Below, piece after piece: positions 1 through 64,000 of a stretch of DNA of 64,000 nucleotides. This DNA is from Aureimonas frigidaquae (GTDB lineage Bacteria; Pseudomonadota; Alphaproteobacteria; Rhizobiales; Rhizobiaceae), in assembly GCF_001463905.1 (NCBI RefSeq), contig NZ_BBWR01000010.1:62001-126000 (forward strand). The letters are read 5' to 3'. Each line of letters opens with the position of its first letter. Position 1 is the first letter of the stretch. The notes below the pieces were generated by a model that saw only the letters and a list, made by a program, of their open reading frames with translations, was not told where the DNA came from and ran no database searches. A program made the translations under genes and the position numbers.

Positions 1-489
1 CTCGTGCTCGCCGGCGGCGAGCCGGTCCAGGATTTCCCAGAACAGGGCGACGCGGCGCAGACCCTGCGCCTCGATCAGCCGCTCCATCAAGGGATGCACC
101 GCCCGGCTGGTGCCCCTGTCGAACAGAAGGCCGCGGCGGCTGCGCTCGAGAAGCGGCCGGATGGCCTGCATCTCGGCGATGGCGCCGCAGGCGCTTTCGA
201 TGAACTCTTCCGGAAACTGGATCACCATGGAGCGCGCCGGCACCGCTTCGCCGGCCGGCACGTCGCTGATCCAGTTCTGCGGCAGGTTCGGCCCCGTCAT
301 GATCAACTGCCCGGGCTCGAAATCGCCCACGAAGTCGCCAATGTAGAAACGGCCCGTCGTGGCCGCGATCATGTGGATCTCGTATTCGGGATGATAGTGC
401 CAGCGCACCGTGCGGAACGGATAGCCATGCATCCAGGCGGCGAAGGACTCGCCCTTGCGGATATGCACAAGCTCCAGATCGGGTTGCAT
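1..489 (-). CDS. AraC-family transcriptional regulator, N-terminal part (cut by window edge)
   Basis: The gene starts at an ATG at 489 and stays open to base 1, giving 163 residues. The sequence begins MQPDLELVHIRKGESFAAWM and continues with a cupin-like sensor fold (WHYHPEYEIH near residue 35, then a GDFVGDFEPGQ turn). In AraC/XylS proteins this jelly-roll binds the effector and the helix-turn-helix follows it, so the DNA-binding part should lie outside the window. The H-x-H pattern and the 'PGQL' beta-turn are seen directly. The regulator class is inferred because the HTH is not visible. The target is unknown; the nearest gene in the window is a nuclease facing the other way, about 450 bases off. 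Confidence 0.75.
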   Translation of the reverse strand, partial: MQPDLELVHIRKGESFAAWMHGYPFRTVRWHYHPEYEIHMIAATTGRFYIGDFVGDFEPGQLIMTGPNLPQNWISDVPAGEAVPARSMVIQFPEEFIESACGAIAEMQAIRPLLERSRRGLLFDRGTSRAVHPLMERLIEAQGLRRVALFWEILDRLAAGEHE

Positions 490-945
490 TCGGCGGCTCT
501 CCCACTGCGCGTCCTGCGCCTTTGACGGCGCGGGACCGGCTCCTCAACCGGCCCAGGCAACGCATTGCGCAGACGATAGGAGCCCGGCAGGCCACCGTTC
601 CACATCACAAATCGCCGATTGATGATAGTTTTTTGACGTTTTCGTCGGGTGATTGTGGTCGTGACCTGCGCAAGTCCCTCAGATGCAGGCCTGGTGGAGC
701 AGTGGGGCCGCTTCGGTGGTGACCGTAAACCCCATAAACTCTTTGCGATTTCTGGATGATGGCCGCACCGGGCAGTCGACGCACATCATCTCGCCCACCC
801 AGCCGGGAACGAAATCACATCACCCATGACTCATACTTTTTCGCAAGTGCAGCATGCGCAGGCATCCACACTTTCTGGTGGGTAAGTTCACGCATTCATC
901 AAACCTTTAGTTTAATTCTGATCGGATTTGCGCTACCCGTCCGCA
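490..945. other. Intergenic region between divergent AraC-type gene and nuclease gene
   Basis: About 456 bases carry no credible gene. The short open frames here have no ribosome-binding site and no recognisable protein. The stretch is richer in A+T than its surroundings near 601-660 and 885-930. A small inverted repeat, GACG-TTTT-CGTC, sits at 635-646 and could be an operator for the AraC-type regulator. The T-rich stretch around 903-922 is a plausible promoter area for the nuclease, but no confident -35/-10 pair can be named. Confidence 0.4.
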
Positions 946-1659
946 ATGATGTTCAAAGCCTTTGCCGCCCTTTTGATTCTCGCCTCCGTCTGTGGTCCTG
1001 CCGTGTCGCAGGAGCGCATCGTGTCCGGCCGCGCAAGCGTCGTCGATGGCGACACACTCGCCCTGGAGGGCGTGGCGCAGAGGGTGCGGCTGCACGGAAT
1101 CGACGCGCCGGAAGGCAAGCAAAGCTGCACGAATGCCGCCGGCCAGACCTATCTGTGCGGTGCGAAGGCCGCGCAGGCGCTGGCGGGACTGATCGGGCGC
1201 AATGGCCGCGTCGTCTGCCGGCAGGAAGACATGGACCGTTACGGCCGCATCGTCGCACGGTGCAGCACCCGCGACAGGGTCGAGGTGAACGCTGCCATGG
1301 TCCGGTCCGGATGGGCGGTCGATTACCGGCGCTACAGCCGTGGCGCCTATGCCCGGCAGGAACAGGCGGCACGCCGCGACAAGGCCGGCCTGTGGGAAGG
1401 CCGCTTCGTCACGCCAGAGGAGTGGCGGCGCGGCAAACGCATGCCGGCCGGAAGGGGCGACCCCGTCATCGCGGTCGAGGGCACCTGCCGCATCAAGGGC
1501 AATATCGGCCAGCGCGCGCGCATCTATCATATGCCGGGTTCTGCCGCTTACGACAGCGTGCGCATCGACACGTCCCGCGGCGAGCGCTGGTTCTGCTCCG
1601 AGCGCGAGGCCCGCGACGCCGGCTGGCGCCCGATCCACGGCCCTGGCGGCGCGAGCTGA
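946..1659 (+). CDS. Secreted thermonuclease-family (SNase-like) protein
   Basis: This is a 237-residue protein with a signal peptide (hydrophobic residues 5-20, likely cleavage after VSQ) followed by a staphylococcal-nuclease OB-fold. The motifs VVDGDTL (D34, D36), RVRLHGIDAPE (R48, D53, E56) and DRYGRIV (R101) align with the calcium and catalytic residues of Staphylococcus nuclease. It should cleave nucleic acids in the periplasm or outside the cell. A C-terminal extension of about 70 residues with the motif GERWFCSE is, from memory, common in alphaproteobacterial members and may be an add-on domain. The ATG-ATG at 946/949 was chosen because it opens directly on the signal peptide; a TTG at 928 would add six residues. 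No clear Shine-Dalgarno is visible. Confidence 0.87.
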   Translation: MMFKAFAALLILASVCGPAVSQERIVSGRASVVDGDTLALEGVAQRVRLHGIDAPEGKQSCTNAAGQTYLCGAKAAQALAGLIGRNGRVVCRQEDMDRYGRIVARCSTRDRVEVNAAMVRSGWAVDYRRYSRGAYARQEQAARRDKAGLWEGRFVTPEEWRRGKRMPAGRGDPVIAVEGTCRIKGNIGQRARIYHMPGSAAYDSVRIDTSRGERWFCSEREARDAGWRPIHGPGGAS

Positions 1660-1869
1660 CGCGAGGCGCGCCGCGGCCCTGCCGGGTGCGTGACGACACA
1701 GCCGCTCCCTGCGCCCGCAGTGAGCCAAAAGCCCTTCGATGTCGCAACCCGTCTACACATCCATTGCGGAGCCGGTCGAAAACTCGTGTATACGGGTTGC
1801 GAAATCCTCTGTGCCGGACCCAAGCGGCAAAGAGCGCGCGCGGCGTCGCGCAAGGAGAAGGAAGCTGCG

Positions 1870-2169
1870 ATGAGCACCAGGCCCTACGACCCGAAGCATG
1901 CCGCCGAGTACGGCTATACCCGGCAGGATTGGGAGGCGGTGGACGGTTCGGAAGCGACCGATGACCAGCAGTCCCAGGCCGCCATGTTCTCCGAGGCGTT
2001 CCCGGATATACACCATGCCATCCTGCGCAAGCGCGGACCGGCCAGGACCAAGACGCCCATCTCGATCCGGCTGGACGACGACCTCGTCGCCAGGCTCCGC
2101 TCGTCCGGGCCCGGCTGGCAAGCCCGGGTCAACGACGCCCTGCGTCGCTGGCTCGACGATGCGGCCTGA
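1870..2169 (+). CDS. BrnA-like antitoxin family protein, orphan
   Basis: This is a 99-residue protein with a good ribosome-binding site (AAGGAG about 12 bases upstream of the ATG). The C-terminal third (ISIRLDDDLVARLRSSGPGW, then QARVNDALRRWL) matches the ribbon-helix-helix-like DNA-binding region of BrnA antitoxins (PF14384 type), in which 'SIRLD...GPGWQxRxNxxLR' is the hallmark. BrnA normally neutralises and co-represses the RNase BrnT, whose gene lies just upstream of brnA. No BrnT-like frame is present upstream (1660-1869) or downstream, so this copy is solitary or acts as a stand-alone regulator. The family call is fairly safe; an active toxin-antitoxin role is not supported here. Confidence 0.75.
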   Translation: MSTRPYDPKHAAEYGYTRQDWEAVDGSEATDDQQSQAAMFSEAFPDIHHAILRKRGPARTKTPISIRLDDDLVARLRSSGPGWQARVNDALRRWLDDAA

Positions 2170-2211
2170 ACGCAGCGCCTGCCGGCCCACGCCCAGGTCC
2201 CGCGCCCGGCA

Positions 2212-3255
2212 TTAGCCGAGCGCGTCGAGGATCGCCTGGCCGATCGTCTCGGTCCGGTCGCGTCCGGGAACGGTTCCGATGCCCCGGGCCGTGGTGGCCT
2301 CGATGGCGGCCATGACGGCGGCTGCGGCCTCGCTTTGCCCCAGATGGTCCAGCATCATCGCGGCGGACCAGATCGCGGCGATGGGATTGGCGATGCCCAG
2401 ATGGGCGATGTCGGGGGCCGATCCATGGACGGGTTCGAACATGGACGGCGCGCTGCGGTCGGGATTGATGTTGGCCGAGGCCGCGAAGCCGAGCCCGCCC
2501 TGTATAGCGGCGCCGAGATCGGTCAGGATGTCGCCGAAGAGGTTCGAGGCCACCACCACGTCCAGGCTTTCCGGCGCCATGACCATCCGCGCCGCCATGG
2601 CATCGATATGGTAGTGCGACACGGCGACATCGGGATAGTCCCGGGCCACGATGCGCGTGATGTCGTCCCAGAACACCATGGAATGCTTTTGCGCGTTCGA
2701 CTTGGTCACGGAGGCGAGGATGCCCCGGCGTGTCCGCGCCATATCGAAGGCGAAGCGCAGGATGCGCTCGACGCCCGCCCGGGTGAAGATGGCCGTCTCC
2801 ACCGCGACCTCGGCGGCGGTCCCCTGGTGAACGCGCCCGCCGGCACCCGAATACTCCCCTTCCGTGTTTTCGCGGATGCAGAGAATGTCGAATCCTTCGC
2901 TGCGCAACGGCCCCGTGACCCCCGGCAGCAGGCGGTGCGGCCGCATATTGGCATATTGCACGAAGGCTTTGCGAATGGGCAGGAGCAGGCCATGCAGCGA
3001 CACGGCGTCGGGCACCGCGTCCGGCCAGCCGACCGCCCCGAGCAGGATCGCGTCGAAGGCCCGTAGCGTCTCGATACCGTCCGGCGGCATCATGGCGCCC
3101 GTTTCCTTGTAAAAGCGGCAGGACCAGGGAAACACGACGCCCGTCAGCTCGGCCCCGTGCCTGGACGCCGCCGTACGGGCGATGTCGAAGGCCCATGCGG
3201 TCACGTCCTCGCCGATCCCATCTCCGGGAATGAGCGCCACTTTGAACTCTGCCAT
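2212..3255 (-). CDS. Isocitrate/isopropylmalate dehydrogenase family protein, tartrate/D-malate dehydrogenase-like
   Basis: This 347-residue NAD-dependent beta-decarboxylating dehydrogenase starts at an ATG at 3255 behind a GGAGG ribosome-binding site. Family hallmarks are visible: IPGDGIGEDV near the N-terminus, IRENTEGEYSG (substrate-binding arginine and glutamate), SVTKSNAQKHSM with the catalytic lysine region, VVASNLFGDILTDLGAAIQG (metal-binding aspartates) and FEPVHGSAPDIA near the end. The ENTEGEYSG form and the W-P-x-x-V-P-D-x-x-S-L-H loop fit tartrate dehydrogenase/decarboxylase (TtuC) and D-malate dehydrogenase (DmlA) better than LeuB. It would oxidise and decarboxylate a 2-hydroxy diacid in the cytoplasm. 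No leuC/leuD neighbour is present, which also argues against a leucine role. Substrate is inferred from motifs only. Confidence 0.85.
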   Translation of the reverse strand: MAEFKVALIPGDGIGEDVTAWAFDIARTAASRHGAELTGVVFPWSCRFYKETGAMMPPDGIETLRAFDAILLGAVGWPDAVPDAVSLHGLLLPIRKAFVQYANMRPHRLLPGVTGPLRSEGFDILCIRENTEGEYSGAGGRVHQGTAAEVAVETAIFTRAGVERILRFAFDMARTRRGILASVTKSNAQKHSMVFWDDITRIVARDYPDVAVSHYHIDAMAARMVMAPESLDVVVASNLFGDILTDLGAAIQGGLGFAASANINPDRSAPSMFEPVHGSAPDIAHLGIANPIAAIWSAAMMLDHLGQSEAAAAVMAAIEATTARGIGTVPGRDRTETIGQAILDALG

Positions 3256-3561
3256 GCATCCTCCACGTCGATTCGGACGGTCCGCCAAGATCGGCCCGGC
3301 GGCGCAGCATAGACTTGGGGTTGGCCGCATCGGAAGACCCATGCGACGGCGCGGATCCGTCAGCCGTCATGTCCCTGTCGCAGAATGGCGCTACTCCCCA
3401 TCCCGGAAGCGTCGCCCGCCGTCCGAACCGGCCTGCCACGTGATCCCCATTTCGCCCGGCCGGGACAACCGCGCCGGGCATTTTCTTGGGCGCCTTGCAA
3501 TACCGCTTCTTGTGCACTGCAGCAACGCATGCTTGTCTGGTTGCGCCGAGAGGATGAGCGC
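3256..3561. other. Intergenic region upstream of divergent dehydrogenase and small membrane protein
   Basis: About 306 bases hold no credible coding sequence. The open frames on both strands lack start signals and recognisable content. The region must hold the promoter of the dehydrogenase on the minus strand and possibly that of the small gene at 3562. I see no strong hairpin or operator. Confidence 0.35.
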
Positions 3562-3699
3562 ATGGACGATCTGAAACTTCGGGTGGTGCAGGCGGCCGCG
3601 GCCGTCGCGGTGATGATCGTCGCACTCTGTGCCCTGTCGGAGCGCGCCAGGACGAGCGATCTCATCCGGTCGATGCCGGTGGCTGAATCCGCTCCTTGA
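3562..3699 (+). CDS. Hypothetical small membrane protein (45 aa)
   Basis: This is a short open frame of 45 residues beginning MDDLKLRVVQAAAAVAVMIV. It has a GAGAGG ribosome-binding-like stretch about ten bases upstream. Residues 8-26 form a single hydrophobic helix followed by a basic and polar tail, so it would be a one-helix inner-membrane or secreted peptide. No family is recognised. The gene is kept because of the start signals and the coherent helix, but short frames of this kind can be chance. It precedes the exported SGNH-like gene by 137 bases. Confidence 0.4.
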   Translation: MDDLKLRVVQAAAAVAVMIVALCALSERARTSDLIRSMPVAESAP

Positions 3700-3836
3700 T
3701 ACCCGGCCGACCGCCCCCCCCGGATGGCATCCGCCTACGCCCGAAGACGGATGCCGATCGCCCATGGGCTGAATTGATCCACACCCCCCAAAAGTCTGTA
3801 TTCGAGCCGATCTTCACCAATACGGAGCACGGCGAC

Positions 3837-4763
3837 ATGGCACGACGACAGATAAGCTCGAAGAGGCACCGGACCGGCCCAGGCCGGACCTGGCCTTTCG
3901 CGCGCCTGTCGGCCGCGCTCGGCCTTGCGCTCCTGATGTTCGGGCCGGCGGGTGCGCAGGCGGTCTCCCGCGACTTCTCGACCCGTGTCATCCAATCCGG
4001 CCACAGCCTGACCGACCCGATCCCGCCCATGCTGGAGCGCCTGGTCGCGGCAGGGGGTGGCGGCCGTGTCACGATCGCCCGTTCGACCATACCCGGCAGC
4101 ACGATGGACTGGCGCTGGGCGCATGACACGACGCCATTGCCCAACGCCCGGACGCAGATCGCCGATTACGACCTTCTCGTCCTGACCGAGCGCGTTTCCC
4201 TGTCGGGCACCATGCCCTGGCACAATTCCGACCGGGAGGCCCTTCGCTGGGCCGAGAACGCCTGGAAGAACGGGCGTGGCGGCAATGGCGCGGAAACCAT
4301 GCTCTACGCCACCTGGGTCCAGATCACGAGCGGGCCGAATTACGACAACCCCTACAAGGATGTCGAAGGCCATATCCCCTTCCGCCAGCGCATGCCGCTG
4401 GAATGGGCCCGCTGGGAAGCCATCGAGCGCTATGTGAACCTGCACCGGCCGCAAGGCATGCCGAAGGTGCAGATGATCCCCGGCCCGCTGCTCTTTGCCG
4501 AACTCTACGACGCGATCGAAGCCGGCAAGGCGCCGGGCGTCAGCGATATCTCGGCCCTGTTCCTCGACGACATCCATATCAACGATCTCGGGGCCTATTA
4601 CATCTCCCTCGCCCATTACGCGATGATCTACGGGCGGGATCCGAGGGGCCTGCCGGCCGATGTCGGCCAGGACTCTCCGCCGAGCCCCGAGCTGGCGGCC
4701 TTCATGCAGGACACGGTCTGGCGGGTGCTGACCGGATATCAGGGCTCCGGCCTGACCGACTGA
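3837..4763 (+). CDS. Exported SGNH-hydrolase-like protein
   Basis: This is a 308-residue protein. The N-terminus is basic, then residues 25-42 form a hydrophobic signal segment ending in GAQA. The mature part opens with IQSGHSLTD, resembling block I of SGNH/GDSL hydrolases with GHS in place of GDS. Near the C-terminus, DDIHINDLGAYYIS resembles block V (D-x-x-H), which supplies the catalytic Asp and His. A serine-Asp-His hydrolase acting on an ester or acyl group outside the cytoplasm is therefore plausible. The substrate is unknown. The three genes that follow encode a polyprenyltransferase, a polyprenyl-sugar glycosyltransferase and a small transporter, so a role in trimming or modifying a surface glycan is a reasonable guess. 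The SGNH label is moderate. Confidence 0.65.
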   Translation: MARRQISSKRHRTGPGRTWPFARLSAALGLALLMFGPAGAQAVSRDFSTRVIQSGHSLTDPIPPMLERLVAAGGGGRVTIARSTIPGSTMDWRWAHDTTPLPNARTQIADYDLLVLTERVSLSGTMPWHNSDREALRWAENAWKNGRGGNGAETMLYATWVQITSGPNYDNPYKDVEGHIPFRQRMPLEWARWEAIERYVNLHRPQGMPKVQMIPGPLLFAELYDAIEAGKAPGVSDISALFLDDIHINDLGAYYISLAHYAMIYGRDPRGLPADVGQDSPPSPELAAFMQDTVWRVLTGYQGSGLTD

Positions 4764-4875
4764 TGCCCGTGCCGGCCTTTTGCCGGCCCGGTCCATGACG
4801 ACGATTTTTGAGCACGGTTTCATTTTCAACAGCCCGCGCCCCGTAGAAGGGCGCCATTTTCAGAACAGGTGGTTC

Positions 4876-6327
4876 ATGAGCGTCGCGAACACGCCCTCCC
4901 CTGTCCTCGTGATCGACCTCGACGGGACGCTCTGCCGGACCGATACGTTGCACGAGGCACTCCTTTCCGCGGTGGCCGCCAACCCCTTCCGCCTGGTGCG
5001 ACTGATGGCCTGGCTGCGCGCCGGCAAGGCCGCCTTCAAGCGCAATGTCGCGGCGCAGACCATCATCCCGGCCGACTCGCTCCCCTATGACGAGGATGTC
5101 CTGGCCTATGTGCGCCAAGCCCGCGCCGAGGGACGGCGCACCGTCCTCGTCTCCGCCGCCGATCACCGCCAGGTGGAGGCCGTGGCCGACTATCTTGGCC
5201 TGTTCGACGAAGCCGTGGGAACCGGCGGCGTCGGCGGGCGAGAGATCAATCTGCGCGGCGGCGCCAAGGCGGACTATCTGGTGGCGCGCTATGGCGAGCG
5301 TGGGTTCGACTATGTGGGAGATTCGCGCGCCGACCTCGAAGTCTGGGCACGCGCCCGCCGGGCCATCGCGGTGCATGCCACCTCCGCCCTTCTGCGCGCC
5401 GCCCGCAGCCTCGACATCGATATCGAGGAGCTTGGTTCGAAGTCGGCGGCGCGCGCCAAGGCCTATGTCAAGGCACTGCGCCCGCACCAATGGTCCAAGA
5501 ACGTCCTGGTGCTTCTGCCGGTCCTCGCCTCGCACCAGTTCCACACCCTCGGCGCAGCCCTGGCGGCACTTGTCGCCTTCAGCCTGACGGCGTCCGGCGT
5601 CTATGTGTTGAACGACCTCGTCGATCTGAAGGCCGATCGCGCGCATCCGCGCAAGCGCAACCGTCCCTTCGCCTCGGGCGCAATCCCCATCACCCATGGC
5701 ATCGCCATGGCTGGGCTTCTGCTCGTCGCCGCGCTGGGGATCGCCTTTCTCTTCGCGCCGCCTGCCTTCATGGCCGTGCTCGGCCTCTATTTCGTGGCGA
5801 CATGCGCCTACTCCTTCTGGCTGAAGCGCAAGCTCCTGGTCGACGTGGTGGCTCTGGCCGGCCTCTACACGGTGCGCATCCTGGCCGGATCGGCCGCGAC
5901 GGGCATCTTCCTGTCGCCCTGGCTGATGGCCTTTTCCATGTTCTTCTTCTTCTCGCTCGCCGCCATCAAGCGGCAGGCCGAGCTGGTCGACCAGTTGAAG
6001 GCAGACCGTCCGGCCGTAGCGGGGCGTGGCTATTTCACCATCGATCTTCCGGTGCTGCGCTCCATGGCGGTCAGCGCCGGCCAGGCTTCGGTCATGGTGC
6101 TGGCGCTCTATATTTCGAGCAGCGACATCGACGCGCTCTATGCCCGCCCCGAGATCCTGTGGCTGGCCTGTCCGATCCTCTTCTACTGGTTGTCGCGCAT
6201 GGCCGTCATGACCGATCGCGGCTACATGAACGACGATCCGATCGTCTTCGCCATGCATGACCGGATCAGCCTCCTGTCGGGGGCGCTGGTCCTGGCCGTC
6301 GTGGCGGCAGCGGCACGGGGATGGTGA
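4876..6327 (+). CDS. HAD-phosphatase/UbiA-family prenyltransferase fusion protein
   Basis: This is a 483-residue two-domain protein. Residues 10-200 form a HAD-superfamily domain (VIDLDGTL with D14 and D16, VLVSAADHR, YVGDSRADLEVW). Residues 215-483 form a multi-helix UbiA membrane domain with the Asp-rich motif NDLVDLKADRAHPRKR-RP starting at N246. The order and the 'RPHQWSKNVLV' entry motif match bacterial HAD-UbiA fusions related to decaprenyl-phosphate phosphoribosyltransferase, which attach a phosphosugar to polyprenyl phosphate and then remove the phosphate. Here the HAD domain could supply that phosphatase step. The ATG at 4876 was chosen because it opens directly on the HAD motif. It is followed with overlap by the GT39-like gene, so the two are very likely co-transcribed. 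The exact donor sugar is unknown. Confidence 0.85.
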   Translation: MSVANTPSPVLVIDLDGTLCRTDTLHEALLSAVAANPFRLVRLMAWLRAGKAAFKRNVAAQTIIPADSLPYDEDVLAYVRQARAEGRRTVLVSAADHRQVEAVADYLGLFDEAVGTGGVGGREINLRGGAKADYLVARYGERGFDYVGDSRADLEVWARARRAIAVHATSALLRAARSLDIDIEELGSKSAARAKAYVKALRPHQWSKNVLVLLPVLASHQFHTLGAALAALVAFSLTASGVYVLNDLVDLKADRAHPRKRNRPFASGAIPITHGIAMAGLLLVAALGIAFLFAPPAFMAVLGLYFVATCAYSFWLKRKLLVDVVALAGLYTVRILAGSAATGIFLSPWLMAFSMFFFFSLAAIKRQAELVDQLKADRPAVAGRGYFTIDLPVLRSMAVSAGQASVMVLALYISSSDIDALYARPEILWLACPILFYWLSRMAVMTDRGYMNDDPIVFAMHDRISLLSGALVLAVVAAAARGW

Positions 6328-6329
6328 GC

Positions 6330-7598
6330 ATGGAAACCCAACTGGCCCTGCGCGGCTCGTCCCGCAGCTTCGCATTGTCGACGCGCGGCGCGCTCTGGTG
6401 CATCCTCACCGTCGCGCTCATGCTGCGGCTGGCCTGGGCGGCGCTCATTCCGCTCGATCCGGTGTCCGACAGCGTCGCCTACGAAACCTTCGCGCGCAAT
6501 ATCGCCGAACACGGCGTCTATGGCTGGACGCCGGACGAGCCCGGCGCCTTCTGGGCCGTCGGCACCTCGGCCATCGCCGCAGGCACCTATCTCCTGTTCG
6601 GGCAAAGCCATGCGGGCGTCATCGGGCTGAACATCCTGGCGAGCCTCGTTTCGATCCTGGTGGCCTACAGCCTCGGCAATCGCTGGTTCGGGCATCCGAA
6701 CGGCCTCGTCGCTGCGGCGATCATGGCGGTATGGCCGAACCTCATCCTTTTCACGACCATCCTGTCGAGCGAATTGTTCTTCCTCGGCCTGACCATGGGC
6801 GGTCTCTGGTTCTGGACGCGCCGCTCCGGCAACGCGCTTCTGAACCTTCTGGCCTGCGGCGTGATCTGGGGCGCGGCCTGTTACGTGCGTCCCGTCATCC
6901 TGCTGTTTCCGGCGGCCATGGCACTGGCCGACATGATCCGGGAGCGGCAGTTCCTGCGCCCCGTGGCACGGACGATCGGCGTCGTCGCCATCATCCTGGT
7001 TTGCGTGTCCCCCTGGACCTACCGCAACTATCTGGTCTTCGGGGAGCCGGTTCTCGTCTCTACCAATTTCGGCCCGAACTTCTGGATGGGGAACAATCCG
7101 CAGTCCAATGGCGGCTACATGGACATGCCGGAATGGTCCAAGGCGATGAGCGAAACCGAGCGCGCCCATGCCCTGTCCCGTGAAGCCAAGGCCTATGTTG
7201 CCGAGAACAAGGTGGCCTTCATCACCAATTCGCTCGTGAAGGCGGTCAAGCTCCACAACCGCGAGACGATCGGCGTCTGGTGGAACGGCATCTCGATCGA
7301 GCGGATCCTCGGCCATGCCGGCTCGGTGGCGCTGAAGATCGTCTCCAACGGCTACTGGTTCGTCACGCTCGGGCTGGCGCTCTGCGGCATCGTCCTTCTG
7401 GCCCTGGAACAGGGCCTTCTCGGACTGGCCCATCCGGCCCTTGCCGGCTGGGCCTACTTCACGGCCCTTCACGCCATCATCGTCGTGGAAGACCGCTATC
7501 ACATGCCGAGCGTCGGCTTCATCGCCATGCTGGCCGCCCTTTCCCTCACTGCCATATGGCGCCGTATGAGCGGCGGCCAGCGGCAGGCCGCCCGATAG
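6330..7598 (+). CDS. GT39-type (ArnT/PMT-like) membrane glycosyltransferase
   Basis: This integral membrane protein of about 422 residues has roughly ten hydrophobic helices. After the first helix comes 'DPVSDSVAYETFARNIAEHG', the periplasmic loop typical of GT-C enzymes that use polyprenyl-phosphate sugars; its Asp residues are the usual catalytic candidates. A second loop (NFGPNFWMGNNPQSNGGYMD) also fits bacterial GT39 members. The enzyme would move a sugar from undecaprenyl or decaprenyl phosphate to an acceptor on the outer face of the inner membrane. The gene overlaps or abuts the stop of the HAD-UbiA gene; an in-frame ATG at 6321 is an alternative start. It is followed 10 bases later by a small transporter. 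Acceptor and sugar are not readable. Confidence 0.82.
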   Translation: METQLALRGSSRSFALSTRGALWCILTVALMLRLAWAALIPLDPVSDSVAYETFARNIAEHGVYGWTPDEPGAFWAVGTSAIAAGTYLLFGQSHAGVIGLNILASLVSILVAYSLGNRWFGHPNGLVAAAIMAVWPNLILFTTILSSELFFLGLTMGGLWFWTRRSGNALLNLLACGVIWGAACYVRPVILLFPAAMALADMIRERQFLRPVARTIGVVAIILVCVSPWTYRNYLVFGEPVLVSTNFGPNFWMGNNPQSNGGYMDMPEWSKAMSETERAHALSREAKAYVAENKVAFITNSLVKAVKLHNRETIGVWWNGISIERILGHAGSVALKIVSNGYWFVTLGLALCGIVLLALEQGLLGLAHPALAGWAYFTALHAIIVVEDRYHMPSVGFIAMLAALSLTAIWRRMSGGQRQAAR

Positions 7599-7608
7599 GC
7601 ATATCGCG

Positions 7609-7965
7609 ATGACCCACTGGACCCTTATCTTCATTGCCGCCGCGGCCAATGTGATCCTGAACCTGTGCCTGCGCCAGACCGGCAAGGCCGTCGACCCGTC
7701 GAGTGTCGGCACGCTCATCGTCAGCCTTCTGACGACACCCTGGGCCTGGGTGTCCGGCGTCAGCGCCCTCGTCCTCGTATCGGCCTTCGTCGTGGCCGTG
7801 CGGACCTATTCGCTGAGCCTGACCTATACGGCGGTCACTGCCATCGCCATGGTCGCGCTGACCGCCGTCAGCGCGTCCCTGCAATATGAGACCGTCTCCG
7901 GCATGCGCATGGCGGGCCTGGCCTTCATCGTGGTCGGCCTGGCCATCAGCGCGCAGGCGGCCTGA
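7609..7965 (+). CDS. Small EamA/SMR-type membrane transporter (putative polyprenyl-sugar flippase)
   Basis: This 118-residue protein is almost wholly hydrophobic, with four predicted helices (about residues 4-20, 32-55, 60-82 and 95-116). Size and topology match the small multidrug resistance/ArnE-ArnF class of the drug/metabolite superfamily. ArnE/F flip undecaprenyl-phosphate-aminoarabinose. Its position as the last gene of a run with a UbiA-type enzyme and a GT39-type transferase suggests the same job: moving the lipid-linked sugar to the outer leaflet. It lacks the strongly conserved N-terminal Glu of drug-exporting SMR proteins, which favours a non-drug substrate. The function is inferred from context. 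Confidence 0.7.
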   Translation: MTHWTLIFIAAAANVILNLCLRQTGKAVDPSSVGTLIVSLLTTPWAWVSGVSALVLVSAFVVAVRTYSLSLTYTAVTAIAMVALTAVSASLQYETVSGMRMAGLAFIVVGLAISAQAA

Positions 7966-7968
7966 CGG

Positions 7969-9159
7969 TCAGGCCACCGCTTCGCGCAGCCGGCCGGGGC
8001 CGAACATGGTGATGCCGCCCAGGAAGGTCGCCGCCCCGGCCAGGAGTATGGCGCCTTGCGGACCCAGCCCGTCCGTCAGGAGGCCGCCCGCCACGGCGCC
8101 GAGCGCGATGGCGATCTGGAAGGCGGAGACGAGCAACGCCCCGGCGCTTTCCGCCTCGTCCGGCGCCGCCCGCGTCATATAGGTCTGGAGCGAGACCGGA
8201 AGCGCGCCGAAGGCCATGCCCCACAATGCCGTCAGGCCGGCCGCCACGGGCACCGAGGCGCCGAGGGTAACGAGCCCGAAGGCCGTGATGGCGATGGCGA
8301 AGGCGGCCGTGCCCGCGGTGCGGGCCGCGCTGCGGCTGGCGCCGGCGCCGCCAAGGAGGTTGCCGAGAAAGCCGCCAATGCCGAAGGCCAGGAGGACGAA
8401 AGAGATCGTCTCGACCGACATGCGCGGCACCGCTTCCAGATAGGCCCGGATATAGGTGAAGCCGGCGAAATGGCCCGATATGGCCAGAACCACCGTCAGC
8501 AGCGCCAGCCGCACCCGCAGGCGCCGCGTCAGTCCGAACATGACCCGCAACCCCGGCGCGCCCGCAGGCGGCAGCGTCGGCAGGGTCGCCACCTGCACCG
8601 CCAGGGCGACCAGGCCGACGGCGCCGGCTGCCATGAATGCGGCGCGCCAGCCCCAGGCCGCACCGATGGCCGCGCCGAGCGGCGCGGCACAGACCGTCGC
8701 CACCGACACACCGGTCAGGATGATCGCCATGGCGCGGGCGAGCTGGTGCATGGGGACAAGGCGCATGGCGAGGGCGGCCGACAGGGCCCAGAAGCCACCG
8801 AGCGCAAGGCCCAGCGCCATGCGCGCCAGGAGGAGGATGCCGTAGCTCTGTGCCGTTGCCGACAGGATGTTCGACAGGGCGAGCAGCAGCGTCAGGCCGA
8901 TGACCACGCGCCGCCGGTCCATGCGCCGCGTGCCGATGACGATTCCGGGGCCGGCCAGCATGGCCACCAGCGCGGTCGCGGTGATGGCCTGGCCGGCGGT
9001 TCCGGACGATACACCGAGGTCGGCCGCCATGGGCGTCAGGAGGCTGACCGGCAGGAACTCGGCCGTTACCAGCCCGAAGACGCCGAGCGCCAGGGATATG
9101 ACGGCAGCCCAGGCCGCCGGCCTTTCGTCACCGTCTGCGATCTGCGTTAAGGATGTCAT
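7969..9159 (-). CDS. MFS transporter, DHA1 (AraJ/YdhP-like) family
   Basis: This 396-residue major-facilitator protein has twelve hydrophobic segments. The opening 'AVISLALGVFGLVTAEFLPVSL' is the DHA1 signature seen in AraJ, YdhP and NepI, in which TM1 contains G-x-x-x-x-E-F-x-P. The loop 2-3 region 'GTRRMDRRRVVIG' is a version of the MFS motif A. It would export a small molecule by proton antiport; the substrate is unknown. The ATG at 9159 is preferred over the one at 9174 because GGAG lies seven bases before it. The divergent AraC-type regulator starting 74 bases away is the likely controller. Confidence 0.88.
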   Translation of the reverse strand: MTSLTQIADGDERPAAWAAVISLALGVFGLVTAEFLPVSLLTPMAADLGVSSGTAGQAITATALVAMLAGPGIVIGTRRMDRRRVVIGLTLLLALSNILSATAQSYGILLLARMALGLALGGFWALSAALAMRLVPMHQLARAMAIILTGVSVATVCAAPLGAAIGAAWGWRAAFMAAGAVGLVALAVQVATLPTLPPAGAPGLRVMFGLTRRLRVRLALLTVVLAISGHFAGFTYIRAYLEAVPRMSVETISFVLLAFGIGGFLGNLLGGAGASRSAARTAGTAAFAIAITAFGLVTLGASVPVAAGLTALWGMAFGALPVSLQTYMTRAAPDEAESAGALLVSAFQIAIALGAVAGGLLTDGLGPQGAILLAGAATFLGGITMFGPGRLREAVA

Positions 9160-9233
9160 GGGAGGACTCCGCATTGAATAGGAGCCGGACGTTAGGGGTG
9201 ACGTCCTGGACTTTGAATGCTAGTTTATCCAAC

Positions 9234-10220
9234 ATGCTTGACCAATCGTCCAATCCCGACACCTCCACGATCGATCCGCTCAGCGATATGCTGCGCGGCC
9301 TGCGCCTGGAGGGCGTGACCTACAAGCGCTGCCAGATGGACACGCGCTTCGGCCGCAGCTTCGCCGATGGCGGGATGGCGCGGCTGCATGTCGTCTCCGG
9401 GGCCGATTGCTGGCTGCGGGAGCCCGGTGGTGCCTGGGTCGAAATCCCGGACGGAACCGGGGTCTTCCTGCCGCGGGGAGAGGCGCATGCCCTCGCCAGC
9501 AGCCCTGACGAAGCGTTGCTCCCCTTCGAGGCCGCCGCCGGAACCAGACTCTGCGATGGCGTTTTCGATCTCGATTGCGGCGCCTGCAAGGGTGGCCCCA
9601 TCATCTTCACCGGGCTCCTGCGCTTCAACATCGATGCGTCCCATCCGCTGCTGCGCCTGATGCCCGACGTCATGCGCAGCTGTGCCCTGGCGCATGGCGG
9701 CGACGGCCGGGATGCGGCCGTGCCCTCGCTCATCGAGGCCATGGCGCAGGAACTGTCGCTGGAGCGCGTCGGTGCGGCCGGCATCCTGGCCAGGCTTGCC
9801 GATGTGCTGGCGGCGCTGATCATCCGCTCCTTTGTGGAAAACGGGTGTGCGGACGCCACGGGGTGGATCGCGGCCGTGCGCAACCCGGATATTGGCCGCG
9901 TCCTGGCAGCCATCCACCGCAACCCGGAGGCGGAGTGGAGCCTGGCGCGGATGGCCGGGCTGATGGGTGCATCGCGCTCCGGCTTTGCCGAGCGCTTCGC
10001 GCGGATCGTCGGCGAGACGCCGGCCCGATACGTGGCGCGGGTGCGCATGTACGAGGCGCGGCAGTGGCTGCAGCGGGACGGCATCCGCGTCGCCGCGGCG
10101 GCCGACAGGCTGGGCTACGAATCGGAAGCCTCGTTCAGCCGCGCCTTCAAGCGCATCGTGGGCGTGTCGCCCGGTCGGCTTCGCGCCGCGGCCTCCGACG
10201 GGGCCGCCTCGGCACGCTGA
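9234..10220 (+). CDS. AraC-family transcriptional regulator with cupin_6-type sensor
   Basis: This 328-residue regulator has an N-terminal cupin domain (LHVVSGADCWLR at about residues 50-60, FLPRGEAHALASS near residue 80) of the 'cupin_6' kind. It is followed by an insertion with CGACKGGP and a C-terminal double helix-turn-helix (WSLARMAGLMGASRSGFAER, then AAAADRLGYESEASFSRAFK). The ending GVSPGRLR is typical of AraC proteins. The gene is divergent from the MFS transporter with a short shared promoter region (9160-9233), so control of the pump is likely. The ATG at 9234 is the first start that does not run into the neighbouring promoter. Confidence 0.87.
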   Translation: MLDQSSNPDTSTIDPLSDMLRGLRLEGVTYKRCQMDTRFGRSFADGGMARLHVVSGADCWLREPGGAWVEIPDGTGVFLPRGEAHALASSPDEALLPFEAAAGTRLCDGVFDLDCGACKGGPIIFTGLLRFNIDASHPLLRLMPDVMRSCALAHGGDGRDAAVPSLIEAMAQELSLERVGAAGILARLADVLAALIIRSFVENGCADATGWIAAVRNPDIGRVLAAIHRNPEAEWSLARMAGLMGASRSGFAERFARIVGETPARYVARVRMYEARQWLQRDGIRVAAAADRLGYESEASFSRAFKRIVGVSPGRLRAAASDGAASAR

Positions 10221-10231
10221 GGCGGCGTCGG

Positions 10232-11290
10232 CTACAGGACCTTGCCGCGGGCGGCGACGGGCCAGAGCTCCATATGCCCATCCTCATGCCGGACATGCAC
10301 GGCATCGACCATGTTGGTCACCACGCAGGCGTGGTTGGGGATGATCGACACGCGGTCTCCCACCGTCAGGCCGATCGGCCCTTCGCTGACCAGCCGGCCG
10401 TGCTCCTCGGACAACTGGTCGATGAGGATGTCCGGCCGACCGACGACCGCCCCGTGACCGACCAGGCCCAGGAGGTCGGATGTCAGCACTTTCGATCCCG
10501 CGTCGATGATGGCGCGGTGCGGCGTCGGCACGGACACGACCGTCGCCTCGACCCGCAGCGCGCAATCCCCCTCCTGCGCCACGCCGCGCGCCATGAGCGA
10601 GCGGTCGTTATAGACGTAGGTGCCGGGGCGATACTCGGTGATGACGCCGGCGGTCTCAGCCGACCATATGTCCGGGGTGCCGCCGCTCGTCACCGTCGGA
10701 ACGTCGAGCCCGGCCGCTTCGATCAGGCCGCGCGCCTGCGCCAGGAACGCCGCCGCGCCGGCCGCGCCGCCGGCCGGTGGATAGGTCATCAGCCCGCCAA
10801 AGCGCAGGCCCTTGAGTCCGGCGATGTGCAGGGCCAGCGCGCGCGCGGCCTCCGGCGTCTGCACGCCGCAGCGCTGGCCGCCCGTGTCGCATTCCACCAG
10901 GACGGTCAGCGGTTCGGGCGCGGACGTAAAAGCCGCCGCAAGCCCGTCGGCGACGGCGGCGCTGTCGGCCACGACCGACAGGCGCACCCGGGCGGCCAGT
11001 TCCTTGAGCCCGTCGATCTTCTGCGCGCCCAGTATGTTGTAGGTCAAAAGCACGTCGCGGATCTCGGGCGCGCCCTTTACCATGGCCAGCGCTTCCGAGA
11101 CCTTCTGGCAGGTGATGCCCACGGCCCCGGCCTCGATCTGCCGCGCGGCCAGCCAAGGCAGCTTATGGGTCTTGATATGCGGCCGGGCGGCCAGGCCCTC
11201 GCGGTCCGCCACCGCCTGGAACTTGCGGATATTGGCGAGCGCCACCGCCAGATCGACGATCACGGCGGGGGTTTCGATCGGCTGTGCCAT
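10232..11290 (-). CDS. D-serine dehydratase / D-threonine aldolase-like PLP enzyme (DSD1 family)
   Basis: This 352-residue fold-type III PLP enzyme has an alanine-racemase-like N-terminal barrel. The PLP lysine is K40 in RPHIKTHK. A C-terminal metal pair appears as NHAC (H320, C322), the zinc ligands described for eukaryotic-type D-serine dehydratase; D-threonine aldolases carry a related site. The reaction would be conversion of D-serine to pyruvate plus ammonia, or cleavage of D-threonine to glycine plus acetaldehyde. The start at 11290 has AGGA just upstream. A RidA-family gene starts 160 bases away on the other strand, which fits dehydratase chemistry because RidA hydrolyses the enamine/imine intermediate. 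I cannot decide between dehydratase and aldolase from sequence alone. Confidence 0.82.
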   Translation of the reverse strand: MAQPIETPAVIVDLAVALANIRKFQAVADREGLAARPHIKTHKLPWLAARQIEAGAVGITCQKVSEALAMVKGAPEIRDVLLTYNILGAQKIDGLKELAARVRLSVVADSAAVADGLAAAFTSAPEPLTVLVECDTGGQRCGVQTPEAARALALHIAGLKGLRFGGLMTYPPAGGAAGAAAFLAQARGLIEAAGLDVPTVTSGGTPDIWSAETAGVITEYRPGTYVYNDRSLMARGVAQEGDCALRVEATVVSVPTPHRAIIDAGSKVLTSDLLGLVGHGAVVGRPDILIDQLSEEHGRLVSEGPIGLTVGDRVSIIPNHACVVTNMVDAVHVRHEDGHMELWPVAARGKVL

Positions 11291-11450
11291 GCTTCCTGCC
11301 CTTGTCCTGCCTCTTGGCGTTGAACCTGTCCCAGATGCGGGGGCCGGGTCAATCCATGGTGGCCGGTATCCCTTGCCGCGCACGAACGATAGATTGCCCG
11401 CGCAACGCAAAAATGGCGGCCGCTGCCGGCCGCGATGGAAAGGACGAACC

Positions 11451-11840
11451 ATGACGATCAAGCGTTACGGCACGGGATCCAAAGGCGCCGGTGGGCAGCC
11501 CCTTCCCTTCGCACGCGCCGTGGAGGCCGATGGCTGGCTCTACGTGTCCGGCCAGGTGGCGATGGAGAACGGCGAAATCGTCGGCGGCGGCATCGTGGCA
11601 CAGACGCACAAGACGATGGAAAACGTCATCGCCATTTTGAACGAGGCCGGCTACGGGCTCGAGGATGTCGTGCGGGTCGGCGTGTGGCTGGACGATCCGC
11701 GCGACTTCTGGAGCTTCAACGGCGTCTATGCGCAGTACTTCACGCAACATCCGCCGGCACGGGCCTGCGTGCAATCCTCCATGATGGTCGATTGCAAGGT
11801 GGAGATCGATTGCGTGGCCTACCGCAAGCCGGGCGCCTAG
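11451..11840 (+). CDS. RidA family reactive-intermediate deaminase
   Basis: This 129-residue single-domain protein of the RidA/YjgF/UK114 family has a trimeric chorismate-mutase-like fold. Diagnostic features are 'GWLYVSGQVAMENGEIVGGG', 'QTHKTMENVIAILNEAG' and the arginine in 'PPARACVQ' (R104), equivalent to the catalytic arginine that binds the imino-acid carboxylate. It would hydrolyse 2-aminoacrylate or related imines in the cytoplasm, a by-product of PLP dehydratases, and the divergent neighbour is such an enzyme. The start ATG at 11451 sits after AAGGACGAACC. The stop overlaps the convergent dehydrogenase stop in the palindrome CTAG. Confidence 0.9.
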   Translation: MTIKRYGTGSKGAGGQPLPFARAVEADGWLYVSGQVAMENGEIVGGGIVAQTHKTMENVIAILNEAGYGLEDVVRVGVWLDDPRDFWSFNGVYAQYFTQHPPARACVQSSMMVDCKVEIDCVAYRKPGA

Positions 11841-12727
11841 CCGGCCCGGCCTGCGCGCAGCCGCTCGATGATGCCTGAAAAGTCGACGCCGCCCTGGCCC
11901 TCGGCATCCATGGCGGCGTAAAGCGCCTGAGCATGCTTGCCCAGAGGCGTTTGCGCCCCGCTGGAGCGGGCGGCGTCCTGCGCCAGCGTCAGATCCTTCA
12001 GCATCAGCCCGGCCGCAAAGCCCGGCCTGTAGTCCCGGTTGGAAGGCGCTGCGGGAACCGGCCCCGGCACGGGGCAGTAGCTGGTCAGGGACCAGCATTG
12101 CCCCGATGCCGTGGAGGCGACGTCGAAGAGCGCCTGATGCGACAGGCCCAACCGCTCCGCCAGGACGAAGGCCTCGCACACGCCGATCATGGAAATGCCG
12201 AGGATCATGTTGTTGCAGATCTTGGCCGCCTGGCCCGCGCCGCCGGCTCCGCAATGCACGATGCGCCGCCCCATCGCCGCCAGGATCGGCTCGGCCGCGG
12301 CAAACCCCTCCGTTGTCCCGCCACACATGAAGGTCAGCGTGGCCTCGCTCGCCCCGACCGTTCCGCCCGAGACCGGCGCGTCGAGCGAGACGAGGCCCTG
12401 CGCCTGCGCGATGGCATGGGCGGCGCGGGCGCTGTCGACGTCGATCGTCGAGCAGTCGATGAAGAGCGTCCCCTCACCACTGGCCGGGACGAGGTCGGTC
12501 CAGACGGACACGACATGGCGGCCGGCGGGCAGCATGGTGATGACGATCTGCGCCCCCCGCGCCGCCGCCACGGCGCTCGAGGCAATGGCAAGCCCTCGCG
12601 CGGCAGCACCCGCCGTCGCATCGGGCGACAGGTCGAAGGCCGTGACAGTGTGCCCCGCTGCGACGAGGTTCAGCGCCATGGGCAATCCCATATTGCCGAG
12701 GCCGATGAAGGCGATGGAATGCGGCAT
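11837..12727 (-). CDS. 3-hydroxyisobutyrate dehydrogenase-like NAD-binding oxidoreductase
   Basis: This 296-residue beta-hydroxyacid dehydrogenase has the N-terminal Rossmann motif FIGLGNMGLPMA (G9, G11, G14). The substrate-binding block DAPVSGGTVGASEATLTFM and the catalytic lysine K169 in GQAAKICNNMI, with the following N-N, are also present. Family members oxidise 3-hydroxyisobutyrate (valine breakdown), tartronate semialdehyde or related 3-hydroxy acids; the full motif set fits MmsB best. The ribosome-binding site AGGAG lies five bases before the ATG. It follows the liv transporter operon on the same strand after an 88-base gap, so it may use imported branched-chain amino-acid carbon. Substrate is inferred. 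Confidence 0.83.
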   Translation of the reverse strand: MPHSIAFIGLGNMGLPMALNLVAAGHTVTAFDLSPDATAGAAARGLAIASSAVAAARGAQIVITMLPAGRHVVSVWTDLVPASGEGTLFIDCSTIDVDSARAAHAIAQAQGLVSLDAPVSGGTVGASEATLTFMCGGTTEGFAAAEPILAAMGRRIVHCGAGGAGQAAKICNNMILGISMIGVCEAFVLAERLGLSHQALFDVASTASGQCWSLTSYCPVPGPVPAAPSNRDYRPGFAAGLMLKDLTLAQDAARSSGAQTPLGKHAQALYAAMDAEGQGGVDFSGIIERLRAGRAG

Positions 12728-12815
12728 GCTCACTCCTGGCATATTGAAACGATCATCCGCGCTTGCAGCCGGCCAGCCGCCCACCCGACCGGGACGGCGC
12801 GAAAGCTGCCCGCGA

Positions 12816-13820
12816 TCAGGGGTTCGGCGCCCGGTCGTCCATCCGCGCGGACAGGCGCCGCCCAAGGCGGGAGTGGAGGAACTCACCCACGAGGCCGCGG
12901 CGGAACAGAAGCACGCAGATCATGAAGATCAGGCCGGTGATGATGGTCACGGGAAAGGCCGAGGTGGCGAGGTAATTCTGCAGCGTCACCACGAGGGCGG
13001 CCCCCACGAAGGGTCCGAGCATGGTGCCGATGCCGCCGAGCAGCGTCATCAGGATGACTTCGCCCGACATCTGCCACGCCACGTCGGTCAGGGTGGCGAA
13101 CTGGAAGACCAGCGCCTTCAACGCGCCGGCCAGGCCCGCCAGCGTAGCCGACATGACAAAGGCAGCCAGCTTGTAGGAGGACACGGAATAGCCGAGCGAG
13201 ATGGCGCGGTTCTCGTTCTCGCGGATGGATTTCAGGATCATGCCGAAGGGCGAATGGACGATGCGGTGGATGGCGAACATGCCGATCAGGAAGACCGCCA
13301 GGACGAAGTAATACATGTTCAGCCCCTGGTTCAGATCGATGAGCCCGAAGAGCCATCCGCGCGGCACGGCCTGGATGCCGTCCTCTCCGTGGGTGAAGGG
13401 CGCCTGGAGGCAGAAGAAGAAGAACATCTGCGCCAGCGCCAGGGTGATCATGGCGAAGTAGATGCCCTGGCGCCGGATGGCGAGCCCGCCCATCAGGAGG
13501 CCGAGCACCGCCGCACCGGCCATGCCGGCCAGGATGCCGAGTTCGGGCGGCAGGCCCCAGACCTTCACCGTATGCGCCGTCACATAGGCCGCCCCGCCGA
13601 AGAACGCCGCATGGCCAAAGGACAGAAGGCCCGTATAGCCGAGCAGAAGGTTGAAGGCCGCCGCGAAGAGGGCGAAGCACAGGAGCTTCATCAGGAAGAT
13701 CGGGTAGAGCCAGAAGGGTGCCGCCACGAGCAGCACCAGGCCGGCGGCCACGAGGGCAAGCTTGAGTGGCGTGGCGCGCCGGGCGGAAGCGTGTTTCATG
13801 GCCAATGCCGCGTGCGTCAT
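12816..13820 (-). CDS. livM: Branched-chain amino acid/amide ABC transporter permease LivM
   Basis: This 334-residue inner-membrane permease of the HAAT class has about nine hydrophobic helices. The family block 'FNLLLGYTGLLSFGHAAFFGGAAY' follows TM3, and the cytoplasmic coupling region 'SIRENENRAISLGYSVSSYKLAAF' is clear. It pairs with LivH to form the transmembrane channel. The start at 13820 lies one base after the livH stop, so translation is coupled. It is the last gene of the livK-livG-livF-livH-livM run read on the minus strand. The actual substrate could be branched-chain amino acids, urea or short amides, because the permeases do not resolve it. Confidence 0.92.
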   Translation of the reverse strand: MTHAALAMKHASARRATPLKLALVAAGLVLLVAAPFWLYPIFLMKLLCFALFAAAFNLLLGYTGLLSFGHAAFFGGAAYVTAHTVKVWGLPPELGILAGMAGAAVLGLLMGGLAIRRQGIYFAMITLALAQMFFFFCLQAPFTHGEDGIQAVPRGWLFGLIDLNQGLNMYYFVLAVFLIGMFAIHRIVHSPFGMILKSIRENENRAISLGYSVSSYKLAAFVMSATLAGLAGALKALVFQFATLTDVAWQMSGEVILMTLLGGIGTMLGPFVGAALVVTLQNYLATSAFPVTIITGLIFMICVLLFRRGLVGEFLHSRLGRRLSARMDDRAPNP

Positions 13821-13821
13821 G

Positions 13822-14706
13822 TCAGGCCCTCCCGAACAGGCCGGCCGGCCGCACCAGCAGCACCACCGCCATGATGACGAAGATCACGATATTGGAGGCT
13901 TCCGGGTAGAAGACCTTGGTCAACCCCTCGCACAGGCCGAGGAGATAACCCGTCACGATGGCCCCGCCGATGGAGCCCATGCCCCCCACCACGACCACGG
14001 CGAAGACGATGATGATGATGTTGGAGCCCATCAGCGGGCTGACCTGATAGACCGGCGCCGCCAGGATGCCGGCCAGTCCCGCCAGCGCCGCGCCCAGACC
14101 GTAGGTGAAGGTCAGGAGGAGCGGCACGTTGACGCCGAAGGCCCGCACCAGCGTCGGGTTTTCCGTCGCGGCGCGTAAGTAGGCGCCGAGCTTGGTCTTT
14201 TCGATCAGCAGCCAGGTGGCGATGCAGACGACGAGCGATGCAAGAACGATGAAGCCGCGATAGTTCGGCAGGAACATGAAACCGAGATTCGTCCCGCCCG
14301 CCAGTTGCGGCGGCGGCGCATAGGGCTGCCCGGACGCGCCGAAATAGTAGCGGAACGTGCCTTCCAGGACGAGCGCCAGCCCGAAGGTGAAGAGCAGACC
14401 ATAGAGATGGTCCAGATCGTAGAGCCGCGACAGGGCGAAGCGCTCCAGGAGCGCGCCGGTCAGCCCGACGATCAGCGGCGCCAGGATCAGCGCGGGCCAG
14501 AAGCCGATGCCGGCATAGGCCAGCAGCAGGTAGCCCGCAAAGGCGCCCAGCATGTACTGCGCCCCATGGGCGAAGTTGATGATGCGCAGGAGCCCGAAGA
14601 TGATGGCGAGCCCCAGGCTCAGCATCGCATAGAAGGAGCCGTTGATCAGGCCGACGAGAAGCTGGCCCATGAGCGCCTGGACGGGGATGCCGAAGATCAT
14701 CGTCAT
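13822..14706 (-). CDS. livH: Branched-chain amino acid/amide ABC transporter permease LivH
   Basis: This 294-residue membrane permease opens with 'LLVGLINGSFYAMLSLGLAIIF' and 'INFAHGAQYMLGAFAGYLL', the defining N-terminal signature of LivH. The coupling-loop pattern 'RAATENPTLVRAFGVNV' (an EAA-like element) lies mid-protein, and 'VVVVGGMGSIGGAIVTGYLLG' lies near the end. It forms the channel with LivM. Five bases separate it from the upstream livF stop, consistent with one transcript. Confidence 0.93.
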   Translation of the reverse strand: MTMIFGIPVQALMGQLLVGLINGSFYAMLSLGLAIIFGLLRIINFAHGAQYMLGAFAGYLLLAYAGIGFWPALILAPLIVGLTGALLERFALSRLYDLDHLYGLLFTFGLALVLEGTFRYYFGASGQPYAPPPQLAGGTNLGFMFLPNYRGFIVLASLVVCIATWLLIEKTKLGAYLRAATENPTLVRAFGVNVPLLLTFTYGLGAALAGLAGILAAPVYQVSPLMGSNIIIIVFAVVVVGGMGSIGGAIVTGYLLGLCEGLTKVFYPEASNIVIFVIMAVVLLVRPAGLFGRA

Positions 14707-14711
14707 GTCGC

Positions 14712-15452
14712 CTATACTCCCAGGACCTCGGCCAGCCGGTCGCGGTGGGCCGGCAGGTCACGCGTGGCGAAGCTGTCCACCATCTGGCCATGGTCCATGA
14801 GGTAGAAGCGATCCGCCACCTTGGCGGCGAAGCGGAAGTTCTGCTCCACCAGAAGCACCGTCAGGCCGCGCTTCTTCAACTCCACCAGGATCTCTCCGAT
14901 CCGGTCCACGATGACAGGCGCCAACCCCTCCGTCGGCTCGTCCAGGAGAAGCAGCCGCACGCCCGAACGCAGCATGCGGGCAATGGCGAGCATCTGCTGC
15001 TCGCCGCCGGAAAGCTGCGTGCCGCCGGAGCCGCGCCTCTCCTTCAGATTGGGAAAGAGCGTGTAGATTTCTTCTATGCTCATGCCGCCCGCGCCCAGCA
15101 TCGGCGGCAGCGTCAGGTTTTCCTCCACGGTCAGGGAGGCGAAGATGCCGCGCTCCTCGGGCACGTAGCCGATCCCGTGATGGGCGGTGCGGTGCAGCGG
15201 GACGGGCATCATGTCCCGCCCGTCCAGCCGGATCTCGCCCGTGCGCTTGCGCAAAATGCCCATGATCGCCCGCAGGGTCGTCGTCTTGCCGACGCCGTTG
15301 CGCCCGATCAGGGTGACGGTTTCGCCGGCGGCGATGTCGAGGTCCACCCCGTGCAGCGCATGGCTTTCGCCATACCAGGCATTCAGGCCGCGCACCGACA
15401 GGAGCGGCCGGGCCGCCGCCTGCGCATTGCCGGCATAAAGGGCGGCGCTCAT
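14712..15452 (-). CDS. livF: Branched-chain amino acid ABC transporter ATP-binding protein LivF
   Basis: This 246-residue ABC ATPase shows Walker A GRNGVGKTTT, the signature LSGGEQQMLAIARML, Walker B LLLLDEPTEGLAP and the switch histidine replaced by the usual 'VEQN' sequence of LivF. The LivF-specific 'GYVPEERGIFASLTVEENL' is present. It powers import together with LivG. The start ATG overlaps the livG stop (ATGA at 15449-15452). Confidence 0.93.
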   Translation of the reverse strand: MSAALYAGNAQAAARPLLSVRGLNAWYGESHALHGVDLDIAAGETVTLIGRNGVGKTTTLRAIMGILRKRTGEIRLDGRDMMPVPLHRTAHHGIGYVPEERGIFASLTVEENLTLPPMLGAGGMSIEEIYTLFPNLKERRGSGGTQLSGGEQQMLAIARMLRSGVRLLLLDEPTEGLAPVIVDRIGEILVELKKRGLTVLLVEQNFRFAAKVADRFYLMDHGQMVDSFATRDLPAHRDRLAEVLGV

Positions 15453-16249
15453 GCCTCGCTCCCCATATAGGCGGTCCGCACGCGCGGATCGGCGGCGACG
15501 GTGGCATAGTCCCCGGCCGCCAGGATCTCGCCGCGCTGGAGCACGGTGACGCGGTGGCACAGATTGGCCACGACCTTCAGATTGTGTTCCACCATCAGGA
15601 CGGCGCGGCTCCGGCCGACGGTGCGGATCAGTTCCGAAACCGTGCCGATATCCTCCTGCCCCATGCCGGCCATGGGCTCGTCCAACAGGAGCACCTTCGG
15701 CTCCAGCGCCAGCGTGGTGGCGATTTCGAGCACGCGCTTGCGGCCATAGGACAGGTCGGCCGCCAGCGCATCGCGCGCATCGCTGAGGCCGACTTCGTCC
15801 AGGAGCTCCAGCGCCCGCCGATTCAAGACGTCGAGCGCACTGAGCGGCCGCCAGAACTGCGTGGCCAGGCCCTGCGGACGCTGCAGCGCCACCTTCACAT
15901 TGTCGAGGACGGTCAGGTGCGGAAAGGTCGCCGAAATCTGGAAGGAGCGCACCAGCCCCATCCGCGCCACGCGGGCGGGGCGGGTTCGGGTGATGTCCTC
16001 GCCCGCCAGGCGAATTTCGCCGCGCGTTGGCTGCAGAAACTTGGTCAACAGGTTGAAGACGGTCGTCTTGCCGGCCCCGTTGGGACCGATCAGGGCATGG
16101 ACCTCACCGTGGCGGACGTCGAGATCGACGTCCTTGACGGCCGTGAACCCTCCGAAGTCACGGCGCAGGCCCCGGCAGGACAGGACCACCTCCCCTGCCG
16201 CGCCGACGCCGGCGGGCGCGTGCGGCCCGTCGCGATCCAGCTGCGTCAT
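15449..16249 (-). CDS. livG: Branched-chain amino acid ABC transporter ATP-binding protein LivG
   Basis: This 266-residue ABC ATPase has Walker A GPNGAGKTTVF, the signature ADLSYGRKRVLEIA (a LivG-type variant of LSGGQ) and Walker B VLLLDEPMAGMG. The 'LTKFLQPTRGEI' and 'RSFQISATFPHLTVLDN' stretches are typical of LivG. It pairs with LivF. It starts eight bases after the livK stop. Confidence 0.92.
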   Translation of the reverse strand: MTQLDRDGPHAPAGVGAAGEVVLSCRGLRRDFGGFTAVKDVDLDVRHGEVHALIGPNGAGKTTVFNLLTKFLQPTRGEIRLAGEDITRTRPARVARMGLVRSFQISATFPHLTVLDNVKVALQRPQGLATQFWRPLSALDVLNRRALELLDEVGLSDARDALAADLSYGRKRVLEIATTLALEPKVLLLDEPMAGMGQEDIGTVSELIRTVGRSRAVLMVEHNLKVVANLCHRVTVLQRGEILAAGDYATVAADPRVRTAYMGSEA

Positions 16250-16257
16250 CCGAGCGC

Positions 16258-17463
16258 CTACTGCGTGACCAGGGGGCAGCCGCTCTCCTGAGCGGAGAGA
16301 TAGGCCTGGTCGCCCGGAATGGTCGCCAGTACCTTGTAATAATCCCAGGGCTTGGTGCTTTCCGAGGGCGCCTTCACCTCCATGAGATACATGTCGTAGA
16401 CCATGCGCCCATTGGGCAGCACCTTGCCGCCGCGCCCGAAGACGTCGTCCACCGGCATCTCGTGCAGGATCTTGGCGACGGCTTCCGTCTCGTCGGTACC
16501 GGCCTTGTCGATGGCCTTCAGATACTGCGTCACCGTCGAGTAGGTTCCGGCCTGGACCATGTTCGGCATGCGCTGCGTGCGCTCGAAGAAGCGCTGGGAG
16601 AATTCCCGGCTTTCATCGTCCCGGTCCCAGTAGAAGCCTTCCGTGAGCGTGATGCCCTGCGCGGCTTCCAGGCCCAGACCGTGCACTTCCGCCAGGGTGA
16701 AAAGCAGCGCGGCAAGTTTCTGCCCGCCCTGCACGATGCCGAATTCGGCCGCCTGCTTGACCGTGTTCGACGTGTCGAGCCCGGCATTCGCCATGCCGAT
16801 CACCTTGGCGCCCGATGCCTGCGCCTGCAGCAGGAAGGAGGAGAAGTCCGTGTTGGACAGGGGGTGCCGGACGGAGCCGACCACGGTGCCGCCATGCTCG
16901 GTCACGAATTTCGAAGTCTGGGATTCGAGCGAGTAGCCGAAGGCGTAATCGGCCGTCAGGAAGAACCAGGTGTCGCCGCCCTGTTCCACGAGCGCGCCGC
17001 CCGTGCCCACCGCCAAAGCGTGGGTATCGTAGGCCCAGTGGAAACCATAGGGGCTGCATTGTGCGCCGGTCAGCTCGGTCGTCGCCGGGCCGGTCGCCAT
17101 GGTGATCTTCTTCTTGTCCTTGGACAGGCCCTGCACCGCCAGCGCCACCGACGATGTCGTCAGCTCCATGATCGCATCGACCTGTTCGGTGTCGTACCAT
17201 TGCCGCGCAATGTTGGATGCGACGTCCGGCTTGTTCTGATGGTCGGCGGTGATCACCTCGATCCGCGCGCCGCCGACTTCGCCGCCGAAATCCTCGACAG
17301 CCATCTTGGCCGCCTCGAAGGACCAGCGCCCGCCGAAATCGGCATAGACGCCGGACTGATCGTTCAAAATGCCGATCTTCACGACATCGTCGGAGATCTG
17401 CGCCATGGCCGGCAGGGCGACGGCCGTCGACAAAGCTGCGGCAAGGACGGAAAGAGTTTTCAT
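16258..17463 (-). CDS. ABC transporter substrate-binding protein, LivK/amide-binding type
   Basis: This 401-residue periplasmic binding protein is the first gene of the liv operon. It has a clean signal peptide (MKTLSVLAAALSTAVALPAMAQ) and a type I periplasmic-binding fold starting 'VKIGILNDQSGVYADFGG'. The Leu/Ile/Val-binding superfamily pattern is clear, but the 'YADFGG...AAKMAVEDFGG' form is common in a rhizobial subgroup whose ligands are often not branched-chain amino acids. A GGGAGG ribosome-binding site lies before the ATG. The divergent LysR gene begins 280 bases away and probably controls the operon. The ligand is unknown. Confidence 0.88.
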   Translation of the reverse strand: MKTLSVLAAALSTAVALPAMAQISDDVVKIGILNDQSGVYADFGGRWSFEAAKMAVEDFGGEVGGARIEVITADHQNKPDVASNIARQWYDTEQVDAIMELTTSSVALAVQGLSKDKKKITMATGPATTELTGAQCSPYGFHWAYDTHALAVGTGGALVEQGGDTWFFLTADYAFGYSLESQTSKFVTEHGGTVVGSVRHPLSNTDFSSFLLQAQASGAKVIGMANAGLDTSNTVKQAAEFGIVQGGQKLAALLFTLAEVHGLGLEAAQGITLTEGFYWDRDDESREFSQRFFERTQRMPNMVQAGTYSTVTQYLKAIDKAGTDETEAVAKILHEMPVDDVFGRGGKVLPNGRMVYDMYLMEVKAPSESTKPWDYYKVLATIPGDQAYLSAQESGCPLVTQ

Positions 17464-17701
17464 GTGGCGACCTCCCAGGAACCGATCGAAACTCGGACAT
17501 GATTGGGGGAGGACACGCCAGGCGCAGCCTTGGCCTGCCGGCCGGCACGCACCTGATCGATCACCTCCCCGCGCCCGCCGCCGTTTCTGTGCCGGCCTGT
17601 CGGACGCATTTCCCGTCTGCCGCTCAAGGGCCGCATCGACGGGTGGTACAGAAAGGCTAGACCAGCCACAGGCGGTGCGAAATGGCGAATTCCGCACAGA
17701 T

Positions 17702-17721
17702 GCTGTACACATACGTACAGC
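17702..17721. promoter_or_regulatory. Inverted repeat GCTGTAC-N6-GTACAGC, probable LysR operator
   Basis: A perfect seven-base inverted repeat (17702-17708 and 17715-17721) is separated by ACATAC. A further GTAC half-site follows at 17728-17731. It lies in the divergent livK/lysR-type promoter region, just before the LysR-family start. LysR proteins typically bind dyads containing T-N11-A near their own promoter, so it is a good candidate for the autoregulatory site. Binding is inferred. Confidence 0.55.
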
Positions 17722-17742
17722 GGATTGTACGAAAGATACGCA

Positions 17743-18657
17743 GTGGCTGGCTTCGCCTGGGACGATCTCCAATACTTCCTTGCGGTTGCGCGCACCGGGC
17801 AGCTCAGCTCCGCCGCCCGCCGCCTGCGCAGCAATCACGTCACTGTGTCCCGGCGTATCGACCGGCTGGAACAGGCGCTGTCGATGCGGCTCTTCGAACG
17901 CTCCCCGCGCGGCTATACGCTGACCGCCATCGGCGAACGTCTCGTCGCCCATGCGGAGGCCATGGAAGCGAGCGCGGAAGGCCTGCATGAAACCCTCTCG
18001 GGCGAGCGCGCGGCGCCGCGGGGCGTGGTCCGGCTGTCGACGCCGGAAGGCTTCGGCAGCTTCTTCCTGTCACCCCGCCTGCCGGACTTCGCCGCGCGCA
18101 ATCCCGGCCTGTTGATCGAGTTCATGACCCTTCAGCAGATACTGTCCCTCTCGCGGCGGGAGGCGGACATCACCATCTCCCTTCACCCGCCGTCGAGCGG
18201 ACCCTACCGGATCGAGCGGATCGCCCGCTACCGGCTCCTGGTCTATGCCGCGCGCCGCTATCTCGACCGGCATCCCCCGCTGCGCACGCGTGAGGATGTC
18301 ATGGCCCATCCGCTGATCGGCTATATCGACGATATGATCTTTTCGCCGGGGCTCGACTATATCCGCGATATCCTGCCCGGCACGCGCGCCAGCTATCAAA
18401 GCTCGAGCATCATCGTGCAGCTTTCCGCCGGGCTAGCGGGCTACGGGATCACGATCCTTCCCTATTTCATCGGCTCCACCTATCCGGAGTTGGTGCCGGT
18501 ATTGCCGCAACAACTCTTCATCGAGCGCGAATACTGGATGTCCTGTCACGAACAGCTGGCCGACGCGCCGCGCATTCGCGTGCTGCAGGACTATCTGCGG
18601 CAAACCGCGCGCGATCACGACACCGCCTTCATGGCGCGAGCGATCATTCCGGATTGA
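17743..18657 (+). CDS. LysR-family transcriptional regulator
   Basis: This protein of about 304 residues has an N-terminal winged helix-turn-helix (WDDLQYFLAVARTGQLSSAA, then RRLRSNHVTVSRRIDRLEQA) and a C-terminal periplasmic-binding-like effector domain from about residue 90. The gene is divergent from livK. The GTG at 17743 is preferred since most relatives begin two to four residues before the F-x-W-D-D-L motif; a TTG at 17725 would add six residues and would place the inverted repeat immediately upstream. The 'VRLSTPEGFGSFFL' region fits LysR members of the subgroup related to GcvA/DsdC-like regulators. The ligand is unknown and probably relates to the transported compound. Confidence 0.85.
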   Translation: MAGFAWDDLQYFLAVARTGQLSSAARRLRSNHVTVSRRIDRLEQALSMRLFERSPRGYTLTAIGERLVAHAEAMEASAEGLHETLSGERAAPRGVVRLSTPEGFGSFFLSPRLPDFAARNPGLLIEFMTLQQILSLSRREADITISLHPPSSGPYRIERIARYRLLVYAARRYLDRHPPLRTREDVMAHPLIGYIDDMIFSPGLDYIRDILPGTRASYQSSSIIVQLSAGLAGYGITILPYFIGSTYPELVPVLPQQLFIEREYWMSCHEQLADAPRIRVLQDYLRQTARDHDTAFMARAIIPD

Positions 18658-18719
18658 TCGGCGCGCGCTTTTGCGCTTCGACTGTGTGAAACGCCAGCCG
18701 CCGATTCAAGATTGCCCCC

Positions 18720-19103
18720 ATGCTCAAGCCCATCGCGGTCCTGTTGACCTGCCAGCTCATCGGCGAAGCGCTCGCACGCGGCCTCGCCCTCCCGGTGCCC
18801 GGGCCGGTCATCGGCCTCGTCCTCCTGTTCCTCCTGCTCCTGTGGCGCGGCACAGTGGCGGACGGCATCCTCGATGCGCGCCCGCAGGGCATGCTGGGCG
18901 GAACGGCCGACCGGATCCTTGCCATGCTGGGCCTGCTCTTCGTGCCGGCAGGCGTCGGGCTGATCGATCACCTGGGCCTTGTGGAAAGCAACCTCCTGGG
19001 CTTTGGCGTGGTGCTCCTGGCGTCCGTCGTCGTCACGCTGACGGTTACCGTCCTGGCCTTTCTCGGCGTCGAACGGCTGATGCGGCGCGGGGAACGGTCA
19101 TGA
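18720..19103 (+). CDS. CidA/LrgA family holin-like membrane protein
   Basis: This 127-residue protein has four predicted helices. The opening 'QLIGEALARGLALPVPGPVIGLVLLFLLL' carries the LrgA/CidA signature (G-E-x-L-x-x-x-L-x-L-P-x-P-G-x-x-x-G). LrgA/LrgB pairs are linked to control of murein hydrolase activity and, more recently, to pyruvate or glycolate transport. It overlaps the next gene by four bases (ATGA at 19100-19103), the typical lrgA-lrgB arrangement. The function here is inferred from family. Confidence 0.87.
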   Translation: MLKPIAVLLTCQLIGEALARGLALPVPGPVIGLVLLFLLLLWRGTVADGILDARPQGMLGGTADRILAMLGLLFVPAGVGLIDHLGLVESNLLGFGVVLLASVVVTLTVTVLAFLGVERLMRRGERS

Positions 19104-19831
19104 CCGGCACGCCGACACCCTTCGAACTCTGGGCCTATCTGTCCGCGACGCCGCTGCTCTGGCTGACCGTCACCCTGGTGGCCTGGCTCGTGGCGGATGC
19201 GATTTCCATGCGCACCGGTCGGCACCCCATGGCCAATCCGGTGCTCATCGCCATCCTGATCCTCGGCGCGCTCCTCAGCCTCACCCGGACAAGCTACCGG
19301 ACCTATTTCGACGGGGCGCAGTTCGTCCACTTCCTGCTCGGCCCGGCAACGGTCTCCCTCGCCATCCCGCTCTACCGGGCGCGCAGCGTCATCGCGCGCA
19401 GCCTCGCGCCGCTCGCGGCGGCGCTGGTGGCCGGATCGGTCACGGCCATTTCAATGACGGTGCTCCTGTCACGGGCCTTCGACCTGCCGCGCACCGCCAT
19501 CCTGTCGCTGGCGCCCAAATCGGCGACGGCACCCGTCGCCATGGGCATATCGGAGGCGATCGGCGGCCAGCCGGCCCTGACGGCGGCCATGTGCATCCTG
19601 ACCGGCATCATCGGCGCGCTCCTGGTAACGCCGCTGATGAACGCCCTGCGCATCCGCAACTATGCCGCACGCGGCTTCGCCGTCGGCCTGACATCCCACG
19701 GGATCGGCACGGCGCGCGCCTTCAGCGTCGATTCGCTCGCCGGCGCCTTTGCGGGCATCGCCATGGGGCTCAATGCGCTGATGACGGCGCTCGTGCTGCC
19801 GGCGCTCCTGCGCTTCCTCATGCCCGATTGA
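19100..19831 (+). CDS. LrgB/CidB family membrane protein
   Basis: This 243-residue membrane protein has about seven helices. Family motifs include 'FDGAQFVHFLLGPATVSLAIPLYR', 'LAPKSATAPVAMGISEAIGG' and 'RGFAVGLTSHGIGTARAF', all hallmarks of LrgB. It is translationally coupled to the LrgA-like gene. Plant and bacterial relatives take part in glycolate/pyruvate export or lysis control. The substrate cannot be told from sequence. Confidence 0.9.
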   Translation: MTGTPTPFELWAYLSATPLLWLTVTLVAWLVADAISMRTGRHPMANPVLIAILILGALLSLTRTSYRTYFDGAQFVHFLLGPATVSLAIPLYRARSVIARSLAPLAAALVAGSVTAISMTVLLSRAFDLPRTAILSLAPKSATAPVAMGISEAIGGQPALTAAMCILTGIIGALLVTPLMNALRIRNYAARGFAVGLTSHGIGTARAFSVDSLAGAFAGIAMGLNALMTALVLPALLRFLMPD

Positions 19832-19838
19832 GCAGCCC

Positions 19839-20174
19839 TCAGTTCAGCCGGCCGGACAGGCAGCGCTCATAGGCGCGATCGGCCATGCGCTCGGCTGTCT
19901 GGCGCGTCATGAGGTGGGTGCCGAAGCCCTCGCCGCGGTCCGAATAGTCTTCCAGCGCGTTGTAATAGGTTTGCCGGGCGTAATTGTCGCAGCGTGCATT
20001 GCCGCGTTCGGGATAGGTCGCCACCTCTCCGTGGAAGACGGTCGCACCGCCCGCCGCCGTGCACCCCGCCATCAGTCCGGCAACGAGCGGCAACACCAGG
20101 GCAATACGAATGGGACGGGCCGGCACAGGCGCCGGTTTGCGATCTGCGCGCACAGGCGCCTCCTTCGGTTCCAT
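19839..20174 (-). CDS. Putative lipoprotein, hypothetical (111 aa)
   Basis: This is a small protein with a basic start, a hydrophobic stretch (IRIALVLPLVAGLMAGC) and a lipobox-like MAGC, so it is probably lipidated at that cysteine. The mature part is about 75 residues and contains 'CDNYARQTYYNALEDYSDRG' and 'MADRAYERCL', with a cysteine pair that could form a disulphide. No family is recognised. The start at 20174 puts the basic and hydrophobic parts in the usual lipoprotein spacing; longer in-frame starts exist. It is divergent from the small membrane protein at 20253. Confidence 0.6.
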   Translation of the reverse strand: MEPKEAPVRADRKPAPVPARPIRIALVLPLVAGLMAGCTAAGGATVFHGEVATYPERGNARCDNYARQTYYNALEDYSDRGEGFGTHLMTRQTAERMADRAYERCLSGRLN

Positions 20175-20252
20175 CTTCGCCCGCCGTTCATGGGCTGGCG
20201 CAAGCTTGAGATGGGAAGATAGCTCGCCAATCCACGCGGACGAGAGTGTATC

Positions 20253-20522
20253 ATGACCACTGCAGGCCATACCGAAACGCTGGTGACGACACGTTTCCGG
20301 ACGCTGGGCTATGTCGGGGCCCTGCTCTTCACCTTCTGCCCGCCCGTCTTCCTGTACGAGACCTACCAGATCTTCTACACGACCGCGATGGAGGACAATC
20401 CGCTGATCGGCCTTTTCGCCGCCGGCGCGCTCGTCCTTGCCTTCGCCAGCATCCCCCTGATGATCGTCGGCCGCAAGCAGCGCTACATGCTCGTGGAACA
20501 TGTGAGCCGGAACGCGGGCTGA
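20253..20522 (+). CDS. Hypothetical small membrane protein (89 aa)
   Basis: This is an 89-residue protein with two hydrophobic segments (about residues 18-35 and 50-73) and a short basic C-terminus (GRKQRYMLVEH). No family is recognised. It lies just before the META-domain gene, 68 bases apart and in the same direction. The two could be co-transcribed envelope genes, although the second has its own strong ribosome-binding site. Confidence 0.6.
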   Translation: MTTAGHTETLVTTRFRTLGYVGALLFTFCPPVFLYETYQIFYTTAMEDNPLIGLFAAGALVLAFASIPLMIVGRKQRYMLVEHVSRNAG

Positions 20523-20590
20523 CCACCGCCGTTGATCCTGCAACGGCCGGCCCGCACGGCCTGTCCGAGGATCGAAGGAGGAACGGACCC

Positions 20591-21028
20591 ATGGCTGGCA
20601 GCCTATCGCCCATCATCGTGGCGCTGACGCTCGGTCTGGCGGCGCCCCTGCCCGCCCTCGCTCAGGATGGAGACACGAGCGGCGCAGCCGCCCCGGTCGG
20701 CGCCTGGCTCGTCCAGACGATCGAAGGCGCGCCGACCGACGCAGGCGTCGAGACGACGCTCGTGATCACCCCCGGCGGCCGGGCCAGCGGCACGGGCGGA
20801 TGCAACCGCTTCAACGCGGAGGCGATGATCGACGGGGAGCAAATCCATTTCGGCCAGGCCATGGCAACCCGCATGGCCTGCCAGGAGGCGGCCATGCGGC
20901 AGGAAGCCGGATTCTTCGCCGCACTGTCGAACATCACCGCCTGGCGCGTCCTGGAAGATGGACGGCTTGAGCTCACCGATGCGGTGGGGCAAGCCGTCCT
21001 GACCCTGACACGCGGGCAGTCCGCCTAG
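20591..21028 (+). CDS. META domain-containing exported protein (HslJ-like)
   Basis: This 145-residue protein has a signal peptide (residues 1-24, ending PALAQ). A META fold follows, beginning 'GAWLVQTIEGAP' with the motif 'GRASGTGGCNRFNAEAMIDGEQIHFG', where G-x-G-G-C-N-x-F is the META-domain hallmark. A second cysteine in 'MACQEAAMRQE' may pair with it. E. coli HslJ, a META protein, is tied to novobiocin resistance and heat shock. The ribosome-binding site is strong (GAAGGAGG). It converges on phbB; the two stop codons overlap within 21025-21028. Confidence 0.83.
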   Translation: MAGSLSPIIVALTLGLAAPLPALAQDGDTSGAAAPVGAWLVQTIEGAPTDAGVETTLVITPGGRASGTGGCNRFNAEAMIDGEQIHFGQAMATRMACQEAAMRQEAGFFAALSNITAWRVLEDGRLELTDAVGQAVLTLTRGQSA

Positions 21029-21750
21029 GCGAAATACTGCCCGCCATTGATCGACAGGGTGGCGCCGGTCATGTACCCGGCCTCTTCCGCCGCCAGGAAC
21101 ACCACCGCGCGGCCGATCTCCTCCGGCGTGCCGAGCCGTCCGACAGGGATCTGCGGCAGGATCTGCCGCTCCAGCACCTCGGCCGGAATGCTCGCCACCA
21201 TCTCCGTCCCGATATAGCCGGGGCAGATCGCATTGACGGTGATTCCCTTGCGCGCGCCTTCCTGCGCCAGGGCCTTGGTCAGGCCGATGTCGCCTGCCTT
21301 GGCGGCACTGTAATTGACCTGACCGACCTGCCCCTTCTGGCCGTTGATCGACGAGATGTTGACGATCCGGCCGAAGCCGCGCTCCCGCATCCCGTCCCAG
21401 ACAAGGCGGCACATGTTGAAGACGCCGGTCAGGTTGGTGCCGATGACGGCGTTCCACTGCTCCGGCGTCATCTTGTGGAACATGGCATCGCGCGTGATGC
21501 CGGCATTGTTGACGAGCACATCGACCGGGCCGAGCGCCTCGGTGGCCTGTTTCAGCCCTTCCGCGCAGGCGGCGTAATCGCTGACGTCCCAACGGAAGCC
21601 CGGTATGCCCGTTTCGTCGCAGAAGCGGCGGGCGGCCTCCTCGTTGCCGCAGTAGTTCACGCCCACCTTAAATTTCGCATCGCGCAGCGCTATGGCGATG
21701 GCGGCGCCGATGCCGCGTGTACCGCCGGTCACGATTGCCGTTCTCTGCAT
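21025..21750 (-). CDS. phbB: Acetoacetyl-CoA reductase PhbB
   Basis: This 241-residue short-chain dehydrogenase has the cofactor motif VTGGTRGIGAAIA, NNAG at 81-84 and the catalytic set Ser in NISSING, Y147 and K151 (NYSAAKAG). The acetoacetyl-CoA reductase markers 'GFRWDVSDYA', 'GITRDAMFHKM' and 'NISSINGQKGQ(V/F)GQ' are present. It reduces acetoacetyl-CoA to (R)-3-hydroxybutyryl-CoA with NADPH for polyhydroxybutyrate. Its start has GGGAGGGAGAG upstream, and phbA lies 48 bases upstream on the same strand. Confidence 0.94.
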   Translation of the reverse strand: MQRTAIVTGGTRGIGAAIAIALRDAKFKVGVNYCGNEEAARRFCDETGIPGFRWDVSDYAACAEGLKQATEALGPVDVLVNNAGITRDAMFHKMTPEQWNAVIGTNLTGVFNMCRLVWDGMRERGFGRIVNISSINGQKGQVGQVNYSAAKAGDIGLTKALAQEGARKGITVNAICPGYIGTEMVASIPAEVLERQILPQIPVGRLGTPEEIGRAVVFLAAEEAGYMTGATLSINGGQYFA

Positions 21751-21798
21751 GCTCTCCCTCCCAGAAGACGTCTCACAACCCGCGGGCGTCTGCGCCCC

Positions 21799-22983
21799 TT
21801 ACATGGCCTCGAAGCACATGGCGATGCCCATGCCGCCGCCGATGCACAATGTCGCCAGGCCCTTGCGCGCGCCACGGCGCCGCATTTCGTGCAGGAGCGT
21901 GTTGGCCACGCGTGCGCCCGACGCGCCGACCGGGTGGCCGATCGCGATGGCGCCGCCATTCACATTCACGATCTCCGGGTTCCAGCCAAGTTCCTTGTTG
22001 ACGGCGCAGGCCTGTGCGGCGAACGCCTCGTTGGCCTCGACCAGGTCAAGATCCTGCAAGGACCATCCGGCCTTTTCCAGCGCCTTGCGGCTGGCCGGGA
22101 TGGGGCCCGAGCCCATGAGAGCCGGATCGACGCCCGCCGTCGCCCAGGAGGCGATCCGCGCCAGCGGGGTCAGGCCGCGCCGCACGGCCTCCTGCTCCGT
22201 CATGAGGACGAGGGCCGCCGCGCCGTCATTGATGCCCGACGCGTTGGCGGCCGTGACGGTTCCCTCCTTGTCGAAGGCGGGCCGCAGTTTCTGCACCTTC
22301 TCCAGCGTGGTGCCGGGCTTGATGTACTCATCCGCCTCCACGACCGTGTCGCCCTTGCGGCCCGTCACCGTCACGGGCGCGATCTCGTCCTTGAAACGGC
22401 CGGCTGCCTGAGCCGCTTCGGCCTTGTTCTGGGATGCGACGGCAAAACCGTCCTGCTCGTCACGGGTGATCTGCCACTGACGGGCCACGTTTTCGGCGGT
22501 GATGCCCATGTGATAGCCCTGGAAGGCGTCGATCAGGCCGTCCTTCAGCATCGTATCGACGAGCTTGAGGTCTCCCATCTTCTGGCCGCCGCGCAGATGC
22601 GCTGCATGCGGTGCCATGGACATGGATTCCTGCCCGCCCGCCACGATGACGGAGGCATCCCCCAGCGCGATCTGCTGCATGCCGAGCGCCACCGCGCGCA
22701 GGCCCGACCCGCAAAGCTGGTTGAGCGCCCAGGCGGTCGTCTCCTTGGGGCAGCCGGCCTTCATCGCGGCCTGGCGCGCGGGGTTCTGCCCCTCGCCGGC
22801 CTGCAGGATCTGGCCCAGGATGACTTCGTCGACCTCGTCCGGCGCAACACCGGCGCGCGCCAGCGCGGCCGATATGGCAGCGGCGCCCAGCACATGCGCC
22901 GGAACGTCGGCGAAGGCCCCGTTGAAGGCGCCGACGGGGGTTCGCGCCGCGCCGACAATGACGATGGAGGGGGAGGCACTCAT
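21799..22983 (-). CDS. phbA: Acetyl-CoA acetyltransferase PhbA (beta-ketothiolase)
   Basis: This 394-residue biosynthetic thiolase has the nucleophilic C91 in [11 protein letters not shown]350 in [10 protein letters not shown] and C380 in TLCIGGGMG, all in canonical positions. It condenses two acetyl-CoA to acetoacetyl-CoA, the first step of polyhydroxybutyrate synthesis, and feeds phbB directly downstream. The length equals that of ZrPhaA-type enzymes. Neither phaC synthase nor a phasin is in the window. Confidence 0.95.
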
Positions 22984-23080
22984 GGATTCTCGCTTCCTTC
23001 TTATGTCTTGGGCGGCTGATCGCCTGGCGCATCAAAGCCTGTGGCCATGACTTTGTGAAGACCGTTCGCGCCGGCGCCCG

Positions 23081-23671
23081 TCAGAATGTGGGGGGCGTGC
23101 AGGCGCTGATCAATTCACACGGGTTCGGACCGACGCAACGGAACCGGTGCGGCCTTTTGCTTTCGAAGTAATAGGCATCGCCCGGGCCGAGGATCCGCCG
23201 CTCACCGTCCACGCTCACCTCGAGCCGGCCGGACAGGATGATGCCGCCTTCCTCCCCGTCATGGACAAGCGGGACCGTGCCCGTATCGGCGCCCGGCTCG
23301 TAGCGCTCGGACAGGATCTGCAGGCTGCGGCCGAACAGATCGCCCCCGACCTGCCGGTACGAGATGCCGCCCTTGCCGATCTCCACCAGCTCCTCGGCGC
23401 TGTAGAAGGCCTGCCGCTTGCCCTGCGGCTCGATGGCGAAGAACTCGGCAAGCCCGATCGGAATGCCGTCGAGTATGCGCTTCAACGCCCCGACCGACGG
23501 GTTGGTGCCGTTGGACTCGATCAGCGAGATCGTCGAATTGGTGACACCGGCCCGCCTGGCAAGCTGCCGCTGGGACAATTTATGCGCAAGCCGCAGGCTG
23601 CGCAGCCGACCACCAATATCCACATCCGCCACGCCGCTGTTCTCCCTGTTCGATATCGCGCAATTCTGCAT
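23081..23671 (-). CDS. XRE-family regulator with C-terminal cupin domain
   Basis: This 196-residue protein has an N-terminal helix-turn-helix (LRSLRLAHKLSQRQLARRAG, then VTNSTISLIESNGTNPSVGAL; residues 24-70) and a C-terminal cupin_2 domain with 'VPLVHDGEEGGIILSGRLEV' and 'GPGDAYYFESKRPHRFR'. This layout matches PuuR-type repressors that sense putrescine and control polyamine and beta-alanine catabolism. The divergent neighbour is an omega-amino acid aminotransferase, which fits that role. The start at 23671 is an ATG; an in-frame GTG follows within the first 20 residues. The ligand is inferred from the family. Confidence 0.85.
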   Translation of the reverse strand: MQNCAISNRENSGVADVDIGGRLRSLRLAHKLSQRQLARRAGVTNSTISLIESNGTNPSVGALKRILDGIPIGLAEFFAIEPQGKRQAFYSAEELVEIGKGGISYRQVGGDLFGRSLQILSERYEPGADTGTVPLVHDGEEGGIILSGRLEVSVDGERRILGPGDAYYFESKRPHRFRCVGPNPCELISACTPPTF

Positions 23672-23778
23672 GAACGCAGCGTTCTAGATCAAGGACTTGG
23701 CCGTCGGCAGAAAAGGCCTTGTTGCCGGGTCCGATCGGGGGTCTTGATGGGGGACACATCCTTGATCCGGAGCCTGCC

Positions 23779-25116
23779 ATGAACAGCCACACCCGCCCGA
23801 ACAGCCCGGCGCTCGACAGCTACTGGATGCCGTTCACCGCCAACCGGCAGTTCAAGGCCGCGCCCCGCATGCTCGTTTCGGCAGAGGGTATGCATTACAC
23901 GAGCCAGGACGGGCAGCGCGTGCTGGACGGCACGGCGGGCCTGTGGTGCGTCAATGCCGGGCATGGCCGCCGTTCGATCGCCGCGGCGGTGGAGCGCCAG
24001 CTCGCCACCCTGGATTACGCGCCTTCCTTCCAGATGGGTCATCCGATCGCCTTCGCCTTTGCCGAGCGGCTGGCGGAGATCGCCCCCGGCCTGGGCGACG
24101 AGCGGCTCGACCGCATCTTCTTCACCGGCTCGGGCTCCGAATCGGTCGATACGGCGCTCAAGATCGCCATCGCCTATCAGCGCGCCATCGGCCAGGGCAC
24201 CCGCAACCGGGTGATCGGGCGTGAGCGCGGCTACCATGGCGTCGGCTTCGGCGGCATCTCCGTCGGCGGCCTCGTCAACAACCGCCGCGTCTTTCCGCAG
24301 CTGCCGGGAACGGACCATCTGCGCCACACGCACGACCCGGCCCGCAACGCCTTCGTCAAGGGCGTGCCGGAGCATGGCGCGGAGCTGGCCGACGATCTGG
24401 AGCGGCTCGTCGCCCTGCATGGGGCGGAAACCATCGCCGCCTGCATCGTCGAGCCGGTGGCCGGCTCGACGGGCGTCCTGATCCCGCCGCGCGGCTACCT
24501 GCAGCGCCTGCGCGATATCTGCACGCGCCACGGCATCCTGCTCATCTTCGACGAGGTCATCACCGGCTTTGGCCGCCTCGGAACGCCCTTCGCCACGGAT
24601 TATTTCGGCGTCCTTCCCGATATCGTCACCACGGCCAAGGGCCTGACCAACGGCAATATCCCGATGGGCGCCGTCTTCTGCGGGCGGCATGTCCATGACG
24701 GGCTGATGCAGGGCCCCGACGCCCAGATCGAGTTGTTCCACGGCTATACCTATTCGGGCCATCCGGTGGGCTGCGCCGCCGGTATCGCCACTCTGGACAT
24801 CTATGCGCAGGAAGGGCTCCTGACCCGCGGCGCGGAACTTGCCGATCACTGGGCCGATGCCATGCACGGGCTCAAGGATGCACCCGGCGTCGTCGACATC
24901 CGCACGATCGGGCTCGTCGCCGGAATCGAGCTGGCGCCCGTGGACGGCAAGCCCGGCAAGCGCGCCTATGATGTCTTCGTGGACTGCTTCGAGAAGGGAC
25001 TGCTCATCCGCGTGACGGGCGACATCATCGCCCTGTCCCCGCCGCTGATCGTATCGCGCGATCAGATCGACGAAATGGTGTCGATGCTGGGTGATTCCCT
25101 GCGCCGGAACCCTTGA
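23779..25116 (+). CDS. Omega-amino acid:pyruvate (beta-alanine) aminotransferase
   Basis: This 445-residue class III PLP aminotransferase has 'YWMPFTANRQFKAAPRMLVS' near the start, the diagnostic N-terminus of omega-amino acid:pyruvate transaminases, then DGTAGLWCVNAGHGR. The PLP lysine is K287 (TTAKGLTNG) and the cofactor Asp is in LIFDEVITGFGR. It would transfer the amino group of beta-alanine, GABA or similar amines to pyruvate, giving alanine and a semialdehyde. No matching semialdehyde dehydrogenase is beside it. GGAG precedes the ATG at 23779. The divergent XRE-cupin gene is the probable regulator. Confidence 0.88.
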   Translation: MNSHTRPNSPALDSYWMPFTANRQFKAAPRMLVSAEGMHYTSQDGQRVLDGTAGLWCVNAGHGRRSIAAAVERQLATLDYAPSFQMGHPIAFAFAERLAEIAPGLGDERLDRIFFTGSGSESVDTALKIAIAYQRAIGQGTRNRVIGRERGYHGVGFGGISVGGLVNNRRVFPQLPGTDHLRHTHDPARNAFVKGVPEHGAELADDLERLVALHGAETIAACIVEPVAGSTGVLIPPRGYLQRLRDICTRHGILLIFDEVITGFGRLGTPFATDYFGVLPDIVTTAKGLTNGNIPMGAVFCGRHVHDGLMQGPDAQIELFHGYTYSGHPVGCAAGIATLDIYAQEGLLTRGAELADHWADAMHGLKDAPGVVDIRTIGLVAGIELAPVDGKPGKRAYDVFVDCFEKGLLIRVTGDIIALSPPLIVSRDQIDEMVSMLGDSLRRNP

Positions 25117-25358
25117 GCGCCTCCGCGCTGAAGGAGCTTTGAACCTCGACGCGCCGGCGCTGCATGCGCCGCGCTTCGCCCCCCGCGTGCCGTGCACAAA
25201 CTGCGCCGCCCGTTTCGGCCATCACGATTGGTTCGCAGCCCGGCCACCGTCGAAGGTTTGGATTGCGGACAGCGGCGTGCTTATGTTCTTTTAGGCGGTG
25301 CAGCATTCGCCCGCAGAGGCGAAGCCGCACGGAGGCGACACGCTTTGGGGAGTGAGGC

Positions 25359-25973
25359 ATGGCACGCAGAAACGAAACGACCATCATCAAGAAATACGCG
25401 AACCGGCGCCTCTACAACACCGGCACCAGCATGTATGTGACGCTCGAAAACCTGGCGGCCATGGTAAAGGGCAATGAGGATTTCGTGGTGCAGGACGCCA
25501 AGACGGGTGAGGACATCACCCATTCGGTCCTGACGCAGATCATCTTCGAGCAGGAAAACAAGACCGGGCAGAACCTCATGCCCATCACCTTCCTGCGGCA
25601 GCTCATCCGCTTCTATGGCGATCAGATGCAGATGGTGATTCCGGCCTATCTGGAACAGTCCATGACGGCCTTCTCCCATGAGCAGGAGCGGTTCCGCACC
25701 AATCCGGCCGAGGCCGTGGCGCAGACGACCCGCCTCATGGAAGATCAGGTGCGCCGCAACACGGAACTCTTCCGCCAGGCCATGAGCGTCTTCAACCCGT
25801 TCCTCGCCAATGCGATGGGGGATCAGCCCGCCGGCGGTGCGAAGGCGCCGGCAGCCGCGTCCGCCCCTGGCGCATCGGGCACGGCGGCGCGCAGCGACGA
25901 CCTTGCGCTCATGCGCGAACAGCTTGCCGAAATGCAGAAGAAGATCGAAGCGCTCGGCGCTTCCAAGAGCTGA
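25359..25973 (+). CDS. phaR: Polyhydroxyalkanoate synthesis repressor PhaR
   Basis: This 204-residue protein has the PHB/PHA accumulation regulator DNA-binding domain at the N-terminus (TIIKKYANRRLYNTGTSMYV, then TLENLAAMVK, about residues 8-70). A PHB-binding region follows (ITHSVLTQIIFEQE, then FLRQLIRFYGDQMQ). A Pro/Ala-rich linker and a C-terminal coiled coil (LMREQLAEMQKKIEAL) end the protein. PhaR represses phasin and PHA genes and lets go when it binds nascent polymer. In rhizobia it sits close to phbAB, as here, although two unrelated genes intervene. GGGGAGTGAGG precedes the ATG. Confidence 0.93.
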   Translation: MARRNETTIIKKYANRRLYNTGTSMYVTLENLAAMVKGNEDFVVQDAKTGEDITHSVLTQIIFEQENKTGQNLMPITFLRQLIRFYGDQMQMVIPAYLEQSMTAFSHEQERFRTNPAEAVAQTTRLMEDQVRRNTELFRQAMSVFNPFLANAMGDQPAGGAKAPAAASAPGASGTAARSDDLALMREQLAEMQKKIEALGASKS

Positions 25974-26010
25974 CGCCAGCCGCGCCCTGCCGGCCTGCGG
26001 ACAAACGAAA

Positions 26011-26033
26011 GGGCCGGCGCATTGCGCCGGCCC
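26011..26033. terminator. Bidirectional stem-loop between phaR and rpmF
   Basis: A perfect ten-base-pair GC-rich stem (GGGCCGGCGC, loop ATT, GCGCCGGCCC) lies between two converging genes. On the minus strand it is followed by TTTCGTTTGT, so it should end rpmF about 33 bases after its stop. On the plus strand the T-run is only CTTG, so it is weaker there for phaR. Confidence 0.75.
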
Positions 26034-26065
26034 TTGAAGCTTGCACCTGAAGGGCGCGCTGGAAC

Positions 26066-26245
26066 TTAGTCCTGCGCCTTCAGGATCTGACGACCGCGAT
26101 AGACGCCGGTCTTCAGGTCGATATGGTGCGGGCGACGCAGCTCGCCGGAATTCTTGTCCGTCACATAGGTCGGCGCGGCGATCGCGTCGGCCGAGCGGCG
26201 CATGCCGCGCTTGGAGGGCGACGTCTTTCTTTTGGGTACGGCCAT
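26066..26245 (-). CDS. rpmF: 50S ribosomal protein L32
   Basis: This 59-residue ribosomal protein begins [20 protein letters not shown], the standard bL32 N-terminus, and continues with '[17 protein letters not shown]', the alphaproteobacterial form without zinc cysteines. It is a component of the large subunit. The length matches rhizobial L32. The position between mtgA and phaR is a syntenic arrangement I recall from several Hyphomicrobiales genomes. The stop is followed by a strong terminator. Confidence 0.97.
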
Positions 26246-26471
26246 GTTCTGCTCCGTCGCGATGACGGCAGGGCCCCATCGCATCTGTGAAATTGAAGTT
26301 CCGGCCATCATGATGCAATTGCCTCGATGAAAGCCGTCCGCGCCGCGCCGGTTCGAAGGGACCGCCTGACTGGCAGCCCAACGCATCCGTGATACGACAG
26401 GGAAATCGTGACAGCCCCATACCAAAAGCCGCGCCCGATGTGAAGGCCCCACGCCCGATTCTTGAATCGGA

Positions 26472-27221
26472 TCAGCGCGCCGCCAGTTGCAGGCACTCTG
26501 TATAATCGCCGGCCGCGCGGGCGCGGCCCTGGATCCGGTCGGCCAGACGCGCCATTCCGGCGGATGGCCGCGCCGGATCGCGGTCGAGCGGCGCCGGCAG
26601 GGTCACGGCCAGGAGCGCGGACTGGCGCGAGGACAGGTCGGCAGCCGGCCGGTTGTAATAGTAGCGCGCCGCGGCCTCGATGCCGTAGACGCCCGGCCCC
26701 CATTCGGCGACGTTCAGGTAGATCTCCATCATCCGGCGCTTGCTCCACACCGCGTCGGCATAGAGCGCCAGCGGGATTTCAAGCGCCTTGCGCAGATAGG
26801 AGCGCCCGTTCCACAGGAACAGGTTCTTGACCGTCTGCATAGGGATGGTCGAGGCGCCGCGACTCGCCCCCTCCCCAGCCACGACCTGGTTGAACTGGCC
26901 GGAGAACTCGGCCCAGTCGATCCCGTCATGGGCACAGAACTGGCCATCTTCCGACATCATGACCGAGCGCACGAGCACGGGGGCGATATCGTCCAGCGGC
27001 ACCCATTGCCGGTCATAGGGCTGGAAGGCGAAATGCTCGCCCAGCATCAGCGTCGAAATGGGCCGAAGCGACGGCAGCCCGTAGACGGGCACCAGGATGA
27101 GCGGCACCAGAGTGAGGACCAGAACGACACCGGCCAACAGGCGCATCAACCGGCCGGCCAAAGACCGTCTGCGCAACAGCGGGCTCCTTTGTGATCCTGC
27201 CTCATTCTCCAGATCCGCCAT
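26472..27221 (-). CDS. mtgA: Monofunctional biosynthetic peptidoglycan transglycosylase MtgA
   Basis: This 249-residue protein has one membrane anchor (about residues 25-48) and a GT51 transglycosylase domain. The catalytic glutamate is E91 in [15 protein letters not shown]. The downstream motifs [16 protein letters not shown] and [25 protein letters not shown] complete the GT51 set. It polymerises lipid II glycan strands without a transpeptidase domain. The ATG at 27221 was chosen because it gives the normal short cytoplasmic tail. It is divergent from the ispA-type gene. Confidence 0.93.
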
Positions 27222-27339
27222 ATCCTGCGTGGTCTCCGCCGTCGTCAAACGACCAAATCGTGATGCCGGCCCCTTGCCCGGGGCGGGCCGCTCCGGCACA
27301 GGGGATAGCCCGGCACAAGCATGGTGAGGAAGACGCATC

Positions 27340-28254
27340 GTGACAAGCACCTATTCCCAGGCCTTTACCGACCGGCTCGGCGCTGCCGCGCGCGGCATGG
27401 AAGCGCTTCTGGGCGAGATCCTAGCCCGGGATGCGGGCGTGAGCGGACAGGTTCCAGAGCGCCTGGCCGCCGCCATGCGTCATGGCGCGCTGGGCGGCGG
27501 CAAGCGGTTGCGCCCCTTCCTCGTCCTCGAGAGCGCGGCCCTGTTCGGCCCCCCGCCCGCCGGCGCGGCGGAGGTGGCGGCGGGCCTGGAATGCGTCCAC
27601 TGCTACTCCCTGATCCACGACGATCTGCCCGCCATGGACGACGACGATCTGCGCCGCGGCCGGCCGACCGTCCACAAGGCCTTCGACGAGGCCAGCGCCA
27701 TCCTGGCCGGCGATGCGCTGCTGACGCTCGCCTTCGGCCTGACCGCCGGGGCCACGGGCCTTTCCGACGCCGCCCGCCTGGCGCTGGTGTCGCGCCTGGC
27801 GCAGGATGCCGGAGCCGTCGGCATGGTGGGGGGCCAGGCGCTCGACCTTGCAGCCGAGGCTGAGGACAGCCTGACCGAAGCGCAGATCGCCCGCATCCAG
27901 TCCATGAAAACGGGCGCGCTTATCGCCTATGCCTGCGAGGCGGGCGCCATTCTGATGGACGCTCCGGCGGCGGACCGCCAGCGCCTGCGCCGCTACGGGG
28001 AGATTATCGGCCTTGCCTTCCAGCTTGCCGACGATCTTCTGGACGAAACGGCCGACGCCGCGACGCTCGGCAAGGCGGCGGGCAAGGACCGCGAGCGCGG
28101 CAAGAAGACGCTGCCGGCACTCTACGGCCAGGACTGGACGCGCCAGCGCCTCGCCGCCCTGGTGCAGGAGGCCGAAACCGTCCTTGCGCCCTACGGCGAG
28201 GCGGGCGCGCTCCTGGTCGAGACGGCCCGCTACATTGCGGGGCGCGATCGCTGA
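27340..28254 (+). CDS. ispA: Polyprenyl synthetase, farnesyl/geranylgeranyl diphosphate synthase type
   Basis: This 304-residue trans-isoprenyl diphosphate synthase has a first Asp-rich motif DDLPAMDDD from D94 and a second DDLLD from D231, plus GGKRLRPFLVLES near the start and 'KTGALIAYACE'. IspA enzymes condense IPP with DMAPP/GPP to make farnesyl diphosphate. Product length cannot be fixed from sequence, though the two small residues before the first motif (HCYSLIHDD) fit C15 synthase. The start is GTG with GAGGAAG upstream. No dxs is adjacent. ispG on the other strand 0.9 kb away works in the same pathway. Confidence 0.87.
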   Translation: MTSTYSQAFTDRLGAAARGMEALLGEILARDAGVSGQVPERLAAAMRHGALGGGKRLRPFLVLESAALFGPPPAGAAEVAAGLECVHCYSLIHDDLPAMDDDDLRRGRPTVHKAFDEASAILAGDALLTLAFGLTAGATGLSDAARLALVSRLAQDAGAVGMVGGQALDLAAEAEDSLTEAQIARIQSMKTGALIAYACEAGAILMDAPAADRQRLRRYGEIIGLAFQLADDLLDETADAATLGKAAGKDRERGKKTLPALYGQDWTRQRLAALVQEAETVLAPYGEAGALLVETARYIAGRDR

Positions 28255-28258
28255 GCCT

Positions 28259-29140
28259 CTAGCGGTTGCGCAGCACCATGCAGGCGCCGCCATCGGCCCG
28301 GAGCCGGCGGCAGAAGCTGTCGGCCTCGCCCCGGCTGTCGGCGCCGATGCGCACGGCGGTGATGCGCCGTGGGCCGGATGCCGGGCGCGCCCGCATTAGG
28401 ATCGGCTCGACGCCGCCCAGGAGACGGGGATGGGCATCCTGGAGGCGGCGGTAGATGTTGAGCGCGATGGCCTCGTTCACGTGGCCCGCCACCTGGACGC
28501 CCCAGGGGCGCATGGGTGCGCTTTCCTCCAGCGCGAAGATGGCGCGGGTCCGCATGATCGGCAGGTTCCGGCAGGCTTCTGGAAAGTCGAGCGCGGCGTC
28601 CAGCGGGCGCGGCTCGATGTCCCGGCCCGCTTCCTCGCGGAACCAGGCCGCCGGCCGCGCGGTGATGGACAGGACGTAATCCTCTGTCTCGTAGGGGAGG
28701 CGTCCATCGCTTCCCATCCAGCGTCGTACGCGGTTGATACCGCCATTATAGGCCGCCGCCGCCAGCCCCCAGGAGCCGAGCGCATCGCGAAGATCGCGCA
28801 GATAGAGGGCCGAGTGTCGGATCGCTTGCTTCGGGTCGAACGGATCGGCAAGGCCGCGCTCGTCCGCCGTATAGGGCATGAACTGGGCGATGCCCCGTGC
28901 GCCGACCGGCGATACGGCCCCGGCATCGAACCGGCTTTCCTTCCAGATCAGCCGCGCCAGGAAATCGGGCGACATGCCCGTCGCCGCGGCATTCTCGGCA
29001 ATCAGGTCACAGATGGCGCCGACGGCATCGTCCTTTGCGTCCGGCTCGGAGCGCGCCGGCCCGGCCACCATCAGGGCCACGGCCGCAAGGGCGAAGGCGG
29101 CGCGCCGCAGGGGCCTACTCGGCCGCGGCAGGGCGGCCAA
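28259..29140 (-). CDS. Lytic murein transglycosylase (SLT domain), exported
   Basis: This protein of about 293 residues has a signal peptide ([20 protein letters not shown]) when started at the TTG at 29140, inside the end of ispG. The transglycosylase SLT domain covers about residues 40-150: catalytic Glu in [19 protein letters not shown], then IAQFMPYTA and [13 protein letters not shown]. The C-terminal half has no recognised domain but contains a SPOR-like stretch near the end ([20 protein letters not shown]), which may bind denuded glycan. It cleaves peptidoglycan to anhydro-muropeptides. The start is uncertain: a GTG or ATG inside the signal region would shorten the leader too far. It overlaps ispG by about 26 bases. 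Confidence 0.82.
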
Positions 29141-30377
29141 ACCTGCGCTCGATATAGTCGGCGACCATGATCTGAAACTCCTCGGCAATGCGGGGGCCGC
29201 GCAGCGTGGCCACCTTCTGGCCGTCGATATAGACGGGCGCAGACGGCACCTCGGCCGTGCCGGGCAAGGAGATGCCGATATCGGCATGTTTGGATTCGCC
29301 CGGCCCGTTGACGATGCAGCCCATCACCGCGACGGACAGGCTTTCCACCCCCGGATAGCGTTCCCGCCATTGCGGCATGCTGGCGCGGATGTCGGACTGG
29401 ATCGTCTCGGCCAGTTCCTGGAACAGGGTCGAGGTCGTCCGGCCGCAGCCGGGACAAGCGGCGACGATCGGGATGAACTGACGGAACCCCATGGTCTGCA
29501 GGATTTCCTGCGCCACCTGCACCTCCCGGGTGCGGTCGCCACCGGGCTCGGGCGTCAGGGACACGCGGATCGTGTCGCCGATGCCCTCCTGCAGCAGAAT
29601 GCCCATCGCCGCCGCGGATGCGACGATGCCCTTGCTGCCCATGCCGGCCTCGGTCAGGCCGAGATGGATGGCATGGTCCGTGCGGCGCGACAGATCCCGG
29701 TAGACGGCGATGAGGTCCTGCACGTTGGACACCTTGGCCGACAGGATGATCTTGTCACGCGGCAAACCGGTTTCCTCCGCCAGGGCTGCGGAGTGCAGGG
29801 CCGACTGGATGATCGCCTCGCGCATGACGGCGCGCGCCGGCCGCGGCGTGGACAGAAGGTTGTTTGCGTCCATGAGCCGGGTCAGCAGCTCCTGGTCGAG
29901 CGAGCCCCAATTGACGCCGATGCGCACAGGCTTGTCGTGCCGGATCGCCATTTCGACGATCTCCACGAATTGTCGGTCCTTCTTGTCGCGGAAGCCGACA
30001 TTGCCCGGGTTGATGCGGTATTTCGCCAGCGCGGCGGCGCAGTCCGGATAGTCGGCCAGGAGCTTATGGCCGATATAATGAAAATCGCCCACCAGGGGGA
30101 CGCTCTCTCCCAGCCGGTCGAGCCGCTCGCGGATACGCGGGACCGCGGCGGCCGATTCGGGGCGGTCCACGGTGATGCGCACGATCTCGGAGCCGGCACG
30201 CGCCAGTTGCGCCACCTGTGCCACCGTCGCGTCGATATCGGCCGTATCGGTGTTGGTCATCGACTGGACGACCACCGGTGCACCGCCTCCGACGCGCACG
30301 CCCCCCACGTCCACGCCCACCGTCTGGCGGCGCGGCAAAGGGTCGGCGACAATCTCTTCCATCATGGTCATCGGCAT
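29115..30377 (-). CDS. ispG: 4-hydroxy-3-methylbut-2-enyl-diphosphate synthase IspG
   Basis: This 420-residue enzyme of the MEP isoprenoid pathway converts ME-cPP to HMBPP using a 4Fe-4S cluster. The family motifs are '[19 protein letters not shown]' near the N-terminus, '[13 protein letters not shown]', 'GSLDQELL', the cluster cysteines in ACPGCGRT and later CIVNGPGE. The bacterial single-module form (TIM barrel plus cluster domain) fits the length. It reads out of a region divergent from two small membrane genes. Confidence 0.95.
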
Positions 30378-30517
30378 CAGGTCCGGGCTTGCACAGGCTC
30401 CGCCCCACCATATAGGGCTTCGCGTGTCGGGAAAATGGCCGGCTGCCCCGGCCGACCGGAATGAGAGCCCGGATCGAAGGCCCGACCAGAAAGCCCGGAT
30501 CGAAAGCGGAGAATTCC

Positions 30518-30676
30518 ATGACCTTCGGCGCGCTCGTCAACCTCGTGGCCCTGATCATGTTCATCGCGGCCTGGCCTATCTGGCCATGGTCCCGCAACCT
30601 GAGTCCCCGTCCCGCCATTGTCGCCGGCGTCGTGCTGACCGTAACGGTCCTCCTCTGGGTGACGCAGATCATCTGA
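30518..30676 (+). CDS. Hypothetical small membrane protein (52 aa)
   Basis: This is a 52-residue protein with two helices: residues 3-20 ([20 protein letters not shown]) and 32-50 ([20 protein letters not shown]), with a short basic loop between. GGAG lies eight bases before the ATG at 30518. No named family is recognised, but the size and hairpin topology resemble DUF3309-type peptides, and the next gene is one. They may form a small operon. Confidence 0.55.
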
Positions 30677-30749
30677 TTGCAGGCACAAGTGGAACCCGAA
30701 GCCTTCGTTCCGCGTTTTGTCTGAAAACTCTTTTCGGGGGAATTGCGGC

Positions 30750-30908
30750 ATGTCGCTCGGTACGATTCTGATCATCATACTGGTGCTTCTTCTGATCGGT
30801 GCCTTTCCCGGCTGGGGCTATTCCCGGAGCTGGGGTTACGGGCCGAGTGGCATTCTCGGCTTCGTCCTGATCGTCGTTCTGATCCTGTTGCTGCTTGGCC
30901 GCATCTAG
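30750..30908 (+). CDS. DUF3309 family small membrane protein
   Basis: This is a 52-residue protein beginning MSLGTILIIILVLLLIGAFP. The pattern 'LGTILIIILVLLLIGA-P-W-YSRSWGYGPSG-LG-VLIVVLILLLLGR' matches the DUF3309 family (PF11752 type), found widely in proteobacteria with unknown role. It has two hydrophobic helices around a Tyr/Gly/Ser-rich loop. It lies 73 bases after another 52-residue membrane protein. Confidence 0.8.
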   Translation: MSLGTILIIILVLLLIGAFPGWGYSRSWGYGPSGILGFVLIVVLILLLLGRI

Positions 30909-30988
30909 GCGCGCCAGCCCCCTCTGACGTTTCTGGAATAGCCGCGCGGTGGTCGCGCGCTCCAATCGGCGTTGAGCCGAAACGCAAA

Positions 30989-31016
30989 GGACCGGCCCGC
31001 TTGCGCAGGCCGGTCC
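30989..31016 (-). terminator. Stem-loop terminator for the chitinase gene
   Basis: A nine-base-pair stem (GGACCGGCC with GGCCGGTCC) encloses a ten-base loop. On the minus strand it lies 30 bases after the chitinase stop and is followed by TTTGCGTTT, fitting an intrinsic terminator. It may also stop leftover transcription of the small gene on the plus strand. Confidence 0.65.
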
Positions 31017-31045
31017 AATGTCATGAAAGCAATCTGACGTTCGTG

Positions 31046-33358
31046 TCAGATGGCCGAGAAGATCTTCGAGAACTCGTAGTGCTGAAGATCCGCAAGGCCG
31101 GAGGCTGACGGGCTCAGGCCGGTGCCGGGATGGTCGCGTCCGATCGACCACATGGAGATGTGCGAGACATCCGGGTTGCCATCGGCAAAGGCCATGAGCT
31201 GGTAGGCATCCTCGACCGTGAAGATCTCCTTGCCGCCCGTGCCAGCGGTCGTGTCGTTGACGCCGATCATCGGAATGATGCCGATTTTCGCGTCCAGCCC
31301 GACAGAACGCACCTGGCTCAACGTCTTCAGGGTTGCGTCGATAGCACCCTGCCCCATGTCCTCGATCCCCTGATAGTAATCCATCGCCATGATGCTGACC
31401 ACGTCGATCCGCATGCCGTTGGCCTTGGAAACCTTCAGAATGTCGATGCCATCCTGCGTGAGCCCCGTCGTCAGGACAGGCAGCGTATAGGCGAATTCGA
31501 CATCCGTATACTTTGCCTGAAGCTGTGCGATGGCCTGCGCACGCAGGACATTGGCGGTGTGGTTCTGCATCGCCGCGCCTTCGATGTCGAAGTCCAGCTT
31601 ATGGACGTCATAGCGCGTGATGACGCTTTCATACGCCGCGGCGAGCTTGTCGACGGCAGCCTGCGTAATCGTGCTGCCGCCCATTTCGGACGCGATTTGC
31701 ACCGCCGCCTCCGTCCCTACGGCGCCGCCGAAGGAAATGGTCACTTCCCCGCCCAGAGCGTGGATGGCGTCCACCTGCGACTTGATCGTCACGCCGTTCC
31801 AATGCGTGTCCACGCCGGCGCCGATGTTGCCGCCGAGGCCACCCCACTGCACGGCATCGGAATGCGCGCCGCCCGTCATGACGAAGGCAAGCGTGAAGTT
31901 GGAGATGTGCGCATCCTTGGCCACCTTCACCAGATCCTGGCTGGAAGACAGCGACATGTCGATATAGGGCGAGAAATACTGCTCATGCCCGCCGACATGT
32001 GCATCGCCCGTCGGCAGCGTAACGGAGACGGCGTTCGAATGCAGGGACTCGCCGGCCTCGTCCACAGCCGACACGGTGAAGGAATGCGTCGATCCCGCGC
32101 TCAGATCGGTCAGCTTCAGACAGGTGCCCGTCGTCGTGGCAAGCAGCGTGTTGCCCTCATAGATCTTGTATGCGGAAACATTGCCGTAGCCATTCACCTC
32201 GGCCTTGTCCCACACCAGCACGACCGCGTTCGACTTGATCGCCGTTGCGGCCAGATCTTCCGGCGCGGAAGCGAGAACGGGTGTCGTGTCCAGAAGGCCG
32301 GCATATTTCCAGACGACGTTCGACGATTTGGAGGGGTCGTCGTTCTGCGTCCACCAGCCTGCGACATAGACCTTGCCATGCATCGCGACCCGATCGCCGC
32401 CATGATAGACGGTGTCGGCCGACCATTCCTTGGCGTAGGCGCCGCCATTGCTGGACGAACCGTTGCCGGAAGCCCCGCTGCCGGCATTCGTGCCGGCGCC
32501 GCTATTGGCGCCCGCGCCATTGTCCGTACCGGCCTGCGCGCCACCACCGGTGCTCCCACCCGTGCCGGCGTTGGCCGAGCCGGCGCCGCCTTCCGTGCCC
32601 GTATGCGCGCCGGAACCCGTGCCCGCGCCGGCTCCGGTGTTCGAACCGGCATTGGTGCCGGATCCGGTGTTGGCACCGGTGCCGCCGTCCGAACCGGTAT
32701 GCGCACCGGCACCGGTTTCTGCGTTTGCTCCCGGAGTGGTCTGGCCCGGCGTCGTCGTGGTGCTGGAACCAGCTTCGGGCTCCACCGCCTTCCCGCCCAG
32801 TGCGGTGCGCCACGCCAGGACCGCGGATGCGTCCTTGGCGATGATGTTGTCCAGGCTCAACTGGGTCAGGGTCACACCCTGCAGCACGTATCTCTGCTGA
32901 TTGGTCGGAATGCCGATCTCAACGGAACCCGACTTCTCCTCGATCGTGAAGTTGCCGGCCTGGAACCAGCCGAAATCCAGCTTGTCACCATGCGTGGGAT
33001 CGAATTCCGATTTACCGAGGGCGATGGTCTCACCCCAGCGCCAGGTGATCGTAACCGTCTTGGCGGCGGCGGAACCCGTGGCGGACGAGCCATTCTGGCC
33101 CGATCCCTCAGTTGCGCCCGTCCCGGGATGGGTCGTTCCGGCGCCGCTGTCCACCGACGGCGTCACCGCACCGGAAGACGTTCCGCTCGAGCCGGTCGTG
33201 GAGCCCGAGCCGGTCGTCGAGCCCTGGCCGCCGGACTGCCCCGTCGAGGACGAAGCGCTGCCCGATGCCGGCGCGGCGATAGCGGCCTGCAACTTGTCGA
33301 AGGCACTCGGGTCGAAAGCGGTGATGTTGCGGCCCATATCGAGCTGCGACAGCTTCAC
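31046..33358 (-). CDS. Secreted GH18 chitinase, multidomain (open from a GTG downstream of an in-frame stop)
   Basis: This is a 770-residue open frame. From the N-terminus: the tail of a beta-rich repeat domain, a Ser/Gly/Thr-rich linker (about 30-95), a second full copy of the repeat domain (WRWGETIALGKSEFD to LDNIIAKDASAVLAW, about 100-180), and a long Gly/Ala/Thr linker. A CBM5/12-like chitin-binding module (YAKEWSADTVYHGGDRVAMH), a fibronectin type III domain (APEDLAATAI to SNAVSVTLP) and the GH18 barrel to the end follow. The barrel has the catalytic motif LDFDIEG with Glu at residue 593. It would hydrolyse chitin outside the cell. No signal peptide is seen, so export may be non-Sec. The start is doubtful because homologous coding sequence continues upstream past a TAG. 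Confidence 0.8.
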   Translation of the reverse strand: MKLSQLDMGRNITAFDPSAFDKLQAAIAAPASGSASSSTGQSGGQGSTTGSGSTTGSSGTSSGAVTPSVDSGAGTTHPGTGATEGSGQNGSSATGSAAAKTVTITWRWGETIALGKSEFDPTHGDKLDFGWFQAGNFTIEEKSGSVEIGIPTNQQRYVLQGVTLTQLSLDNIIAKDASAVLAWRTALGGKAVEPEAGSSTTTTPGQTTPGANAETGAGAHTGSDGGTGANTGSGTNAGSNTGAGAGTGSGAHTGTEGGAGSANAGTGGSTGGGAQAGTDNGAGANSGAGTNAGSGASGNGSSSNGGAYAKEWSADTVYHGGDRVAMHGKVYVAGWWTQNDDPSKSSNVVWKYAGLLDTTPVLASAPEDLAATAIKSNAVVLVWDKAEVNGYGNVSAYKIYEGNTLLATTTGTCLKLTDLSAGSTHSFTVSAVDEAGESLHSNAVSVTLPTGDAHVGGHEQYFSPYIDMSLSSSQDLVKVAKDAHISNFTLAFVMTGGAHSDAVQWGGLGGNIGAGVDTHWNGVTIKSQVDAIHALGGEVTISFGGAVGTEAAVQIASEMGGSTITQAAVDKLAAAYESVITRYDVHKLDFDIEGAAMQNHTANVLRAQAIAQLQAKYTDVEFAYTLPVLTTGLTQDGIDILKVSKANGMRIDVVSIMAMDYYQGIEDMGQGAIDATLKTLSQVRSVGLDAKIGIIPMIGVNDTTAGTGGKEIFTVEDAYQLMAFADGNPDVSHISMWSIGRDHPGTGLSPSASGLADLQHYEFSKIFSAI
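32437..32772 (-). repeat. Low-complexity Gly/Ala/Thr/Ser linker-coding repeat in the chitinase
   Basis: About 335 bases encode imperfect short units such as G-A-x-T-G-S-G and N-A-G-S-N-T-G, with recurring DNA words like GCCGGCACCGG and their variants. It is an interdomain linker between the second repeat domain and the chitin-binding module. Such tracts are prone to slippage, so its length may vary between strains. Confidence 0.7.
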
Positions 33359-33535
33359 GCCGGCCAGAACATAACGCTGGTCGTTGGATGGGATGGTGAT
33401 CGTGACACCCTGAGCGGTGTCGGCAATCGTGAAATTCTAGGCCTGGAACCAGTTGAAATCGAGTTTGTCGCTCGCCGGATCGAAATTGATCGTCTGGGTC
33501 AAGCCCCAGGACCAGTTGATCGTCGTCGTCGTCAT
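33359..33535 (-). pseudogene. 5' fragment of the chitinase gene, cut off by an in-frame amber codon
   Basis: Reading on the minus strand from an ATG at 33535, 32 codons encode the start of a repeat domain (INWSWGLTQTINFDPASDKL, then DFNWFQA). A TAG at 33439-33437 interrupts it, after which the same frame continues NFTIADTAQGVTITIPSNDQ and joins the 770-residue frame. The intact second copy of this domain reads FQAGNFTI at the matching place, so the stop replaces a glycine codon. Either the gene is broken, the stop is read through, the base calls are wrong, or translation restarts at the GTG at 33358. Confidence 0.7.
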
Positions 33536-33702
33536 AATCATCACCGAAACGTTCACAAAAACTCGCTCGGCCTAGGAACTTATACCTAATCGTAAAACGG
33601 CCCAGTGATTGAGCCTGACGACCGCGGCGCGAAAAATTCGTAAGATCTCGATAGACGCTGCCGCGGATTCCAAGCGTCATGGGACACGCATAGGCCGCAG
33701 GT

Positions 33703-33733
33703 CCGGGCGGCCCCGTGGCAAGGGGCCCGCCCG
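33703..33733 (-). terminator. GC-rich hairpin after pyruvate carboxylase
   Basis: A twelve-base-pair stem (CCGGGCGGCCCC with GGGGCCCGCCCGG, one bulged base) lies about 18 bases after the pyc stop on the minus strand. No T-run follows, so it may stabilise the 3' end or aid factor-dependent termination. Confidence 0.45.
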
Positions 33734-33750
33734 GCATTGTTCAGGTGCCC

Positions 33751-37206
<3,456 letters not shown>

Positions 37207-37324
37207 GCGCGCAGCCCCCGCCTCTTACAGTCCGCGACGGCCGGCAAAGGCCGACCGTCTTTTGCGGTGCAAGATTGAGCGGCGTTGCGCGCGCTTTGCA
37301 AGGGGTGTCTGGTTGTATCCGTGT

Positions 37325-40024
37325 TCAGTGCGCGCGTGTCACCAGGAGCGCCATCGGCAGCGGGCCGAACAGCGTGGCCAGATCGAGCGTCTGCCCGGGG
37401 CCATGGCTGCGCCCGGTCAGCCGATCCCGGAGCGCAAGCCCGGCCAGCGCATCCGGCAGGGTGATCGTGGTCGAGCGCAACTGCGCCGGCGACAAATCGC
37501 GCGCACCATCGAGGAGGCCGAGGCAGAGCCGCGGCGCGATCACGATGCCCACCTGCTCCCCGCTGACCCTTGCGAAGGCGATGAAATTCCCCGCGGCCGG
37601 CCCCTCCAGTTCGAGTGGCACATAGGCGCCATAGGTCCAGAGGTCCGGTGCGGCTGCGCGCTCATTCAGGCCGGCAGCGTTCAAGGCCGCCTTTACCCGC
37701 CCGTCACGCCACGCGGCGGCGAGCGCATCCGGGTCTTCCCCCGCCTCCAGGGCAGCCTGAACGGCCGCAAAATCGATCGGTCGGCGGTTGTCGGGATCGA
37801 CGAGGCTGTTGTCCCAGAATTCGGTGCCCTGATAGATATCCGGAACGCCGGGGGCGCCCAGCCGGATCAGGGTCTGCGACAGGCTGGTCAGCGCGCCAGC
37901 CGCCACGAAGGGCTGGACAGATTCCCAGAACGGGCGAATGACGGCCTCGTCCTCGATGGCCGCCTCCACGAAGCGCTCCAGGGCCGCTTCGTAAGGCTCG
38001 TTCGGCGCGGTCCAGCTGGTGAAGCGCTTGGCCTCGCGGACGGCCTTCTGCATAAAGGCCTTCATGCGCGTGCTGATGCTTTCGCGCGCTTTTCCATCGG
38101 CGGGGTTGAAATCGGCCGGCAGCACGCCGAGCAGGGACTGGTAGAAGCCCCATTCGGTCGCCGGATCGGGGGACACGCCCCCGTCCTCCAAACTTTCACG
38201 CACATGCGCCAGACGCCCGGCCATCTCCTTGACGATGGCGTTCCACTGTTCCGGCGCTTCACTGATCGTGTAGATACGGGCCCGGGCATCTTCGCCCCGC
38301 TTGGTATCGTGCGTCGACAGGGCCAGGAGCCCTTCGGGCTGGTCCTCGATCCGGACGGCCATGGCCGCATGGAAGGCTGCGGGGTCGGCCCCGTAATGGT
38401 CGGGCTCCCCGCCCACCTCGTTCAGGGCGATCAGCCGGTTCCACTGGTAGAAGACCGTGTCTTCGACTGCCTTCGCCATGACGGCGCCCGTGGTCTGCTG
38501 GAACCTGCGCGTGAAGTTGAGCGCACCGGCCATGTCGCGCCCGTCCTCGAAATCGAGCTTCAGGAGCCGCCCGACGAACTCCACCGGCTCGTCGGCTTCC
38601 ACCTTGCGGTTCGCCTTCACCCAGGCCACGGCCTCGTCGATGATCGCGGCATCCTCCGGCGGCACGCCGTCCACACCGGAATAGGTGCGGTAGACGGGGA
38701 GCGCCGTCGCCACTTCCAGGATCGACCGGGTCAGCGTGTCGGGCCCGAAATCACGCGTCGACAGGCCACGCCGTGCAACACCCAGCGCCTCGTCCGACAG
38801 GACAGAGAGTTCACCCGCCAGGTTCTGGCTGAAGATCGCGCGCTTCTGCTTGTGTACCAGCGCTTCGAGCCGCGCGGCATCGTCGACGAAGTCCTCGTAG
38901 GCGGCGGACATCGCCTCTTCCTGGGCCGCATCCACGTAGAGGCCCGACAAAGCGGTGATGAATTCGTAGCCGGTCGTGCCCTCCACATTCCAGCTTCGCC
39001 GCAGGCGTTCGGGTCCGGTCAGGATCTTTTCCACGTGGATGACGATATCGTCCTTGCCCGCCGCGCCCATGGCCTCGCGCAGATCGGACAGATAGGCCTT
39101 GGGGTCGGCGACGCCGTCCACGTGATCGATGCGGATGCCGTCGAGCCGCCCCTCGCCCGCAAGGCGGACGACCCGGCGGTGGCTGTCCCGGAAGACGCGG
39201 CGAATCTCCTGGCGCACGCCGATCAGGTCGGCGATCTCGAAGAAGCGGCGGTAGGACAGCTTCTCGCGCGCCAGCCGCCACCAGGCCAGCCGCCAGTGCT
39301 GGCGCTCGTGGAGGGCGTGAAGGGCGGCGCGGTCGGCGTTGATGGCCTCGATCGCGCTGTCGAGCGCCGTGCGGAAGCCGGCATTCTTCAGACTGTCGGT
39401 CAGCCGTTCCGACAGGTCCTGCGCATCGGCCGGTACGGCTGCGGCAAAGCGGCGGATCAGCGGCTCGCGTAACGGGTGGTCCAGAAAGGCGAAGATGTCC
39501 GGGAAGGTCCGCGGATCGATGGGGAGTTCGTAGCCCCCGGCCGAAAAGCGAAATGCCGTATCCTTCGCATCGAGCACGATGGTGAGGTCCCCGCCTTCGA
39601 GCGCCTCGCCATAGGGACGGCCGAGGACGGGGATCAGGATGCGCTCGGCTTCCCAGGAAATGTCGAACGTGTCGGCCTGGCGGCTCTCCTCCCCCCAGCG
39701 CAGGACGTCCTCCCACCAGCGATTGGCCGGGGATACGCCCATATGGTTGGGAACGAAGTCCAGGATCAGGCCGATCCCCGCCGCGCGCAGGGCATCGGAC
39801 AAAGCGGTGAAGCCTTCCTCTCCGCCCAGTTCGGGCTCGAAGCGGTTGTAATCCACCACGTCGTAACCATGGGTCGAACCGGGAGAGGCTTCGAAGATGG
39901 GCGATGCATAGAAGTGGCTGACGCCCAGCGCCTTCAGATAGGGCACCAGAGCCGTCGCTTCGGCAAATCCGACACCGTTTCGGAACTGCAGGCGATAGGT
40001 GGCACAGAGCGGTCGCCGCGTCAT
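37325..40024 (-). CDS. treY: Maltooligosyl trehalose synthase TreY
   Basis: This 899-residue GH13 enzyme turns the reducing-end glucose of a maltodextrin into a trehalosyl unit. It opens with 'CATYRLQFRNGVGFAEATAL' and 'FYASPIFEASPGSTHGYDVV', the TreY signature, and has 'ILDFVPNHMG' and 'GIRIDHVDGVADPKAYL' from the GH13 barrel, 'DIVIHVEKILTGPERL' with the acid/base Glu region, and 'LSTHDTKRGEDARARI'. It is the last gene of the treZ-malQ-treY run; four bases separate it from malQ. TreZ upstream releases trehalose from its product. Confidence 0.94.
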   Translation of the reverse strand: MTRRPLCATYRLQFRNGVGFAEATALVPYLKALGVSHFYASPIFEASPGSTHGYDVVDYNRFEPELGGEEGFTALSDALRAAGIGLILDFVPNHMGVSPANRWWEDVLRWGEESRQADTFDISWEAERILIPVLGRPYGEALEGGDLTIVLDAKDTAFRFSAGGYELPIDPRTFPDIFAFLDHPLREPLIRRFAAAVPADAQDLSERLTDSLKNAGFRTALDSAIEAINADRAALHALHERQHWRLAWWRLAREKLSYRRFFEIADLIGVRQEIRRVFRDSHRRVVRLAGEGRLDGIRIDHVDGVADPKAYLSDLREAMGAAGKDDIVIHVEKILTGPERLRRSWNVEGTTGYEFITALSGLYVDAAQEEAMSAAYEDFVDDAARLEALVHKQKRAIFSQNLAGELSVLSDEALGVARRGLSTRDFGPDTLTRSILEVATALPVYRTYSGVDGVPPEDAAIIDEAVAWVKANRKVEADEPVEFVGRLLKLDFEDGRDMAGALNFTRRFQQTTGAVMAKAVEDTVFYQWNRLIALNEVGGEPDHYGADPAAFHAAMAVRIEDQPEGLLALSTHDTKRGEDARARIYTISEAPEQWNAIVKEMAGRLAHVRESLEDGGVSPDPATEWGFYQSLLGVLPADFNPADGKARESISTRMKAFMQKAVREAKRFTSWTAPNEPYEAALERFVEAAIEDEAVIRPFWESVQPFVAAGALTSLSQTLIRLGAPGVPDIYQGTEFWDNSLVDPDNRRPIDFAAVQAALEAGEDPDALAAAWRDGRVKAALNAAGLNERAAAPDLWTYGAYVPLELEGPAAGNFIAFARVSGEQVGIVIAPRLCLGLLDGARDLSPAQLRSTTITLPDALAGLALRDRLTGRSHGPGQTLDLATLFGPLPMALLVTRAH

Positions 40025-40028
40025 GGTG

Positions 40029-41864
40029 TCATGGCCTTTCCTCGCGCATGGCCAATGCCATGCTGGTGAATGTCTCGTTCCCGGCCAGTGCCTCGAGCGG
40101 CACCTCGCTGCGGATCCGCCAATTGGGATAGGCGTCCGTCGTTCCGGGCATGTTGGGCTGGCGTTTTGCCATGATCATGTCGTCGAGCTGGACGGCCACC
40201 AGATGGGATGCCGTGCGCGCGGCGAAGCGATGGATGGCGATGGCGAGGTCTTGCGACAGCGCATCGGGGAGCGCCGCATCCGGCGCCACATATGGCTTTG
40301 CGTCCTGCGGCAGGAGCCCCTGTTCGTCCAGTGCGCGCAGGAGGGCGCGGCGATCGGCATCCCGCTCCAGGCGGTCGCGATCCGTGGCGGCCTCGTCCTG
40401 GCGGCCGAGCGTCTGGCGCAATTCGATATCCGTGCCCGACCACCAGCCGCTGAGCGTCGCCAGATCGTGGGTCGAGATGCAGGCGAGCGAGCGGTGCGGA
40501 TAGTCCTGCGGCGGCACGAAGCCGTGGCCGCCGCGCTTCTCGAAATAGAGGACCCGGTAGGACAGGATATTGGCCTCGTCCATCACCGGGCGGAAACCGT
40601 CCGGTACGGTGCCCAGATCCTCCCCGATGACGAGGCAATGGTGCCGGCGTGACGCATCCGCCGCGACATCGACCATCGCGCCCAGCGGGTACCGGACATA
40701 GCCACCCTCTGATGCATCGTGCCCGCGGGCGATCCACCAGAGCCGGGCCAGTCCCATCACGTGGTCGATGCGCACGGCGCCCGCATGCTGCATCATCGCG
40801 TCATAGGCTTCTGCCAGCGGGCGGTAGCCCCGCTCGGCCAGAACCTCCGGCGACAGGGGTGCCAGGCCCCAGTCCTGCCCGGCTGCGTTGAACATGTCCG
40901 GCGGCGAGCCGACGCGTGCATCCGGCACGGTGACCTGCGGATCGATCCAGGTTTCCGCCCCGTCCGGCGCAACGCCAACTGCCAGGTCCAGATACAGGCC
41001 CACGGCCATGCCGGCCGCCAGGGCCCGGCGCTGCGCATCGTGCAACTGTTCCTCGGCCACCATCTGCAGCCAGGCGTGGAAGGCGATATCGGAGGCGTGG
41101 TCGTTGCGGAACTGCGCAACGGCGGCGCCGTTCACATCCCGCAAGCTCTCGGGCCAGGACAGCCAGCCCGCGCCGCCGCCCCCTGCCACGACATAGGCGG
41201 AGATGGCCTCGAAAAGCGCGAACTGCTCAAGACCCGCGCCATGCCGCGTGCGGTAGGCCGTCAGCGCCTGCCCATCGACGGCGCGGCCCTCGTCGAACAC
41301 GGCGCGCAGCAGCCGTGCCTTGACGCTGCCGGCGCGCGCATAATCGATCAGGTCATCGTTCAGCCCATCGAGCAACCGCGGTTCCTCCGCCACCATCCGC
41401 GCCTTGACGTCCGATCCGCCGTCAAGGCGATCCACGGCAATGCAGAAGGGGTTCAGAAACCGGCGGGTGGATGGCGAGTAGGGGCTGTAATGGCCCGGAT
41501 TGGCCAGGAAGGGGGCATGCAGCGGGTTGACGCCCAGGAAGCCCGCGCCGGCCGCGCCGGCCACCTCCGCCAGCTTTGCCAGGTCCTCAAAATCGCCGAA
41601 GCCGAGCGTGCGCTCCGAACGCAGGCTGTAGAGCTGGCATGTGACGCCCCAGAGCCGCCGGCCGGAGGGCGAGACGCAGGATAGAGACGGCGTGTGGCGG
41701 GCAGTCTCGAACCTGCCCGGCGCGCCTTTGTCGGGATCGACCCGCAACACCGCGAGCAGGGAGCGCAGGGCGGCGTCGCCCAGTTGGCGCGCATCGCCCG
41801 TCTCGGAAACATAGCGCGTCTCTATGCCATGGCTGGCGGCAAGCTCTTCCAGTGTCGGGGTCAT
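40029..41864 (-). CDS. malQ: 4-alpha-glucanotransferase MalQ
   Basis: This 611-residue GH77 amylomaltase has 'QLYSLRSERTLGFGDFEDLA' (the GIGDF-like entry motif), 'FLGVNPLHAPF', 'VRIDHVMGLARLWWI' (catalytic Asp region), 'CLVIGEDLGTVPDGFRPVM' (acid/base Glu) and 'ISTHDLATLSGWWSG'. It moves glucan segments between maltodextrins, so it can make chains long enough for TreY. The start overlaps the treZ stop by four bases (41861-41864), and the gene sits between treZ and treY, so the three are translationally coupled. The N-terminal 90 residues are less conserved, as is usual in GH77. Confidence 0.93.
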   Translation of the reverse strand: MTPTLEELAASHGIETRYVSETGDARQLGDAALRSLLAVLRVDPDKGAPGRFETARHTPSLSCVSPSGRRLWGVTCQLYSLRSERTLGFGDFEDLAKLAEVAGAAGAGFLGVNPLHAPFLANPGHYSPYSPSTRRFLNPFCIAVDRLDGGSDVKARMVAEEPRLLDGLNDDLIDYARAGSVKARLLRAVFDEGRAVDGQALTAYRTRHGAGLEQFALFEAISAYVVAGGGGAGWLSWPESLRDVNGAAVAQFRNDHASDIAFHAWLQMVAEEQLHDAQRRALAAGMAVGLYLDLAVGVAPDGAETWIDPQVTVPDARVGSPPDMFNAAGQDWGLAPLSPEVLAERGYRPLAEAYDAMMQHAGAVRIDHVMGLARLWWIARGHDASEGGYVRYPLGAMVDVAADASRRHHCLVIGEDLGTVPDGFRPVMDEANILSYRVLYFEKRGGHGFVPPQDYPHRSLACISTHDLATLSGWWSGTDIELRQTLGRQDEAATDRDRLERDADRRALLRALDEQGLLPQDAKPYVAPDAALPDALSQDLAIAIHRFAARTASHLVAVQLDDMIMAKRQPNMPGTTDAYPNWRIRSEVPLEALAGNETFTSMALAMREERP

Positions 41865-43747
41865 TCACTCAGGCCTTCGGTCAAGTCTCGTCCGGTCAGG
41901 ATAAACGCGACGCTGTATCCGCGCATCCTCCCCTCTTTCAGTTCCTCGACCGTATGGGCATGATTGCTGAAGACTTCCGTTGCATCGTCGAGAAGCGTGC
42001 CGTCGAAATCGTCGCCGATCTCCCACTCGGCATCCTCCAGATTGGCAAAGAGGTGATAGAATTGCCCCGGCGCCAGCTGCCAGGACACGATGAAGGCGCG
42101 CCCGTCCACCACGGCCTGCCCGCAATCGCCCGGCGCCTGCGCCAGAAGCGGGAAGAGCACTTCGCGCCGCAGACTCAGAAGTTCGCTGTTCACCTGCAAT
42201 CGCCGCCGGTTGACCGGCCGCTCCAGAAGGCTCCAGTCGAGCCGTGAGGTGGTGAAAGTGGAATAGTCGTTCGGATCGGGGAAGACCTCCTGTGCGGACG
42301 GGTCCTCGAAAGCCGAGAAGTGGGCGAACTCCGCCTTGCGGCCGCGCGACACGGCCGCACCGAGCTCTCCATCGAAATCGGTGAAGAAGCAGAAGGAGTT
42401 GCAATCCCCGAACTCGTCGCCCTGGAACATCAGCGGGATCTGCGGCGACAGGAGCAGAATGGCCTGGAGGCAATCGAAGGCTCGCGCCGACGACAGGCTG
42501 CGCAGGCGATCGCCGAAGGCGCGGTTGCCGATCTGATCGTGATTCTGCAGGAAGTTCACGAAGGCCGTCGGGGGCAGGTGCTCAGATGCTTCGCCGACGA
42601 TCTTCTTGCGGTGGGGCGAGTGTTCGCCCTGGTAGACGAAGCCCGTGGCCAGCGCCCGTGCGATCTGTTCGGCGGACTCCCACTCGTAGTCGATGTAGTA
42701 GCCTTCGCGGTCGTTGGTCGCCAGCACATGGGCAGCATGGTGGAAATCGTCGTTCCACTCGCCCGAAATGCGCGGCACCGACCCGTCGGCCCCGCGTTCG
42801 ATGAACTGCGTGATGTTGCGTTCGTCTTCGGTCGTCAGGTGGACATGCCGATCGGTGATCCGCACCCGCACGGTCTCAGCCAGCTCCTCCACGAAGCTCT
42901 TGTCGGTCGTATCCTTGATGGAATCGATGGCATCCAGACGCAGCCCGTCCAGGCGGAACTCTTCCAGCCAGTACAGCGCGTTCTCGATCATGAAGGCACG
43001 GACGGGCGCCTCGTCATAGGCGATGGCCGGCCCCCAGGGCGTGTTGATATCCGCATGGAAGAAGGAGGGCAGATAGGCCGGAAGATAATTCCCGTCCGGT
43101 CCGAAGTGATTGTAGACGACGTCCAGGAACACCATGATGCCACGCTCATGCGCGGCATCCACCAGACGTTTCAGGCCCTCATAGCCGCCATAGACATTAT
43201 GCGGACAATAGAGAAGCACGCCGTCATAGCCCCAGCCATGACGCCCGCCGAACTGGGCGATCGGCAGGAGTTCGATCGCCGTGATGCCCGCATCGCGCAG
43301 GTGGTCCAGCCGAGAGATGACGCCGCTGAAGCTGCCCTCGGGCGTGAAGGTGCCGACATGCAATTCGTAGAAGACGGTTTCGTGCCACGGCCGTCCCGTC
43401 CAGCCGGTGCTGCGCCATTCATAGGCGCGCGGATCGACGAGCCGCGAAGGGCCATGCACGTCGAAGACCTGGGAGCGGGAGGCCGGGTCTGGAACGCGCT
43501 TTCCGCCATCGACCGAGAAGCCGTAGCCGCCACCGACGGCAACCGCGTCCGTAACGAGCCGCCACCAGCCATCCTCCTCGCGCGCCATGTCGAGGGTGCG
43601 GGTATCGTCGCCCCCCTCGCCGGCGACGAGGGCGACCGACCTGGCATCCGGCGCCCATAGCTGGAACAGGGCGCCGCCCTCGACGGGCCGCGCGCCCCAT
43701 TGCGTCTCCAGCGCGAAGCTCGCGCCCGTCCGTCCCTCATCGGCCAT
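41861..43747 (-). CDS. treZ: Malto-oligosyltrehalose trehalohydrolase TreZ
   Basis: This 628-residue GH13 enzyme starts with an N-terminal CBM48-type domain (FQLWAPDARSVALVAGEG) followed by the catalytic barrel. Visible blocks are 'ELHVGTFTPEGSFSGVISRL', 'DVVYNHFGPDGNYLPAY', 'GLRLDAIDSI' (nucleophile Asp), 'HLTTEDERN' (acid/base Glu) and 'FLQNHDQIGNRAFG'. It cuts the alpha-1,4 bond next to the trehalosyl end and releases trehalose. It is the first sugar gene of the operon, 18 bases after the metallopeptidase stop, so all four genes may share a transcript. Confidence 0.94.
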   Translation of the reverse strand: MADEGRTGASFALETQWGARPVEGGALFQLWAPDARSVALVAGEGGDDTRTLDMAREEDGWWRLVTDAVAVGGGYGFSVDGGKRVPDPASRSQVFDVHGPSRLVDPRAYEWRSTGWTGRPWHETVFYELHVGTFTPEGSFSGVISRLDHLRDAGITAIELLPIAQFGGRHGWGYDGVLLYCPHNVYGGYEGLKRLVDAAHERGIMVFLDVVYNHFGPDGNYLPAYLPSFFHADINTPWGPAIAYDEAPVRAFMIENALYWLEEFRLDGLRLDAIDSIKDTTDKSFVEELAETVRVRITDRHVHLTTEDERNITQFIERGADGSVPRISGEWNDDFHHAAHVLATNDREGYYIDYEWESAEQIARALATGFVYQGEHSPHRKKIVGEASEHLPPTAFVNFLQNHDQIGNRAFGDRLRSLSSARAFDCLQAILLLSPQIPLMFQGDEFGDCNSFCFFTDFDGELGAAVSRGRKAEFAHFSAFEDPSAQEVFPDPNDYSTFTTSRLDWSLLERPVNRRRLQVNSELLSLRREVLFPLLAQAPGDCGQAVVDGRAFIVSWQLAPGQFYHLFANLEDAEWEIGDDFDGTLLDDATEVFSNHAHTVEELKEGRMRGYSVAFILTGRDLTEGLSE

Positions 43748-43765
43748 TCGATGCTCTCCTGCGCC

Positions 43766-44944
43766 TCAGGCGGCGTTGGTGTTGGCGGCCGTCGCATGCG
43801 GCGCCGGCATGTCAGGCGCCTCGGTGCCCGTCGGCAGCTGGCTTTCCACCAGCTCCTCCGACAGGCCCGCGCCGGCTGCGTGGCCGACCCGGCCATGCAC
43901 GAGGTCATGAATGAAGCCGAGCTTCTCGATGACCGCCGGAGACAGGACGAAGGGGTACAGATCCTGCAGACCCATGGATCGGTTCAGCGCGTTCAGCGCC
44001 GAAGACAAGGCCAGCCAGGCCTCGGCGATCTGCGCCATGGTCGTTTCGGGGCCGAAAATGTCGAAGTCCAGTTCGGTCGTCAGGATCCCCTCGCGGTCGA
44101 GCCGCGGCGACAGGGTCATGCCCCAGGAGCCACCGGTCTCCAGCGTATCGACGATGTGCATGTAGTGGGCGAAGGTCTCGGCGAAATCCTCCCACGGATG
44201 GGCCGCCGCATAGGACGAGACGAACTCCTCCTGCCAGCCGGGCTTGGGGCCGTTGGCATAATGCGCCTGCAGCGCCGCGCCGTAATCCTGGCTGTCATCG
44301 CCGAAGAGGGCGCGGCAGGCATCGAGCGCTCCGCCGTCCCGCACCAGGCGGTCCCAGTACCAATGGCCGATTTCGTGCCGGAAATGGCCGAGCAGCGTGC
44401 GGTAGGGCTCGCCCATCGATGCGCGGCGCTTTTCGCGCTCGGCATCGTCGGCTTCTGCCAGGGCAATGGTGATGAGGCCGCGATCATGGCCCGTCATGAC
44501 GTTGCCGCCGGTTTCCGGATCATGCGTCAGGAACTGGAAGCCCAGCCCCTCCGGATCCTCCGCCCGGGTCATCAGCGGCATATGCAGCCGCATCAGCGTG
44601 TAGATGAGCCGCTGCTTAGCGAACTCCATCTTCTGCCACAGCGCCACATTCTGCGGGTCGCTCAAGTCCGGCACCGTCAGGTTGAAGCGTGAGGCGATCG
44701 ACAGCGTCTCGGGGCTGTCCGACGGCAGGAGCCAGTTGCAGACCCCGTACTGGAAATTGTCGCAGTACTTCCAGTGATCGCCCTTCGACCGCTTGCCGAC
44801 CGAGACGAAGTAGGTCCCGTCCGGCTCCAGCGCGAGCATGCGGTTGGACAGGGGCTCGTAGCCGAGCGCGTGCCCACAGCGCTCACACACCGTGTTGGTG
44901 AAGTGGACAACCTGGTCACAGGACGGGCAGGAGAAGAGCTTCAT
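43766..44944 (-). CDS. Putative zinc-binding metallopeptidase with N-terminal zinc ribbon
   Basis: This is a 392-residue protein. Residues 6-23 form a zinc ribbon (C6-x-x-C9 and C20-x-x-C23), and H190-E191-x-x-H194 in [11 protein letters not shown] is a zincin active site. Between them lies the conserved '[17 protein letters not shown]' stretch, and after the site comes '[19 protein letters not shown]', whose E and H could complete zinc binding. It matches the family annotated as 'putative zinc-binding metallopeptidase', which, from memory, is often found near transglutaminase/alpha-E/ATP-grasp genes. It is divergent from exactly those genes, with 185 bases between. Substrate is unknown; cleaving a precursor or tagged peptide is my inference. 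Confidence 0.82.
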
Positions 44945-45129
44945 GGGAATGCGCCTTCAGTGAGAGGCCAGACAGGCAAGGGGACGCGGTGGCTCGTTCG
45001 ATGCAGCGCTCAGGAATGTGCGGTGCAGCTTTCGGTTCCATGCTGCGATGCAAACGCTTGTGGAGGATTGCGGTTCGTCTATTGTCCCTGCGCAAGAGCA
45101 ACGCTTCCGCAAAGGCGCGCACCGGACCG

Positions 45130-48100
45130 ATGTCGATACTGGCCGCCCTGACGCATCTCACCCATTATCGCTATGACAGGCCCGTGCGCCTGGGCCCGCA
45201 GACGATCCGCCTGCGACCGGCCCCGCATTCGCGCACACGGGTTCCGTCCTATGCGCTGAAGATTACCCCGGCCAACCACTTCCTGAACTGGCAGCAGGAT
45301 CCATTCGGCAATTATATGGCCCGGCTCGTCTTTCCGGAGCCAACCACGGAATTCAAGATCGAGGTCGACCTCCTGGCCGACATGTCGGTCTACAATCCCT
45401 TCGACTTCTTCATCGAGGATTATGCCGAGCTTTTCCCCTTCGCCTACGCGGCCGACCTGCGGGAAGAGCTCAAGCCCTATCTGGCGCATGATCCCGCCGG
45501 ACCGCTGCTGCAGGAATTCCTGAACGGTATCGACCTGACCCCCAAGGCGACGGTCGATTTCCTGGTGGCGCTGAACCAGAGCGTCACCACCCGCGTCAAT
45601 TACGTGATTCGCATGGAGCCCGGCGTGCAGACGCCGGAAGAAACGCTGACGCGCGGGTCGGGCTCCTGCCGGGACTCCGCCTGGCTGCTCGTCCAGATCT
45701 TCCGCCATCTTGGCCTGGCGGCGCGCTTCGTGTCCGGCTATCTCATCCAGCTCAAGCCCGATGTCGTGGCGCTGGAGGGGCCCGCCGGCACGGACCACGA
45801 CTTCACCGACCTGCACGCCTGGACCGAAGTCTACCTGCCCGGCGCCGGCTGGGTGGGGCTGGATGCGACATCCGGCCTCCTGACGGGCGAAAGCCATATC
45901 CCGCTGGCGGCGACGCCGCACTACGCCTCGGCCGCGCCGATCAGCGGCGCCGTCGACTATGCCGAGGTCACCTTCGACTTCCAGATGCATGTGGCGCGCA
46001 TCGCCGAGCGTCCCCGTGTCACCTATCCCTTCCCGGACGATAGCTGGGACGCGCTGGATGCGCTCGGCACGGCCATCGACGCCGAGCTTGCCGCCGGCGA
46101 CGTGCGGCTGACCATGGGCGGCGAGCCGACCTTCGTCTCCATCGACGATTTCGAAGGGGCGGAATGGAACGCCGAGGCGACGGGCCCTAGCAAGGAGGGG
46201 CTTGCGGAAACGCTGGTCCAGCGCCTGCGGGACCGTTTCGCGCCGGGCGGGCTTATCCATTTCGGGCAAGGCAAATGGTATCCCGGCGAGAGCCTGCCGC
46301 GCTGGACCTATTCGATCTACTGGCGCAAGGACGGCAAGCCGGTCTGGACCGAGCCCCAGCCGACGCCGGCCGAGGGCACGGTCGATATCGAGGATGCGCA
46401 AAAGCTGGTCGGTGTCATCGCCCGCACGCTCGGTGTCGATCCGGCGCATGCCCAGCCCGCCTTCGAGGATCCGGCCTACTGGCTGGCGCGCGAAGCCAAG
46501 CTTCCGGACAATGTGGACCCGGGCGATTCCCGCCTCGATGACCCGGAGGAACGGGCCCGGCTCGCCCGTGTCTTCGACCATGGCCTGACCCGCCCCTCCG
46601 GCATGGTCCTGCCGATCCAGTCGTGGCAGGCGTCCACGGCCAACTCCCCCCGGCGCTGGATGTCGGAAGCGTGGCAGACCCGCCGCGGCAAGCTCTTCCT
46701 CGTCCCCGGCGACAGTTCGGTCGGCTACCGCCTGCCGCTCGCCTCGCTGCCGCATCTGGCGCCCACGGCCTATCCTTACGTGAACCCGGCCGATCCGATG
46801 CAGGAGTTCGGCGCCCTGCCCGATCCGGTCGAGCGCCACCGCGCACAGATGCGGATCGACGCCGCCGCGCCGGCCACCGCCCCCCAGCCCGAGGCCGAAC
46901 CGGGAGAGATCGCCGGCGCCGTCCGCACGGCCCTGTCCATCGAGCCGCGCGACGGCCTTCTCTGCGTCTTCATGCCGCCGCTCACCTCGGCCGACGAATA
47001 TCTCGACCTTCTGGCCGGCGTCGAGGTGGCCGCCGCGCAGACGGGGCTGCCGGTGCGCATCGAAGGCTACCCACCGCCCTTCGACCCGCGGATCGAGGTC
47101 ATCCGCGTCGCGCCCGATCCCGGCGTGATCGAGGTGAACATCCATCCGGCGCGCAACTGGGCGGAAGCGGTCGCCACCACGACCGGCGTCTACGAAGATG
47201 CCCGGCACTCGCGCTTGGGCACCGACAAATTCATGATCGATGGGCGCCACACCGGCACGGGTGGTGGCAACCACGTTGTCGTCGGCGGCGCCACGCCGCT
47301 GGACAGCCCCTTCCTGCGGCGGCCCGATCTCCTGAAGTCGCTGATCGTGTATTGGCAGCGCCATCCATCGCTGTCCTATCTCTTCTCCGGCCTGTTCATC
47401 GGACCGACAAGCCAGGCGCCGCGGATCGACGAGGCCCGCCACGACAGCCTCTACGAGCTCGAGATCGCCATGGCGCAGGTGCCCGGTCCGGGCGCCGGCG
47501 CCCCGCCGCCGCCCTGGCTGGTGGACCGTCTGTTCCGGAACCTGTTGGTGGACGTGACGGGCAACACCCATCGCAGCGAAATCTGCATCGACAAGCTCTT
47601 TTCGCCGGACGGGCCGACGGGCCGGCTCGGACTCGTGGAGTTTCGCGGCTTCGAAATGCCGCCGGATGCGCGCATGTCGCTGGCCCAGCAGCTTTTGATC
47701 CGCGCGCTGATCGCGTGGTTCTGGCGCGCGCCGCAGGAGGGGCGGCTGACCCGCTGGGGCACCGCCCTGCACGATCGCTTCATGCTGCCGGCCTTCCTGT
47801 GGCAGGATTTCCTGGGCGTGCTGGGGGATCTGAACCGCGCGGGCTATCCGATCCGCCCGGAATGGTTCGAGGCGCAGGCCGAGTTCCGCTTCCCCTTCTG
47901 CGGCAAGGTCGAGGAGGGCGGCGTTACGCTGGAGCTGCGCCAGGCCCTCGAACCCTGGCACGTCATGGGCGAAACGGGCGCCATCGGCGGCACGGTGCGC
48001 TTCGTCGACTCCTCTGTCGAACGGCTGCAGGTTAAGCTGTCGGGCTACGATCCGGGCCGCCATGTCGTCGCCTGCAATGGCCGCTTCGTGCCCCTGCAAA

Positions 48101-48444
48101 CAACCGGCGTCAGCGGAGAGGCGGTGGCCGGAGTGCGGTTCAAGGCATGGCAACCGGCCAGCGGGATGCATCCGGCCCTGCCCGTGAATGCGCCCCTCAC
48201 CTTCGACATTTACGATCTCTGGTCGCAGCGCTCGCTCGGGGGCTGCACCTACCACGCAGCCCATCCGGGCGGCCGCAATTACGAGACGCTGCCCGTCAAT
48301 GCCTATGAGGCGGAAGCGCGGCGGCTGGCGCGGTTCCAGGCCTTCGGCCATACGCCGGGTCACTTCGCCCCCACGCGGGAGCTTCCCGACCCGTCCTTCC
48401 CCATGACACTGGATCTGAGGCGTCCGCCGCATCTTGCCTTCTGA
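45130..48444 (+). CDS. Transglutaminase-like protein fused to DUF2126 putative amidoligase
   Basis: This is a 1104-residue protein. Residues 5-90 resemble the bacterial transglutaminase N-terminal domain ([20 protein letters not shown]). The transglutaminase core has the triad C180 (SGSCRDSAW), H229 (DLHAWTEVY) and D245 (GLDATSG). From about residue 300 to the end is a DUF2126 region ([69 protein letters not shown]). DUF2126 (PF09899) is described as a putative amidoligase related to glutamine-synthetase-like COOH-NH2 ligases. The protein could both form and break amide bonds; nothing is known of its substrate. The ATG at 45130 was chosen because it opens on the TG domain. It overlaps the next gene by 11 bases. 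Confidence 0.87.
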
Positions 48445-50644
48445 CCTGTCACCGCGCACATCCCTGGCCGCCTACCGGCCGGCCGGTCCCGACATCATGG
48501 TGGGACCGGACGGCGCGCTGCGCCCGCACTATCGCTTCCTGGCCGACCGCATCGCCCAGATGGACAATTGGGAGCTGCAGGCGCGCCTCGGCCGGGCCGA
48601 TCAGTACCTGACACAGGCCGGCGTCCATTACCGCGATGCCGCCGAAGGCGATGCGGGCGATGCCGCGGAGCGCGGCTGGCCGCTCGGTTTCCTGCCGCTC
48701 GTCCTCGATGCCGCCGAATGGCAGCGCATGGAACGCGGCCTCAAGGCGCGTGCGCAGTATCTGGAGGCGCTGCTCGCCGATCTCTACGGTGCGCGCAGCG
48801 TGGTGCGGGACGGGGTGCTGCCGGCATCGGTCCTTGCGGGCGACCCCGAATTCCTGCTGCCGCTCGCCAACCAGGCGGCGAGCGGGCAACCGCTGCTCAC
48901 CTTCCTGGCGATCGATCTGCGGCCACGGGCGGATGGCGGCTGGGATGTCGTGGCGGACCGCACGCAGGCGCCCTCCGGCGCCGGCTTCGCGCTGGAGAAC
49001 CGGGTTGCAACCGGCAAGGCCTTCCCGGATATTTTGAAAACCGCGCAGGTGCAGCGCCTGGCGGGCTTCTTCCACGCCTTCCGGGACGAGCTGCACGATG
49101 TCGCGGACCGGCTGGGCGGCGGGGGCATCGCAGTGCTGACGCCCGGCCCGATGAGCGAAACGGCGTATGAGCACGCCTATCTTGCGCGGTATCTGGGGCT
49201 GCAACTGGTCGAAGGCGGCGATCTGACCGTGGCGGCGGACAAGGTCTTCCTGCGCAGCGTGGGCGGCGACCGGGTGCTGAAGGTCCTGTGGCGCCGCATG
49301 GATGCCGACTATGCCGATCCCCTGGAGCTCCTGCCCACCTCGCAGATCGGCACACCGGGCCTGTGCCGCGCCATTCGGGCAGGCTCGGTGCGCATCGTCA
49401 ACGCGCTCGGCGCGGGCATTCTGGAATCCCCGGCGCTCGCACCTTACGAGGATGCGCTGGCCGAGCACCTGACCGGCGGCCCGCTCGCCATGCGGATGCG
49501 GCGCGGCACGGGGCCCACCGCCTCTGCCCCCTTCCTGACAGGTGGAACGCTCACACCCCGGGCGCTGGTCCTGCGGGTCTATCTGGCGCGCTGCGCTGGT
49601 GCATGGCGCGTCATGCCGGGGGGCTTTGCGCGGATCGCCGCCGATGGGGGCTCGGATGCCGGCAGCATCCGGGATGGCGGGCGCTCTGTCGATGTCTGGG
49701 TCCTGTCGGACGGCATTCGCGACGAGGTGACGCTTCTGTCCGGCACCCGCCCCTTCCGCCGGCAGCGCCCCGGCCCGCTGCCGGCCCGCGCCGCCGACAA
49801 CCTGTTCTGGCTCGGCCGCCAGGTGGAGCGACTGGATCAGGCCACCCGCCTCGTCCGCCTGTATCGCGACCGGGCCGACGGCACCCTGCCCGGCCCTGTC
49901 GATGCAGCGCTGCGGCATGGTCTGGCGCGCTTCGGCGTCATGCCGCGCGCGCCGCGCGCCGGACTTCTGGCCCTGGCGGAAACGGCCCGCGCCATCGCCT
50001 TCCGCATCCGCGACCGATTCTCGCCCGATGGCTGGCGCGTCCTGTCCGAGGTGCCACGGCTCCTGGAGCCGGGCGGCAAGGACGACATCACCGTCGCCAA
50101 CAATGTGCTGGGGCGCCTGGCGGGCTTCACGGGCCTCGTGGCCGAGAACATGTACAGGCTCGACGGTTGGCGCTTCCTGCAATGCGGCCGCAAGATCGAA
50201 CGCGGTATCGCCGCCTCGCAGACCCTGGCCGACCTGATCGCCCCGGCCCTGGGCGACGACGCGCTCGACGCCATGCTGGAACTGGCCGACAGCCGCTTGA
50301 CCTATCGGCGCCGCTACTCGGTGGAGCTGTGGCGGCCGGCCGTGCTGGACATGGCCGTCCTCGACCCGCTCAACCCGCGATCCCTCGCCACCGTGGCGCA
50401 GGAGCTGGAAGCCGTCATGCTGGCGCTGCCCGGCGACGAGGCGGATTCCCCGCCACAGGCGCCGCTGGCCCGCGCGGCGCGCCTCTCTGTCCGCCTGCGC
50501 ACCGCGACCGCGCCGGAGGTGACGGAAGCTTTCCTGCGGCGGATCGGCCAGGATCTTGCCGACATCTCCGATCTTCTGGCGGCGACCTGCTTTACCCCGT
50601 CAGCCGGCCCCGATGCTGCGCTGAAGAGCGGACGGGTGGAATGA
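48434..50644 (+). CDS. Circularly permuted ATP-grasp protein fused to an alpha-E domain
   Basis: This is a 736-residue protein. Residues 1 to about 440 match the circularly permuted type 2 ATP-grasp family (COG2308 type), with '[20 protein letters not shown]' near residue 100, '[20 protein letters not shown]' and '[19 protein letters not shown]'. Residues 450-736 match the helical alpha-E domain ([20 protein letters not shown] through [13 protein letters not shown]). In many bacteria these are two separate genes; here they are one chain. ATP-grasp ligases join a carboxylate to an amine through an acyl phosphate. The start is a TTG inside the end of the preceding gene, so translation is coupled. 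Function is predicted only. Confidence 0.86.
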
Positions 50645-51555
50645 TGCGCTACGATATCCGCCTGCGCATCGGCTACGATTACGCTCCGCCGGTGCGCGAT
50701 GCACGGCATGTGCTGCGGCTGACCCCGCGCACCGACCGGGGCCAGACGCTGGAGGCCGCGCGGCTCGTCATCCACCCGACGCCGAGCGAGCACCGCGTCG
50801 ATCACTGCTTCTTCGGCAACCGCACCGAGCATGTGCTCCTGCGTGCGCCCCATGCCAGCCTGTCCGTCACCCTTATGGCGAGGGTGGGTGTCGCGCGGGG
50901 CCTGCCGGCGCTCGACACCGCGCCGCCCCTTTGCGAGGTGGTGGAGGCCGCGGCCCTCAGCCGGGGCGCGGACGGGACGGCGCCGGCCTTCCTGTCGGCG
51001 GCCGGCCGCCTGGTTGCGCCGCAGGCCGATGCCGGCGCCTTCATCCGCCAAAGCCTGTCGGCGGGATCGCTCGGCCCGGGCCTCCTGGCCGCGGCCCGGG
51101 CGATCCGCGACGAATTCGCCTATGAGCCGGGCTTCTCGGATCTGACCACCAGCGTGACGACCGTGCTGCGGGAAAAGCGGGGCGTCTGCCAGGACTTTGC
51201 GCATTTGATGATCGCGGGGCTGCGGCATCTCGGCATACCGGCCGCCTATGTTTCGGGCTTTTTGCGCACCGAACCGCCGGACGGCGCGCCGCGCGTCGAA
51301 GGGGCCGATGCCATGCACGCCTGGGTCGAGGCCTGGCTCGGGCCCGACCTCGGCTGGGTCGGCTTCGATCCGACCAATGGCTGCGTGGTGGAGGACGGGC
51401 ATATCGCGGTGGCGATCGGGCGGGACTATGCCGACGTCGCGCCGGTGGCCGGCGTCGTCACGACCATGGGGGGCCAGGCCGCCTTCCACGCGGTCGACGT
51501 CGTGCCGCAGACGGAGCGTCCCGCGGCCTGGCAGGCGGCGCTCGATCCACGTTGA
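50641..51555 (+). CDS. Transglutaminase-like cysteine peptidase family protein
   Basis: This 304-residue protein has a bacterial transglutaminase N-terminal beta domain (residues 3-90, LRIGYDYAPPVRDARHVLRL) and a core domain with the complete triad C183 (KRGVCQDFAHLM), H226 (DAMHAWVEAW) and D243 (VGFDPTNGC). Members of this family act as amidases or ligases on peptide bonds; none of this subgroup has a firm substrate to my knowledge. The start overlaps the previous stop (ATGATG at 50641), completing a three-gene coupled operon. It is cytoplasmic, with no signal peptide. Confidence 0.88.
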   Translation: MMRYDIRLRIGYDYAPPVRDARHVLRLTPRTDRGQTLEAARLVIHPTPSEHRVDHCFFGNRTEHVLLRAPHASLSVTLMARVGVARGLPALDTAPPLCEVVEAAALSRGADGTAPAFLSAAGRLVAPQADAGAFIRQSLSAGSLGPGLLAAARAIRDEFAYEPGFSDLTTSVTTVLREKRGVCQDFAHLMIAGLRHLGIPAAYVSGFLRTEPPDGAPRVEGADAMHAWVEAWLGPDLGWVGFDPTNGCVVEDGHIAVAIGRDYADVAPVAGVVTTMGGQAAFHAVDVVPQTERPAAWQAALDPR

Positions 51556-51615
51556 CGGCCGCCGCCTGCGCGAAACCTGTTCCTGTTTGCCTCGGATTTG
51601 AATATATGCGGGGCC

Positions 51616-53427
51616 ATGAGCACCACGACCGCCCTCGACCACATCCGCAACTTTTCCATCGTCGCCCATATCGACCACGGAAAATCGACCCTTGCCGACC
51701 GGCTCATCCAGCAGACGGGCGGCCTGGACCTGCGCGAGATGAAGGATCAGGTGCTCGATTCCATGGATATCGAGCGCGAACGCGGCATCACCATCAAGGC
51801 CCAGACGGTGCGGTTGCAATACACGGCCAAGGATGGGGAAAGCTACGTCCTGAACCTGATCGACACGCCCGGTCACGTCGATTTCGCCTATGAGGTCTCC
51901 CGTTCCTTGAGCGCCTGCGACGGTGCCCTTCTGGTGGTGGATGCCGCCCAGGGCGTGGAAGCGCAGACGCTGGCCAATGTCTATCTGGCGCTGGACGCCA
52001 ATCTGGAGATCGTGCCCGTCCTCAACAAGATCGACCTGCCGGCGGCCGAGCCCGACCGCGTCAAGGAGCAGATCGAGGAGGTGATCGGCCTCGATGCGTC
52101 GGAGGCGGTGATGATCTCCGCCAAATCCGGCATCGGCATCGACGAGGTGCTGGAAGCCATCGTCACCCGCCTGCCGCCCCCGCGCGACGGGGACCGCACC
52201 CGCCCCTTGAAGGCGATGCTGGTGGACAGCTGGTACGATCCCTATCTCGGCGTCGTGGTGCTGGTGCGCGTCATCGACGGAGAGTTGAAGAAGGGCCAGA
52301 CCATCCGGATGATGGGCACCGACGCCAAGTATCCCGTCGACCGCGTCGGTGTCTTCACGCCCAAGATGGTGGCCGTGGATGCGCTCGGCCCCGGAGAGAT
52401 CGGCTTCATCACCGCCTCCATCAAGGAAGTGGCCGATACGCGCGTCGGCGATACGATCACCGAGGACAAGCGCCCGACCGCCGAGATGCTGCCCGGCTTC
52501 AAGCCGGCCCAGCCCGTCGTCTTCTGCGGCCTGTTCCCCGTGGACGCCGCCGATTTTGACGATCTGCGCGCCGCCATGGGCAAGTTGCGCCTCAACGACG
52601 CGTCCTTCTCCTTCGAGATGGAATCCTCTGCCGCGCTCGGCTTCGGCTTCCGCTGCGGCTTCCTTGGCCTGTTGCACCTGGAAATCATCCAGGAGCGGCT
52701 CAGCCGCGAATTCGATCTCGACCTCATCGCGACCGCGCCGTCGGTCGTCTACACGATCCGCATGAACGATGGGACTGAGATTCAGCTCCACAACCCGGCC
52801 GACATGCCGGACGTCGTGCGTATCGACACGATCGAGGAGCCCTGGATCCGCACCACGATCCTGACCCCGGACGATTACCTCGGCAACATCCTGCAACTGT
52901 GCCAGGAGCGCCGCGGCATCCAGATGGACCTGTCCTATGTGGGCAAGCGCGCCATGGTGACCTACGAGCTGCCGCTGAACGAAGTGGTCTTCGACTTCTA
53001 CGACCGGCTGAAATCCATCAGCAAGGGATATGCCTCCTTCGACTACCAGATGGTCGATTACCGCGAGGGCGACCTCGTGAAGATGGGCATTCTGGTGAAT
53101 GGCGAGCCGGTGGACGCCTTGTCCATGCTGGTCCACCGCAACCAGGCGGAGCGGCGCGGACGCGCCATGTGCGAGAAGCTGAAGGAACTCATCCCGCAGC
53201 ATCTGTTCAAGATCCCGATCCAGGCCGCCATCGGCGGCAAGGTGATCGCGCGGGAGACCATCTCTGCCCTGCGCAAGGACGTGACCGCCAAGTGCTACGG
53301 CGGCGACGCGACCCGCAAGCGCAAGCTTCTGGACAAGCAGAAGGAAGGCAAGAAACGGATGCGCCAGTTCGGCAAGGTGGAGATCCCCCAGGAAGCCTTC
53401 ATTGCCGCCCTGAAGATGGATAGCTGA
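51616..53427 (+). CDS. lepA: Elongation factor 4 (LepA)
   Basis: This 603-residue translational GTPase has G1 [10 protein letters not shown]2 [12 protein letters not shown]3 [11 protein letters not shown] and G4 LNKIDLP. The C-terminal LepA-specific domain ends in '[20 protein letters not shown]' and '[13 protein letters not shown]', diagnostic of EF4. It remodels stalled ribosomes. The ATG at 51616 gives the usual N-terminus; an upstream TTG at 51598 would add six residues. Confidence 0.97.
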
Positions 53428-53484
53428 CCCCGGCCAGCCCGTGCCCTGTGCCGGGTCGGCCCGGCGCATGACCGGATATCTGAC

Positions 53485-54756
53485 ATGACCGAGACGATCG
53501 CCGCCGGACTGGATTTCGGCACCACGAACTCGACCCTTGGCGTCGCCGCCCGCGGCGGGCCGGCGCGGCTCCTCCCCGTCGAGGGGGACGCCACCACCAT
53601 TCCCTCCGCGCTCTTCTTCAGCCTGGAAGACGGCAGGACCTATTTCGGACGGCAGGCCGTCCGGGAATATGTCGAGGGCGCGGAAGGCCGCTTCATGCGC
53701 GCCCTGAAGAGCATTCTCGGCACAAGCCTCATGAAGGAGACGACGCTGATCGGCCGGGAGCGCATGAGCTTCCAGGACCTTATCGGCCGTTTCCTGCGCC
53801 ACATGCGCGAACGGCTGGAGGCAGCAAACGTGCCGGCCGACAGGATCGTCCTGGGGCGTCCGGTCCATTTCGTCGATGACGACCCGGTGGCCGACCGCAC
53901 CGCCCAGGACCAGCTCGCCGCCGCAGCCCGGGCGGAGGGCTTCTCCCATGTCGAGTTCCAGTTCGAACCCGTCGCCGCGGCGCTGTATCGCGAATCGGCC
54001 ATAGACCGCGAAGAGCTTGCGCTGATCGTCGATATCGGCGGCGGCACGTCGGACTTCTCGCTCGTTCGCCTGTCGCCCGAGCGGGCCAAGGCCGGCCATG
54101 GGGCGAGCGACCGGTCAAGCGATATTCTGGCATCCGCCGGCGTCCATATCGGCGGCACGGATTTCGACCGGCTGATGAGCATCCGCACGGTCATGCCGCA
54201 TTTCGGCCTCGGCACCATGACGTCCGACGGCAAGCGCAGCCTGCCGGTCTGGTACTTCAACGATATGGCGACCTGGCATCGCATCAACTTCCTCTATACG
54301 CCGCAGGTCCGCCGCGACATTGCCGCGCTTGCCCGTGAAGCGGCCGAACCAGCGCGGGTCGAGCGCTTTGCGCATCTGATCGAGCATCGCTCGGGGCACC
54401 GGCTCGCCGGCGCAGTAGAGGCTGCCAAGATTTCCCTGACGGACGCGCCGCACGCATCTGTCCAACTGGCCGAGCCCGGTCTGGATGTGGATCTTCCCGT
54501 AAGCCAAGCTGCCTTCGCGGCGGCCACGCAGGAGCTGGTGGCGCGCATCGGCCGGACCTTGAAGGAGACGCTGGACAGCGCAGGCGTCGCCCATGCGGCG
54601 GTCGACAGCGTCATCCTGACGGGCGGCGGCGCGGAAGTGCCGGCCATCCAGGCGGCGGTGACGGCGCTCCTGCCGCAATCGGCCCTTCTGCGCTCGGATG
54701 CCTTCGGCAGCGTCGGCATGGGCCTTGCGCTGGATGCCGCGCGCCGCTTTGCCTGA
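53485..54756 (+). CDS. Hsp70-like ATPase, YegD type, lacking substrate-binding domain
   Basis: This 423-residue actin-fold ATPase has phosphate 1 'GLDFGTTNSTLGVA', the 'FEPVAAALYRESAIDREELA' connecting motif, phosphate 2 'VDIGGGTSDFSLVRL' and the adenosine motif 'ILTGGGAEVPAIQAAV'. It resembles E. coli YegD and stops where the nucleotide-binding domain ends, so the peptide-binding beta-sandwich and lid of DnaK are absent. A chaperone or regulatory ATPase role is possible. It starts 57 bases after lepA on the same strand. Confidence 0.87.
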   Translation: MTETIAAGLDFGTTNSTLGVAARGGPARLLPVEGDATTIPSALFFSLEDGRTYFGRQAVREYVEGAEGRFMRALKSILGTSLMKETTLIGRERMSFQDLIGRFLRHMRERLEAANVPADRIVLGRPVHFVDDDPVADRTAQDQLAAAARAEGFSHVEFQFEPVAAALYRESAIDREELALIVDIGGGTSDFSLVRLSPERAKAGHGASDRSSDILASAGVHIGGTDFDRLMSIRTVMPHFGLGTMTSDGKRSLPVWYFNDMATWHRINFLYTPQVRRDIAALAREAAEPARVERFAHLIEHRSGHRLAGAVEAAKISLTDAPHASVQLAEPGLDVDLPVSQAAFAAATQELVARIGRTLKETLDSAGVAHAAVDSVILTGGGAEVPAIQAAVTALLPQSALLRSDAFGSVGMGLALDAARRFA

Positions 54757-54830
54757 GACGGGCTTTGCGCGCGGGCACCCGGCTTGCTACATCCCGAAGG
54801 GCGATCCATCAGTCCGGAGGAAACGACCGC

Positions 54831-55256
54831 ATGACGCTGAACCTCGACACCGCCCGCACCATCATCTCGGCCGCCCTTGCCAAGGCATCGGATGCCGGGT
54901 TCAAGCCGCTCACCGTCGCGGTGCTCGATGCCGGCGGCGCCCTGGTGGCGCTGGAGCGCCAGGATGGATCCTCTCGCATGCGCCCGGACATCGCGATCGG
55001 CAAGGCCAATGGCGCGATCGCGCTCGGCATGGGCTCGCGCGCCATCTTCAAGCGCGCCGAGGAACAGCCCTATTTCATCCAGTCCATGAACGCGCTGGCC
55101 GGCGGCAAGCTCGTCCCGGTTCCGGGCGGCGTGCTGATCCGACAGGACGGCGCCATAGTCGGCGCAGTCGGCATTACCGGCGATACGTCCGACAATGACG
55201 AGATTGCCGCCAAGGCCGGCATCGAAGCGGCAGGGCTGACGCCCGATGCCGGCTGA
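54831..55256 (+). CDS. GlcG/HbpS family protein
   Basis: This 141-residue single-domain protein has the family pattern 'ARTIISAALAKASDAGFKPL' then 'TVAVLDAGGALVALERQDGS', 'RPDIAIGKANGAIALGMGSR', 'PVPGGVLIRQDGAIVGAVGI' and 'TGDTSDNDE'. The DUF336 family includes GlcG of the glycolate operon and the haem-binding HbpS; haem or cofactor binding is possible but not shown here. A strong ribosome-binding site (CCGGAGG) precedes the ATG. The following kinase gene overlaps it by 11 bases, so they share a transcript. Confidence 0.85.
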   Translation: MTLNLDTARTIISAALAKASDAGFKPLTVAVLDAGGALVALERQDGSSRMRPDIAIGKANGAIALGMGSRAIFKRAEEQPYFIQSMNALAGGKLVPVPGGVLIRQDGAIVGAVGITGDTSDNDEIAAKAGIEAAGLTPDAG

Positions 55257-55908
55257 GTGGGAGACAGCCCCGTACATCGGGCTGGACGGCCTGACGGATC
55301 TGATCCTGTCCCGGACACAGCCCGGCCAGCGCAGGCTCGTCGCACTGGCCGGCCCGCCCGGCGCCGGCAAATCCACCGTGTCGGACAGGCTCAAGCACGC
55401 GCTCAACGCAGAACGGCCGGGTCTCGCCGACATCCTGCCGATGGACGGCTATCATTACGACGACGCGGTGCTGAACGCACGCGGCCACCGGCCCCGCAAG
55501 GGCGCCCCGCATACGTTCGATCTCGGCGGGCTGACCGCCATGCTGGACCGTCTGGCCCAGCACGGAGGCGAGGAAATCGCCGTTCCGGTTTTCGATCGTG
55601 ACCTGGAGATTTCCCGGGCGGGGGGACGCATCATCTCAGCCACGACAAGGGTGATCCTGGTCGAAGGGAACTATCTCCTGCTCGACGCGGAAGGCTGGCG
55701 TGATCTGAAGCCCCGCTTCGACCTGACCGTCTTCGTGACCGCCGATCCCGCCACGCTCAAGGCCCGGCTGACCCAACGCTGGCTCGGCTTTTCCTATGAC
55801 GACGCCATGATGGACGAGAAGCTGGAAGGCAACGACCTGCCGAATGTCCGCCTGGTCCTGAAGTACAGCACCCGGCCCGATCACGTGCTTCGGACGGATA
55901 TAGCATAA
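55246..55908 (+). CDS. Nucleoside/nucleotide kinase family protein (PanK/uridine-kinase-like P-loop)
   Basis: This 220-residue kinase has a P-loop AGPPGAGKST (about residues 35-44), 'LPMDGYHYDDAVLNARGHRP' (the substrate-binding region of the uridine-kinase/pantothenate-kinase-like group) and 'VILVEGNYLLLD'. Relatives annotated as nucleoside kinases or, in rhizobia, as fructose kinase FrcK share this form. The substrate is not resolvable. The overlap with the GlcG/HbpS-like gene suggests joint expression. Confidence 0.78.
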   Translation: MPAEWETAPYIGLDGLTDLILSRTQPGQRRLVALAGPPGAGKSTVSDRLKHALNAERPGLADILPMDGYHYDDAVLNARGHRPRKGAPHTFDLGGLTAMLDRLAQHGGEEIAVPVFDRDLEISRAGGRIISATTRVILVEGNYLLLDAEGWRDLKPRFDLTVFVTADPATLKARLTQRWLGFSYDDAMMDEKLEGNDLPNVRLVLKYSTRPDHVLRTDIA

Positions 55909-55984
55909 ATTGGTCTAACCACTTGCCCTTTCCGTCCGCTTCCTCCTATGGAACGCGGACGGGAAAACGGAAGGACGACATCTC

Positions 55985-56716
55985 ATGACCATGCTGGCCG
56001 GCAAGACCGCCTTCATCACCGCCGCGGCCCAGGGGATCGGCCGCGCCACGGTCGAGCTCTTCGCCGCGCAAGGCGCCCGTGTGATTGCCACCGATATCAA
56101 CGAATCCGCCCTTGCGCAGCTCGGCAGCCTGCCGGGCGTGGAGACGCGGCGCCTCGACGTGCTCGACCGGAACGCGGTCAACGCCGCGGTGGCGGAAGCC
56201 GGGCCGCTGGATATCCTCTTCAACTGTGCGGGTGTCGTCCATTCCGGCACGGTCCTGGACTGCACGGATGCCGAGCTCGACTTCGCCTTCGAACTCAATG
56301 TGCGCGCCCAGATGCGCACCATCCAGGCGGCCCTGCCGGGCATGCTCGCCCGGGGCGACGGCAGCATCATCAACATGGCTTCCGTAGCCTCCAGCGTGAA
56401 GGCCGTGCCGAACCGCTTCGCCTACAGCGTTACCAAGGCGGCCGTCATCGGCCTGACCAAATCCATCGCCGCCGACTATGTGGCCAAGGGGATACGCTGC
56501 AACGCCATCTGCCCCGGCACGGTGGATTCGCCATCCTTGCAGGAGCGGCTGCGCGCCGGCGGCGACTACGAGGGGGCACGCGCGGCCTTCATCGCCCGCC
56601 AGCCCATCGGGCGGATCGGCCAGCCGGAAGAGATCGCCAATCTGGCGCTCCACCTGGCAACGGCCACCTATACGACCGGGCAGATCCACGTCATCGACGG
56701 GGGGTGGACGGCCTGA
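55985..56716 (+). CDS. SDR family oxidoreductase, DHRS6-like
   Basis: This 243-residue short-chain dehydrogenase has an NAD-binding motif TAAAQGIGRATVELF, NCAGVV, the catalytic S in NMASVASS and YSVTK with Tyr and Lys in place. The C-terminal 'PGTVDSPSLQERLRAGGDYE' and 'TTGQIHVIDGGW' match the subgroup containing human DHRS6 (type 2 R-3-hydroxybutyrate dehydrogenase) and bacterial 2-keto-3-deoxy-L-fuconate dehydrogenases. Either substrate is possible; neighbours do not decide. It overlaps the convergent DMT gene by 26 bases at the 3' end. Confidence 0.84.
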   Translation: MTMLAGKTAFITAAAQGIGRATVELFAAQGARVIATDINESALAQLGSLPGVETRRLDVLDRNAVNAAVAEAGPLDILFNCAGVVHSGTVLDCTDAELDFAFELNVRAQMRTIQAALPGMLARGDGSIINMASVASSVKAVPNRFAYSVTKAAVIGLTKSIAADYVAKGIRCNAICPGTVDSPSLQERLRAGGDYEGARAAFIARQPIGRIGQPEEIANLALHLATATYTTGQIHVIDGGWTA

Positions 56717-57596
56717 CGGTGAGCCTGCGCCGGTTTTCCCGCCACCAGATATAGACCCCGCTGGCGATCAATATGCCGGTTCCGGCCAGCGTCAGCGGGT
56801 GCATCGGATCCCCGAAGATGGCCACGCTGATCGCGCTCGCAAAAATAACCTGCGAGTAGAGGAACGGCGACAGGAGAGACGCCGGGGCAACGGCGAAGGC
56901 CTTGACCAGGAGCGAATGGCCGCAGGCGCCGAGCAGGCCCGCGGCCATCAACATGCCCCACTGCGCCAGCGTCGGAGGCTGCCAGACGAAGGCGACCAGA
57001 ACGCTCATGATCACCGCGCCGGCTGCCGTCGTGTTGAACTGCGTGGCGGCGGCATCTTCCCGCCCGGCCAGCCGCCGCGTCATCATCAGGTAAAGCGAAT
57101 TCGAGACGACGGCCCCGAGCGGCAGCAGCAGCCATGGGTCGGTACCGCCGAATTGCGGCCGAACCACCAGCATGACGCCGACGAAGCCGGCGATCACCGC
57201 CACGATCCGGTGAATGCCGATCCGCTCCCCCAGAAAGACGACGGATAGGAGCGTCACGAAGACCGGCGAAAAGAACAGGACGGCAGTCGCGTCCGCCAGC
57301 GGGATGTGCGACAGCGCCAGATACATCATCAAGGTCGATGACAGGAGCGCCATACCGCGCAGGAACTGCAGCACCGGATGGCGCGTCCGCAGGAAGCCGA
57401 TGCCCCGGTGCCGCGCGGCGAGGACGGACCCGACCGCCAGCGTATGAAAGATGTACCGGCCCCACACGACCTGCATGACGGGGAGCGTGGCCGCCAGCGT
57501 CTTGGCGAATCCGTCCATCGTGGCAAAGAGCATGCCCGCGCACAGCGTCATGCCGATGCCGGTCACGAGAAGGGTCGGATTGGACTGCGCTGACAT
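56691..57596 (-). CDS. DMT (EamA) family transporter
   Basis: This 301-residue membrane protein has ten predicted helices in two EamA repeats (first about residues 10-140, second about 150-285). Repeat-end motifs 'LADATAVLFFSPVFVTLLSVVF' and 'PASLLSPFLYSQVIFASAIS' are typical of RhaT/YdcZ-related metabolite exporters. It probably exports an amino acid or similar metabolite. The start at 57596 is ATG. The C-terminal 26 bases overlap the SDR gene read from the other strand. Confidence 0.87.
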   Translation of the reverse strand: MSAQSNPTLLVTGIGMTLCAGMLFATMDGFAKTLAATLPVMQVVWGRYIFHTLAVGSVLAARHRGIGFLRTRHPVLQFLRGMALLSSTLMMYLALSHIPLADATAVLFFSPVFVTLLSVVFLGERIGIHRIVAVIAGFVGVMLVVRPQFGGTDPWLLLPLGAVVSNSLYLMMTRRLAGREDAAATQFNTTAAGAVIMSVLVAFVWQPPTLAQWGMLMAAGLLGACGHSLLVKAFAVAPASLLSPFLYSQVIFASAISVAIFGDPMHPLTLAGTGILIASGVYIWWRENRRRLTVRPSTPRR

Positions 57597-57650
57597 GGTG
57601 ACTGCTAAGGCTGGATGACGGTTCGATGTCCCATCCGATTAAGCCTGTCG

Positions 57651-57681
57651 GCGGCGCTGCGAAAGGGTTGCGCAGCGCCGC
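57651..57681. terminator. Perfect 11-base-pair hairpin next to the inositol-phosphatase-family stop
   Basis: GCGGCGCTGCG pairs with CGCAGCGCCGC around a nine-base loop (57662-57670). On the minus strand it begins 10 bases after the stop of the gene at 57692, but no T-run follows; on the plus strand a T-run starts seven bases later. It probably helps end the minus-strand transcript. Confidence 0.5.
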
Positions 57682-57691
57682 ATGGCAGTTT

Positions 57692-58507
57692 TTATGTCGT
57701 CAGCACCAGGGCACTCGCCGCCTCGCCGCTGCCGATGATCATGGGCTGCCGCCAAATCTGCCCGGCAGGTGCGTCGAACTTGGTGAAATCGGTAAACTCC
57801 GCGTCGGCGGCCGAGCGCGTCAGCACCGTTCCGCCGGTGGCGCGGACCAGGGGAACACCCCCCGCGACATCCCAGATGTTCGGCGCATCGAACCGCGCGC
57901 CGGCCAGGAGCCCTGCCGCCACGAAGGCGCATTCGGCCGCGGCCGATCCCGTCTGCCGGGCCTCGTAGCCGAGCGTCATGTCGGTCATCAGGTTGGGCAT
58001 GGCGACGATCCGGCGGCGGACGGCGGAGCGATCCACGCTGTCGATACGCGCGCCGTCGAAGAAGAGCGGCCCGCCCTGCGCAGCATGGTAGACGCCCGGC
58101 CGCAAGGCGTGGCTGGTGGAGCACCAGACCGCCCCGACCACGGGATCGCCGCGATGGACGATCCCGATCGATGCGGCAAAGATGGGAAAGCCGTTGACGA
58201 AGTTGGCCGTGCCGTCGACGGGGTCGATGACCCAGGTCCACTCCGCCGGCGGCAGATCGCCGCCGCCCTCTTCCTCGCCGACGATGGCGTGGCTCGGGTA
58301 GCGCTCGGCAAGCCGCTCGCGCAGGACGGCCTCCACGGCGCTGTCGATTTCCGACACCGGGTCACGAAACTCGGCCTCCTCGGCAGAGGCAAGCTTCTTG
58401 TACTTCACCGCCAGCGCCTGGCCCAGCGAGGCGGTGATGCGGTCGCCGGCCAGATGGGCCAGTTCCACGGCCATCTGCTCAATATCGCGAAGATCGACGT
58501 CGCTCAT
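57692..58507 (-). CDS. Inositol monophosphatase family protein
   Basis: This 271-residue lithium-sensitive-phosphatase-fold enzyme has the metal-binding motifs EEEGGG (about 74-79), WVIDPVDGTANFVNGFP (about 91-107) and NIWDVAGG (about 208-215). It removes phosphate from inositol phosphates, sugar phosphates or PAP. The ATG overlaps the stop of the PfkB-type kinase (58504-58507), so they are translationally coupled. A joint sugar-phosphate role is plausible. The exact substrate is open. Confidence 0.88.
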   Translation of the reverse strand: MSDVDLRDIEQMAVELAHLAGDRITASLGQALAVKYKKLASAEEAEFRDPVSEIDSAVEAVLRERLAERYPSHAIVGEEEGGGDLPPAEWTWVIDPVDGTANFVNGFPIFAASIGIVHRGDPVVGAVWCSTSHALRPGVYHAAQGGPLFFDGARIDSVDRSAVRRRIVAMPNLMTDMTLGYEARQTGSAAAECAFVAAGLLAGARFDAPNIWDVAGGVPLVRATGGTVLTRSAADAEFTDFTKFDAPAGQIWRQPMIIGSGEAASALVLTT

Positions 58508-59451
58508 TTGATTTCCTTGATCGTCACCTGTCCGGCCATGATCTCGATGTCATGGATGTTGCCTGTGCCGCGCCCGTGCCGTGTCACGTTCATCGCACCC
58601 GCTGCGCTGGCAAGGCGCAGGCAATCCTCTGGCCCGTCGCCGCGCGCCAGCGCCACGGCCAGGGCCGCGGTCATGGAATCGCCGGCGCCTGTGGGGTCGC
58701 GCGGGGTGAGCTGCGGAGCGGATGCTTCCCAGAAGCGGCCGTCCATGACGGCCAGGGTGCCGGCGCCGGCGCAGGACACAACGATGGCCTCCGCCTTCTT
58801 CTGCAGGCCCTCCATGGCGCGCATCAGGCTCTTGCGGCTATCGTCCTTGGCAAGCCCGGCGGCCATCAGCTCCTCATGGCTGACCTTCAGGAGAGTCAGC
58901 CCCTCTTCCACCGCCTCCAGCACCGTGCCGGCAATGTCGGCGATCGATATGACCCCATTGGCCTTCAGGTCGCGGGCCAGCCGGCCATAGGTCTCCACCG
59001 GCAGGACCGCACCGTCCGGGACGCCGGTCACGATGATGGTCCCGCAGCGTACGCCCTCTGCCAGCGCCGCATTGTACAGATCGTCCACCTCGTGCCGGTC
59101 GAGCCGCGGGGGCGGCACGCTGGCGATCTCCTTGCGCTCGCCGCCGCGCCGGTCGTTGATGTAGCCGCCATTGGCGTGGCGGATCGGCACGGCGCGAAAA
59201 TCCAGCCCTTCCGCGCGCACCAGGGCCTCGATCAGCGTGCGGGCTTCGCCCCCGACCGGGCCGACGAGCATCGCCTTGCCGCCGAGTTCCGCCGCCATGC
59301 GCGCCGCCCAGACACCCTGGCCACCGGCGTGGAAGTAGACCTCGTCCTCTCCGCTCGCCAGATGCTCGATGGTGATGGTGAAAAGCGGCCAGGGTGCGAA
59401 GACGGCAACTTCGACGGGCTTGTGTTTTCGAGGCGCTGGGTCGGAAGGCAT
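58504..59451 (-). CDS. PfkB-family carbohydrate kinase
   Basis: This 315-residue ribokinase-superfamily enzyme has an N-terminal GGQG glycine motif (FHAGGQGVWAARMAAELG) and the C-terminal signature DPTGAGDSMTAAL with the catalytic Asp. 'VGPVGGE' also fits PfkB. It phosphorylates a sugar or nucleoside using ATP; within the family it resembles the phosphofructokinase/tagatose-6-phosphate kinase branch. It is paired with an inositol-phosphatase-family gene. Confidence 0.85.
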   Translation of the reverse strand: MPSDPAPRKHKPVEVAVFAPWPLFTITIEHLASGEDEVYFHAGGQGVWAARMAAELGGKAMLVGPVGGEARTLIEALVRAEGLDFRAVPIRHANGGYINDRRGGERKEIASVPPPRLDRHEVDDLYNAALAEGVRCGTIIVTGVPDGAVLPVETYGRLARDLKANGVISIADIAGTVLEAVEEGLTLLKVSHEELMAAGLAKDDSRKSLMRAMEGLQKKAEAIVVSCAGAGTLAVMDGRFWEASAPQLTPRDPTGAGDSMTAALAVALARGDGPEDCLRLASAAGAMNVTRHGRGTGNIHDIEIMAGQVTIKEIK

Positions 59452-59530
59452 GTGTCATCCATGATCGTTGTCGACGGATGATAAAGCCGGTATCGGCCCG
59501 ACGGTTGCACGGGGCCCTGCGCAAAAGAAA

Positions 59531-59555
59531 AGCCCCGGCGCCGGGCGCCGGGGCT
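59531..59555 (-). terminator. Strong intrinsic terminator after the min operon
   Basis: A ten-base-pair stem, AGCCCCGGCG with CGCCGGGGCT, encloses a five-base loop. On the minus strand it is followed by TTTTCTTTTGC. It lies 29 bases after the stop of the small gene at 59585, showing that the small gene is the last member of the minCDE transcript. Confidence 0.85.
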
Positions 59556-59584
59556 CGTGGGGGATGGTGGCGGTGCGGTTCGCG

Positions 59585-59749
59585 TCAGTTGACGCGGCGC
59601 GCCTTTTCCACCGCTTCCTCGCAGACTTCGACATGCTTCAGCAAAGCCTCGTTGGACAGGATCGACGCGATGCTTCGGATGTTGCGTCCCTGCATTTCCG
59701 GGGTTTGCTGGACTTTCTGAAGACGGACCAGAAGTTCGGCTCTGCTCAT
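59585..59749 (-). CDS. Hypothetical small protein downstream of minE (54 aa)
   Basis: This is a 54-residue, mostly helical protein starting MSRAELLVRLQKVQQTPEMQ, with charged residues throughout and no hydrophobic segment. GGGGAGAG lies eight bases before the ATG. It follows minE by 37 bases and precedes a strong terminator, so it belongs to the minCDE transcript. No family is recognised. It could interact with the Min proteins or simply be co-transcribed. Two helices broken by a 'QGRNIRSIASI' region are predicted from the pattern. Confidence 0.7.
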   Translation of the reverse strand: MSRAELLVRLQKVQQTPEMQGRNIRSIASILSNEALLKHVEVCEEAVEKARRVN

Positions 59750-59786
59750 CGATACTCTCCCCTTTTCCTGTACGCGCCGCGAACGG

Positions 59787-60068
59787 TCAGCCGTTGGCCA
59801 CACGCGCCCGGGCGCCGCCGGCTTCCGCGAGCGGCAGTTCGATGTCGACTTCCAGCGTGGAGATGGCGTCTCCACGGTCCATCGAGACCTTCACCTTTTC
59901 GCGATCGATATTCACGTGCTTGGCGATCACCGCCAGGATTTCCTCGCGCAGCACGGCGACGAGGTCGGATTGGCCGAGCGTCGCGCGTTCATGCGCCAGG
60001 AGCACCTGCAGGCGCTCGCGCGCCGCCGGCGCGGTATTGCGCCTGGCGAAGAGATTGAAGATGCTCAT
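59787..60068 (-). CDS. minE: Cell division topological specificity factor MinE
   Basis: This 93-residue MinE begins [20 protein letters not shown], has the anti-MinD region '[11 protein letters not shown]' and a topological specificity region ('[20 protein letters not shown]'). It displaces MinD from the membrane and sets the oscillation. The start overlaps the minD stop by four bases. Confidence 0.96.
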
Positions 60069-60880
60069 GCGGCCCTCCTTCCGAAGAGTTTCCCGAGCAG
60101 GCCCTTCTTGTCCGAGGGGACTAGCATCGGCACGCTTTCGCCCTTCAGACGGCGGGCGGCGTCCATATAGGCGCGGGCCGGTGCGCTGCCGGCGTCCGAC
60201 AGGGTCACCGGCGTGCCGAGGTTGGATGCGCGCAGCACCTCGGCGCTTTCCGGAATGATGCCGAGCAGCGGGATGGACAGGATTTCCAGAACGTCGTCGA
60301 CCTTGAGCATGTCGCCGCGCTCGGCGCGGTTGACGTCGAACCGGGTCAGGAGCAGGTGCTTCTCGACGCGCTCGCCGCGCTCGGCCAGTTCCGTCTTGGA
60401 ATCCAGAAGGCCGATGATGCGATCGCTGTCACGCACCGAGGAGACTTCCGGATTGGTCACGACGACGGCGATGTCGGCATGGCGCATGGCGAGCGTCGCC
60501 CCGCGTTCGATGCCGGCCGGGCTGTCGCAGATAACCCAGTCGAACTGCTCGCGCAGGTCCGCCATGACGCGGGCGACGCCTTCGGTGGTCAGGTTGTCCT
60601 TGTCGCGCGTCTGGGACGCCGGCAGAAGGTGCAGCGTATCCACGCGCTTGTCGCGGATCAGGGCCTGGGGCAACTTGGCGTCACCCTGCACGACATTGAT
60701 GAGATCGTAGACCACGCGGCGCTCGGCGCCCATGACGAGGTCGAGATTGCGCAGGCCGACGTCGAAGTCGACGACGACGACCTTCTGGCCACCCTGTGCC
60801 AGGGCAGCGCCCAGAGCGGCTGTCGACGTGGTCTTGCCGACTCCCCCCTTGCCCGACGTCACTACCAGAACTTTTGCCAT
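60065..60880 (-). CDS. minD: Septum site-determining ATPase MinD
   Basis: This 271-residue deviant-Walker ATPase has [10 protein letters not shown] at residues 8-17, the '[14 protein letters not shown]' switch region, '[14 protein letters not shown]' and a C-terminal amphipathic helix ([14 protein letters not shown]) that binds membrane. It recruits MinC. It follows minC by 17 bases. Confidence 0.97.
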
Positions 60881-60897
60881 TATCGACGTCCTTTCGT

Positions 60898-61659
60898 TCA
60901 GCTTAAGACCGCTGCCTTCAACACATCCCCGTCGAGCCAGACCTGTACGGCCTGGCCGCGGAGTTTCTGTTCCATGTCTTCCGCCGTCTTGTAGAGCCCG
61001 TCGATCGCGATCAGCTCGGCCTCGAGCTTGCGGCAGAAAATGCGGGCCTTCGGGTTGCCGGCGGAACCGGCCAGCGCGCGCCCGCGCAGCGCGCCGTAGA
61101 TGTGGATGGACCCGCCGGCAACGATCTCCGCGCCGGACGACACCGATCCGAGCACCGTCACGTCACCATCCGGGTGGATGATGGACTGGCCGGACCGCAC
61201 CCCCTCTTCCACGATCAGGGTCGTGCTGCCCTGGGGCGGCGAGAAGACACTGGCCGCAGGCTCGCTCGCCGCAGCGCCCTTGGGCTGCGCCTTGCTGGCA
61301 TCCGCACGGCCGGTGGCAGATTCGTCCGGCAGCTCCGGATCGGCGGCGGGCCGTCCGCCGCGCATTTCCGGCGGCATGCCGGGCCCGAGCAGCGACGGCT
61401 TGGCGCCTTCGATGCCCATGATCCGCACATTGCGCCTGGCCAGTTCGTCGATCAGCCGTTGCAGGTCTTCCCGCGTCACGGGAAGGCCCGCCACGTCCAG
61501 CACGATCGGCCGGCTCAGGAAGAAGCCGGTCGAGCGGCGCGCCAGGTCGTCCAGCTCGTGAAGCCAGTCCTCGAAGGGAAGCTCCGGGGACAGGACGAGC
61601 GCCAGGAAGGACCGTCCGCGCAGGCGGATTGCTTTGCGACTGGTCAATGCTTCATTCAT
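60898..61659 (-). CDS. minC: Septum site-determining protein MinC
   Basis: This protein of about 253 residues has an N-terminal FtsZ-inhibiting domain (RGRSFLALVLSPELPFEDWL, then 'PIVLDVAGLPVTREDLQRLI') and a C-terminal beta-helix (GVRSGQSIIHPDGDVTVLGS, then 'GAEIVAGGSIHIYGALRGRA'). The linker is rich in Pro/Ala. The ATG at 61659 was chosen; an ATG at 61695 would add 12 residues. It is the first gene of minCDE. Confidence 0.95.
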   Translation of the reverse strand: MNEALTSRKAIRLRGRSFLALVLSPELPFEDWLHELDDLARRSTGFFLSRPIVLDVAGLPVTREDLQRLIDELARRNVRIMGIEGAKPSLLGPGMPPEMRGGRPAADPELPDESATGRADASKAQPKGAAASEPAASVFSPPQGSTTLIVEEGVRSGQSIIHPDGDVTVLGSVSSGAEIVAGGSIHIYGALRGRALAGSAGNPKARIFCRKLEAELIAIDGLYKTAEDMEQKLRGQAVQVWLDGDVLKAAVLS

Positions 61660-61764
61660 CTTGGTTAACGAGTGGTTTCCATCGGTGTACGGCACACAGG
61701 ATTAACAGGCGGTTAATTCCCGAACCTTGCGCCTTTGATGGGAAACGCTTTTTTTTGAGCCGCC

Positions 61765-62772
61765 TCAGGCAACCCCGGCACGCAGCAGGTCGACCGTCCG
61801 CAGCATGCCGACGGGCTTGCCCTCCGCCACCACGAAGAGCGCGCCGATCTGCCGGGCTTCCAGGATCTTCAAGGCTTCGCCGGCAAGCATATCGGGAGAG
61901 ACGCAGACCGGATTGCGGGTCATCACATCCTCGACGGTCCGCTCCAGAAGGTCGGGCGCCATATGGCGGCGCAGATCGCCATCGGTGATGACGCCGACGA
62001 GCCGTTCATCCTGGTCGACAATGCCCACGGCTCCGTAGGTATAGGCGGAGATGATGCCGATCGCCTCCGCCATGGCGGTGCCCGGCCGTGCCAGCGGCAG
62101 GTCCGGCGCCCGGCGCATGAGCTCTGCGACGGACAGGAGCCGCGCGCCCAGCCGGCCGCCAGGGTGATAGATCTTGAACTCGGCTGCCGAGAAGCCGCGC
62201 ACGTCGATCAGCGCGACGGCGATGGCATCGCCCAGCGCCAGTTGCAGAAGGGTGGATGTCGTCGGCGCAAGATTGTGCGGGCAGGCCTCCCGCACGCGGG
62301 GGAGAACCAGCGCGACCGTCGATTCGCGCGCCAGGGTGCTGTGCGCATCGGCGGTGATGGAGATCAGCGGAACGGCGAAGCGCTTGGTGTAGTGGATGGT
62401 CTGGGCCAGTTCGCTCGTCTCGCCCGACCAGGACAGGGCCAGCACGACATCGCTCGGATCGACCATGCCGAGATCACCGTGCGTCGCCTCGGTCGGGTGC
62501 AGGTAATAGGCGGGGGTACCGGTGGAAGCGAAGGTCGCCGCCAGCTTGCGTGCGATATGTCCGCTCTTGCCGACGCCGGTCACGATCAGCCGGCCCGCGC
62601 GGTCGCGGATCAGCCGGACCGCCTCAGCCAGCGCGCCGCCCAGGGCGCCGCTCGCCACCTGCGCTTCCACATCCACGAGCGCTTCGCGTGCGATCGCCAT
62701 GCTGCGGCTTGCGGAGGCGATGACGTCCGCATCGGGCAGCGTGCCGCCGTTTCGTGTCGCGCTCGATGTCAT
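61765..62772 (-). CDS. kdsD: KpsF/GutQ family arabinose-5-phosphate isomerase
   Basis: This 335-residue enzyme has an N-terminal SIS domain (VTGVGKSGHIARKLAATFAS, 'HPTEATHGDLGMV') and two C-terminal CBS domains ('AYTYGAVGIVDQDERLVGVI', 'LEARQIGALFVVAEGKPVGM'). It interconverts ribulose-5-phosphate and arabinose-5-phosphate for Kdo synthesis in LPS. Its neighbours are not LPS genes. Sub-type (KdsD versus GutQ or KpsF) is inferred. Confidence 0.9.
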   Translation of the reverse strand: MTSSATRNGGTLPDADVIASASRSMAIAREALVDVEAQVASGALGGALAEAVRLIRDRAGRLIVTGVGKSGHIARKLAATFASTGTPAYYLHPTEATHGDLGMVDPSDVVLALSWSGETSELAQTIHYTKRFAVPLISITADAHSTLARESTVALVLPRVREACPHNLAPTTSTLLQLALGDAIAVALIDVRGFSAAEFKIYHPGGRLGARLLSVAELMRRAPDLPLARPGTAMAEAIGIISAYTYGAVGIVDQDERLVGVITDGDLRRHMAPDLLERTVEDVMTRNPVCVSPDMLAGEALKILEARQIGALFVVAEGKPVGMLRTVDLLRAGVA

Positions 62773-62803
62773 GCCGGCCGTCGCCCTCCGCAGCTACTTG
62801 CAA

Positions 62804-63514
62804 CTACACCTCATAGACGAGGTCGTGTCCGAGATAGCAGCGCGCGACGCGTCGTTCCAGCGGGCGCCCGTCGTGACCGAAGATGACCTGGCGCAGAAGC
62901 AGGATGGGTTCGCCGGCAGCGACCCCGATTGCCCGGTCGGAGGATTTGGCGGCTTCGACCGACAGCCGCTCCACCGCACGCACGGCCAGACCATGCCCGA
63001 ACCAGCGCCGGGCGGCGACCTCCCGAAGGGCGGCCTCGTCCGCGATGGCCGCATCCGGACTCAACGGAGATTGCGCCACCTCCGTCGCGAACACCCGACC
63101 GTCGTGCCTCCGCCGCCGATGGCTCACCAGCACCACCGCATGCATCGGTATCCGCAGGTCGCCGGCAATCTCGGCATCAGCCGTGCCAAGGGCGACATGC
63201 GTGACGTCCATCACCCCGTCGACCCTTTTGCCGTCGGCGGAACGTACGGCCGACAAGCGGCTCAGGAACCGCTCACTCCTTACGTCGTGAAGCATGGTCC
63301 ACCGACCGGCGGAGCGGTCGATGACGCCGAAACCATCGAGGACGTCGAAGGCCCGCCGAACCGTGCCGATCGACAGCGAGAATTCCCGGGAAATGTCCGC
63401 CTCCGATGGAAGGAACTGACCGGGCGCCCATTGGCGGCTGACGATCTTCCCCACGAAGACGTCAACGACCTGAAGATACAATGGTCGAAGATCGAAGCTG
63501 TTCAGGATTACCAC
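62804..63514 (-). CDS. GntR-family regulator with UTRA effector domain
   Basis: This 236-residue protein has an N-terminal winged helix (PLYLQVVDVFVGKIVSRQWA, then 'LPSEADISREFSLSIGTVRR') and a C-terminal UTRA ligand domain ('GHDGRPLERRVARCYLGHDL'). The start is GTG at 63514 with AGGA five bases before it. The ligand is unknown. It ends 31 bases before the start of the isomerase gene on the same strand and could control it or the divergent zwf. Confidence 0.87.
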   Translation of the reverse strand: MVILNSFDLRPLYLQVVDVFVGKIVSRQWAPGQFLPSEADISREFSLSIGTVRRAFDVLDGFGVIDRSAGRWTMLHDVRSERFLSRLSAVRSADGKRVDGVMDVTHVALGTADAEIAGDLRIPMHAVVLVSHRRRRHDGRVFATEVAQSPLSPDAAIADEAALREVAARRWFGHGLAVRAVERLSVEAAKSSDRAIGVAAGEPILLLRQVIFGHDGRPLERRVARCYLGHDLVYEV

Positions 63515-63888
63515 ACGTCCTAGTGAGCGATAGAATCTGAAGGAATCATATCACGGCTGTAGGAAGTTTAAATCACAAACATAAAGGATTATGCCAGATC
63601 GCAATTATGTGAATGTTTATCTTCTAATACCTGAAGGATATGGAACTGCGATTTCGACCTGTTTCTAGATTGGTTGGCCCTCACCGGCACCGCATTGGCA
63701 CTTGCATATAATATGCTGCATGACAGCGCGCATGTGCGTAGGCCAATGGTTGCGGAGAGACGGCGTCTTCGGCAAAAGGGACGCGAACGCCGTCCTCGCT
63801 TTGAGCGATGAATTTTTTAATCGATTAGATTATCATGAGGCCCAAGTAGGCTATAATGACCGAGCAGGCACCACCAGGAAGAGAGCGT
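63515..63888. other. A+T-rich intergenic region upstream of zwf
   Basis: About 374 bases with no credible gene; it is clearly richer in A+T than the rest of the window, mainly around 63531-63620 and 63805-63860. A perfect TATAAT hexamer lies at 63707-63712, but no -35 element sits at the right distance. It must carry the promoters of the GntR gene and zwf. Confidence 0.4.
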
Positions 63889-64000
63889 GTGACCAGTCTT
63901 ATCATTCCCGTCGACAGTTTCGATTACGTCGTCTTTGGCGGCAATGGCGATCTTGCCGAACGCAAGCTGCTGCCCGCTTTGTACCACCGCGATCTCGACG
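63889..64000 (+). CDS. zwf: Glucose-6-phosphate dehydrogenase, N-terminal part (cut by window edge)
   Basis: The first 37 residues are present. They read SLIIPVDSFDYVVFGGNGDL and then AERKLLPALYHRDLD; 'GGxGDLAxRKLLPALY' is the NADP-binding start of glucose-6-phosphate dehydrogenase. It makes 6-phosphogluconolactone for the Entner-Doudoroff and pentose-phosphate routes. The GTG at 63889 has AGGAAGAG upstream and gives the rhizobial N-terminus; an in-frame ATG at 63856 would add 11 residues. N replaces the usual T/S/A of the glycine motif. Confidence 0.93.
   Translation, partial: MTSLIIPVDSFDYVVFGGNGDLAERKLLPALYHRDLD

Follow-up and report, generated by a model that had tools for sequence, protein, structure and literature searches.

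A locus of Aureimonas frigidaquae is very probably the DUF2126 arm of the predicted Anbu, ATP-grasp, Alpha-E and transglutaminase system, with an ATP-residue-bearing ATP-grasp encoded in a second operon

Genes for amide-ligase folds, transglutaminase-type enzymes and a zinc peptidase lie side by side in Aureimonas frigidaquae, which raises the question of whether this locus alone could join and cleave amide bonds. The locus is part of a 64,000-nucleotide stretch of DNA, referred to as the window. ORF calls, Pfam searches and alignments recovered the four genes, domains and catalytic triads described in the original prediction. The minus-strand gene (43766..44944) encodes a 392-aa metallopeptidase with a zinc ribbon (PF10005) and a Peptidase_Mx domain (PF15887, 5.5e-103), its HExxH motif lying at ~44363-44377. 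Separated from it by 185 bp and running divergently, a plus-strand gene (45130..48444, ATG at 45130) encodes a 1104-aa protein in which a transglutaminase (TG) domain (Bact_transglu_N and Transglut_core; core ~45526-45867) is fused to DUF2126 (PF09899, 1308 bits; ~45958-48420). The end of this gene is overlapped by 11 bp by a gene with a TTG start (48434..50644, plus strand), whose 736-aa product fuses an ATP-grasp part (~48434-49723) to Alpha-E (~49778-50587; PF14403, PF04174 and PF04168 Alpha-E), and which is overlapped in turn by 4 bp by the gene of a second TG-type protein (50641..51555, plus strand; 304 aa; core ~51088-51372; Transglut_core and Bact_transglu_N). A search of the four locus proteins against NCBIfam returned no family at E 0.001. 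Among seven proteins analyzed for hydrophobicity, the highest 19-residue mean was 1.27, and none contained a long hydrophobic stretch.

The coupling proposed for the three plus-strand genes was supported by a neighbourhood survey, run as a check capable of refuting the idea, in which the neighbourhoods in other genomes were not random: at 72 of 80 loci of the phylum, a single stretch carried TG-DUF2126, the fused ATP-grasp-Alpha-E and TG. In some genomes the DUF2126 gene was missing while the pair of fused gene and TG was retained, and vice versa, so these components need not form one complex. The triads claimed to be intact proved to be invariant, both in TG-DUF2126 (C180/H229/D245; 99/99 aligned homologues) and in the second TG (C183/H226/D243; 109/109 aligned homologues, which were stand-alone TGs from both operon kinds). 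The second TG resembled the solved structure 3isr. Transglutaminase-fold proteins can also be plain peptidases. The assignment of a zinc-ribbon peptidase held as well: in addition to the two Pfam matches, the H190-E191-x-x-H194 motif was present in 39/39 aligned rows, the window copy counted, and the ribbon cysteines C6, C9, C20 and C23 in all 37 rows with letters at these positions.

The claim of two amide-ligase folds stood as far as the folds themselves are concerned, with an ATP-grasp fold and, over part of the chain, a GS/YbdK-type fold in the DUF2126 model, whereas the ATP-binding residues of the ATP-grasp were lost. A phylogenetic tree separated 73 fused from 49 stand-alone ATP-grasp copies at a branch with support of 100. 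Positions conserved in 49/49 stand-alone copies were rarely kept in fused ones: E164 and K325 were each kept in 1/73 fused copies, and N166, D323, D324, D432 and N463 in 0/73. We take the lost positions to be equivalent to the ligands of glutathione synthetase. Alignments further placed an in-frame deletion junction at 49490..49505 (plus strand, near residue 355) in the window copy, which has lost most of the former ATP-binding lysine/glycine-loop segment. This segment was likewise mostly missing in 4 of 20 other genomes of the genus; the deletion was common to G299, G300 and G301, and was also found in G303 with a somewhat different junction. An assembly error was rejected because these 4/20 genomes carry the deletion at 56-61% identity. 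The structural model of the fused protein (pLDDT 87.1) matched 3n6x best, followed by glutathione synthetases. The first half of the fused protein shares its fold with 3n6x, a circularly permuted ATP-grasp of Methylobacillus flagellatus named 'putative glutathionylspermidine synthase', but the match skips 3n6x residues 322-373 and the ATP/Mg-type residues are lost. The stand-alone ATP-grasp of the same genome matched 3n6x over 468 residues. Judged from its sequence, the fused ATP-grasp of the locus is in all likelihood dead as a ligase, and the proposal that both ligase folds of the locus could form amide bonds was not sustained, the copy that keeps the ATP residues being located in another operon. 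Assaying the fused protein as a ligase would most likely yield a false negative. The fused copies also shared a family-specific conserved site, including Q178, G184, E298 and E331 in the window numbering.

The copy with the ATP residues belongs to a core operon of ATP-grasp, Alpha-E and Anbu on a different contig from the window locus. The stand-alone circularly permuted ATP-grasp (C2:543786-544916), which covers 1-374 of PF14403 and contains the ATP-residue motifs, is adjoined by a stand-alone Alpha-E, and the Anbu NTN-hydrolase is encoded at C2:546049-546786. The Anbu protein carries Thr1, Asp17 and Lys32, read by eye against PMC6376114, and its five PDB matches were Anbu, designed Anbu or a named peptidase. 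No TG was found in the Anbu operon in 21/21 operons of the genus, and the only two Bact_transglu_N domains of the whole genome were both located in the window. Stand-alone-type circularly permuted ATP-grasp was present in 84/84 genomes with DUF2126, the ATP residues having been checked in 49 aligned copies and the genus rather than in all 84 genomes. Any match to PF14403 was found in 77 of 215 genomes lacking DUF2126, 5 of these being weak. Loci that combine both arms with Anbu exist in other genomes.

Taken as a sequence-based assignment, the locus is very probably the DUF2126 arm of the predicted Anbu/circularly permuted ATP-grasp/Alpha-E/TG system. The core idea is therefore not new, and the role attributed to comparative genomics is indeed in print for the Anbu operon, in predictions that PMC5666114 and PMC6376114 credit to Iyer 2009 and Valas & Bourne 2008. 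The window arm contains the same families and differs from the published operon by adding DUF2126, a fused pseudo-ATP-grasp-Alpha-E, a second TG and Peptidase_Mx; it also stands apart from the core operon, which in this genome lacks TG, unlike the published system. Iyer 2009 reportedly already included a GS-like ligase. Our literature search found no substrate for the Anbu-type system and no paper mentioning DUF2126, nor did it turn up an activity assay on any of the DUF2126-arm enzymes. In PMC6376114, no peptidase activity was seen for Anbu and no interaction was detected among the Yersinia operon proteins, and the Yersinia ATP-grasp released phosphate from ATP in a manner that did not distinguish ligation from plain ATP hydrolysis (section 8). 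Pseudomonas RimK/RimB and RloABC also combine an ATP-grasp and a peptidase in one operon, with a TG domain in Rlo, according to PMC12239564, but this is an analogy only, involving a RimK-like ATP-grasp, an aspartic peptidase and a membrane-bound inactive TG. The Anbu-type system, which contains a proteasome relative, is common in the phylum (its ATP-grasp occurred in 161/299 genomes). Its genes travel in separate groups, namely the core, TG-DUF2126 (often with Peptidase_Mx) and the pseudo-ATP-grasp with TG, and knowing these groups together with the workable ligase copy indicates which proteins to co-purify and which to omit.

The structural evidence for DUF2126 is a modest match, pointing to a GS/YbdK-type fold over a portion of the chain. 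The TG-DUF2126 model (pLDDT 76.6) gave YbdK 1r8g as the best Foldseek match (E 1.6e-4) and a second YbdK chain at 5.5e-4; GmaS, GS, Dop and PafA followed, all with E > 0.001, so that among the GS-fold matches listed only the two YbdK chains fell below 0.001, and the TM-scores by query were low overall (0.14-0.18). Alignment revealed many invariant charged residues. A PDB search with the DUF2126 sequence profile retrieved two TG chains and no GS-fold chain; two chains named lincosamide resistance protein (E 0.77) were weak and were taken as chance matches. The GS fold also has a hydrolytic member, Dop.

Peptidase_Mx appears from its genomic distribution to be tied to the system and is no chance neighbour. 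ATP-grasp was present in 45/46 Peptidase_Mx genomes, the gene adjoined TG-DUF2126 in 19/19 other loci of the genus with enough flank, and in three genomes it was still beside TG-DUF2126 when the fused protein was missing. A general replacement of Anbu by Peptidase_Mx was rejected, since both occurred in 35 genomes and were neighbours in loci L124-L126. With no Anbu match found in 11/46 Peptidase_Mx genomes, replacement may have occurred locally. No relevant paper was found for Peptidase_Mx or PF15887.

A split system, in which the DUF2126 arm and the core arm together make and recycle a product, has about an even chance of being the correct overall explanation. Its proposed chemistry and role are more tentative. 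ATP-driven activation of carboxylates and their coupling to amines would fall to the stand-alone ATP-grasp and to the GS-fold domain of DUF2126, and the resulting linkages, of gamma-glutamyl or isopeptide type, would be formed on a small molecule or a peptide in the cytosol. This product might then be transferred or trimmed by the Cys-His-Asp domains, of which one is fused in line with DUF2126. The pseudo-ATP-grasp-Alpha-E could partner the second TG, binding or regulating without catalysis of its own, and hydrolysis of the product would be left to Peptidase_Mx and Anbu. The best reading, which we hold at somewhat less than even confidence, is a cytosolic isopeptide make-and-recycle pathway that is nitrogen-regulated in some other proteobacteria; the genes are nitrogen-starvation genes there, which suggests that a nitrogen-bearing conjugate is likely made and recycled, rather than proteins being marked for destruction. 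A rather doubtful elaboration regards TG-DUF2126 and Peptidase_Mx as a dedicated writer-eraser pair and the fused protein as a repurposed pseudo-ligase, acting as a substrate receptor or allosteric TG partner. On the same elaboration, the pseudo-ligase would keep its family-specific site after the loss of ATP binding, its former ATP lid being shed in the genus.

Other explanations were weighed against the make-and-recycle pathway. A complete conjugation and cleavage cycle run by the locus alone, with both ligase folds active, would fit the presence of the folds and triads but is very improbable given the residues lost in 73 fused copies, the segment missing from the window copy and the copy with ATP residues elsewhere in the genome. 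Biosynthesis of a small molecule or peptide metabolite without protein tagging, which we regard as unlikely, draws on the nearest folds, those of glutathione synthetase, glutathionylspermidine synthetase, YbdK and GmaS. These enzymes make small gamma-glutamyl compounds. A urea-linked domain network in marine metagenomes, described in PMC3597751, points the same way, but the proteasome-like nature of Anbu argues against it.

Purely hydrolytic nitrogen scavenging is less probable still. Here the TG domains and Peptidase_Mx would act as peptidases and the GS-fold domain would run in reverse as an amidase like Dop; the three intact hydrolase-type active sites, the depupylase Dop among the GS-fold matches and the nitrogen regulation described for Burkholderia are consistent with this, whereas the strict tie to the stand-alone ATP-grasp and the phosphate release reported for its Yersinia relative suggest a synthetic step somewhere. 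The trehalose/glycogen genes (TreZ-, MalQ- and TreY-like, named from domain content) next to the locus offered a last candidate, that it serves them, since TreZ- and MalQ-like genes adjoined Peptidase_Mx in the window and in 18/19 other loci of the genus with enough flank. However, no TreZ-, MalQ- or LepA-like gene was found at E 1e-40 in loci L032-L111, L121 and L123-L142; the link was rejected as synteny within the genus only and is extremely improbable.

The nitrogen connection of the make-and-recycle pathway comes from other proteobacteria: the Burkholderia cluster I35_5080-83 depended on sigma54 and NtrC (PMC5491218), and nitrogen limitation raised Anbu in P. putida, in work cited by PMC5666114. 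One sigma54-like site with 2 mismatches lay upstream of TG-DUF2126 (44990-45005), and such matches numbered 13 in the whole window against 14.9 expected. No sigma54-like site was conserved upstream in this genus, and a sigma54 promoter was not relied on there: the stricter core matched 2/15 upstream regions of genus TG-DUF2126 genes (control fraction 0.016) and 0/14 regions upstream of the genus ATP-grasp operons (control fraction 0.02). In upstream regions outside the genus, the same stricter core matched in 3/7 (control 0.031) and 4/17 (control 0.029).

The four genes of the window were confirmed by ORF and Pfam checks at the originally predicted positions: a zinc peptidase of the Peptidase_Mx family (Mx, PF15887; 43766-44944, minus strand) and, on the plus strand, a transglutaminase (TG)-DUF2126 protein (PF09899; 45130-48444), a fusion of circularly permuted ATP-grasp (PF14403) with Alpha-E (48434-50644), and a stand-alone TG (50641-51555). 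The plus-strand genes overlap by 11 bp and 4 bp, and the zinc peptidase is divergent from them at a spacing of 185 bp. The TG triads, predicted to be intact, were invariant in 99/99 and 109/109 aligned homologues, and the HExxH motif of the zinc peptidase in 39/39; these sets include the window and are restricted to the hits of phmmer searches that used the window's proteins as queries. TreY-, MalQ- and TreZ-like genes (37325-43747, minus strand) adjoin the zinc peptidase; the TreZ- and MalQ-like neighbours were seen in the genus only.

The further prediction that both ligase folds are active at this locus was not borne out, as the fused ATP-grasp is devoid of the ATP/Mg-type residues. A total of 49 stand-alone and 73 fused copies were compared, the window included and four partial stand-alone fragments excluded (numbering of L121_6511, from the core-operon locus). 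Residues present in 49/49 stand-alone copies were kept in the fused copies as follows: E164 1/73, N166 0/73, D323 0/73, D324 0/73, K325 1/73, K372 13/73, G378 3/73, G379 11/73, G381 7/73, D432 0/73 and N463 0/73. By position and motif (an E-x-N motif, lysines and a glycine loop), these probably correspond to the residues with which ATP-grasp enzymes of the glutathione synthetase type bind Mg and ATP. The phmmer alignment of the fused window protein to the solved structure 3n6x skipped residues 322-373 of the latter, whereas the match of the stand-alone copy from the same genome spanned 468 residues with two single-residue gaps. In a quick-method tree with SH-aLRT support only, one branch (support 100) separated fused from stand-alone copies. 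The fused ATP-grasp thus looks like a pseudo-ligase. Fused copies keep conserved positions absent from stand-alone copies, for example Q178 (65/72 other fused copies, window numbering), G184 (72/72), E298 (70/72) and E331 (71/72), which suggests selection on the domain for another role. Twelve long end branches were flagged in the tree, and 11 of them lead to fused copies; the very long ones of L075:11309 and L089:6044 possibly reflect further pseudo-ligase decay or a long-branch artefact.

The fused gene was found in 21/21 genus genomes examined. Its former lid segment is at least partly retained in 16/21, where it is variable and the motif is absent, and most of it is missing in G000, G299, G300, G301 and G303. 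An assembly error was rejected as the cause, the deletion being common to four other genus genomes at 56-61% identity. Because the fused proteins of these four (G299, G300, G301 and G303) align with the window copy over its full length, the deletion is, judged from the alignments, a clade feature.

The copy with intact motifs (ADDK, VVKEVHGSGGYGM and NSSQGGGTKDTW) lies in a core operon on another contig of the same genome (C2, ~543.5-546.8 kb; L121:6511-9790), which comprises stand-alone ATP-grasp, stand-alone Alpha-E and Anbu. The Anbu protein starts with MTYCVGL and carries Thr1, Asp17 and Lys32, named as catalytic candidates in PMC6376114; its PDB matches were Anbu entries or entries named peptidase. 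The 20 other genus genomes examined have a like operon of ATP-grasp with intact motifs, Alpha-E and Anbu, and no TG was found around the core operon in 21/21 genus genomes (stretches L209 and L212 were cut short). Bact_transglu_N domains number only two in the window's genome, and both lie within the window; a check of five other genus genomes gave two such domains in three of them and a third, located elsewhere, in G307 and G310. For comparison, 14 ATP-grasp loci were obtained from outside the genus (L123-L126 and L133-L142), and seven of them (L135-L138 and L140-L142) have the order ATP-grasp, Alpha-E, TG, Anbu. Anbu was absent from L133, only ATP-grasp and Alpha-E were visible in L134 (which ends at a contig end) and L139, and Mx replaced TG in L123-L126. 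Elsewhere in the phylum, both arms plus Anbu were present in one stretch in L063, L065, L067, L070, L071, L076, L077, L090 and L109-L111. The seven proteins of the two loci are taken to be cytosolic because their maximum 19-residue Kyte-Doolittle mean is only 1.27.

The system originally noticed is real and conserved. PF09899 was found in 84/299 genomes of the phylum, and stretches of 10.6 to 20 kb were obtained from 80 of the 83 other positives (G053, G097 and G153 were dropped as fragmented). The neighbourhood was not random: TG-DUF2126, the fused ATP-grasp-Alpha-E and TG occurred together in 72/80 loci. The full cluster was missing in L052, L072, L074, L078, L082, L099, L102 and L107, of which L074 and L107 are truncated by contig ends on the relevant side. 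At L099:7803-10830, TG (300 aa) and DUF2126 (713 aa) are two overlapping genes, and in that genome (G267) ATP-grasp and Alpha-E were each matched only once. In named genomes, the best 80 of at least 573 confirmed relatives, biased to close kin and mostly alphaproteobacteria, showed the fused gene in 74/80 and stand-alone TG in 73/80, with some loci cut; the nearest among these 80 were Mangrovicella (71% identity) and Aurantimonas (69%).

ATP-grasp occurred in 84/84 DUF2126 genomes, each with a match in a stand-alone-type frame (82 from the phylum-wide match list, where the frame of G207 is overlong, and two, G036 and G212, from the fetched loci L072 and L102), and as any match in 77/215 genomes without DUF2126, 5 of the 77 being weak. 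It accompanied Mx in 45/46 genomes (exception G086; the 46 include the fragments or weak matches G200, G217 and G287) and Anbu in 101/102 (exception G094; weak matches G149 and G016 included). By genus, the ties were 43/43 for DUF2126, 25/26 for Mx and 64/65 for Anbu. Among the 156 genomes whose ATP-grasp match is firm, Mx was associated with DUF2126 (34/45 Mx genomes versus 50/111 genomes without Mx, Fisher p 7e-4). Its association with Anbu was weak (35/45 versus 66/111, p 0.04), and Anbu and DUF2126 were not associated (p 0.31). All three p values are too small because related genomes were counted as independent.

The zinc peptidase is tied to the system. Mx adjoins TG-DUF2126 in 19/19 other genus loci whose flanks reach far enough (L192 was cut), and lies in 9/80 phylum stretches (L042, L045, L047, L048, L050, L056, L075, L089 and L093) and in 8/80 of the best named-genome loci (of at least 573 relatives). 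It stands beside ATP-grasp/Alpha-E genes in L123-L126, and beside Anbu too in L124-L126. By the loci examined, Mx is near the system in 14/46 Mx genomes, the window's included; by listed coordinates it is elsewhere in most of the other 32, including sampled other genera of the family, and L127-L132 have Mx without any other part. In Mangrovicella, Aurantimonas and Boseongicola, Mx and TG-DUF2126 occur together and the fused protein is missing, as it is in Lichenibacterium, whose TG-DUF2126 locus has no Mx; each of these four genomes, all of unstated completeness, has one Alpha-E match with a stand-alone-like score. G194 and G197, of the window's family, encode the fused protein with adjacent TG (fused Alpha-E at C63 and C4), and the 299-genome profile survey gave no PF09899 match in either. 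As the fused protein and TG-DUF2126 are each found without the other, we distinguish three modules. The core consists of ATP-grasp and Alpha-E, often joined by TG and Anbu; the second module is TG-DUF2126, which may be accompanied by Mx; and the third pairs pseudo-ATP-grasp-Alpha-E with a TG. The gist of the original prediction matches the reading of earlier authors. Added to it are which ligase copy can work and where it is located, the apparent turn of the second, fused copy into a non-catalytic domain, and the zinc peptidase as part of the system.

According to PMC6376114, the Yersinia ATP-grasp released phosphate from ATP without stimulation by Anbu, glutamine or glutamate, in an assay that could not distinguish ligation from ATP hydrolysis; the same paper detected neither peptidase activity of Anbu nor any interaction between proteins of the operon. 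PMC5491218 places a Burkholderia cenocepacia cluster (DUF404/DUF407, DUF403 and transglutaminase-like proteins and a 'large protein containing transglutaminase-like domain') among common targets of sigma54 and NtrC. We infer that this 'large protein' is probably TG-DUF2126 because locus L096 shows the same gene order. Two other papers report Anbu upregulation in nitrogen-limited P. putida (as cited in PMC5666114) and, for marine metagenomes, a link between urea genes and Bact_transglu_N, DUF403, DUF404 and DUF407 (PMC3597751). No conserved sigma54 site was found in upstream regions of the genus loci; outside the genus, sigma54-like sites were above control. A weak sigma54-like site (2 mismatches; 44990-45005, plus strand), not conserved in the genus, lies upstream of the window's TG-DUF2126.

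The fused protein, modelled at pLDDT 87.1 and pTM 0.84, matched 3n6x best (E 3e-22), followed by glutathione synthetases. For the DUF2126 model (pLDDT 76.6, pTM 0.79), the first matches were two chains of YbdK (E 1.6e-4 and 5.5e-4); those at E > 0.001 were mostly enzymes of the GS fold, namely GmaS, glutamine synthetases, Dop and PafA. Since TM-scores by query in the GS-fold rows were only 0.14-0.18, the model supports a GS fold over part of the chain. This fold holds ligases and a hydrolase, so the DUF2126 reaction may run in either direction.
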